Shown here piece after piece: positions 1 through 35,769 of a stretch of DNA of 35,769 nt. Positions within the stretch are counted from its first letter, which is position 1. Every line of letters starts with the position of its first letter. Below the pieces are notes generated by a model. That model ran no database searches and was not told where the DNA came from. It worked only from the letters and a program-made list of their open reading frames with translations. This DNA is from Rubrivivax sp. Lineage in GTDB: Bacteria > Pseudomonadota > Gammaproteobacteria > Burkholderiales > Burkholderiaceae_C. Where the stretch lies: NCBI GenBank assembly GCA_016790435.1, contig JAEUPE010000094.1, positions 1 through 35,769 of the forward strand. Reading direction: 5' to 3'. The position numbers and the translations under genes are program-made.

Positions 1-1
1 C

Positions 2-253
2 GCCGAGCCCGACGAAAACGCCGCCAACGCCTACAGCTACACCGACTGGTTCGTGAGCTGCCTGCAGGCCGCCGGGCGCAACCTCACCGCGCAGGGCTTC
101 GCCGCCGCGTGCAAGGGCGTCAGCCACCAGGACTTCACCACCTACTCGAAGCAGGGCTTCAGCAACAACCACGTGAGCCCGGAGTTCGTGGGCGTGGACT
201 TGGTCAAGGGCGGGCGCTGGGAGCCGGTGGCGCCGGCCATGGCTTCGAAGTAG
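2..253 (+). CDS. C-terminal end of a probable ABC transporter solute-binding protein (partial)
   Basis: Only the last 83 residues are in the window; the gene begins upstream of position 1. The fragment has the look of the C-terminal lobe of a periplasmic branched-chain amino acid/amide-type binding protein: a helix ending AAGRNLT, then a segment like GFSNNHVSP, and a closing strand GGRWEPV near the stop. In that family (LivK-like, Peripla_BP_6) the C-terminus commonly carries an 'aGR.lT' helix and a final 'v.dGk..pv' strand. No catalytic residues would be expected. The assignment rests on this short stretch only, so the substrate cannot be told. The stop is TAG at 251-253, followed by about 170 bases without a gene. 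Confidence 0.5.
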   Translation, partial: AEPDENAANAYSYTDWFVSCLQAAGRNLTAQGFAAACKGVSHQDFTTYSKQGFSNNHVSPEFVGVDLVKGGRWEPVAPAMASK

Positions 254-382
254 CGCCTCGCCGGCCAGTGCCCGCGCTTGCGGCGGGCGATCCCATGGGA
301 TCATGGACGTGGATGGCCTGGACGCTTTCAATGGGCGTGCGGGCGTGATGTCTCCCCGACCCTGGGGGGCTCTCGTCCGACC

Positions 383-401
383 CCGGCCCCTTCGGGGCCG
401 G
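383..401. terminator. GC hairpin downstream of the partial CDS
   Basis: Perfect 8-bp inverted repeat CCGGCCCC / GGGGCCGG around a TTC loop, 130 bp after the stop at 253 and 26 bp before the next start. There is no T-run after the stem, so this is at best a weak or factor-assisted terminator. The 254-426 gap holds nothing else I can name. Confidence 0.35.
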
Positions 402-414
402 CATGATTGCCGCC

Positions 415-420
415 GAGAAT
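415..420 (+). promoter_or_regulatory. -10-like hexamer GAGAAT six bases before an ATG
   Basis: GAGAAT is followed by exactly six bases and then the ATG at 427. The spacing matches that seen before several other genes here (see 3392-3397, 8022-8027, 16589-16594, 16676-16681) and would give a leaderless mRNA. No -35 box is recognisable. Confidence 0.3.
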
Positions 421-426
421 GCCGCC

Positions 427-1008
427 ATGTTCGAACCCGTTTCCGCGATTCCTTTCAGCCCCAGCCGCCGCGCGGCGCTGACGACGCTGGCCCGGGCCGG
501 CGCTGCGGTGCTCGCGGCCTGGGCGGGGACCGGAGCGGCACAGACGCCCGTGCCGGCGCGCCCGGCGCCCAAAGCCCCGGCGCTTGCCTTCGAGCTGATC
601 ACGCCGGCCGAGGCGAGGCGCGACCGCGAGGCACGCCCGAAGAACGAGGCGCCTGACCTGCCCGATGCGCGCACGCGCTCGATACCGGGCGCCACGCCAA
701 CTTTCGCCATCCGCGTCCTCGCGCCGACCACGCAGGCGGCAGTGGCGGCGCCCCTGCGCATCGAGCTGGTGTTCGACACGCCGCCCGGCGTGCGCGTGGT
801 CCCTTCCACTTTCCGTGTGCTCTACGGCGTGCTCAAGATCGACCTCACCGACCGGCTGCGCCGCTTCTCCACCATCAACGAGCGCGGTGTCGTCGTCGAC
901 CAGGCGGTCGTGCCCGACGGGCTGCACCGGCTCTTCCTCCAGGTGGCCGACGAGAAGGGCAACGTAGCCGAGCAGGAGTTGCGGCTGCGCGTCGGGGTGT
1001 CGTCGTGA
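427..1008 (+). CDS. exported protein of unknown function, possible Tat substrate
   Basis: A 193-residue protein I do not recognise. The N-terminus carries a twin-arginine-like signal: SPSRRAAL at about residues 11-18, then an Ala/Leu-rich hydrophobic stretch and a likely cleavage after the Ala residues near GTGAAQ (around 37-40). The mature part has a Pro/Ala-rich linker followed by a compact, strand-rich domain (about 85-193) that could be an Ig-like or periplasmic adaptor fold. I prefer ATG 427 over an in-frame ATG at 403, because 403 lies next to the hairpin at 383-401 and 427 sits six bases after a -10-like GAGAAT. The end overlaps the next gene by four bases (GTGA), so the two are probably co-translated. 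Function unknown; a partner role with the OmpA-domain protein is inference from the overlap. Confidence 0.7.
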   Translation: MFEPVSAIPFSPSRRAALTTLARAGAAVLAAWAGTGAAQTPVPARPAPKAPALAFELITPAEARRDREARPKNEAPDLPDARTRSIPGATPTFAIRVLAPTTQAAVAAPLRIELVFDTPPGVRVVPSTFRVLYGVLKIDLTDRLRRFSTINERGVVVDQAVVPDGLHRLFLQVADEKGNVAEQELRLRVGVSS

Positions 1009-1652
1009 CGGACCTGCGGCGGCTCTCGATGCGGGTTCTCGCGCTTGCGCTTTGCGGCCTTCCGCTCGTCGGCGCGGCCGCCGGCAACGACGCGGAGGTG
1101 CGGCGCATGATCGAGTCGCTCCGGCCGGCGCCTCAGGCGGCCCCTGCCGCCGCGGTGACGCCCGCGGGCCCGGCCCCGGCCGGCCGCACGCGCAACCTCG
1201 TCATCGAGCCGGCCGCCTCACCGGCCGCGGGCGCGACGGCCTCTCCCACGGCGGCGGCCCCGAACCATTCCGCACCGAGTCCCGTGACCGCCACGACCGC
1301 GGCGACACCCGCCGGCACCGGCCTCTCGCTGGCCATCGCCTTCGAGCCCAATTCGGCGCAGTTGCACCCGGACAGCGGCGCAACGCTCGGTGCGCTCGTG
1401 GCGGCCATGCTCTCGTCGGAGTTGCGCACGCGCCGTTTTGTCATCGAGGGCCACACCGACGCCACGGGAAGCCCGGCGCAGAACCTGCGCCTGTCGCGCG
1501 AGCGTGCCGAACAGGTTCGCCTGTTCCTGGTGACGCTGGGTGTCGATGGCGAGCGCCTGCGTGCCGTCGGCAAGGGCGCCAGCGACCCCGTGAACGCGCG
1601 CGACCCGCGCTCGCCCGAGAACCGCCGCGTGCGCGTGGTCGCCTTGCCCTGA
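1005..1652 (+). CDS. OmpA-family C-terminal-domain protein
   Basis: A 215-residue exported protein starting at GTG 1005, inside the stop of the preceding gene. Residues 1-26 form a signal peptide (Arg residues, then VLALALCGLPLVGAAAG). Residues 40-105 are a low-complexity Ala/Pro/Thr linker. Residues 107-215 are an OmpA C-terminal (peptidoglycan-binding) domain: strand AIAFEPNSAQL, then the signature EGHTDATGS around G149-H150-T151-D152, LSRERAEQVRLFL, and the closing NRRVRVV. D152 and the Arg near 208 correspond to the residues that bind diaminopimelate in this family. The protein probably sits in the periplasm and touches the cell wall. It lacks a beta-barrel and a lipobox, so how it is anchored is unclear. 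Its partner is the unknown exported protein upstream. Confidence 0.9.
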   Translation: MTDLRRLSMRVLALALCGLPLVGAAAGNDAEVRRMIESLRPAPQAAPAAAVTPAGPAPAGRTRNLVIEPAASPAAGATASPTAAAPNHSAPSPVTATTAATPAGTGLSLAIAFEPNSAQLHPDSGATLGALVAAMLSSELRTRRFVIEGHTDATGSPAQNLRLSRERAEQVRLFLVTLGVDGERLRAVGKGASDPVNARDPRSPENRRVRVVALP

Positions 1653-1779
1653 GGGGCCGGCGGCATCCGCGGGCAGGCAGGGAGTCAGATCTCCTGGCCA
1701 CCACGCCCACGCCCACGCCGCACGCCGCACGCCGCGCCCGTGAGATTGTGCGCAACCGGTGCCCGCCTCGCGGCCCGGG

Positions 1780-1806
1780 GGAATAATGCAGCTCACTTCG
1801 CGTAAA
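1780..1806 (+). promoter_or_regulatory. candidate ECF-type promoter of the sigma/anti-sigma pair
   Basis: GGAAT at 1780-1784 is followed 16 bases later by CGTAAA (1801-1806). ECF sigma factors often recognise GGAAC/T, 16-17 bases, CGT or TCT. Transcription would then begin around 1811-1814, right at the GTG start of the sigma gene, giving a leaderless autoregulated mRNA. No Shine-Dalgarno sequence precedes this GTG, which fits. The match is by eye only. Confidence 0.35.
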
Positions 1807-1813
1807 CCTCATC

Positions 1814-2347
1814 GTGGATGCTCCACCGGTCTTCCGCCAGCGGTTGCTTGACGCCATCCCGCGACTGCGCCGCTACTCGCGTTCGCTGACGCACGAGTCG
1901 AACGAGGCTGACGACCTGACGCAGCAGACGCTGGAGCGCGCGCTCGCGCACTGGCGGCAGTTCGATCCCGAGCGCGACATGCTGGTCTGGCTGCTGTCGA
2001 TTGCGCACAACGCCTTCCTCGACGGACGCCGACGCGATGCAAGGATGCAGTTCTCCGACCCCACCGACCTGCAGCGGACCATGGATGGCGAGGGCGGCAG
2101 CCCCGGCACCGACGTCGGCCTGCGCATGGACCTGGTGGCCGCGCTGGCACGCCTGTCGCCGGAGCAGCGCGAGCCGCTCGTGCTCGTGTGCGTGGAACAA
2201 CTGAGTTATGCCGAGGTGGCCGAGACGCTGCGCATCCCCATCGGCACGGTGATGTCGCGCGTGTGCCGCGCTCGCCAGGTGCTGCGCCGCTTCCTCGAAG
2301 GCCCGGTTCGGAGCGAGGGGCCGGCGGCCTTGCGTCGGGTGGTGTGA
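1814..2347 (+). CDS. RNA polymerase ECF sigma factor (sigma-70 family)
   Basis: A 177-residue sigma factor that directs RNA polymerase to a small regulon. Region 2 covers about residues 10-75 (LTHESNEADDLTQQTLERAL, then WLLSIAHNAFLD for core binding and -10 recognition). Region 4 covers about 110-165 (LSPEQREPLVLVCVEQLSY, then the helix-turn-helix EVAETLRIPIGTVMSRVCRA). There is no region 1 or 3, as is normal for ECF factors. The start is GTG: an in-frame stop at 1784-1786 prevents upstream extension, and no other start lies between. The next gene, a membrane anti-sigma factor, begins five bases after the stop, so the pair is an operon. The stress or signal sensed is not visible. Confidence 0.93.
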   Translation: MDAPPVFRQRLLDAIPRLRRYSRSLTHESNEADDLTQQTLERALAHWRQFDPERDMLVWLLSIAHNAFLDGRRRDARMQFSDPTDLQRTMDGEGGSPGTDVGLRMDLVAALARLSPEQREPLVLVCVEQLSYAEVAETLRIPIGTVMSRVCRARQVLRRFLEGPVRSEGPAALRRVV

Positions 2348-2352
2348 AGACC

Positions 2353-3351
2353 ATGCAGACGCCCCGCTATTCCGAAGAAGAGCTCAGCGCCTGGGTCGAC
2401 GGCGAGGGCAGTTCCGCCGAGCGCGCCGAGATCGAGGCTTGGCTGCGCGCCCACCCGAACGAAGCGGCGCGCGTGCTGGCCTGGGCGGGCGATCGCGATG
2501 CGCTGCATGCAGCCTTCGCTTCGGTGGTGCGCGAGCCGGTGCCTGCGCGCCTGGCCGAGGTTGTCTGGCAGCGGTACGGTGTCGCGGCCACAGGCACTGT
2601 CGGCGCACGCGCAGACACTGCCGCCGGTGGCGCCGGAGTTGCCGCGGGCGCCGACGGGCCGGCGCGGGGGCCGATGTCGCCGGGCTTGTCACGCTGGCCC
2701 GCATGGGGCCTGGCTGCCGCAGCCGGCGCGCTCTTCTTGCTCGGTGGCGCGGTGGGCGGGGCGCTCTCCTGGCAGTGGCAGGAGAGGACGGCGCTGGCGC
2801 GCGCCCGCTCGCCGGCCGGTGCCGTCGCGTCGGCACAGGCGTCCCAGGGGTGGCTGCAGCGCGCGGCCTTCGCCCACAGCGTCTACACCCCCGAACCGCG
2901 CCACGCTGTCGAGGTGAAGGCGCAGGAAGAGCACCTCGCGCGATGGCTCACACGCCGCATCGAAGCGCCGGTGAAGCTGTTCGACCTGCGCGCGATGGGT
3001 TTCGAGCTCGTCGGCGGTCGCCTGCTGCCCGACGGGCCGGGCAAGAGCGCGCAGTTGATGTACCAGGACGCTGACGGCAAGCGCGCCACCGTCTACCTGC
3101 GCAAGCCCGAGCCCGGCACGGACACCGCCTTCCGCTACGAGCAGCAGGGCAAGCTCGGCATGTTCTACTGGGTCGACGACAAGACCGGCTTCGCCTTGGT
3201 CGGCGAGTTGCCGAAGGAGCGCCTGCTGGCCATGGCCAAGTCGATCTATGACCAGGACGCCACGCTGCCGGCGCCTTTGCTCACGCCGCCCGCTTCGGCG
3301 GCGGCCGCGGCGCCGGGCCAGCCAACCGGCGCTTCGGCGCCGGCCAGGTAG
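2353..3351 (+). CDS. membrane-anchored anti-sigma factor
   Basis: A 332-residue protein with a cytoplasmic N-terminal helical domain (SEEELSAWVDGE, about residues 7-75), a Gly/Ala linker, one transmembrane helix at about 117-140 (WPAWGLAAAAGALFLLGGAV) and a periplasmic C-terminal domain (about 160-315). This is the layout of RsiW/ChrR-like and related anti-sigma factors that hold the cognate ECF factor at the membrane. The periplasmic domain contains strands such as FDLRAMGFELVGGRLL and RATVYLRKP and ends with a Pro/Ala tail; in other systems this part senses the signal or is cut by proteases. The ATG at 2353 follows the sigma factor stop by five bases. The family is assigned by architecture; the signal is unknown. 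Confidence 0.85.
   Translation: MQTPRYSEEELSAWVDGEGSSAERAEIEAWLRAHPNEAARVLAWAGDRDALHAAFASVVREPVPARLAEVVWQRYGVAATGTVGARADTAAGGAGVAAGADGPARGPMSPGLSRWPAWGLAAAAGALFLLGGAVGGALSWQWQERTALARARSPAGAVASAQASQGWLQRAAFAHSVYTPEPRHAVEVKAQEEHLARWLTRRIEAPVKLFDLRAMGFELVGGRLLPDGPGKSAQLMYQDADGKRATVYLRKPEPGTDTAFRYEQQGKLGMFYWVDDKTGFALVGELPKERLLAMAKSIYDQDATLPAPLLTPPASAAAAAPGQPTGASAPAR
3326..3343 (+). terminator. UUCG-loop hairpin at the end of the anti-sigma gene
   Basis: Perfect 7-bp stem CCGGCGC / GCGCCGG closed by a TTCG tetraloop, located within the last codons before the stop at 3349-3351. C(UUCG)G loops are very stable in RNA. There is no U-tract, so the role as terminator or 3'-end stabiliser is inferred. 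Confidence 0.35.
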
Positions 3352-3391
3352 GTCCGGGCCGCACGGCGGCGGCGCGCGCGAGCGCGCTGCC

Positions 3392-3397
3392 TAGAAT
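3392..3397 (+). promoter_or_regulatory. -10 box TAGAAT six bases before the ampG start
   Basis: TAGAAT (5 of 6 to TATAAT) is followed by exactly six bases and then the ATG at 3404. This predicts transcription starting at or next to the A of the start codon. No convincing -35 hexamer lies 16-18 bases upstream, and no Shine-Dalgarno precedes the ATG. Confidence 0.45.
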
Positions 3398-3403
3398 CGT
3401 TCG

Positions 3404-5011
3404 ATGTCCCCGTCGCTGCCGCGCTCCGGCATCACGCTCGCCGCGCTGCACCGTCTGGCCGCCGTCACGGTGCTCGGCTTTGCCTCGGGGCTGCCGCTGG
3501 CGCTCACCGGGCAGGCCCTGCAGGCTTGGCTCACGGTCGAGGGGCTCGATCTCGCGGCCATCGGCTTTCTCTCGATCGTCGGCCTGCCCTACACCTTCAA
3601 GTTCCTCTGGGCGCCGTTGATGGACCGCTTCGAATGCGTCGCCGCGCTCGGACGGCGACGCGGCTGGCTCGTGCTGACGCAGTTGGTTCTGGCGGCGCTG
3701 CTGTTGGCGCTGGCGGCCGCCTCGCCGAAGGATTCGTTGCGCGTCTTCGCGCTGCTGGCACTGGCGGTCGCTTTCGCCTCGGCCTCGCAGGACGTGGTCG
3801 TGGACGCCTATCGCACCGACCTGCTCGGCGCCGCCGAGCGCGGCCTCGGCGCCTCGCTGGGCGTGATGGGCTATCGGCTGGCGATGATCCTCTCCGGCGG
3901 CGTCGCGCTCATCTGGACCGACGCGCAACAGGGGGGAGGCTGGAGCTGGCCGGAGGTCTACCGCTTCATGGCCGGCGTCATGGTCGCGGCCGCCGTGGTC
4001 TCGCTGCTGCTCCTGCCGCGCCTGCCACGCCTGCCGCGAGCCGAGGTCGACGCATCCCCCGCCGCCGGAGGCGGCCGCGGCGCGGCGCGGCACGACCTGC
4101 TCGGCTTTCTCGCCGTGCTCGCTGCCGTGGCGTTCGGCGTCGTCGTCAGCGACCGTTTCGCGCCGGGCCTCGCCAAGGCCCTCGTGGGGCCATGGCTCGA
4201 GGGCAGCGCGCTGCCAGCGCCGCTGCGCCAGCGCTGGGTGGACCTGACGGCGCTGCTCATGGGCATCGCCTTCACGCTGCCGCTGGCGGCCTGGGTGGCG
4301 AGGCGTGTGCGCTTCGAGACGCTGCTGGCCGGCTTGTCGAGCTACTTCGCGATGCCGGGGGCGGTCGGCTTCCTCTTCTTCATCGTGCTCTACAAGCTGG
4401 GCGACGCCTTCGCCGGCTCGCTGATGACGGCCTTCCTGCTCAAGAGCATGGCGTACACCTCGGCCGAGGTCGGGGTGGTGAACAAGGTCATCGGGCTGTG
4501 GCTCACCATCGGCGGCGCCCTTGTCGGCGGGGCGATGATGCTCAAGCTCGGGTTGTGGCGCTCGCTCGTCATCTTCGGCGTGCTGCAGCTCCTGTCGAAC
4601 CTCGGTTTCTGGTGGTTGGCCGTGGGCGGCAAGGGCAGCCTCGGCGGCGCGCTGCTGCCCGCCTTCGACTGGGGCTTCGTCAAGCTCGCCGCGGCCACGC
4701 CCGTGGACGGCGCGCTGCTGATGGTGGTGGCGTTCGAGAACATCAGCGGCGGCATGGGCACCGCGGCCTTCGTCGCCTTCCTCATGAGCCTGTGCAACCA
4801 GCGCTTCACGGCCACGCAGTACGCGCTGCTGTCGGCGTTTGCGTCCGTGGGCCGGGTGTGGGTCGGGCCGCTGGCCGGGGTGCTGGCCGAGAGCATCGGC
4901 TGGCCGGACTTCTTCCTGCTCAGCACGCTGTTCGCCTTGCCGGCGCTGCTGATGCTCTGGTGGCAGCGGGCGCCGATGCGGGCGCTGGAGGCGGCCCCTT
5001 CGGCGGCGTGA
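3404..5011 (+). CDS. ampG: AmpG-like muropeptide permease (major facilitator superfamily)
   Basis: A 535-residue inner-membrane transporter with about 12-14 hydrophobic segments. The N-terminus (GFASGLPLALTGQALQAWL, then LPYTFKFLWAPLMDRF) is characteristic of AmpG, which imports GlcNAc-anhydroMurNAc peptides released during cell-wall turnover for recycling. The loop DVVVDAYRTD and the charged stretch around LGRRRGW fit MFS transporters of this group. E. coli AmpG has 491 residues; the extra length lies mainly in a cytoplasmic loop near residues 205-225 and in the second half. Substrate specificity is by family, not proven. A D-Ala-D-Ala dipeptidase gene 3 kb downstream is consistent with a cell-wall recycling theme. 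Confidence 0.88.
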   Translation: MSPSLPRSGITLAALHRLAAVTVLGFASGLPLALTGQALQAWLTVEGLDLAAIGFLSIVGLPYTFKFLWAPLMDRFECVAALGRRRGWLVLTQLVLAALLLALAAASPKDSLRVFALLALAVAFASASQDVVVDAYRTDLLGAAERGLGASLGVMGYRLAMILSGGVALIWTDAQQGGGWSWPEVYRFMAGVMVAAAVVSLLLLPRLPRLPRAEVDASPAAGGGRGAARHDLLGFLAVLAAVAFGVVVSDRFAPGLAKALVGPWLEGSALPAPLRQRWVDLTALLMGIAFTLPLAAWVARRVRFETLLAGLSSYFAMPGAVGFLFFIVLYKLGDAFAGSLMTAFLLKSMAYTSAEVGVVNKVIGLWLTIGGALVGGAMMLKLGLWRSLVIFGVLQLLSNLGFWWLAVGGKGSLGGALLPAFDWGFVKLAAATPVDGALLMVVAFENISGGMGTAAFVAFLMSLCNQRFTATQYALLSAFASVGRVWVGPLAGVLAESIGWPDFFLLSTLFALPALLMLWWQRAPMRALEAAPSAA

Positions 5012-5142
5012 CCCACCCCACCGGGCGATCTCGTACCTCAGCAACTCCGGGATCGGGATCGCGTGCGAGGCTGGGGGAGCGCCAGGGCGGGAGACCGGGG
5101 GCGAGGCGCCCTTGCGGGGCCCGGGGTCTGGCCCCAGCTACC

Positions 5143-5148
5143 TAGAAT
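5143..5148 (+). promoter_or_regulatory. -10-like box TAGAAT upstream of the M48 protease gene
   Basis: CCTAGAAT repeats the octamer seen before ampG, here 30 bases before the ATG at 5179, so a short leader would remain. A GC hairpin (GGGGCC / GGCCCC, 5116-5135) lies just before it and may end the ampG transcript. Confidence 0.35.
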
Positions 5149-5178
5149 GGATTTGACCCTCGAGCCACCGCCCGCACC

Positions 5179-6099
5179 ATGAGCCCCGAGCTGTCCACGC
5201 CGACTCCCGCACACGCCTTGCCGACCGGGCCGGTCTGCGCCTGCGCGGGTCACGGTGTGCTGCGGCGTCGTTTGTTCACCGGCCTGCTGGCGGGCGCGGC
5301 GGCGCCGCTGCTCGGCCTCGGTGGCAATGCTTCCGCAGCCGACCCCGAATGCAAGCGCTCGCGCCTGGCCGGCGCGGTGCCGGCCGAGACGGTGGAGGGT
5401 GCGGCACGGCAGCAGTACGTGCAGTTGATGCGCGAGGCGCAGGGCAAGAACGCGCTGGCGCCGGCCGACGACCCGCAATTGCAGCGCCTGCGCTACATCG
5501 CCGCGCGCATGATCCCGCTCGCGCCCGCCTGCAACGAGCGCGCGCGCGAGTGGAAGTGGGAGGTGCAGCTGCTGCGCAGCAATGCACTCAACGCCTTCTG
5601 CATGCCCGGAGGCAAGATCGCCTTCTTCAGCGGCATCCTTTCGCGCCTCAAGCTCAGCGACGACGAGGTGGCGATGATCATGGGCCACGAGGCGGCGCAC
5701 GCGCTGCTCGAGCACGCGCGTGAGCGCATGGCCAAGAGCACCGGCACGAACTTCGGCCTGCGGTTGCTGGCGGCGGTGTTCGGCCTGGGCAACCTGGGCG
5801 ACATGGCAGCGCAGGGTTTGTCGCAGCTGGCCAGCCTCAAGTTCAGCCGCGACGACGAGAGCGAGGCCGATGCGCTCGGCCTCGTGCTCGCTGCGCGGGC
5901 CGGCTACGACCCGCGTGCCGGCGTCTCGTTGTGGCAGAAGATGGGCGCGGCCAATGGCGGCAAGGCGCCGCCGGCCTGGCTTTCGACCCACCCGGCCGGG
6001 CCGGAGCGGGTCAAGGAGATCGAGCAGCGGTTGCCGCGCGCGCTGCCCGAATTCCAGCGCGCCGCGCAGCCCGACCGGCGCTTTCCGGTCGCTGCCTAG
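5179..6099 (+). CDS. secreted M48-family zinc metalloprotease
   Basis: A 306-residue exported peptidase. The N-terminus has a twin-arginine-type signal (RRRLFTGLLAGA, with RRxF spacing) and a hydrophobic stretch ending at about residue 53 (GNASAAD). The zinc site is H170-E171-x-x-H174 in GHEAAHALLEH, with the third ligand probably E229 in ESEADALG. These are the M48 hallmarks of BepA/LoiP/Oma1-like proteases. After the signal there are no transmembrane segments, so it should act in the periplasm, probably in envelope protein quality control as for BepA and LoiP. There is no TPR domain as in BepA, so it is closer to the short LoiP/YcaL type. It faces the Crp-type regulator gene tail to tail. 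Confidence 0.88.
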   Translation: MSPELSTPTPAHALPTGPVCACAGHGVLRRRLFTGLLAGAAAPLLGLGGNASAADPECKRSRLAGAVPAETVEGAARQQYVQLMREAQGKNALAPADDPQLQRLRYIAARMIPLAPACNERAREWKWEVQLLRSNALNAFCMPGGKIAFFSGILSRLKLSDDEVAMIMGHEAAHALLEHARERMAKSTGTNFGLRLLAAVFGLGNLGDMAAQGLSQLASLKFSRDDESEADALGLVLAARAGYDPRAGVSLWQKMGAANGGKAPPAWLSTHPAGPERVKEIEQRLPRALPEFQRAAQPDRRFPVAA

Positions 6100-6112
6100 T
6101 GGGGGCTAGTTC

Positions 6113-6787
6113 TCACCACTTGGCCGGCATCGGCCGAAGCAGGCGCAGATGGCGCCGCCCGCTCTCGACGTAGCCGCCGGTCTCGAGGTCCTTGACGACG
6201 CGGCTCACCATCTCGCGGCTGCAGCCGATGACGCGCGAGATCTCCAGGTGCGTGGGTGCCGGTTCCAGCGTGGCCGTGCCGTCGGCGGCAGGCACCGCGT
6301 GCGCCTCGAGAAAGGCCTTGAGCCGGCCGTACACGTCGTTCAGCGCGATCTGGCGCAGGCTCAACGTGGCGTGGCGGGCGCGGCGGATCACCTTCGAAAG
6401 CAGTTCGAAGGCGAACTGCGGATGCTCGGCGAGGTGCGCTTCGAGCGTGCGGCGGGTCACCATGACCACGACGCCCGGCTCGACCACCTCGACGTCGGCC
6501 GAGCGTGGGCCGCCGTCCAGGCTCATCTCGCCGACATACTCGCCCGGGCCGTAGGTGGCGTAGGTGACCTCGCGGTCGTCTGCGCCCACGCTGTAGGCCC
6601 GCAACCGTCCCTGCACGACGATGTAGAGGCTGTCGCCGAGCTCGTCCTCGGTGATGAGGCGGGTGCCTTTGCGCACGCGGCGTGCTTCGCCACGCAGCGC
6701 GAGTGCGCGCAGGCTGTCGGTGAAAGGCGCCTGCTCGATGAGCGAGGCGGGGTCGGTCGGAAGGGCTCTAGTGGTCTTCTTGGGCAT
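6113..6787 (-). CDS. Crp/Fnr-family transcriptional regulator
   Basis: A 224-residue regulator with an N-terminal cyclic-nucleotide-binding-like beta-roll (about residues 20-140) and a C-terminal Crp-type winged helix (about 145-222). The recognition helix region is LEISRVIGCSREMVSRVVKDL at about 177-197, where CSREMVSRV closely matches the DNA-contacting helix of Crp. The beta-roll holds GPGEYVGEMSLDGGPRSADV, similar to the cAMP pocket of Crp (GE.SL...RSA), so a cyclic nucleotide ligand is possible. There is no Fnr-type N-terminal cysteine cluster. A strong hairpin lies directly upstream, between this gene and the LuxR-type gene. Targets are unknown. Confidence 0.92.
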   Translation of the reverse strand: MPKKTTRALPTDPASLIEQAPFTDSLRALALRGEARRVRKGTRLITEDELGDSLYIVVQGRLRAYSVGADDREVTYATYGPGEYVGEMSLDGGPRSADVEVVEPGVVVMVTRRTLEAHLAEHPQFAFELLSKVIRRARHATLSLRQIALNDVYGRLKAFLEAHAVPAADGTATLEPAPTHLEISRVIGCSREMVSRVVKDLETGGYVESGRRHLRLLRPMPAKW

Positions 6788-6797
6788 TGTCGGCTGC

Positions 6798-6843
6798 GCC
6801 CTGCGGCCCCTCGCGAACCTCTGTCGCGAGCGGGCCGCAGGGC
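6798..6843 (-). terminator. 19-bp hairpin between two regulator genes
   Basis: The arms GCCCTGCGGCCC-CTCGCGA and TCGCGAG-CGGGCCGCAGGGC pair over about 19 bp with one bulged base and a 7-base loop. On the minus strand it lies between the stop of the LuxR-type gene (6920) and the start of the Crp-type gene (6787), eleven bases from that start. It could end the upstream transcript or shape the 5' end of the downstream one. There is no U-run. Confidence 0.5.
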
Positions 6844-6919
6844 GGACCGATCTTAGCTGGCGGTGCTTGCCGCCTGCTTTTCCCCCGAAGTCTTGCCCGT
6901 GTCGCGGTTGGCGTTTGCG

Positions 6920-7717
6920 TCAGGAGGCGAGCGGCATGCGCACCGCGCCGAAGGCGGCGGCCGAGCTGCGCAACGCGCCCACCAGGGGCGGCAACACCGC
7001 CACCTGACGGACCAGTTCGCGGATGCTGTTGGCGCCGGTCTTGGCGCGGATGCTGCCGATCTGCGTGCGCACGGTGGACACGGCCACACCCTGGCGCGCG
7101 GCGATCACGGTGGGCTGCACGCCGCCGCACAGCAGTTCGAGCACGCGCGTCTCTGCCGGCGTCAGCGAGACGGCGCGGGCGTAGCCCTGCACCGAAAGCT
7201 GCTCGCAGACGGAGCGCTTGCCAAGCACCAGCAGCGTGGCTCCGCCGCGCCCGTCGGGCTCGTTCAGCGGCACCACCGAGATGCCGACGAACTGCTCGCC
7301 GCTGCCGAGCGTCATCAGGCGTCGCTTGCCGCGCTGTGCCTCGGCCAGGGCGTCCTGCAGCACCGTGGCGTCGCCGGCGTTGGGGGCGACGAGCACCTGG
7401 CCGGCCAATTGCAACGGGTGATCGCTGTCGAGTTCGCGCCGGGCCGCGTGGTTGAGGTAGAGCACCTGCGCCTCGCTGTCGACGAGCAGCATGCCGTAGT
7501 CGATCTCGTCGAGCATGTGTGCCATGCAGCGCGCCAGAGGCGCGAGCGCGTCGCGCTCGGCGCCGAGCAGGGCGCCGCCGATGCTGGCCGGCGCGTGGGC
7601 CGGGCCGCGGGTGTTGAAGGCGCCGAGCGCGCCGCCGGGCAGGCGGGCGGAGGACAACGGCACCGGCGCTGGCGGCACGGCGGCGTGGCGCAGGGGGGTG
7701 GCAAACGATTCGAGCAT
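6920..7717 (-). CDS. LuxR-family regulator with a PAS-like sensor domain
   Basis: A 265-residue transcription factor. After a loose N-terminus, residues of about 60-170 resemble a PAS domain (ARCMAHMLDEIDYGMLLVDS, then AQVLYLNHAAR). The C-terminal LuxR/GerE-type helix-turn-helix is LTPAETRVLELLCGG followed by VAVSTVRTQIGSIRAKTGA. I chose the ATG at 7717 because GGGGA lies six bases upstream; an in-frame ATG at 7723 directly abuts that Shine-Dalgarno sequence. No receiver or autoinducer domain is seen, so it is not a classic response regulator or quorum sensor. Its promoter region contains an interrupted inverted repeat at 7794-7830. Confidence 0.87.
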   Translation of the reverse strand: MLESFATPLRHAAVPPAPVPLSSARLPGGALGAFNTRGPAHAPASIGGALLGAERDALAPLARCMAHMLDEIDYGMLLVDSEAQVLYLNHAARRELDSDHPLQLAGQVLVAPNAGDATVLQDALAEAQRGKRRLMTLGSGEQFVGISVVPLNEPDGRGGATLLVLGKRSVCEQLSVQGYARAVSLTPAETRVLELLCGGVQPTVIAARQGVAVSTVRTQIGSIRAKTGANSIRELVRQVAVLPPLVGALRSSAAAFGAVRMPLAS

Positions 7718-7793
7718 GATCATTCCCCGTTCTTCTTGCGGTGGCGGGTATCGCCACTGACCAGAAGGTTAGGGATCCGGCCATCCGCCGGGT

Positions 7794-7830
7794 GGTGAAT
7801 CAGAGCCGTTCGCTCTGTGACGTATTCACC
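7794..7830. promoter_or_regulatory. inverted repeat in the LuxR-dipeptidase intergenic region
   Basis: Nested arms GGTGAAT...ATTCACC (7 bp) and CAGAGC...GCTCTG (6 bp), separated on one side by TGACGT. It lies about 80 bp upstream of the LuxR-type start and could be its operator. It is unproven. Confidence 0.35.
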
Positions 7831-8021
7831 TTCGCGGGACGCCGCCGGGGGTCGCGTCGGGGGCAGCGGCGTCGTCCCGACGCGCTCAAGCCAACCAGGC
7901 CCGGCAGGATGCCCGAGGCGGGCAAGCGCCGCATCCATCGGCGGGCTGACGCGGGGCGCGGGGGCGGCCCGCCGGCATGCCCGCGGCGCCCCTGGTGGCC
8001 GCGGCGGCCGAGCTGGCTGGC

Positions 8022-8027
8022 TATGAT
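8022..8027 (+). promoter_or_regulatory. -10 box TATGAT six bases before the dipeptidase start
   Basis: TATGAT (5 of 6 to consensus) is followed by exactly six bases and then GTG 8034 in the frame of the dipeptidase. This supports GTG 8034 as the real start on a leaderless mRNA. No -35 box is clear. Confidence 0.45.
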
Positions 8028-8033
8028 GCTTCA

Positions 8034-8669
8034 GTGCCGTCCCGAACCCGCATCCGCGTCGAAGAGATCGCCCGCCACGCGCAATTCAGCCGCCTCGCCG
8101 AGCTGAGCGCCCAAGGCGGCATCGTGGTCGATCTGCGGTACGCGGGCACCAACAACTTCGCCGGTCGCTGCCTCTATGGCGACCTCGACTGCGCCTGGTT
8201 GCGCACCGAGGCCGCCGCCGGCTTGGCCGAATCAGCCCGCTGGCTGGCCGCGCAACGCCCGGGCTGGCGGCTGCTCGTGCTCGATGCGCTGCGCCCGCAG
8301 CGCGTGCAGGAGGCCATCTGGGCCGATGTCGTGGGCACGCCCGACGAAGCCTACTTCGCCAACCCGGCGGCCGGCTCGATGCACAGCTACGGCATGGCGG
8401 TGGACGTGACCCTGCTCGACCCGCGCGGCCGCGAAGCCGGTGCCGCCGAGATGGGCAGCGGCTTCGACGAGATGAGCGAGGCCTCGCACCCGGCCCTGCA
8501 CGCCGCGCACCTCGCCACTGGGCGCCTCAGCGCGGCCCAGGTGGCCCTGCGCGGGTTGCTGCACCAGGCGATGGCCGCGGGCGGGTTTGCCGGCATTTCC
8601 ACCGAGTGGTGGCACTTCGACCATGGCGCGCGCGAACACGTGCGGCGGGAGTTCCCCCTCGTCGAGTGA
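8034..8669 (+). CDS. ddpX: D-alanyl-D-alanine dipeptidase (VanX/DdpX type, peptidase M15D)
   Basis: A 211-residue zinc enzyme predicted to hydrolyse D-Ala-D-Ala. The metal ligands are visible as H117 and D124 in SMHSYGMAVD and H194 in the EWWH motif, with catalytic base E191; VanX has H116, D123, E181 and H184 in the same arrangement. The early motif VDLRYAGTNNF and the LVLDALRP segment (with its Arg) also match VanX. No signal peptide is seen with this start, so it is probably cytoplasmic and used for D-Ala-D-Ala recycling rather than glycopeptide resistance; no vanHA genes are nearby. An in-frame ATG at 7977 would add 19 Ala-rich residues, but the -10 box at 8022 argues for GTG 8034. Confidence 0.9.
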   Translation: MPSRTRIRVEEIARHAQFSRLAELSAQGGIVVDLRYAGTNNFAGRCLYGDLDCAWLRTEAAAGLAESARWLAAQRPGWRLLVLDALRPQRVQEAIWADVVGTPDEAYFANPAAGSMHSYGMAVDVTLLDPRGREAGAAEMGSGFDEMSEASHPALHAAHLATGRLSAAQVALRGLLHQAMAAGGFAGISTEWWHFDHGAREHVRREFPLVE

Positions 8670-8678
8670 GCGGCGGCC

Positions 8679-9848
8679 CTACCAGGCGACACGCGGTACG
8701 CAGTCGTTGCCGGGGTTCGAGGCCGATTCGCGACAGGTCTGCAGCGTGCGCGCCAACCGCTCCTGCGTCGGGCGCAGGAACTCGTACTCGCGCTGTCCTC
8801 GGCACTGCCGTTCGAGCAGTGCCATCTGCTCCGTGAGCATGTACATCTCCACCTGCTGGAAGGCGAGACGATCGGCCTGCGAGGGGCGACGGCGCTGGAT
8901 CCCCTCGAAGCGCTCTTCCATGCGGCGCAGCGAGGCCTTGCAGTCGCCGGTGCCACCGGTGCTGCCGGCACCGTTCTCCGTGCGGTTGCCGGGCGCCGCA
9001 GCGGCAGGTGCTGCGGCGGCCGCCACCCGCACCACCGGCGGGGCGGAAGAAGTCGCGCTGGCGTCCGGAACGTCGGCTGCCGCGGCCACCAGGGCCTGCT
9101 GCGGCGTCAGCGTGCTGCCCGGCAGCGTCTGCGGGCAGGGCGGCATGTCGAGCGCGCGCAGGCTCTGTTGCGCGGCGGTCAGGCCGAGCCGCTGCGCGTC
9201 CACGAGCAGCACCTCGCGGCGTTGCGCCCACTCCTGGCGGACGAGCTCACAGGCCTGAACGGCCTCGATCGCCTCGCGGCAGGGGCCATCACGCTCCGGG
9301 CCGGGGCGAGCGAGGCCGCAGGCCTCGAGCTTGATCTCCGCCTGCCGGTGTGCGTCGGCCGGCACGCGCGCGCGCTCCTGCTGCTCCACGAGGCGGCGCA
9401 AGGCGGCCTCGAACTGGGCCGTGCGGGTCGGCCCGGCGGCGGTCTCGCCCGAGGCGTCTTCGAGGCTGAGGAAGTTGCGGCACAGCGCGCGGTTGAAGTC
9501 GGTCGTGCAACTCGCCAGCCCGGTGGCCGGTACGCCCGCCTCGATGAGCGTACGGCGCAGGACGCTGTCGTCCACCCGGCTGCCATTGTTGGCCAGCAGC
9601 TGCATGAAGGTCTGCAACGCCGGGCAACTGTCGACGATGCGGACGACCGCGCGGCAACCACCGTGGGCCTCGCACTGCTTCAGTTTCGCCGCCGGCGCGG
9701 CGGGCAGCTCGGCGCGGCATTGCGCCATCGACGTCTGCGCGCGCGCGGGGGCGACCGTGCCGAGACTCGCCAGGAGTGCGAGCAGGGTCATGCCTTGCAC
9801 AGGCAAGAACCCTGACCCGACCCGCCTCCACCAACCGCTTGACCCCAT
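8679..9848 (-). CDS. exported protein of unknown function, Cys-containing, coiled-coil-prone
   Basis: About 389 residues; I do not recognise a family. From ATG 9848 the N-terminus reads as a long signal sequence (WWRRVGSGF, then MTLLALLASLGTVAPARA, cleavage likely before QTS). The mature protein contains many Cys residues in pairs (AQCRAELP, KLKQCEAHGGC, SCPALQ, LEACGL, GPCREA), which suggests periplasmic disulphides. It also has long Glu/Arg/Gln-rich helical stretches (for example AQFEAALRRLVEQQERAR) that could form coiled coils. A Pro/Ala/Thr linker separates two such regions. Alternative starts are 9857 and 9791. The gene stands alone, end to end with the dipeptidase gene (9-bp gap), and is followed upstream by another exported protein gene on the same strand. 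Confidence 0.7.
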   Translation of the reverse strand: MGSSGWWRRVGSGFLPVQGMTLLALLASLGTVAPARAQTSMAQCRAELPAAPAAKLKQCEAHGGCRAVVRIVDSCPALQTFMQLLANNGSRVDDSVLRRTLIEAGVPATGLASCTTDFNRALCRNFLSLEDASGETAAGPTRTAQFEAALRRLVEQQERARVPADAHRQAEIKLEACGLARPGPERDGPCREAIEAVQACELVRQEWAQRREVLLVDAQRLGLTAAQQSLRALDMPPCPQTLPGSTLTPQQALVAAAADVPDASATSSAPPVVRVAAAAAPAAAAPGNRTENGAGSTGGTGDCKASLRRMEERFEGIQRRRPSQADRLAFQQVEMYMLTEQMALLERQCRGQREYEFLRPTQERLARTLQTCRESASNPGNDCVPRVAW

Positions 9849-10038
9849 GTGACGCATTGCTCCGAACCGCAAGACCGTTCGCAACGATTGTCGCGCTTGA
9901 CGCCGCTTTCGGCGCTGCCGCGGACGCATCATCGCCGCCCCGCCGGGGCCATGGAATGCGGACGATCAACAAGGGCGCCTTTCGGGAGCAAGCACGCTTG
10001 CCAGTCCGCCGGCCGGCGAGTCGGAGGCACCCACCCGT

Positions 10039-10746
10039 TCAGCGGCCTGTCGCGAGCGGATACCACCAGCCGTTGCCCGCGAGCACGTGATAGCGGCCGC
10101 CGGCGTCGACATGGTAGGTCTGGCCCTGATACTGGTGCGTCGTGTTGGCCTGCCAGGTGTGGGGCAGTTGCAGGCCCTGGCCATTCGGCAGCACGTAGGT
10201 GCTCTGGCCCATCAGGCGGCGGCCGGCCTCCTGCTGCTGGAGGTGGTAGCCGTCGCGATGCTGCTGCTGCGCCTGCGCCCGTTGCGATTCGGCCTGGCGC
10301 ACGCCCTGCCAGGCGGCCGCCTCGCGCTGCTGGATCGCGCCTTCGTTGGCGCGCATGTGCGCCATTCCCTGGGCCGAGAAGCCGTTCGTGTAGATGTAAT
10401 AGTAGGTGTAGGTGGGGTAGTCCATCGCCGGGCGGCCGCCGCTTTGCTGCACGTAACGCTGGTACCCGGCCTGCACGGCCGGGTCTTGCATGCGCTGGTT
10501 GACGATGCGCTGCACCTGGTTCTGCGCCTGGCTGACCGCCGCGTTCTGCCGCGCCAGCGCCTGGCGGATGAGCAGGTCGAAGTCCTGCGCCGCCGCGGGC
10601 AGGGAGGCCAGCGCCAGCGTGCCGGCGAGCGCGGCGAGGCCGGCAGTTCGCGGCGCGGTGCGCTCGCCGGCGGCGCCGAGACTCGAGAGCGCTCCGGCAA
10701 GGCGAGCGGAAAGGCGGCGGATCATGGGGATGAAGGTGAGGTTCAT
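10039..10746 (-). CDS. exported Gln-rich protein of unknown function
   Basis: A 235-residue protein with no family I can name. The start at 10746 is supported by GGAG six bases upstream. The signal sequence is unusually long: the hydrophobic core AGLAALAGTLALASLPAAAQ ends near residue 55, after an Arg-rich leader. The mature part is rich in Gln, Arg and Ala (ALARQNAAVSQAQNQVQRIV), has a tyrosine cluster YPTYTYYYIY, and ends with a Gly/Tyr/His-rich segment containing YHVDAGGRYHVLAGNGWWYP. The last part looks like short repeated strands and could bind a surface or ligand. No neighbour gives a functional hint. Confidence 0.7.
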   Translation of the reverse strand: MNLTFIPMIRRLSARLAGALSSLGAAGERTAPRTAGLAALAGTLALASLPAAAQDFDLLIRQALARQNAAVSQAQNQVQRIVNQRMQDPAVQAGYQRYVQQSGGRPAMDYPTYTYYYIYTNGFSAQGMAHMRANEGAIQQREAAAWQGVRQAESQRAQAQQQHRDGYHLQQQEAGRRLMGQSTYVLPNGQGLQLPHTWQANTTHQYQGQTYHVDAGGRYHVLAGNGWWYPLATGR

Positions 10747-10917
10747 GACGGGCTCCGTGCGGCGCATTGATCGATGGCGCCATCTTCGAAGCCCACCGTT
10801 AGGCAGCCGCTAGCAGGGGCCGGTAGACCAAGGTATCTCCGCGCTTGCCGCTGCCGGTTACCACACCAAAGCCGCCACTGCTGCTGCCACCGCCCCCGCG
10901 GCCGTGTCCGCCCGTGT

Positions 10918-13900
10918 TCAGCCTGCGGCACCGGCCGGCAGCTCAGCCGCCGACGCCGCGCGGCGCCAACGCAGCAGCGCGGCGCGCAGACGGTCCGGGT
11001 CGATCGGCTTGGTGAGAAAGTCGTCCATGCCGGCAGCGCGCGAACGCTCGCGCTCGTCGACCATGGCCGCCGCCGTGAGGGCGACGATGGGCAGCCGCTC
11101 CAGCCCGGGCAGGGCCCGCAGCGCGCGGGTCGCTTCGTAGCCGCTCAAGTTCGGCATCTGCACGTCCATCAGCACGGCGTCGGGCAGGCGGCCGCGGGCC
11201 TGTGCGCGCTGCACCGCCTGCACCGCTTGCGCGCCGTCGACGGCCTGCTCGACCTCGATGCCCCAGCCCTCTAGCATGGCCACGGCAATGAGCATGTTGA
11301 CCTGGTTGTCCTCCACCATCAGCACGCGCATGCCGGCGAGGCTGCCGCCCGCCGTGGCCGGCGCAGGCGCCGGCAAGGCGGCCTCGGGCAGGGGCAGCTC
11401 CAGCCAGAAGCAACTGCCGCGGCCGGGCTCGCTCGTCACGCCGACCTCGCCAGCCATGAGGGCCGCCAGCTCGCGGCTGATCGACAACCCGAGGCCCGTG
11501 CCGCCGAACCGCCGTGTCGTCGATTCATCGGCCTGCGTGAAGGGATGGAACAGCCGCTCGCGCACCCCAGGCTCGATGCCGACGCCGGTGTCCGCGACCT
11601 CGATGCGCACGCGCTCACGTTGTTCGGGGTGCCCGCCGCTCGTGCGCCGCCAGGCGCGCACGGTGATCTCGCCCTTCGAAGTGAACTTGAGCGCGTTGGA
11701 AAGGAAGTTGCCGATCACCTGGCGCAGCCTGAGCGGGTCGCCGCAGGCGCCCGTGCGTGCGCTGGCATCCACCTCGAACTGCAGCGCCAGCCCACGCGCC
11801 GCGGCCAGCGGCGCGTAGGTCTGTTGCAGCGCGTGCAGCAGCTCACCGAGGTCGAAGTTGGTGCGCTCCAGCTCCATGCGGCCGGCTTCTATCTTCGACA
11901 GGTCCAGGATGTCGGAGATGATGGCAGTGAGCGCCCGCGCGCTGTCGACGATCTGCTCCAGGTAGCGCTGGCGCAGAGCGGCTTCCAGCTGCGGATCGCT
12001 GGCCAGCGCCGCGAGGCCGACGATGCCGTTGAGAGGCGTGCGCAGTTCGTGGCTCGTGTTGGCGAGGAACGCGCTCTTCGCGCGGCTGGCTGCCTCGGCG
12101 GCGCTGCGCGCCTCGTGCAGCGCGCGCTCGGCCTCGCGGCGGGAGGTGACGTCCTCGGCGATCCAGACCGTGCCGCCTTCGCGGGGCTGCCGCGCATCGA
12201 TGGCGTGTGCGCGCAGCAGCGCGAGCAGCCTGCTGCCGTCCTTGCGCGCCATCGTCACCTCGATCTCCACGCGTTCGCCGCGTCCGAGCGCCGCACCGTA
12301 GCGGCGGCCGAGGTCGGCATAGGCGGCTTCGTCGGCCCACACCACGCGGCCCGGCTGGCCGAGCAGCTCGCCCTCGTCCCAGCCGAACATCTGCTCGAAG
12401 AGCCGGTTCGCCAGCACGAACCGCCGCTCGCGCGTCACCGCGATGCCCATCGAGGCGTTCGCGAGGATGGCCTCACGTTCCTGGCGCAGGCGTTCGACCT
12501 GCGAGAGGTCGCGGCCACTGATCACCATGTAGTCGCGTCCGTCCATCATGAAGCGGGCTGCAGAGACCGACATTTCCATGCGCTTGCCGGCGCGCGTGCG
12601 GAAGACCACCGGCTGGTTGTGGATGCGGCCGCTGGCCTGGAGCGCCTGCGCGAAGGCCGGCCGGTCGTCAGGCGACCACCAGGTGCCGAGTTCGATGGAG
12701 GTGCGGCCGATGGCCTCGCCGGCGCTCCAGCCGAGCTCATGCTCGAACGCCGGGTTGACCATCGTGAAGCGGCCGCTGTCCAGTTCGGTCACCGACACCA
12801 GGTCGGGCGTCGTCGCGACGAGGTGGGAGAGCATGGCCTCCGAGCGGCGCACCGCCGCCTCGGCCGCCAGGCGCTCGGTATCGTCGGCGATGATGACCAG
12901 CACGGCCGCCTCGCCGGCGACCTCGATGCACACGCCGCTGGCACGCACCGACAGCAGCCTCTCCCCGACCTTGAAGCGGAAGTCGGCCACGGGCAGCACG
13001 GTGCCCACCGGCATCTGCCGGATCGCGTCGCGCCGCGCATAGGCCCGTTCACGCGGCTCGCCCGGCTCGAAGAAGTCGTACAGGTTGGTCCGGCGCAGTT
13101 CGTCCAGTGAGGCTGCGCCGTAGAGCGCGAGCGCGGCCGGGTTGGCGTCGATGACGAGCCCGCCTCGGTGCACCACCAGCGGTGCCGGGCTGAGCCTGAA
13201 GAGCTCGCGGTAGCGGCCCTCGGAGGCCCGCAGTGCCGTCTCGGCCGCGTGCACCTTCGTGACATCGCGCACCACGCCCCAGTAGCCTGCGAAGCGGCCC
13301 AGGTCGTCGACTCGCGGTGCGCCGCTGACGAGCAGGTGCAGGGGAGAGGCCGCTGCATCGCGGTCGCGCGCCCAACGCACCGGCACGTCGCGCACCGGCT
13401 CGTGCGCCGCGAGGTTGGCGTGCACGCGGGCGAGCACTTCGGGGTCGCAGGCGAAGCCGTTCAATGCCCAAGGCTCGCGGCCCAGCACCTCGGCGGCGGG
13501 GGCGATCAAGTCGCCGCGTTCCTGGGCGGGGTCGGTCACCGTGAGCAGGCGGTGCTCGCGATCGGTCTCCCAATAGGCGTCCGCGGCCAGCGCGAGCAGG
13601 CGACGGAAGCGCTGCTCGCGTTCGGTCGCATTGCCCATGTGGCGGGCGAGCGATCGCGCCACCAGCAGTCCGGCCGCGGTGCCCGACGCGACATTGACGA
13701 CATGCAATGCCAGCCGCACGAGGTGGCTTGCCACGTCGGCCGCGGCAGCCGGCCACCAGAGCGCGTGCAGGGCGGCCAGCAGCGCGACCTGCAGCGCGGC
13801 GACGCGAAGCCCGGCGCGTCGGCCGGAGCCGGCGAAGGCCACGCACACAAGCACGCCGAACAGGCCCAGCGTCGCATCGCCAGCATTCGCGCCGGCGCTG

Positions 13901-14268
13901 TACGCCGCCACGGCCAGGGCCAGGCTGTCCAGCGCGATGAAGGCGGCGAGGGCGTCGAGCTGCCGCGGTGCCGGCAGGCGCAGCGACAGCGCCGACGCCA
14001 CGCCCAGCAGCACGAACATCGCCATCAGCCAGCGCGCATCGACGAGGCCGGGCGGCAGCAACAAGGGCAGGGGCGAGCCGGCGATGCAGAGGACAGCCGC
14101 GACGCGGAAGAACTGGCGTCTGGCTTCGGCCACCAGGGCGGCGGTCAGGGGCGTGGCCGACTTGGCGACGCGGGCCCCCGCGACGGCGTCGACGGCCTTC
14201 CCGTCCGCGGTGGATCCGGCAGAGCCCTCTGGCGCCACACGTTTCGGGTCTGGAGGGTGCTGCCGCAT
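10918..14268 (-). CDS. hybrid sensor histidine kinase with membrane domain, multiple PAS domains and receiver domain
   Basis: A 1116-residue inner-membrane sensor kinase. About six hydrophobic segments occupy residues 45-220 (for example LALAVAAYSAGANA). Four PAS-type modules follow (starting near FRRLLALAADAYWETDRE, RYRELFRLSPAPLVV, AMLSHLVATTPDLVSV and REAILANASMGIAVT). The HisKA box SHELRTPLNGIVG has its phospho-acceptor at H740. The ATPase domain shows NFLSNALKF, DTGVGIEPGV and FGGTGLGLSI. A C-terminal receiver has VEDNQVN at its start, the phospho-acceptor D1035 in VLMDVQMPN, and a KP pair near the end. No Hpt domain and no separate response regulator are nearby, so the output partner is elsewhere. 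The ATG at 14268 is chosen because upstream in-frame sequence lies inside pyrF. Confidence 0.93.
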   Translation of the reverse strand: MRQHPPDPKRVAPEGSAGSTADGKAVDAVAGARVAKSATPLTAALVAEARRQFFRVAAVLCIAGSPLPLLLPPGLVDARWLMAMFVLLGVASALSLRLPAPRQLDALAAFIALDSLALAVAAYSAGANAGDATLGLFGVLVCVAFAGSGRRAGLRVAALQVALLAALHALWWPAAAADVASHLVRLALHVVNVASGTAAGLLVARSLARHMGNATEREQRFRRLLALAADAYWETDREHRLLTVTDPAQERGDLIAPAAEVLGREPWALNGFACDPEVLARVHANLAAHEPVRDVPVRWARDRDAAASPLHLLVSGAPRVDDLGRFAGYWGVVRDVTKVHAAETALRASEGRYRELFRLSPAPLVVHRGGLVIDANPAALALYGAASLDELRRTNLYDFFEPGEPRERAYARRDAIRQMPVGTVLPVADFRFKVGERLLSVRASGVCIEVAGEAAVLVIIADDTERLAAEAAVRRSEAMLSHLVATTPDLVSVTELDSGRFTMVNPAFEHELGWSAGEAIGRTSIELGTWWSPDDRPAFAQALQASGRIHNQPVVFRTRAGKRMEMSVSAARFMMDGRDYMVISGRDLSQVERLRQEREAILANASMGIAVTRERRFVLANRLFEQMFGWDEGELLGQPGRVVWADEAAYADLGRRYGAALGRGERVEIEVTMARKDGSRLLALLRAHAIDARQPREGGTVWIAEDVTSRREAERALHEARSAAEAASRAKSAFLANTSHELRTPLNGIVGLAALASDPQLEAALRQRYLEQIVDSARALTAIISDILDLSKIEAGRMELERTNFDLGELLHALQQTYAPLAAARGLALQFEVDASARTGACGDPLRLRQVIGNFLSNALKFTSKGEITVRAWRRTSGGHPEQRERVRIEVADTGVGIEPGVRERLFHPFTQADESTTRRFGGTGLGLSISRELAALMAGEVGVTSEPGRGSCFWLELPLPEAALPAPAPATAGGSLAGMRVLMVEDNQVNMLIAVAMLEGWGIEVEQAVDGAQAVQAVQRAQARGRLPDAVLMDVQMPNLSGYEATRALRALPGLERLPIVALTAAAMVDERERSRAAGMDDFLTKPIDPDRLRAALLRWRRAASAAELPAGAAG

Positions 14269-14326
14269 CACGTCATTCGTCCGGCCCCGCGTCCCGTTGG
14301 CCCGGCCGCTCGTCCGGCCGTCCCGC

Positions 14327-15178
14327 TCAGGACCTGCGCGCGCTTTGCAGCAGGCGCCGCGTGGCCATGGCTGCGGCGCGTGCTGCCTCGGCGTGCGCCG
14401 CGGCCTCGGGCGCATCGCCACCGGCGTACAGGATGGCGCGCGACGAACTCACGATCACCGGGGCGCCAGGCCGCCAGCCGGCGCGCACGGTGGCCTCGGC
14501 GTCGCCGCCCTGCGCGCCGATGCCCGGAATCAGCAGCGGCAGCGTCGGTGCCAGCTCGCGCACGCGCGCCAGCTCGCGCGGGTAGGTGGCGCCGACGACC
14601 AGGCCCACCTGGCCGCCGCGGTTCCACTCGCCCGCGGCCAGCCGCGCGATGCGCTCGTAGACGAACTCGCCTTCCGGCGTGTCGGTCATCAGTCGCTGCG
14701 CCTGCAGATCGCTGCCGCCGGGGTTGGAGGTGCGGCACAGCACGATGAGCCCCCGGCCGGCATAGCGCATGTAGGGCTCGAGGCTGTCGGTGCCCATGAA
14801 CGGCGACAACGTCAGCGCGTCGGCGTCGTAACGTTCGAAGGCCTCGCGGGCGTAGTTCTCGGCCGTCGAGCCGACGTCGCCGCGCTTGGCGTCGAGGATC
14901 ACGGGCACGTCGGGCGCGACTTCGCGGATGTGCGCGATGAGCCGTTCCAACTGCTCCTCGGCGCGGTGGGCGGCGAAGTGCGCGATCTGCGGCTTGAAGG
15001 CGAGCACGAGGTCGCGCGTGGCGTCGACGATGCCGGCGCAGAAGTCGAAGATGCGGCGCGGGTCGCCGCGCCATGCGCCGGGAAAGCGCGCCGGCTCGGG
15101 GTCCAGGCCCACGCACAGCAGTGACTGCGCGCGCGCCTCGGCCGCCGCGAGCTGCGCGGTGAAGGCCGGCCGCGTCAT
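14327..15178 (-). CDS. pyrF: orotidine 5'-phosphate decarboxylase
   Basis: A 283-residue enzyme that converts OMP to UMP, the last step of de novo pyrimidine synthesis, in the cytoplasm. The catalytic loop LDAKRGDVGSTAENYA carries D96-x-K98, the Asp/Lys pair that drives decarboxylation. The start SLLCVGLDPEPARFPGAW and the length mark the 'subfamily 2' form (about 270-290 residues), longer than the 245-residue E. coli type. The C-terminal LLIPGIGAQGGD and SSSRAILYA bind the phosphate. The ATG overlaps the purB stop by four bases (ATGA), so translation is probably coupled to purB. Confidence 0.96.
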   Translation of the reverse strand: MTRPAFTAQLAAAEARAQSLLCVGLDPEPARFPGAWRGDPRRIFDFCAGIVDATRDLVLAFKPQIAHFAAHRAEEQLERLIAHIREVAPDVPVILDAKRGDVGSTAENYAREAFERYDADALTLSPFMGTDSLEPYMRYAGRGLIVLCRTSNPGGSDLQAQRLMTDTPEGEFVYERIARLAAGEWNRGGQVGLVVGATYPRELARVRELAPTLPLLIPGIGAQGGDAEATVRAGWRPGAPVIVSSSRAILYAGGDAPEAAAHAEAARAAAMATRRLLQSARRS

Positions 15179-16581
15179 CGGGCAGCCGCCTGTTTCGCGA
15201 GCGTCGCGGCGAGCCCGGTGTAGCTGGCGGGTGTCATCGCCTTCAGGCGCTTGCGCTCGGAGGCGGGCAGCTCGGCGAGCGAATCGATGAACTCGTGCAT
15301 CGCCGCGAGCGTGACTGCACGGCCGCGGGTGAATTCCTTCAGCCGCTCGTAGGGGTTCGCGAGGCCATGCCGCCGCATGACGGTCTGCACCGCCTCGGCC
15401 AGCACCTCGGGCGAGTCGTTCAGGTCGGCGGCAAGCGCCTCGCGGTGCACCTCGAGCTTGCCCATGCCGGTGGTGAGGCTGCCGTGCGCGAGCACGGTGT
15501 AGCCGAACGCCACGCCCATGTTGCGCAGCACGGTGCTGTCGGTGAGGTCGCGCTGCCAACGGCTCAAGGGCAGCTTCTGGCTCATGTGCGCGAGCAGCGC
15601 GTTGGCGAGGCCGTAGTTGCCCTCGGCGTTCTCGAAGTCGATCGGGTTCACCTTGTGCGGCATCGTGCTCGAACCGACCTCGCCGGCCTTGAGCCGCTGC
15701 TTGAAGTAGCCGAGCGAAACATAACCCCAGACGTCTCGGCACCAGTCGATGCAGACGGTGTTGGCGCGGACGACGGCGTCGAAAAGCTCGGCGATGCCGT
15801 CGTGCGGCTCGATCTGCGTCGTCCAGGCGTTGTAGGCGAGGCCGAGGCGCTGCTCGACGACGGTACGGGAGAAGCGCTCCCAGTCGAAATCGGGCCAGGC
15901 CGCCAGGTGCGCGTTGTAGTTGCCCACGGCGCCGTTCATCTTGGCCGGCAGCGGTACGGCGGCGATGCGAGCACGTGCATTGGCCAGGCGGGCCAGCACG
16001 TTGGCGGCCTCCTTGCCCACCGTCGTGGGGCTGGCGGTCTGGCCATGTGTGCGCGCGAGCATCGGCGTGGCCGCCTCGGCGGTGGCCAGCGCGCGCAGGG
16101 CTTCGATGACGCCGTCCAGCGCGGGCAGCAGCACCTCCTTGCGCGCCGCGTCGAGCATGAGCGCATGGCTGGCGTTGTTGATGTCCTCGCTCGTGCAGGC
16201 GAAGTGGACGAACTCGGCGGCTTGCTCGAGCTCGGCATGGCCCTTGAAGCGACCCTTCATCCAGTACTCGACCGCCTTGACATCGTGGTTGGTGGTGCGC
16301 TCGATCTCCTTGATGGCGGCGGCGTCGGCCTCGGAGAAGCGGAGCACGAGCGAACGCAGCAGGCCGCGCGCGGCTTCGGAGAGCGGCTTGAACTCGGCGA
16401 ATCCGGCGTCCGACAAGGCGATGAACCACTCCACCTCCACCTGCACGCGCCGGTGCATGAGCCCGTATTCGCTGAGCAGCGGGCGCAGCGGCGCCAGTCG
16501 CGTGGCATAACGGCCGTCCAGCGGGGACAGCGCGGTGAGGGCGGTCGGCGGCGCCGAAGCGGGGGTCTTGGAATGCAGCAC
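15175..16581 (-). CDS. purB: adenylosuccinate lyase
   Basis: A 468-residue cytoplasmic enzyme of purine synthesis. It removes fumarate from SAICAR and from adenylosuccinate. The sequence follows E. coli PurB closely: LSPLDGRYATRLAPL near the N-terminus, VEVEWF, TNHDVKAVEY, FACTSEDINNASHALML, RTHGQTASPTT with the catalytic-region His, and the flexible signature loop GSSTMPHKVNPIDFENAEG with the catalytic Ser. The start is probably GTG 16581: a -10-like GATAAT lies seven bases upstream, and homologous sequence begins soon after. The gene overlaps pyrF by four bases, linking purine and pyrimidine synthesis in one mRNA. The HAD gene is divergent, 107 bp away. Confidence 0.96.
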   Translation of the reverse strand: MLHSKTPASAPPTALTALSPLDGRYATRLAPLRPLLSEYGLMHRRVQVEVEWFIALSDAGFAEFKPLSEAARGLLRSLVLRFSEADAAAIKEIERTTNHDVKAVEYWMKGRFKGHAELEQAAEFVHFACTSEDINNASHALMLDAARKEVLLPALDGVIEALRALATAEAATPMLARTHGQTASPTTVGKEAANVLARLANARARIAAVPLPAKMNGAVGNYNAHLAAWPDFDWERFSRTVVEQRLGLAYNAWTTQIEPHDGIAELFDAVVRANTVCIDWCRDVWGYVSLGYFKQRLKAGEVGSSTMPHKVNPIDFENAEGNYGLANALLAHMSQKLPLSRWQRDLTDSTVLRNMGVAFGYTVLAHGSLTTGMGKLEVHREALAADLNDSPEVLAEAVQTVMRRHGLANPYERLKEFTRGRAVTLAAMHEFIDSLAELPASERKRLKAMTPASYTGLAATLAKQAAAR

Positions 16582-16588
16582 GGCGTCG

Positions 16589-16594
16589 ATTATC
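16589..16594 (-). promoter_or_regulatory. -10 box GATAAT seven bases before the purB start
   Basis: On the minus strand GATAAT (5 of 6 to consensus) precedes GTG 16581 by seven bases, predicting a leaderless purB-pyrF transcript. No -35 hexamer was recognised. Confidence 0.45.
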
Positions 16595-16675
16595 CGCGCC
16601 CGGGTTCGGCCGGGGGACCTGCTCGTCGGGGGCCGTGCTGCGGCCGGAGCCGCCACCCTGACCCGCCAGGGCCGC

Positions 16676-16681
16676 TATGCT
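16676..16681 (+). promoter_or_regulatory. -10-like box TATGCT seven bases before the HAD gene start
   Basis: TATGCT precedes ATG 16689 by seven bases. It would place the transcription start at the start codon and would exclude the upstream in-frame ATG at 16677, which lies inside the box. Confidence 0.4.
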
Positions 16682-16688
16682 GCAGCGC

Positions 16689-17384
16689 ATGCCCCACGAC
16701 ATCCGCGCCCTCACCTTCGACATCTTCGGCACCGTCGTCGACTGGTACGGTTCCATCGCCGCCGAGGTGGCCCGCCTCGGCCTGCGCACCGACGGCGGCC
16801 GCTTCGCGCTCGACTGGCGCGCCGGCTACCAGCCGGCGATGCAGGAGGTGCGCTCGGGTGCGCTGCCATGGACGAACATCGACGGCCTGCACCGCCGCAT
16901 CCTCGATCGCGTGCTCCTCGCGCACGGCATCTCGCTGCCCGAGACCGACATGGCCTCGTTCAACCGCGTCTGGCATCGTCTCGACCCCTGGCCCGACAGT
17001 GCCGCCGGCTTGGCGCGGCTGAAGGAGCGCTACGTGCTGGCGACGCTCTCGAACGGCAACGTGTCATTGCTCGTCGACTTGGTGCGGCACGGCCGGCTGC
17101 CCTTCGACACGGTCTTCTCGGCCGAGCTCTTCAATCACTACAAGCCCGATCCCGAGGTCTACCTCGGGGCAGCGCGGCTGCTGGACTTGGCACCGGCCCA
17201 GGTGATGATGGTCGCGGCGCACCCGAGCGACCTGCGCGCCGCCGCTGCCTGCGGCCTGCGCACGGCCTACGTGAAGCGCCCGAACGAGAAAGGCCCCGGC
17301 GGCGCGCTCGAGCCGAGCCGCGCGGGCGAGTTCGACTTCACCGCCGACGACTTCCTCGACCTGGCGCGGCAACTGGGCGGCTGA
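16689..17384 (+). CDS. haloacid dehalogenase type II-like HAD hydrolase
   Basis: A 231-residue cytoplasmic HAD-superfamily enzyme. Motif I is FDIFGTVVDW with nucleophile D11; motif II is S121-N122 in TLSNGN; motif III is K152 in HYKPDPEVY; motif IV is VAAHPSD with D181. The FGTVVDW start and the VAAHxxD end match L-2-haloacid dehalogenases (type II), which hydrolyse 2-chloro- or 2-bromo-alkanoates. Many proteins with this pattern act on other small substrates, so dehalogenase activity is only likely. The next gene, a tartrate/malate-type dehydrogenase, begins 52 bases downstream on the same strand and may be in one operon, suggesting use of 2-hydroxyacids. That link is inference. Confidence 0.88.
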   Translation: MPHDIRALTFDIFGTVVDWYGSIAAEVARLGLRTDGGRFALDWRAGYQPAMQEVRSGALPWTNIDGLHRRILDRVLLAHGISLPETDMASFNRVWHRLDPWPDSAAGLARLKERYVLATLSNGNVSLLVDLVRHGRLPFDTVFSAELFNHYKPDPEVYLGAARLLDLAPAQVMMVAAHPSDLRAAAACGLRTAYVKRPNEKGPGGALEPSRAGEFDFTADDFLDLARQLGG

Positions 17385-17436
17385 TGCCGCGGCCGCCCTC
17401 GCGCGCCGGACCCCACCACCACGGAGACTGTTCCCC

Positions 17437-18531
17437 ATGACCAAGACCTATCGCATCGCCGCCATTCCTGGCGATGGCATCGGCAAGGAAGTGATGCCCG
17501 AAGGGTTGCGCACGCTGGAGGCGGCCTCCCGCCGCTTCGGCTTCCGCCTCGACATCCAGCCCATCGAGTGGGCCAGCTGCGACTATCACGCCGCGCATGG
17601 CCAGATGATGCCGGACGACTGGAAGCAGCAGCTCGCCGGCCGCGAGGCCATCCTCTTCGGCGCCGTCGGCTGGCCGGCGACGGTGCCCGATCACGTGTCG
17701 CTGTGGGGCAGCCTGCTCAAGTTCCGGCGCGAGTTCGACCAGTACATCAACCTGCGTCCGGCGCGCCTGTTCAAGGGCGTGCCCGGACCGCTGATGGACG
17801 CCAAGGGCCGGCCGCGCCAGCCCGGCGAGATCGACTTCCTCATCGTGCGCGAGAACACCGAGGGCGAGTACACCAACCTCGGCGGCACCATGTACGCCGG
17901 CACCGAGCGCGAGATCGTCATCCAGGAGTCGGTGTACTCGCGCTTCGGCACCGACCGCGTGCTGAAGTACGCCTTCGAGCTCGCCGCGTCGCGCCCGCGC
18001 AAGAAGCTCACCGTGGCCACCAAGAGCAACGGCATCGCCATCAGCATGCCGTGGTGGGATTCACGCGCGGAGGCCATGCACGCCGGCTACCCGCAGGTGG
18101 CGGTGGACAAGCAGCACATCGACATCCTCACCGCGCGCTTCGTGCTGCAACCTGACCGCTTCGACGTCGTGGTGGCGAGCAACCTCTTCGGCGACATCCT
18201 GTCCGACCTGGGCCCGGCCTGCACCGGCACCATCGGCATCGCGCCCTCGGCCAACCTGAACCCGGAGCGCAACTTCCCCTCGCTCTTCGAGCCCGTGCAC
18301 GGCTCGGCGCCCGACATCTACGGCCAGAACATCGCCAACCCGGTGGCGATGATCTGGTCGGCGGCCATGATGCTCGACTTCCTCGGCGAGCGCGCCGCGC
18401 ACGACGCCGTCGTCCAGGCGATCGAGGGTGTGCTGGCCGAGGGCGCGAAGGGCCCGGTCACGCGCGACCTCGGCGGCCAGGCGAGCACGACGCAGATGGG
18501 CGAGGCCATCGCTCGCGCGGTGGCAGGCTGA
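17437..18531 (+). CDS. ttuC: tartrate dehydrogenase / decarboxylase (D-malate dehydrogenase family)
   Basis: A 364-residue NAD-dependent beta-decarboxylating dehydrogenase of the isopropylmalate/isocitrate dehydrogenase family. Residues AIPGDGIGKEVMPEG open the Rossmann-like fold. HVSLWGSLLKFRREFDQYIN with LRPARL is the substrate-contact region typical of tartrate and D-malate dehydrogenases rather than LeuB. VRENTEGEYTNLGG, SNLFGDILSDLG and EPVHGSAPDIYGQ are the conserved metal, substrate and cofactor segments. It should oxidise tartrate (to oxaloglycolate/glycerate products) and D-malate (to pyruvate). TtuC and DmlA cannot be fully separated by sequence alone. GGAGA nine bases before the ATG is a good ribosome binding site. 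Confidence 0.9.
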   Translation: MTKTYRIAAIPGDGIGKEVMPEGLRTLEAASRRFGFRLDIQPIEWASCDYHAAHGQMMPDDWKQQLAGREAILFGAVGWPATVPDHVSLWGSLLKFRREFDQYINLRPARLFKGVPGPLMDAKGRPRQPGEIDFLIVRENTEGEYTNLGGTMYAGTEREIVIQESVYSRFGTDRVLKYAFELAASRPRKKLTVATKSNGIAISMPWWDSRAEAMHAGYPQVAVDKQHIDILTARFVLQPDRFDVVVASNLFGDILSDLGPACTGTIGIAPSANLNPERNFPSLFEPVHGSAPDIYGQNIANPVAMIWSAAMMLDFLGERAAHDAVVQAIEGVLAEGAKGPVTRDLGGQASTTQMGEAIARAVAG

Positions 18532-18537
18532 TCGGCC

Positions 18538-18560
18538 GGGGGCCGCCCGCGGCCGGCCCC
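18538..18560. terminator. GC hairpin between converging genes
   Basis: GGGGGCCGC pairs with GCGGCC-GG-CCCC just after the ttuC stop and before the stop of the convergent DUF3667 gene. It could serve both genes. It has no T-run and a tight loop, so confidence is low. Confidence 0.35.
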
Positions 18561-18584
18561 GTATCGGTCCGCCAACGGCCGGGG

Positions 18585-19460
18585 TCAGTTGAAGAAGAAC
18601 GCCCAGAGCCCGACGATGCCCAGCGCCACGCCGAGCACGATGCCATAGAGCATCGCGACGAGCATCGCGCGCCAGGCCGTCCCGAACCAGCCGCCGCCGT
18701 ACACGCGCCGCGCCGCGATCAGGGCGTAGACCGGCATCGCGAGGAAGGCGGCCTCGGCGCCCGGCATGGGCAGCAGCGTGACCGCCAGCGCCGCGAACCA
18801 GAAGCTGTGCACGTGCAGCGCATAGACGAGGTGCTCGGTGTAGCGCAGGCCACGGCGGAAGTAGGTGAGCTGCGTCAGCAGCGCGAAGATGGGCACGAGC
18901 AGGAACATCGCCGTGCCCCAGCGGCTCATGAAGCGCTCGGGCCACTGCGCGATCTCGCGCTTCAGGCCCTTGGGGTCGAGGTCGAGCCGGGCGCGGAAGC
19001 GGTCGCACATCCACGCGGGCAGGCCCTCGCAGAAGAACTTGCCGTCCTTGAGGCCGGCGCCCCGGCCATCGCCGAACTCGAGGACGACGACGTTGGGTTT
19101 GCGGTCGGTGCCGGCCAGCCCGGTGAGCGGCTCGTCACCGATCTTCATGTTGAAGGTGGGCGAGGCCACCCGCAACACCAGAAGCACCAGCAGGCTGATG
19201 GTGAGGTACAGCCGGAGCGGCAGCACGTAGTGCTTGCGGCGGCCCGCCAGGTAGCGGCGCGTCAACTCGCCCGGCTTGAACAGCAGCAGGCCGAGCGTGC
19301 GCCACAGCGCGCCCTCGGTGGAGAAGTAGGCGCCGCCGAACTGCTGGATGAATTCACCCACCGTCGGCGGCTTGACGTTCGTCTCCTGCCCGCAGGCGCC
19401 GCAGAACCGCGGCCGGGGGTCGGGCAGCGGTGCGGCGCAATTGAGGCAGTTCGAACCCAT
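18585..19460 (-). CDS. DUF3667-like membrane protein with an N-terminal zinc ribbon
   Basis: A 291-residue inner-membrane protein of unknown role. The N-terminus has a zinc ribbon with C5-x2-C8 and C20-x2-C23 (CLNCAAP, FCGACGQE). A conserved cytoplasmic segment follows (FIQQFGGAYFSTEGALWRT, then FKPGELTRRYLAGRRKHYV), typical of the DUF3667 family. Then come a first transmembrane helix (LYLTISLLVLLVLRV), a periplasmic or cytoplasmic loop, and three or four more helices to the C-terminus (WGTAMFLLVPIFALLTQL, FWFAALAVTLLPM, GIVLGVALGIVGLWAFFF). The family name is from memory of the RRKHYVxPLRLYL pattern. A weak TACCGT lies seven bases before the start. Confidence 0.82.
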   Translation of the reverse strand: MGSNCLNCAAPLPDPRPRFCGACGQETNVKPPTVGEFIQQFGGAYFSTEGALWRTLGLLLFKPGELTRRYLAGRRKHYVLPLRLYLTISLLVLLVLRVASPTFNMKIGDEPLTGLAGTDRKPNVVVLEFGDGRGAGLKDGKFFCEGLPAWMCDRFRARLDLDPKGLKREIAQWPERFMSRWGTAMFLLVPIFALLTQLTYFRRGLRYTEHLVYALHVHSFWFAALAVTLLPMPGAEAAFLAMPVYALIAARRVYGGGWFGTAWRAMLVAMLYGIVLGVALGIVGLWAFFFN

Positions 19461-19564
19461 GGGCCGCACGGTAGCGCAAAGCGCGGAGACGACGGCCGAA
19501 GACGCCTCGCGGGCCGGGGCGCGTTCAGCCGAGTGCCACGGCCTGTGTACCGTCGTTGCCGCTG

Positions 19565-20086
19565 TCAGCTGCAGGACGCGGCGGTGGTCGTGCCCGACAC
19601 CGGTGCCAGCACCTGCGGGCCGGCAAGCGTCTGGCCCAGGGAGTCGACGAGGGTGATGCTGAGCCCGCCGCTCACGCGCTCGACGTGCAGGGACGCCAGG
19701 CGCACGCGGCTGCCGCCCTCGATGGCGTTGCCGTAGTAGCGCGGCGCCTGCGACCCTGCCTGCGCGAAGCTGCCGATGAACACCAGGTCGAGGCAGCGCA
19801 GGCGAAGCTGCGCTTCCTGGCCGTCGAGTTCGAGCAGCGTACGGCTGGCCGGCGTGGCCTCGGCAAAGAAGCGGGCGCCGGTGGCGGGCAAGGGCGCGGC
19901 GCCCGCGCTCGGCGCCACGCAACCGAGCAGGTCGGCAAGCGCCGATTCGCACACCGGCACCTCGCGCGCGCCCTGGGCGGCGAGGGCATCGTCCGTGGCG
20001 CCGGTACCGGTGCCGCCGAGGCCCGGGCCGCAGCCGACCAGGACAGCGACGCAGAAGGCGCCAAGCACGGCCGGCCACCCGCGCAT
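19565..20086 (-). CDS. small lipoprotein of unknown function
   Basis: A 173-residue protein with a lipoprotein signal: MRGWPAVLGAFCVAVLVGC, lipobox LVGC with C19 as the lipidated residue. The mature protein begins Gly/Thr-rich and then forms a strand-rich domain that includes Cys residues (VCESALADLLGC, RLRCLDLVFIG, final ASCS) likely to pair as disulphides. No family was recognised. The frame stays open upstream to a GTG at 20311 that overlaps the stop of the DUF6502-like gene, but that extension reads through 12-bp tandem repeats and an Arg-rich stretch. I therefore chose ATG 20086, where a normal signal peptide begins. It is probably co-transcribed with the DUF6502-like gene. Confidence 0.68.
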   Translation of the reverse strand: MRGWPAVLGAFCVAVLVGCGPGLGGTGTGATDDALAAQGAREVPVCESALADLLGCVAPSAGAAPLPATGARFFAEATPASRTLLELDGQEAQLRLRCLDLVFIGSFAQAGSQAPRYYGNAIEGGSRVRLASLHVERVSGGLSITLVDSLGQTLAGPQVLAPVSGTTTAASCS

Positions 20087-20180
20087 CGCCCTCGGGCGCC
20101 GCCGTGCCGCGCCGCGCCGGTGGCGAAGGAGGCCGGCGGCGCCGGCCGCCCAGTCGCGGGTCGCTGGCCGGGTCGCGAGC

Positions 20181-20276
20181 CGGGCGATGGCCCGGATGCT
20201 GGCCAGGATGCCGGCCAGGATGCCGGCCCAGGTGACGGGCCCGGTGATGGGCCCAGTGATGGACCCAGTGATGGCC
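20181..20276. repeat. eight-unit 12-bp tandem repeat
   Basis: Eight consecutive 12-mers, for example AGGATGCCGGCC twice, CCGGTGATGGGC and CCAGTGATGGCC, with consensus close to CCRGTGATGGCC. Units 3 and 4 are identical. The array lies between the lipoprotein start (20086) and the upstream gene's stop (20308). Because 12 is a multiple of three, it leaves all six frames open. Confidence 0.85.
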
Positions 20277-20307
20277 CGCCCCACTCGTGCGCGCTTGTCG
20301 TCCACGT

Positions 20308-21138
20308 TCACTCCTGCGCTTCGCTGTAGAAGTAGACGCCGAAGCGCGCGCGCTGGCGGCGTTCGGCGGCTGGCAACGCCTGGTCGGCGTCGAATCGTTG
20401 CTGGGCGGCGTCCATCACTTCGCGCATCGCCACTTTCCAGGCGGCTACGCCCACCTGGGACAACTGCCTTGCCGAGTCCTCACTGATCTCGTCGACGAAG
20501 ACGGCCTGCTCGAGGAAGTTGGCTTCGCCGCGCAGGTTGGCCACGGCGGCGGCGGCGTGGTCGTGCACGTTTTCGGCAAAGAGCGCGGCCATCTCGTCGA
20601 AGCCGCGCTTCGGTGCAAAGCCCTCGGCGAGCAGGCGCACGCCCTCCGGCGCCTCTTCGGCCACGCCCAGGCGCAGCAGTTCGTCGAGCACGGCGCGTGG
20701 GCGCACGTCGCGGCTGACGCTTTCGACGAGTTGGTCGAAGCTGTCCCGCTCGCCGGCACCGCGGGCCAACACGCGCGGGTGGCCGCCGCGAGCGAGAAAG
20801 CGGCGTTCGTGCATCCAGCGGCCCACGACCTCGGCGGCCAGGCTCTTCGGCGCTTCGGCGTTCGCTGCCGCGGCCCTTGTGCCCGCGCCTGAAGGGGCCT
20901 CGCGCGTGAGCATGCGCACGTCGCGGCGGTGCACGCCCGACAGCAGCGTGAGCGCGCTGTCCGTGGCGGGCATGCCGCGCCGCTGCAGCTCGCGCCGCGC
21001 TTCGTCGAGGAACACTCGCTTCAGCGCCGCCGCGAGGGTGGGGTAGGTGATGCCGTGGTGCACGAGCAGCCGCACGACCGGGCGCAGCGCCTGCAGCACG
21101 CGCCCCAGCGCCGAGCCCGCTTCGCCCGGCGCCTTCAT
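20308..21138 (-). CDS. DUF6502-like protein
   Basis: A 276-residue cytoplasmic protein of unknown function. The N-terminal helix ALRPVVRLLVHHGITYPTLA followed by KRVFLDEARREL is what I associate with the DUF6502 family. A short winged-helix-like segment follows (LTLLSGVHRRDVRMLTRE), so it may bind DNA or act as a regulator; this is inference from pattern only. The rest is helical with no membrane segment. ATG 21138 is preferred; an in-frame start at 21222 would make the protein run through the operator palindrome. It is divergent from the beta-propeller lipoprotein gene and shares the promoter region at 21183-21219 with it. The lipoprotein gene follows downstream. Confidence 0.72.
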   Translation of the reverse strand: MKAPGEAGSALGRVLQALRPVVRLLVHHGITYPTLAAALKRVFLDEARRELQRRGMPATDSALTLLSGVHRRDVRMLTREAPSGAGTRAAAANAEAPKSLAAEVVGRWMHERRFLARGGHPRVLARGAGERDSFDQLVESVSRDVRPRAVLDELLRLGVAEEAPEGVRLLAEGFAPKRGFDEMAALFAENVHDHAAAAVANLRGEANFLEQAVFVDEISEDSARQLSQVGVAAWKVAMREVMDAAQQRFDADQALPAAERRQRARFGVYFYSEAQE

Positions 21139-21182
21139 GTCGCTGTGCGCCGGCCGCCCGGCCCGGGCGGCCGAACGGGTGA

Positions 21183-21212
21183 TTGACAGCTGGGCTGCAT
21201 GTGGGATATTTT
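21183..21212 (+). promoter_or_regulatory. near-consensus sigma-70 promoter for the beta-propeller lipoprotein gene
   Basis: A perfect -35 TTGACA (21183-21188), an 18-bp spacer and a -10 TATTTT (21207-21212). The predicted start is near 21219, leaving a 48-base leader with GAGGAG before the ATG at 21267. A perfect TTGACA is unusual in this GC-rich window. Confidence 0.6.
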
Positions 21213-21219
21213 CCCACAT
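21199..21219. promoter_or_regulatory. palindromic operator overlapping the -10 box
   Basis: Perfect 8-bp arms ATGTGGGA / TCCCACAT around TATTT. The palindrome covers the -10 box and probable start point of the promoter above, the classic position for a repressor site. The adjacent divergent DUF6502-like gene, or a factor elsewhere, could encode the binder. Confidence 0.6.
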
Positions 21220-21266
21220 CATCGATCTGCCCGCAAGGGCGACGTTTCGCTCCCGAGGAGTCTGGT

Positions 21267-23273
21267 ATGCGTTCCTGCCATCGACCGAAGACCGCCGCTC
21301 CGCGACGCCTCGCCGCCACGGCCTTGCTGATCGGCCTGCTCTCCGCCTGCGGCGGGGGCGACGGCGAGGCGCCGCCCAAAGGCGGCGAGGGCTCGCCGGC
21401 GCTCAAGGTGAGCGCGCCCGGCGACCTCACCACTTACGTGCAGCGCGTGCTGCGTGAACGCGCCGCGCAGCGGCAGGCAGGCCAGGTCCCGTCCGACACC
21501 ACCGCCACCGTGGCGCCGCTGCCCGCAGGCGCCGCCGCGCCGAGCACCAGCCCGGTGTTCTCACGGTCGTTGACGCAAGAGCGGGAGGTCGACGAGCCGG
21601 ACCTGCTGAAGACCGACGGCACGCATCTCTACAGCCTGGACCTGCAGGACAGCGCAAAGCCGCTGCTGCGCAGCACGCGCCGCCTTGCCTCGGGGGCGCT
21701 GGAGGAGAGGGCCGTCGTGCCTCTGACGCTCGGCAGTGCCACCGCGCTCTCGCCGCGCGGCCTCGTCATGGGGACCGACGGGCAATCCCTCACCGTGGCG
21801 AGCGAGGGCTGGGCCGGCATCGTCGGCGATCCCTGCGTCGACGTCTGCCCGCCGACCCTCCTCCTGCCAGGCCCCGTGTGGGTGCGCAACCTCGTGACGG
21901 TCGAGCGCTTCAACGTCGCCGAACCGGCGCAGCCCGCGGCCACCGCGCACATCGAGTTCGACGGGCGGCTCGTCGATGCGCGCCGTGTCGGCGACCACCT
22001 CGTGCTGGTGAGCGAGTACCAGCCCTTGCTGGCGGCCGACCAGCTGCCGTCGAATGCCTCGCCCACCGATCGCGAGGCCGCCATCGTGGCGACGCGCGGC
22101 GCCGACGTGCTGCCACGCCAGCGCCTCGCCTCCGGCGACACGCGCCCGCTGCTCGGCGAGACGGACTGCTGGGTGCAGCCTGCGAACGCCTCGCTCGCGC
22201 TTTCCGTGACGACGATCACCGTCGTCGACCTGCGCGCGCCCGGGCTGGCGCCTGCCAGCCGCTGCTTCATCGGCGGCACCGAGGCCTTGTACATGACGCC
22301 GCAGTCGCTGTACCTCGCAAGCACACGCTGGCTCTACACGACCACGGGCGGTGTCTGGCGCTACCCCTCGACCATGCGCACGGACATCCACAAGTTCGGC
22401 TTCGACACCGGACGCCTGAGCTACCGCGCGAGCGGTGAGGTCGAGGGCCACCTGGGCTGGGATGCGCAGCGCAAGTCCTACCGCCTCGGCGAGCACGAAG
22501 GCCTGCTGCGCGTGCTCAGCTTCACCGGCAATGTCGGCTGGCTCAACGCCACTGACGCCACCACGACGGCGCCGTCACCGGCCACGCTCACCGTGCTGCG
22601 CGAGGGCCTGGGCACGCAGGGCGGCACGCTCGAAGCGGTGGCGACCCTGCCCAATGCGCGGCGCCCGCAGCCGCTCGGCAAGCCAGGCGAACAGGTGCAC
22701 GGCGTGCGCTTCGCCGGCGCGCGCGGGTATGTGGTCACCTTCCGCCAGGTCGACCCGCTGTACGTGCTCGACCTCGCCGACGCCTCCGACCCGCGCATCG
22801 CCGGCGCGCTCGAGGCGCCGGGCTTCTCGGACCATCTGGTGCCGCTGTCGGAAACGCTGCTGCTCGGCGTCGGCAAGGAGGCCGACACGACCGGGCGCGC
22901 CGCCGGTGTCAAGGTCTCGCTCTTCGACGTCGCCGATGCCGCGCGTCCGCGCGAGCTGGCGAGCCAGGTCTTCGGCAATGCCGGCAGCCAGAGCGGGCTC
23001 GACGCCTCACGCCAGGGCCTGGCCATGCTGCCGGTGGGCAACACGATGCGGCTGTCGATGCCGCTCTACCTGCTCGATGCCGGATTCACGAATCCGCGCG
23101 ACCGGCTGCAGCGGCTGGAGGTGGACCTCGCGGCCGGCACGCTCAGCGCCAAGGCACCCATCGTGCCTCCTGCGGGCGGGACCGCGGGCTCGCTGGCGCT
23201 GCAACGCAGCGTGCTGCTCGGCGACAACGTCTACTGGCTGACCGGAGGCCACCTCACCGGTCAGGCCTGGTAG
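21267..23273 (+). CDS. beta-propeller domain lipoprotein
   Basis: A 668-residue exported lipoprotein. The signal is RRLAATALLIGLLSAC with lipobox LSAC (C28), followed by a Gly-rich linker. The segment SLTQEREVDEPDLLKTDGTHLYSL is the entry motif of the 'secreted beta-propeller' family (COG4880, PF09826), which is distantly related to WD40 propellers. Later blades are visible as HLVLVSEYQPL, ARGYVVTFRQVDPLYVLDLAD and FSDHLVPLSETLLLGVGKE, with further repeats. The family's function is unknown; some members have been proposed to be protease-like or substrate-binding. The start is fixed by GAGGAG six bases before ATG 21267. It is the only gene here with a near-consensus promoter and operator. Confidence 0.87.
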   Translation: MRSCHRPKTAAPRRLAATALLIGLLSACGGGDGEAPPKGGEGSPALKVSAPGDLTTYVQRVLRERAAQRQAGQVPSDTTATVAPLPAGAAAPSTSPVFSRSLTQEREVDEPDLLKTDGTHLYSLDLQDSAKPLLRSTRRLASGALEERAVVPLTLGSATALSPRGLVMGTDGQSLTVASEGWAGIVGDPCVDVCPPTLLLPGPVWVRNLVTVERFNVAEPAQPAATAHIEFDGRLVDARRVGDHLVLVSEYQPLLAADQLPSNASPTDREAAIVATRGADVLPRQRLASGDTRPLLGETDCWVQPANASLALSVTTITVVDLRAPGLAPASRCFIGGTEALYMTPQSLYLASTRWLYTTTGGVWRYPSTMRTDIHKFGFDTGRLSYRASGEVEGHLGWDAQRKSYRLGEHEGLLRVLSFTGNVGWLNATDATTTAPSPATLTVLREGLGTQGGTLEAVATLPNARRPQPLGKPGEQVHGVRFAGARGYVVTFRQVDPLYVLDLADASDPRIAGALEAPGFSDHLVPLSETLLLGVGKEADTTGRAAGVKVSLFDVADAARPRELASQVFGNAGSQSGLDASRQGLAMLPVGNTMRLSMPLYLLDAGFTNPRDRLQRLEVDLAAGTLSAKAPIVPPAGGTAGSLALQRSVLLGDNVYWLTGGHLTGQAW

Positions 23274-23357
23274 ATCTGGAGCACCGCAGCGCCGCGGTCG
23301 AGGGGCGCAGGGTCACGCCATGCGGCCGCATCCAGTCGCGCGTGAATGCGCCAGCGT

Positions 23358-23771
23358 TCAGCTGCCCGTGCCGGTGCTGCCCGGCTGTGGGTCACGCACG
23401 GGCGGCGTGCCGGCGCCGGGCACGCCGAGCTTGCGCGCCGTCTGGTCCACGGCCGCGCCAGCGCGGCGTGCGCCGCGTTCCACCGCGCTGCTGGCGCGAC
23501 GCACGCCGCTGGCCGCGGCTTCCTGGGCGCGCGTGGCGCCTCGGGTGGTGGCGGACGCGGCGCGCTGCACGCCGCTGGCGGCCGCCGAGGCGGCCCGTTG
23601 CACGCCACCCGCCGCCGAAGCGCCGGCGCGCCGCGCGCCCTGGGCCGCCCTCTGGCCGGCGTGCTCAACGGCGTTGCCCGTCGTGCTCCCAGTGCTGCCG
23701 GAGGCCGATTGCCCCTGTGCAGCGGTCGCGCAGAGCATCAGCGTGACGGCCAGGAGACTCAGATGCTTCAT
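23358..23771 (-). CDS. exported Ala-rich protein made of 11-residue repeats
   Basis: A 137-residue protein with signal peptide MKHLSLLAVTLMLCATAAQG. Residues 34-110 are seven tandem 11-residue units of the form G-[AV]-x-R-A-x-x-A-x-x-x (for example GARRAGASAAG, GVQRAASAAAS, GVQRAASATTR, GVRRASSAVER). This spacing predicts a long amphipathic helix with an 11/3 (hendecad) period, as in apolipoprotein-like and LEA-like proteins. A Gly/Pro/Thr tail ends the protein. The ATG overlaps the deoA stop by four bases (ATGA), so it is translationally coupled to thymidine phosphorylase. Function unknown; surface, lipid or nucleic acid binding by the Arg-rich face is conceivable. Confidence 0.65.
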   Translation of the reverse strand: MKHLSLLAVTLMLCATAAQGQSASGSTGSTTGNAVEHAGQRAAQGARRAGASAAGGVQRAASAAASGVQRAASATTRGATRAQEAAASGVRRASSAVERGARRAGAAVDQTARKLGVPGAGTPPVRDPQPGSTGTGS

Positions 23772-25147
23772 GGGCGGGATTGTGGCGCGGAGGTCGCTCG
23801 TTCGGTACCCCGCCCCGGAACGACCTCGTGCACCACCGGCGTCGGCGCCTCTGGTGCTGTCTCGTCGAGCTCGAACGCGCCGGCCACGGCGTCGGCCACG
23901 CTTTCGGCGGCCGAGGCATCGGCCGCGTGCACCCGCGCGAGCGGCTCGCCCGAGGCCAGGCGCTGGCCGGGCACGGCCAGCTGGGTGAGCCCGACGCGCG
24001 GATCGACGGGTTCGCCGCCGTGCCGCCGTCCGCCGCCCAAAGCCACGACCACCAACCCCAGCGCGCGCACGTCCACGCGCCGAACCCACCCGGCACGCGA
24101 CGCCACCACGTCGCGCCGCACCGGCGCCGTGGCCAAGCGCGGTGCGCGCAGCACGTCCGCCGGCCCCCCGAGCGCTGCCACCATGCGCGCAAAGCGCTCC
24201 GCCGCACCGCCACCCGCCAAGGCCGCCTCGGCCCGCTGCCTTGCGCGCTGGAGGTCGGCGGCAACGCCGCCGACGTGCAACGCATGCGCCGCGAGCGTCA
24301 GCGTGAGCTCCAGCAGCCTCGGCTCGCGCGCGTCGCCGGAGAGGAAATCGATGGCCTCCTGCACCTCGAGCGCGTTGCCGGCCGTGAGGCCGAGCACCCG
24401 GTCCATGTCCGTGATCAGCGCCCGCGCCGGCAGGCCGGCACCCGCGGCCACGTCCACGAGGCTGCGTGCCAGCAGGCGTGCCTCGGGCAGGCTGCGCATC
24501 ATCGCGCCGCTGCCCACCTTCACATCGAGCACGAGCCCGTGCAGGCCGGCGGCGAGCTTCTTGCTCAGGATGCTGGCAGTGATGAGCGGCACGCTTTCGA
24601 CCGTCGCCGTCACATCGCGGATGGCGTAGAGCCGACGGTCGGCCGGCGCGACATCGGCCGAGGCGCCGACGATGGCGCAGCCTGCGACGCGCAGAGCGCG
24701 CCTCAGCACGTCGTGCGGCGGCGTGGTCGCGTAGCCTGGCAGGGCCTCGAGCTTGTCGAGCGTGCCGCCGGTGTGGCCGAGGCCGCGCCCGCTCACCATC
24801 GGCACGATGACGCCGGCATCCGCCCCGGCCTCCGCCAGCAGCGGTGCCAGCATCAGGCTCACCTTGTCGCCGACGCCGCCAGTGCTGTGCTTGTCCAATG
24901 CCGGGCCGTCGAAGCCCTCGGCCCTCCAGTCGAGCACGCGCCCCGAACTGGCCATCGCGTGCGTCAGCGCCACGGTCTCGCCGGCATTCATGCCGCGGCA
25001 CAGGACCGCCATCGCCAGTGCCGCCGCCTGCGCGTCGCTCCAGCCGCGCTCGGGCCCCGCCACGAGCCCGCCGACGAACTCGGCGATCTGCGCCGGCGAC
25101 AGCGTGCAGCCGTCGCGCTTGGTGGCAATCACCTGCTGCGGCAGCAT
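23768..25147 (-). CDS. deoA: thymidine phosphorylase
   Basis: A 459-residue cytoplasmic enzyme that splits thymidine or deoxyuridine with phosphate to the base and 2-deoxyribose-1-phosphate. The N-terminal helical domain is followed by the phosphate-binding loop DKHSTGGVGDKVSL (K86 to L98), then SGRGLGHTGGTLDKLEA, SILSKKLAAG and KVGSGAMM, all signatures of the thymidine/pyrimidine-nucleoside phosphorylase family. The C-terminal domain includes the stretch around LGGGRRHGGEPVD. Length is close to E. coli DeoA (440), with an acidic/Pro-rich tail of about 30 extra residues. It follows the 5'-nucleotidase gene by 44 bases and overlaps the next gene's start, so it is part of the salvage operon. 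Confidence 0.95.
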   Translation of the reverse strand: MLPQQVIATKRDGCTLSPAQIAEFVGGLVAGPERGWSDAQAAALAMAVLCRGMNAGETVALTHAMASSGRVLDWRAEGFDGPALDKHSTGGVGDKVSLMLAPLLAEAGADAGVIVPMVSGRGLGHTGGTLDKLEALPGYATTPPHDVLRRALRVAGCAIVGASADVAPADRRLYAIRDVTATVESVPLITASILSKKLAAGLHGLVLDVKVGSGAMMRSLPEARLLARSLVDVAAGAGLPARALITDMDRVLGLTAGNALEVQEAIDFLSGDAREPRLLELTLTLAAHALHVGGVAADLQRARQRAEAALAGGGAAERFARMVAALGGPADVLRAPRLATAPVRRDVVASRAGWVRRVDVRALGLVVVALGGGRRHGGEPVDPRVGLTQLAVPGQRLASGEPLARVHAADASAAESVADAVAGAFELDETAPEAPTPVVHEVVPGRGTERATSAPQSRP

Positions 25148-25191
25148 GGCAGCGCGTATCCCGGCGGATGGTCCCGGCGGCCTACCGGCCC

Positions 25192-26913
25192 TCAATTCAG
25201 GCGGGCGATGCGATCGAGCGCGCCGGGCGCGAGCGACGGGTTGGCCTTGATGTGCGCCTCGAAGGCATCGACGTCCATCATGCCGGTGCGCCGGTCGGTG
25301 CCCTGGCGCAGCATGGTGATGTTGTCGCCACCACCGGCGAGGAAGCTGTTGACCGTGACGCGCACCTTCGCGTCGGCGGCGATGGGCGCGCCGTTCAGCT
25401 TGAGGCTGCCGGCCACGATGCGCTGGCCGGGCGGCCTGCTCGCGTCCCAGCCATAGGAGAAGCCGCGCGAGACGCTGAGCACGCGCCCGGCGGCGGTGGG
25501 CTGGTTCACCCACTGCTGCTCCAGCACCTGCTGCAACTGCGCGCCGGTGAGCGTCATCGTCACGAGGTTGTTGTAGAACGGTTGCACGGCGAAGAGATCC
25601 TCGTAGCGCACCTGCCCGTCGTCGCCCGGCTTGGCGCCGAGGTCGGCACGGATGCCGCCCGGGTTCATCAGCGCCACCTGGGCGCCGAACTCGCGCGCCG
25701 TGGCCGCGAGCTGCGCATCGGCGATCACCTGGCCGAGTGCGCTCTCGCCGCTCGGCGCCCCGCTGCGCGACAGCGGTGCGCCGATGCGGCCGACCACGCG
25801 CTTGGCCAGTGGCGCCACCAGGCGCTCGTAGGTCTCGATGAGGGCGGTCTGCCGCGGGTCCTTGGCGAACGTGGTGCGCACGATCAGGTTGTCGGCGCGC
25901 GCGCTCGTCACGTCGCCGGTTTTCGGGTCGAGCACGAGGTCGATCTCGCTCACCACGGTGCCGTACTTGTCGGCGCTGGTGACGAGGCGCCCGTCGATGC
26001 GGCAGTTGTAGGCGCGGTGCGTGTGGCCGCTCACCACCACGTCCACCGCCCGGTCGAGCTTGCCCACGATGTTGACGATGGGCCCGCTGATGCCCGGGCA
26101 CTCGTTGTAGTCGCCGGTGGCCGCGCCGCCTTCGTGGATGAGCAGCACGATGGCCTCGATGCCCTGCCGGCGCAGCTCGGGTACGAGCGCGTTCACCGTC
26201 TCGGCCTCGTCGCGGAAGCTGAGGCCGCGCACGCCGTCGGGCACGACGATGGTCGGCGTGTCCTTCAGCGTGAGGCCGATGAAGGCCACCGGGATGCCTT
26301 GGAAGCGCTTGACGTGATAGGCCGGGAACAGCGTCTGCCCGCTCGCCGTGACCACCGTGCTGGCGGCAAGGTACCGGAAGCCGGCGCCCTTGAAGGGCTG
26401 CGGGCCCTTGCAGGCCTCGCCGCTGCCGGCACCCGGCGCGTTGCTGCAGCCGCCGCGCTGCATGCGCACCAGCTCGTCGGTGCCCTTGTCGAACTCGTGG
26501 TTGCCCACCGCGCTCGCTTCGAGCCCCATCAGGCTCAGCGACTCGATCGTCGGCTCGTCGCGGAAGAGGGCCGACAGCAGCGGCGTGGCGCCGATCAGGT
26601 CGCCGGCGGCGACGAAGATGTGATTCGGGTTCTTGGCCCGCAGCTGCGCCACGGCCGTGGCCAGGTGCTCGCTGCCGCCGGCGGGCACGATCACCGTCTT
26701 CGTCGGGTCGGCCGGGTCCTTGATGCGGATGCCGCCGGCACTCGGCCTCAGGTTGCCGTGGAAGTCGTTGATGGCGAGTACCTTGACCGAGACCGGTTCG
26801 GTGGCCCGGGGCGGCTCGATCGCGCAACCGGCGAACAGCGCCAGCAGGCTCAGGGCGGCCAGCGGCGCCGCGGTTGCGGCGCGCGCTGCGCGGGTCGGCG
26901 GGGTGCGGAACAT
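25192..26913 (-). CDS. lipoprotein 5'-nucleotidase / metallophosphatase
   Basis: A 573-residue exported enzyme of the UshA/NutA family that removes phosphate from nucleotides (and perhaps UDP-sugars) outside the inner membrane. The signal ends in lipobox FAGC (C30). The two-metal site is seen as D50-x-H52 in INDFHGN, then GDLIGATPLL, VGNHEFDKG (Asn-His pair) and VSGHTHRAY. The C-terminal substrate domain includes FYNNLVTMTLTGAQL, GFSYGWDAS and VNSFLAGGGDN. GGGAGGA eight bases before the ATG is the best ribosome binding site of this block. It lies between deoC and deoA, so its product likely feeds nucleosides to the import and phosphorolysis genes around it. Confidence 0.93.
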   Translation of the reverse strand: MFRTPPTRAARAATAAPLAALSLLALFAGCAIEPPRATEPVSVKVLAINDFHGNLRPSAGGIRIKDPADPTKTVIVPAGGSEHLATAVAQLRAKNPNHIFVAAGDLIGATPLLSALFRDEPTIESLSLMGLEASAVGNHEFDKGTDELVRMQRGGCSNAPGAGSGEACKGPQPFKGAGFRYLAASTVVTASGQTLFPAYHVKRFQGIPVAFIGLTLKDTPTIVVPDGVRGLSFRDEAETVNALVPELRRQGIEAIVLLIHEGGAATGDYNECPGISGPIVNIVGKLDRAVDVVVSGHTHRAYNCRIDGRLVTSADKYGTVVSEIDLVLDPKTGDVTSARADNLIVRTTFAKDPRQTALIETYERLVAPLAKRVVGRIGAPLSRSGAPSGESALGQVIADAQLAATAREFGAQVALMNPGGIRADLGAKPGDDGQVRYEDLFAVQPFYNNLVTMTLTGAQLQQVLEQQWVNQPTAAGRVLSVSRGFSYGWDASRPPGQRIVAGSLKLNGAPIAADAKVRVTVNSFLAGGGDNITMLRQGTDRRTGMMDVDAFEAHIKANPSLAPGALDRIARLN

Positions 26914-26937
26914 GAACGGGGTCCTCCCAGGGGTCTG

Positions 26938-27750
26938 TCAGTAGCTGCTGGTGGATGCGGAACCGGCGGCATCGGCGGAACCCGCGGCCCGGCCGGCCAG
27001 CACGGCCTCGATGTCGTTGAGCAGGCCGCTCGCGCCGATGCGGAAGCGCGCCGGGCCCAACGCGTCGCGCCCGAGCACCTCGGCGACGAGGGCCATGTAC
27101 TCGCCTGCGTCGGCCACGGTGCGGATGCCGCCGGCCGGCTTGAAGCCCACGTGTGACGCGCTGCGCCGGTCGGCGGCAATGGCCTGCAGCAGCAGACGGG
27201 CCGCATGCGGCGTGGCGTTCACCTTGACCTTGCCGGTGCTCGTCTTGAGGAAGTCCGCGCCGGCGCCCAGCGCGATTCGGCAGGCGCGGGCGATGGCATC
27301 GTCGTCGCCCAGTTCCCCGGTCTCGAGAATCACCTTCAGACGCAGCCCCGTGCAGGCACGCCGCACCGCCTTCAGCAGCGCCGGTGCCGCCCCGAGGTCG
27401 CGCCAGGGGAGCACCACGTCGACTTCCTGCGCGCCAGCGGCGACGATCTCGTGCGTGTCATGCACGGCGCGGTCGACGTCACTGCCTCCGTCCGGGAAGT
27501 TGGCCACCGCGGCCACCGCGATGCCAGCTGGCAGTTGGCGCCGAGCCAGCGCCGCGAGGTGCGGCCACACGCACACGGCCGCGACCGCACCCCGGCCGGC
27601 CGGTCCCACGGCGCGCTCGCAAAGCCGTTGCACGTCGGCGGCGGTATCGCCGTCATTGAGGCTCGTCAGGTCGAGGCAGGCCAGGGCCAGCCTCGCCGTC
27701 GCCACCTCGTCCGCGAAAGGAGTGGCCCGCGACATCGATCCAGTGCCCAT
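26938..27750 (-). CDS. deoC: deoxyribose-phosphate aldolase
   Basis: A 270-residue TIM-barrel aldolase that cleaves 2-deoxyribose-5-phosphate to acetaldehyde and glyceraldehyde-3-phosphate. The Schiff-base lysine is K169 in DFLKTSTGKV. The helper K204 is in GFKPAGGIR, and D111 in EVDVVLPW matches the third catalytic residue. N-terminal LDLTSLN (usually LDxTxL) binds substrate. It lies 24 bases from its neighbours on each side, and AAGGGG eight bases before the ATG is a good ribosome binding site. It completes the catabolism of deoxynucleosides, provided a phosphopentomutase, absent here, exists elsewhere. Confidence 0.96.
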   Translation of the reverse strand: MGTGSMSRATPFADEVATARLALACLDLTSLNDGDTAADVQRLCERAVGPAGRGAVAAVCVWPHLAALARRQLPAGIAVAAVANFPDGGSDVDRAVHDTHEIVAAGAQEVDVVLPWRDLGAAPALLKAVRRACTGLRLKVILETGELGDDDAIARACRIALGAGADFLKTSTGKVKVNATPHAARLLLQAIAADRRSASHVGFKPAGGIRTVADAGEYMALVAEVLGRDALGPARFRIGASGLLNDIEAVLAGRAAGSADAAGSASTSSY

Positions 27751-27774
27751 TCTCTTGACCCCTTTCGGCGCCCT

Positions 27775-28617
27775 TCAGGGCACCATGCCGCGCACGACGG
27801 CGGTGAGTTGTGCCACGGCGCGCTGGCTCGCCGCCGCCGCCGAGGCCAGCGTGTGGGCGTGGCTCAGCTTCTCGGCCGAGAGACCGGCGGCCATGTTGGT
27901 GAGCAGCGAGACGGCGAGCACGCGCATGCCGGCGTGCCGGGCGACGATCGTCTCCGGCACCGTGCTCATGCCCACCGCCTGCGCGCCCAGCAGCTGGAAC
28001 ATGCGGATCTCGGCCGGGGTTTCGAACTGTGGGCCCATGAACCACGCATAGACGCCCTCGCCGATCGTGTCGCGACCCTCGCCGAGCCCCGCCACGGCGG
28101 CGCGCGCGGCCTCGCGCAGCGCCGGATCGTAGGCATCGACCATCGAGACGAAGCGGTCGTCGCCCGGCTCGCCGAACAGCGGCGACTGCTGCGCCAGGTT
28201 GATGTGGTCGGAGATCAACATCGTCGAGCCGGGAGGCAGCGCATGCGTGAGGCTGCCCGCCGCGTTGGTTTGCACAAGCACCTGCACGCCGGCGTGGGCG
28301 AGCGCGCGCACCGTGCTCTTCATGCCATCGGCCGAGCCGGTCTCGTAGGCATGCTTGCGACCGGCGAGCACCGCGACCTCGTGGGCGCCGATGCGGCCCA
28401 GCACCACGCGGCCGCTGTGTCCACCCACCCGAAGCACCGGGAAGGCGGGCAGTTCGTCGTAGGGGATGGCGAGCGGGTCCTGCACGGCATCGGCAAACGG
28501 CCCCCAGCCGGAGCCGAGCAGCACCGCGATCGAAGGCCGCCGGCCGGTGGCGAGCAGGCGGGCTGCGCTGGTCTCGATGGCTTGCTTCGCCGCCTGGGCG
28601 TCGGAGGGGGCGGTCAT
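27775..28617 (-). CDS. punA: purine-nucleoside phosphorylase (trimeric type)
   Basis: A 280-residue cytoplasmic enzyme that phosphorolyses inosine, guanosine and deoxy forms. It matches the trimeric PNP family (PunA/XapA/human PNP) rather than hexameric DeoD: LLGSGWGPFADAV, GHSGRVVLG for phosphate, AHAGVQVLVQTNAAGSL, GVYAWFMGPQFETPAEIRM, then QAVGMSTVPETIVARHAG. The Glu in QFETPAE and the Met-rich GMSTVPE loop contact base and ribose. A -10-like TACGAT (plus-strand 28685-28690) lies about 68 bases upstream. It is the first gene of the punA-deoC-nucleotidase-deoA block. Confidence 0.95.
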   Translation of the reverse strand: MTAPSDAQAAKQAIETSAARLLATGRRPSIAVLLGSGWGPFADAVQDPLAIPYDELPAFPVLRVGGHSGRVVLGRIGAHEVAVLAGRKHAYETGSADGMKSTVRALAHAGVQVLVQTNAAGSLTHALPPGSTMLISDHINLAQQSPLFGEPGDDRFVSMVDAYDPALREAARAAVAGLGEGRDTIGEGVYAWFMGPQFETPAEIRMFQLLGAQAVGMSTVPETIVARHAGMRVLAVSLLTNMAAGLSAEKLSHAHTLASAAAASQRAVAQLTAVVRGMVP

Positions 28618-28791
28618 CGTGTGGGGGCGGGCAGTGGGAACGAGCGTGGTCCTGGGGTTGCGAGCAACTCACGTGCCGCCGTGCATCGTAGTGCAGTGAT
28701 CGCGGCAACCGATGGGGCCGGCTGCGGACCAAGCGCGCTCAGGGACCGAGAGGGTGCGCCGAGGAACCCCTCAATGGCCACCGCGGCGCAC

Positions 28792-29304
28792 TCAATCGGC
28801 GCGTGTCCTCGCGCGCACCGGCGCCTTCACGTCCTCGGCGCGTGCCGGGCGCGCCGGCAGCCGCTCGCGCACGACGTTGAGCACGATGGCCGTGGAGGTC
28901 TCGGCGATGAGGCAGAACTTGCTCACCACGGCGTCGAGGTGGGCGACGTCGATGACGGCGATCTCGATCACCCAGCTGTCGTCGCCCGTCACGTTGTAGG
29001 CCGACAGCGCCTCGGGCGTGGACTGGACCGCCTTCACCACGCGCGGGTACTCGGCGCGACCGACACGCATCAAGGCGCGGATGCCGTAACCAAGCGCCTT
29101 CAGGTCGACCATGGCGCGGTAGCCGGTGATGACACCGGCCGCCTCGAGCCGGCGCACGCGCTCGGTCACGGCGGGCTGGCTCAGATGCACACGTCGCCCG
29201 AGCTCGGCCATGGTCAGGCGGGCATCGGCCTGCAGCTCGGCCAGGATGCGCGTGTCGTAGGCGTCGAGTGCCGCGGCAGTGGCGGCGGGTGCGGTGCGGG
29301 CCAT
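28792..29304 (-). CDS. Lrp/AsnC-family transcriptional regulator
   Basis: A 170-residue regulator. The N-terminal winged helix is LDAYDTRILAELQADARLT, then LGRRVHLSQPAVTERVRRLE at about 38-57. The C-terminal ligand-binding (RAM) domain has VTGDDSWVIEIAV. The start at 29304 is supported by GGAG six bases upstream. The tail is Arg/Ala-rich and slightly long. It is divergent from the EamA transporter gene (138 bp apart), a common arrangement in which the regulator controls the transporter in response to an amino acid. It also sits upstream of punA, so a role in the salvage block is possible but unproven. Confidence 0.92.
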   Translation of the reverse strand: MARTAPAATAAALDAYDTRILAELQADARLTMAELGRRVHLSQPAVTERVRRLEAAGVITGYRAMVDLKALGYGIRALMRVGRAEYPRVVKAVQSTPEALSAYNVTGDDSWVIEIAVIDVAHLDAVVSKFCLIAETSTAIVLNVVRERLPARPARAEDVKAPVRARTRAD

Positions 29305-29441
29305 GCAGATCTCCAGGCGCACCCATTCCTTCACATCTGAAGGCGAGAGGCGCGTCGAATCGTCATTCTCGCAAGCGAAGGGGCCATGATGCCTTCAAAC
29401 GTGCATGGATTCCGTGCGCCGGCACGGGCAACATGCTGCGC

Positions 29442-30350
29442 ATGAACTCGCTCGTCCGCAGCGTCGGCGCCGGTCTGCGCCTGCCGGGGCTGCCACCTCT
29501 CGTGCTGGCCTGCCTCGCGGCCACCTGGCTCGTCTGGGGCTCGACTTACCTCGCCATCAAGTTCGCGCTCGTCAGCTTCCCGCCCTTCTTCCAGATGGGC
29601 ACGCGCTTCCTCGTGGCCGGCGCGCTGCTGGCGGCGTGGCTGCGCTGGCGCGGCACACCGTGGCCCGACGCGCGGCAGTGGCGCAACGCCGCCATCGTCG
29701 GCGCGCTGATGCTCGGCGGCGGCATGGGCTTCACCGCGGTGGCCGAGACGACCGTGGCCTCGGGCTTGGTGGTGGCCTTCATCGCCGTGGGGCCGATGGT
29801 CATCGCCACGTTCAACCTGGCCTTCGGCGTCAGGCCGCGCGCCATCGAGGTGGCCGGGATGCTGGTGGGGCTCGTCGGCGTGCTCCTGCTCGTGCGCGGG
29901 GCCGGCTTCTCGGCCTCGCCCGCGGGGCTGGCGGCGCAGCTGGTGGCGACGACCTGCTGGTCGCTCGGCAGCGTGCTGAGCCTGCACCGCACGCCGCTGG
30001 CACCGGGCGCAATGGGCTTCGCCAGCGAGATGCTCGCCGGCGGCGCGCTGCTGATGGCAATGTCGCTCGCGGTGGGCGAGACGCCGCAGTGGCCGCCCAC
30101 GGTGGGCGCTTCGCTCGCCTGGCTGTTCCTCGTCGTCTTCGGCTCGCTCATCGCCTTCAACGCCTACATGGTGCTGCTGGCGCGCGCCAGCGCCGCGGTC
30201 GCGACCAGCTACACCTTCGTCAACCCGGTGATCGCGATGGTGCTCGGCATCACGCTCGGCGGTGAGGCGGTCAGCGGCGGCGAGTGGATGGCCACCGGCG
30301 TCATCCTCGTCGGCGTCGTGCTGCTGATGGCCGGGCGCCGTAAGGCATAG
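29442..30350 (+). CDS. EamA/DMT-family transporter (YedA-like)
   Basis: A 302-residue inner-membrane protein with ten predicted helices in two EamA repeats. The first helix LACLAATWLVWGSTYLAIKF carries the typical 'WGS.y...k' motif. The second repeat ends ATSYTFVNPVIAMVLGITLGGE, the usual 'y..P.......l...e' signature. Such transporters export amino acids or other metabolites. The start may be ATG 29433 or 29442; neither has a clear ribosome binding site. It is divergent from an Lrp/AsnC regulator and converges on cdd with 21 bases between stops. Confidence 0.9.
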   Translation: MNSLVRSVGAGLRLPGLPPLVLACLAATWLVWGSTYLAIKFALVSFPPFFQMGTRFLVAGALLAAWLRWRGTPWPDARQWRNAAIVGALMLGGGMGFTAVAETTVASGLVVAFIAVGPMVIATFNLAFGVRPRAIEVAGMLVGLVGVLLLVRGAGFSASPAGLAAQLVATTCWSLGSVLSLHRTPLAPGAMGFASEMLAGGALLMAMSLAVGETPQWPPTVGASLAWLFLVVFGSLIAFNAYMVLLARASAAVATSYTFVNPVIAMVLGITLGGEAVSGGEWMATGVILVGVVLLMAGRRKA

Positions 30351-30371
30351 GCGTCTGTCGGCGGGCCGGTC

Positions 30372-30812
30372 TCAGCGGCGCCGGTCCGCCGGCAGGTGCC
30401 CTTCGCCAAAGCCGAAGGGCAGCAGTTCGCCCAGCGTGAAGGCACGCCGCACGCCGCGCGGCCCGAGCACGTAGATGTCGCAGTCGGGGCCGGCGAACTC
30501 GGCGATCTTCTGCCGGCAGCCACCGCAAGGCGTGGTGAGCAGCGGCGAGGCGGCCACCACTGCCACGGCGCGAGCGCGCCTGCCGCCGGCCAGCACCATG
30601 GCCGCGAGCGCCGACGCCTCGGCGCACAGGCCCTGCGGGTAGGCGGCGTTCTCGACATTGCAGCCGCCATGCACGCGGCCGCGCTCGTCGAGCACCGCCG
30701 CGCCGACGAGGAAGTTCGAATATGGCGCATGCGCACGCGGTCGCGCCGCGCGCGCGGCGCGGAACAGCGCCTGCAACTGCGCGGGGGAGGGTGCGGGTGG
30801 GGCTTTCGGCAT
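30372..30812 (-). CDS. cdd: cytidine deaminase
   Basis: A 146-residue zinc enzyme that deaminates cytidine and deoxycytidine to (deoxy)uridine. The zinc ligands are C63 in GLCAEASAL and C96/C99 in TPCGGCRQKI, with proton shuttle E65. HAPYSNFLVGAAV and CNVENAAYPQG bind the nucleoside. This is the small homotetrameric type (about 130-145 residues), not the 294-residue E. coli form. It follows the second importer permease by 77 bases and is probably the last gene of the importer operon. Its product would feed the phosphorylases in the neighbouring block. Confidence 0.95.
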   Translation of the reverse strand: MPKAPPAPSPAQLQALFRAARAARPRAHAPYSNFLVGAAVLDERGRVHGGCNVENAAYPQGLCAEASALAAMVLAGGRRARAVAVVAASPLLTTPCGGCRQKIAEFAGPDCDIYVLGPRGVRRAFTLGELLPFGFGEGHLPADRRR

Positions 30813-30889
30813 AGCCGTGGTCGATTTGGTGGTCGCTTCTATGGTCGTGCAGGAGCGTCGGCTGAGTTCGTTCGCTGCGCGCGTGGCGC

Positions 30890-31867
30890 TCAACGTTCCT
30901 TGACGTACGGCCGCCCGAGCGCCTTGGGCGCCACTGCCTGGCCGATGAACCCGGCCAGCAGCACCACCGTCAGCACATAGGGCAGCGCCTGGATCGCCTG
31001 CACCGGCACCTGCCCGCCGCCCCAGGTGGCGGGCAGTGTGACGCCCTGCAGACGGATGCTCACCGCGTCGAGGAAGCCGAACAGCAGGCAGGCCCACAGT
31101 GCGCCCACCGGGTGCCACTTGCCGAAGATCATCGCCGCCAGGGCCATGTAGCCGCGCCCGGCCGTCATGTTCGGGATGAAGCTCGGGTTCATCGCCAGCA
31201 CGAGGTAGCTGCCGGCCAGCGAGCACAGCACGCCGTTCAGCGCCAGCGCCTGGTAGCGCAGCCCCTTCACCGAAACGCCCGCGGCGTCGACCATGTTCGG
31301 GTTCTCGCCCGTGGCGCGCAGGCGCAGGCCGAAGCGCGTGCGGTAGAGCAGCCACCACACGGCGGCCACGGCGACGAGCGCTCCGTAGACGAAGGCGTTG
31401 TGGCCGAAGAGCGCCAGCGCGAGCGTGGGGCCGACGCCGGGAATCTCGCGCACCCAGGCCGCGAGGCCGGCGAAGAGCGGATGCAGCCGTACGGCCTCGG
31501 CCAGCGGCGGCGTCTGCCCGCCGAGGCTGAACCAGGCGATGCCGAGCACCACCGTCAGGCCGGCGGCCATCATCGTGATGGCCACGCCGAGCACCACCTG
31601 GTCGCCGCCGTGCGTGACGCAGGCATAACCGTGCAGCATCGACAGCGCCACGCCCACCGCAACGGCGGCGAGCAATGCCAGCGCCATCGAGCCGGTGGCC
31701 GCGCCGACGCTGGCGGTGGCGAAGGCCGTGAGCAGCATCTTGCCCTCGAGCCCGAGGTCGATGACACCGCTGCGCTCGCAGAGCACGCCGGCCAGCGCGC
31801 ACAGGATGAGCGGCACGCTCACGCGCAGCGTGCTCGCGACGAGGGTGCCGATGAGGACGTCGTCCAT
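30890..31867 (-). CDS. nucleoside ABC transporter permease (second permease)
   Basis: A 325-residue inner-membrane permease with about eight to nine helices, of the BPD_transp_2 (RbsC/LivH-like) fold. Segments CERSGVIDLGLEGKMLLTAF, RTRFGLRLRATGENPNMVDAAG and NPSFIPNMTAGRGYMALAAM are conserved in bacterial nucleoside and BMP-linked importers (YufQ/NupQ-like). ATG 31867 is preferred; it begins four bases after the stop of the first permease, with GGTGAG nearby. A TTG at 31870 is the only other candidate. It pairs with the other permease to form the channel. Confidence 0.92.
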   Translation of the reverse strand: MDDVLIGTLVASTLRVSVPLILCALAGVLCERSGVIDLGLEGKMLLTAFATASVGAATGSMALALLAAVAVGVALSMLHGYACVTHGGDQVVLGVAITMMAAGLTVVLGIAWFSLGGQTPPLAEAVRLHPLFAGLAAWVREIPGVGPTLALALFGHNAFVYGALVAVAAVWWLLYRTRFGLRLRATGENPNMVDAAGVSVKGLRYQALALNGVLCSLAGSYLVLAMNPSFIPNMTAGRGYMALAAMIFGKWHPVGALWACLLFGFLDAVSIRLQGVTLPATWGGGQVPVQAIQALPYVLTVVLLAGFIGQAVAPKALGRPYVKER

Positions 31868-31871
31868 CAAC

Positions 31872-33005
31872 TCACCCCAGGCGGGCCGGTGCCGCCGCGG
31901 CCGACGTGCGGCGCGCGAAGAGCCCGACGAGCCGCGCCAGCCATGGCGCCGCCACCTGCGCCATGGCGCCGGCGAAGAGCACGATCAGCCCCTGCAGCAG
32001 GAACACCATGTCGCGGCTGAAGCCCTTGATCTCGAAGGCCAGCTCGGCGCCGCCCTGGTAGAGCGCGCCGAAGAGGACGGCGGCGAGCACGATGCCCACC
32101 GGGTGGTTGCGGCCGATGAGGCTGACGGCGATGCCGGTGAAGCCGGCGCCGGCGACGAAATCGCCGAGCAGCCGGCCGTGCACGCCGGCGATCTCGTTGA
32201 CGCCGACGAGCCCTGCAAGCGCGCCCGAGATCGCCATCGACAGCAGGATGAGCCGCGGCGGCCGGATGCCCGCATAGAGGGAGGCCTCGGGCGCGAACCC
32301 CACGGCGCGCAGCGCGTAGCCGGGCTGCGACTTCCACACCGTGAGGTACACCGCCACGGCCGCCGCGAGCGCCAGCAGCACGCTCAGGTTGAGCGGCGTG
32401 CGCGGCCACTCGATGCCGAGCTTCTCCATCACCTCGTGCATGCCGGGCACGCGCGCGCTCGCGGCGAAGGCGGCCGTCTCGGCGGCCATGTTGCCCGGCT
32501 CCTTGAGCACATTGACGAGCAGGTAGCCGAGCAGTGCTGCGGCGATGAAGTTGAACATGATCGTCGTGATGACGACGTGGCTGCCGCGCCAGGCCTGCAG
32601 CGCCGCCGGCACCGCCGCCCAGGCCATGCCGAAGAGCGCGGCCGAGAGCACGGTGATGGGCAGCATCAGCGCCATCGGCAGGTGCGGCCCGAGCCCGAGC
32701 GCCGCCAGGCCGACGCCGAGGCCGCCGAGCATCGCCTGCCCTTCGGCGCCGATGTTGAACAGGCCCCCGTGCAACGCCACGGCCACGGCGAGCCCGGTGA
32801 AGACGAAGGTGGTCGCGTAGTACAGCGTGTAGCTCAGGCCCGCCTTCGAGCCGAAGGCGCCCTTGACGAGCAGCGCCAGCACCTGCGCCGGCTGGAAGCC
32901 GACGATGAGCACGACGATGGCCGCCACCGCGAGCGCGAGCGCCAGGTTGACCGCCGGCAGCACGGCCACGTCCACCCAGCGCGGCAGCTCGACAGGCTGG
33001 CTCAT
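31872..33005 (-). CDS. nucleoside ABC transporter permease (first permease)
   Basis: A 377-residue inner-membrane permease of the BPD_transp_2 family, YufP/NupP-like. About ten helices are seen. GLFNIGAEGQAMLGGLG is the family hallmark, followed by WRGSHVVITTIMFNFIAAAL, TVWKSQPGYALRAVGFAPEA and GAGFTGIAVSLIGRNHPVGI. It starts 14 bases after the ATPase stop and ends four bases before the second permease, so the three are one operon. Confidence 0.93.
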   Translation of the reverse strand: MSQPVELPRWVDVAVLPAVNLALALAVAAIVVLIVGFQPAQVLALLVKGAFGSKAGLSYTLYYATTFVFTGLAVAVALHGGLFNIGAEGQAMLGGLGVGLAALGLGPHLPMALMLPITVLSAALFGMAWAAVPAALQAWRGSHVVITTIMFNFIAAALLGYLLVNVLKEPGNMAAETAAFAASARVPGMHEVMEKLGIEWPRTPLNLSVLLALAAAVAVYLTVWKSQPGYALRAVGFAPEASLYAGIRPPRLILLSMAISGALAGLVGVNEIAGVHGRLLGDFVAGAGFTGIAVSLIGRNHPVGIVLAAVLFGALYQGGAELAFEIKGFSRDMVFLLQGLIVLFAGAMAQVAAPWLARLVGLFARRTSAAAAPARLG

Positions 33006-33018
33006 CGGCGCGCCGCCC

Positions 33019-34584
<1,566 letters not shown>

Positions 34585-34626
34585 GTGGTTGACCTTCACC
34601 CGGCCGGGTCTCGCCCCGGCGGGCGA

Positions 34627-34658
34627 CCTACTTTCTTTGCTGGTGCAAAGAAAGTAGG
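34627..34658. repeat. perfect 14-bp hairpin in the ATPase-side palindrome arm
   Basis: CCTACTTTCTTTGC, loop TGGT, GCAAAGAAAGTAGG, then CAAAGAAAG. It would form a stable hairpin in DNA or RNA just upstream of the ATPase ribosome binding site. Confidence 0.9.
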
Positions 34659-34956
34659 CAAAGAAAGCACCTTGATGCTCGGATGCGATGGGCTCGCTAC
34701 GGATGCGGGCCTCAGTCTGGCCGGCGCGCTCCGGCCCCAAACACCAACGACGCAGCCGTGCGCTGCGACGTGCGCTCGGGAGTGCGGGACCGCCACCGCC
34801 ACCACCCGGCGCGCGCGCATCGGCGTTCCCGAACTCTCGAGCGCAGGCCGAGGCGGGGAACTCGATCGATGGTGTTTGGGGCCGGAGCGCGCCGGCCAAA
34901 TGGAGGCCCGCCTCCGAAGCGCACGAGCGCCGCAGGACATCCAGGTGCTTTCTTTG

Positions 34957-34988
34957 CCTACTTTCTTTGCACCAGCAAAGAAAGTAGG
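34957..34988. repeat. perfect 14-bp hairpin in the solute-binding-protein-side palindrome arm
   Basis: CCTACTTTCTTTGC, loop ACCA, GCAAAGAAAGTAGG, preceded by CTTTCTTTG. On the minus strand it lies about 85 bases after the stop of the solute-binding protein gene and could act as terminator or 3'-end stabiliser for that gene. Confidence 0.9.
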
Positions 34989-35072
34989 TCGGCTGCCGGG
35001 CCGAGACCCGGCCAGGTGCGAGTCAGCAATCGCTCACCACAAAGCACGGCCGTCAGGGCGAAGGGTCCGAAC

Positions 35073-35768
35073 TCACTTGCAGGCGTTGCCCACCATGTAG
35101 TCGATCACCTTGATCTTGCCCGCAATGATGTCGGCCTTCGCCAGGTCCACCTTCTTCTTCATGTCCGCCGAGACGAGCTTGGCGTTGTGCTCGTCGAGCG
35201 CATAGTCGACACCGCCTTCGGCCAGCCCGAGTGCCGTGACGCCCGGCTTCACGCCCTTGAAGGCGTTGTAGACGGCGACATCGACGCGCTTGACCATGCT
35301 CGTGAGCATGGTGCCCGGGTGCAGGTGGTTCTGGTTGCTGTCGACGCCGATGGCGAGCTTGCCCGCGTCCTTGGCCGCCTGGTATACGCCCACGCCGGTG
35401 CCGCCGGCCGCGGCGAAGACGACGTCCACGCCGCCGGCGAACTGGCTCTTGGCCAGCTCGGCGCCGCGCGCCGGGTCGTTCCACGCCGTCGGCGTCGTGC
35501 CGGTCATGTTCGCCGTCACCTGGATGCCCGGGTTCACGAACTTCGCGCCCTGCTCGAAGCCGCACTGGAACTTGCGGATGAGCGGGATGTCCATGCCGCC
35601 GACGAAGCCGACCTTGCCCGTCTTGCTCGCCATCGCGGCCATCATGCCGACGAGGAAGCTGCCCTCGTGCTCCTTGAAGACGATGCTCTGCACGTTGGGC
35701 AGCGGCACCACCGAGTCGATGATCGCGAAGCTGAGCTTCGGGAAGTCCTTGGCCACCTTCTCGGTGCT
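35073..35768 (-). CDS. BMP-family nucleoside solute-binding protein (partial, N-terminus outside window)
   Basis: The C-terminal 231 residues of a periplasmic or lipoprotein solute-binding protein of the BMP/Med (PnrA-like) family, which bind purine and pyrimidine nucleosides. Family segments are SIVFKEHEGSFLVGMMAAM, GKVGFVGGMDIPLIRKFQCG, VDVVFAAAGGTGVGVYQAA, GVDSNQNHLHPGTMLTSMVK and a final domain ending YMVGNACK. The Asp of GVDSNQ and the Phe/Gly-rich loop line the nucleoside site in PnrA. The gene continues past the right edge. It is first in the importer cluster, separated from the ATPase by the 412-bp palindrome; the usual gene order is binding protein, ATPase, permease, permease, as here. 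Confidence 0.93.
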   Translation of the reverse strand, partial: STEKVAKDFPKLSFAIIDSVVPLPNVQSIVFKEHEGSFLVGMMAAMASKTGKVGFVGGMDIPLIRKFQCGFEQGAKFVNPGIQVTANMTGTTPTAWNDPARGAELAKSQFAGGVDVVFAAAGGTGVGVYQAAKDAGKLAIGVDSNQNHLHPGTMLTSMVKRVDVAVYNAFKGVKPGVTALGLAEGGVDYALDEHNAKLVSADMKKKVDLAKADIIAGKIKVIDYMVGNACK

Positions 35769-35769
35769 G

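Follow-up and report, generated by a model that had tools for sequence, protein, structure and literature searches.

The locus considered here raises the question of what a 412-nucleotide palindrome is doing between two genes of an importer operon, and of how it came to be there. The sequence studied, referred to below as the window, is the forward strand of contig JAEUPE010000094.1 of Rubrivivax sp. (assembly GCA_016790435.1), positions 1-35,769, in its full length of 35,769 nucleotides; the host assembly is Rubrivivax-like, comprises 5.39 Mb in 302 contigs, and is 80.8% complete. A preliminary description of the operon as a nucleoside importer labeled its genes correctly, as encoding a Bmp/PnrA-like binding protein, an ABC ATPase, and two BPD_transp_2 permeases (Table 1). 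The codon model places the start of the ATPase gene at 34536, and the nearest ATG, at 34584-34582 on the minus strand, lies inside the left outer layer of the palindromic element. A search of Rfam over 34000-35769 gave a single match, which was below threshold and outside the element. The reading that we favor, and consider rather likely, is that this is a dispersed, non-autonomous element of the REP/BIME/MITE kind that is mobilized in trans, in which the hairpins of the arms are conserved, that acts as a barrier behind genes, and whose long mirror symmetry was mostly inherited with it.

The region had been described as a near-perfect palindrome of 412 bases. A palindrome is indeed present over 34602-35013, but its overall self-complementarity is about 79%, and only the outer arms are near-perfect (95% over 76 nt); the outer 71-nt arms are mismatched at exactly three positions, as reported, and each arm carries a perfect 14-bp hairpin, designated HP2. 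The inner blocks also mirror each other, but are only 79% alike. By repeat search, the outer arms extend over 88 nt (34590-34677 and 34938-35025, 91% complementary) and the inner arms over 100 nt (79% complementary). Because the copies described below have an extra outer layer in common, roughly 34 nt per side, the element is taken to span about 34568-35047, this limit being approximate. In each arm, HP1b, a GC-rich hairpin, is followed inward by a T-rich tract and then by HP2. The predicted RNA fold of the minus strand of 34570-35050 has an energy of −368.9 kcal/mol, compared with −217.8 ± 6.2 kcal/mol for 100 dinucleotide shuffles, none of which (0/100) reaches the native value.

Table 1. 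Positions of the element, its parts and the neighboring genes in the window, and of three gene-bearing elements in their own loci
Feature	Position	Strand	Basis or remark
Second permease gene, BPD_transp_2	30890-31867	-	gene calls, domain match
Permease gene, BPD_transp_2	31872-33005	-	domain match
ABC ATPase gene, counted from nearest ATG	33019-34584	-	gene calls, domain match, ATG position
Outer layer, left (approximate limit)	34568-34601		homology among copy flanks
Palindromic element core, dyad near 34807	34602-35013		sequence, repeat search, copy comparison
HP1b, left; GC-rich arm hairpin, T-rich tract inward, terminator-like	34611-34626	+	terminator listing, covariation
HP2, left; 14-bp arm hairpin	34627-34658	+	repeat search, covariation
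Inner arm, left	34695-34794		repeat search
Inner arm, right	34822-34921		repeat search
HP2, right; 14-bp arm hairpin	34957-34988	-	repeat search, covariation
HP1b, right; 68 nt past binding-protein stop codon	34989-35004	-	terminator listing, covariation
Outer layer, right (approximate limit)	35014-35047		homology among copy flanks
Binding-protein gene (Bmp/PnrA-like), cut by contig end	35073-35768	-	gene calls, domain match
L236 (G052): type IIG/MmeI-like restriction enzyme at dyad	1563-6873		half-palindromes about 230 nt
L237 (G052): PDC-S11 defence candidate at dyad	1603-3877		half-palindromes about 230 nt
L279 (G828): DUF5677 gene at dyad	1235-2783		half-palindromes 230 nt

That the element is one of a dispersed family built of arms in inverted pairs, as had been anticipated, is apparent from a BLAST search of the host assembly, which gave 80 matches, counting both strands, and at least 26 two-arm copies of 392-513 nt each; additional pieces lie near the ends of contigs C9, C19, C68, and C263. 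Arms near contig ends, seen in these and in several contigs of genome G828, look as if assemblies break inside palindromes. The host copies form subfamilies, the closest pair of inner arms being 95% alike, and HP2 occurs in two types, CTTTCTTTGC and CTTTCATTTG, which are combined as unlike types in the two arms of 4 of 17 aligned copies (16 from the host and one from G059). On contig C5, a doublet consists of outer layers and is nearly coreless. Outer layers, HP2 types, and cores are thus mixed between copies, with modules that alternate in orientation, as in BIMEs. In the complete genome G738, the cores of thirteen copies (L349-L361) are about 90% alike, but their outer layers are mainly of two kinds, and a copy may have the same kind on both sides or one of each, as though copies had exchanged ends.

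Comparison with relatives indicates that the element was inserted in the host lineage. The binding-protein gene is present in 79 named loci, of which 77 also have the ATPase gene; the element is absent from the gap between the two in all 77, so that the empty site expected of a mobile element was found throughout, and the distance from the binding-protein stop codon to a fixed point in the ATPase gene has a median of 68 nt in these loci versus about 524 nt in the host. Only three of the 77 gaps exceed 400 nt: two (L113 and L122) contain a gene for a LacI-type regulator, and in the third, Reyranella L158, the binding-protein gene is present twice, each time followed by an unrelated palindrome. 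Two Reyranella loci (L158, 4690-6570, and the gap of L135) have unrelated palindromes behind the same binding-protein gene. A target-site duplication was not found at the element, the relatives with an empty site being too diverged to define its ends.

The distribution of the element is patchy between species. The arm is detected at E ≤ 0.001, in many cases weakly, in 28 of 81 genomes of the genus, the host included, and below 1e-5, by reading of the matches, in 12 members besides the host; in the family, it is found at E ≤ 1e-5 in 131 of 399 genomes and 61 of 141 genera, in a survey that scored two candidates per genome and in which copy numbers are lower bounds. Among 369 genomes of the class, 16 contain the bare HP2 pattern, versus one for a reversed control. 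Six plasmid records contain the pattern (five from Caballeronia and one from Variovorax), none covering 80% of the query and two showing palindromes of 638 and 772 bp; phage records gave no match, and among viral contigs the hairpin pattern was present once, in one contig. Sixty arm loci were fetched, with partner detection covering elements up to about 10 kb. Fifty are compact, with a near partner and 245-798 nt between outer ends, the partners in L315 and L316 resting on 25 nt only; two of the remaining 10 have a far partner and eight have no partner in view, some of these stretches being cut by contig ends.

All 26 host copies are intergenic, 18 between co-directional and 8 between convergent genes, and none is in a divergent gap. 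In all sets combined, 91 elements have both neighbors in view, or 89 after two duplicates are dropped, and none of the 89 lies in a divergent gap, whereas 52 of the 245 background gaps are divergent (Fisher p = 2.6e-8); for the host alone the test gives p = 0.049, or 0.023 by gap length. It should be noted that these placements rest on genes predicted by a simple codon-usage caller trained on one window, the stretch studied here. The orientation of the element relative to transcription is near even (10 of 18).

The arms of the family allow the contributions of the short hairpins and of the long rod to be separated. In 164 distinct arms, 93.7% of HP2 pairs are standard versus 80.6% in shuffles, and two-sided, compensatory changes are found at all 14 of its pairs; for HP1b the corresponding values are 96.0 and 89.9%, and an alternative pairing, HP1a, is weaker (87.9 versus 85.9%). 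These contrasts with shuffles overstate covariation and are not to be read as probabilities, since similarity to the window arm was the criterion for gathering the arms, many of which are related to one another. In the long rod, 13 of 127 pairs show two-sided changes; 12 of these fall within the HP2-to-tail block, which differs between arm types, and the other lies just beside that block. The nearest relative of an inner arm is never its own mate (0/52). In a comparison of 25 of the 26 copies, C172 being left out, mates are more alike than random pairs in the outer segments and, more weakly, in segment 110-150, where 20 of 2000 random pairings score as high; in segments 76-110 and 150-190 they are not. 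Because HP2 and HP1b covary, the rod is nearly without covariation, and inner mates are never nearest to each other, it is the hairpins of the arms that appear to be conserved, and the long mirror symmetry looks to have been mostly inherited with the element. The suggestion that active correction keeps the arms nearly identical is therefore not supported for the inner region, where arm-to-arm correction or re-synthesis at each jump was rejected on the 0/52 result, and survives for the outer segments, in which the likeness of mates could reflect correction, shared descent, or exchange of ends.

The same data bear on the view that the element is a regulatory RNA, with selection acting on the long rod as transcribed, which would control or stabilize the mRNA. 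The extreme folding energy and the placement behind genes would fit such a role, but the sense strand shows no excess of G-U pairs (150 G-U versus 169 A-C in 18 copies, p = 0.31), the two-sided changes of the rod are confined to the HP2-to-tail block and one neighbor, the copies with unlike HP2 types break the rod at that point while keeping their local hairpins, and occurrence is patchy between species. We rejected the rod as the selected structure on the G-U result and the limited two-sided changes, and regard this explanation as highly improbable.

A role for the conserved hairpins in transcription is suggested by their position. In a pattern listing, HP1b followed by CCTACTTTCT forms a terminator-like site that is read inward from both ends of the element, with a GC stem and then an interrupted T run, resembling a weak intrinsic terminator as a pattern only; the pattern is not specific, given the break in the T tract and a total of five terminator-like sites listed in the region (0.7 expected), of which two are the HP1b sites. 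A transcript of the binding-protein gene would meet the right-arm HP1b as its first arm hairpin, 68 nt past the stop codon, from which lower levels of ATPase and permease mRNA are predicted. It is plausible, from the sequence, that the palindrome separates expression of the binding protein from that of the ATPase and permeases, and the element is probably a two-way 3′-end barrier. In the mechanism we propose, a dispersed, non-coding, non-autonomous intergenic element would have come to lie between the binding-protein gene and the ATPase gene by insertion in the host lineage; its paired arm hairpins would be the recognition target of a trans-acting DNA enzyme; copies would be retained only behind genes, since they would end or block transcripts that reach them from either side; and in this operon a partial barrier behind the binding-protein gene would lead to more binding-protein than transporter mRNA.

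The preliminary description proposed a REP-associated tyrosine transposase (RAYT, with a Y1 domain) as the enzyme that moves the element. This would make the element a REPIN or BIME whose RAYT gene has been lost or lies in sequence that the assembly lacks, and the inverted hairpin arms, mosaic layers, and 3′-end placement are as in REPs, in the part of the literature that we consulted (PMC3733652); a Y1 gene is also present in 13 of the 15 more distant genomes examined, all of them chosen as carriers of the bare HP2 pattern. Against it, a profile search (PF01797) found no Y1 transposase in the host assembly, which is 80.8% complete, or in 8 of the 12 other element-positive genus members tested. 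In a survey of a hand-chosen 62 of the 80 other genus members and the 15 distant genomes, Y1 and the element were not associated in the genus (4 of 13 element-positive genomes, including the host, versus 20 of 50 others), the arm was not found next to the Y1 gene in any of the 30 loci fetched, and the hairpins are without the unpaired GTAG tag. A RAYT is on this basis not supported as the mover, and we consider its involvement quite improbable.

MITEs are non-coding inverted-repeat elements, and the related mobile insertion cassettes carry a passenger gene and no transposase. A second possibility, which we judge unlikely, is that a classical DNA transposon has these arms as its terminal repeats and that the element is its MITE or mobile insertion cassette, with cargo in some copies. 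The occurrence of non-coding copies together with three that have a gene between half-palindromes and no transposase would accord with this, but no transposase element with these ends was present among the loci fetched, a target-site duplication was not found, and one of the cargo genes, PDC-S11, occurs in 11 other genomes without arms.

The three gene-bearing elements, which come from two relatives, have one gene each at the dyad, as in mobile insertion cassettes (L236, L237, and L279; Table 1); the window copy has no passenger gene. The PDC-S11 gene of L237 (PADLOC E 1.6e-158) encodes a NucS-like domain, and the cargo of L279 has a GC content of 53% versus 71% outside it; in two of the three cases the cargo resembles anti-phage defence genes. 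With a cargo-free copy from G052 (L235, dyad near 1800) as reference, the homology on the left side of L237 extends to 1798 and that on the right starts at 1787, the corresponding limits for L236 being 1810 and 1791; the matches fray at these points. The stretches upstream of the two G052 cargoes have no real likeness to each other. PDC-S11 is present in 11 of the 399 family genomes at 12 loci, two of which are pieces in one genome, and none of the 12 has arms or flanking inverted repeats within flanks of up to 1500 nt, which are shorter where a contig ends sooner. The idea of a carrier is weakened by this result, and a fixed partnership was rejected. Clear cases number three, versus about one hundred compact elements. 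Two further candidates were set aside: L346 was not counted, being an insertion of an IS30-like transposase gene (HTH_38, rve) that interrupts the right palindrome arm in G723 (about 2760-4115), and L305 is ambiguous (8040-9560 in G682): next to a half-palindrome, it has a PIN-domain gene and a small partner frame, flanked by 28-nt inverted repeats of their own. That the palindromes are mobile landing pads, at whose dyad single accessory genes, often for anti-phage defence, enter and then spread together with the palindrome, without a transposase of their own, is a speculative idea and probably incorrect; the cargo cases nevertheless raise the testable question of whether palindrome centers are entry points for defence genes.

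The favored reading, a trans-mobilized element with conserved arm hairpins, can be compared with several known systems. No description of the element was found in the literature searched, a search outside which most subscription journals fall. REPINs and BIMEs, in the portions of the reports consulted (PMC3116915, PMC3733652, PMC2817692), likewise have inverted hairpin units within a larger palindrome and are extragenic, located behind genes, mosaic, and multicopy, whereas the present element is about 400-800 bp with mirrored cores, is without an unpaired GTAG head, and has no RAYT tied to it. As in a REPIN, two inverted units are able to form one hairpin, but they are not GTAG REPs: in the alignment no arm has an unpaired GTAG head, the CTAC and GTAG of type I HP2 pairing with each other, type II arms have GTCAC/GTAAC in HP2, HP1 is without a GTAG-like head, and an unpaired CGTC-like end was not found in the aligned arms by reading. 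The element is therefore not classed as a REPIN, despite its REPIN-like architecture. The TIR dimers of the "TIRYT" transposases, which also occur away from a gene, and the double stem-loop TIRs of Pseudomonas are, as far as the consulted part of that report goes (PMC3733652), similar composite inverted arms with multiple stem-loops, but no tyrosine transposase was found between or beside the arms described here. The R0, R2, R6, and other intergenic repeats of P. fluorescens have inverted repeats around a variable core and a tail-to-tail bias and have been suggested to be terminators or MITEs; the families listed (PMC2718517) measure 50-352 bp and their inverted repeats 11-43 bp, sizes in which the present element differs from them. 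With MITEs and mobile insertion cassettes, it shares a non-coding inverted-repeat form and, in some copies, a passenger gene, but it differs in that no parent insertion sequence was found among the loci fetched, that no target-site duplication was found, and that the passenger lies at the dyad of a full palindrome. If the favored reading is right, hairpin-armed palindromes may set transcript ends and be moved by an enzyme not yet named, and they form a class, without a description that we could find, that is scattered over many genera of the family. The palindrome in the importer operon is a copy of a widespread hairpin-armed element for which no mover was found and which is alike in kind to REP, BIME, and MITE elements.
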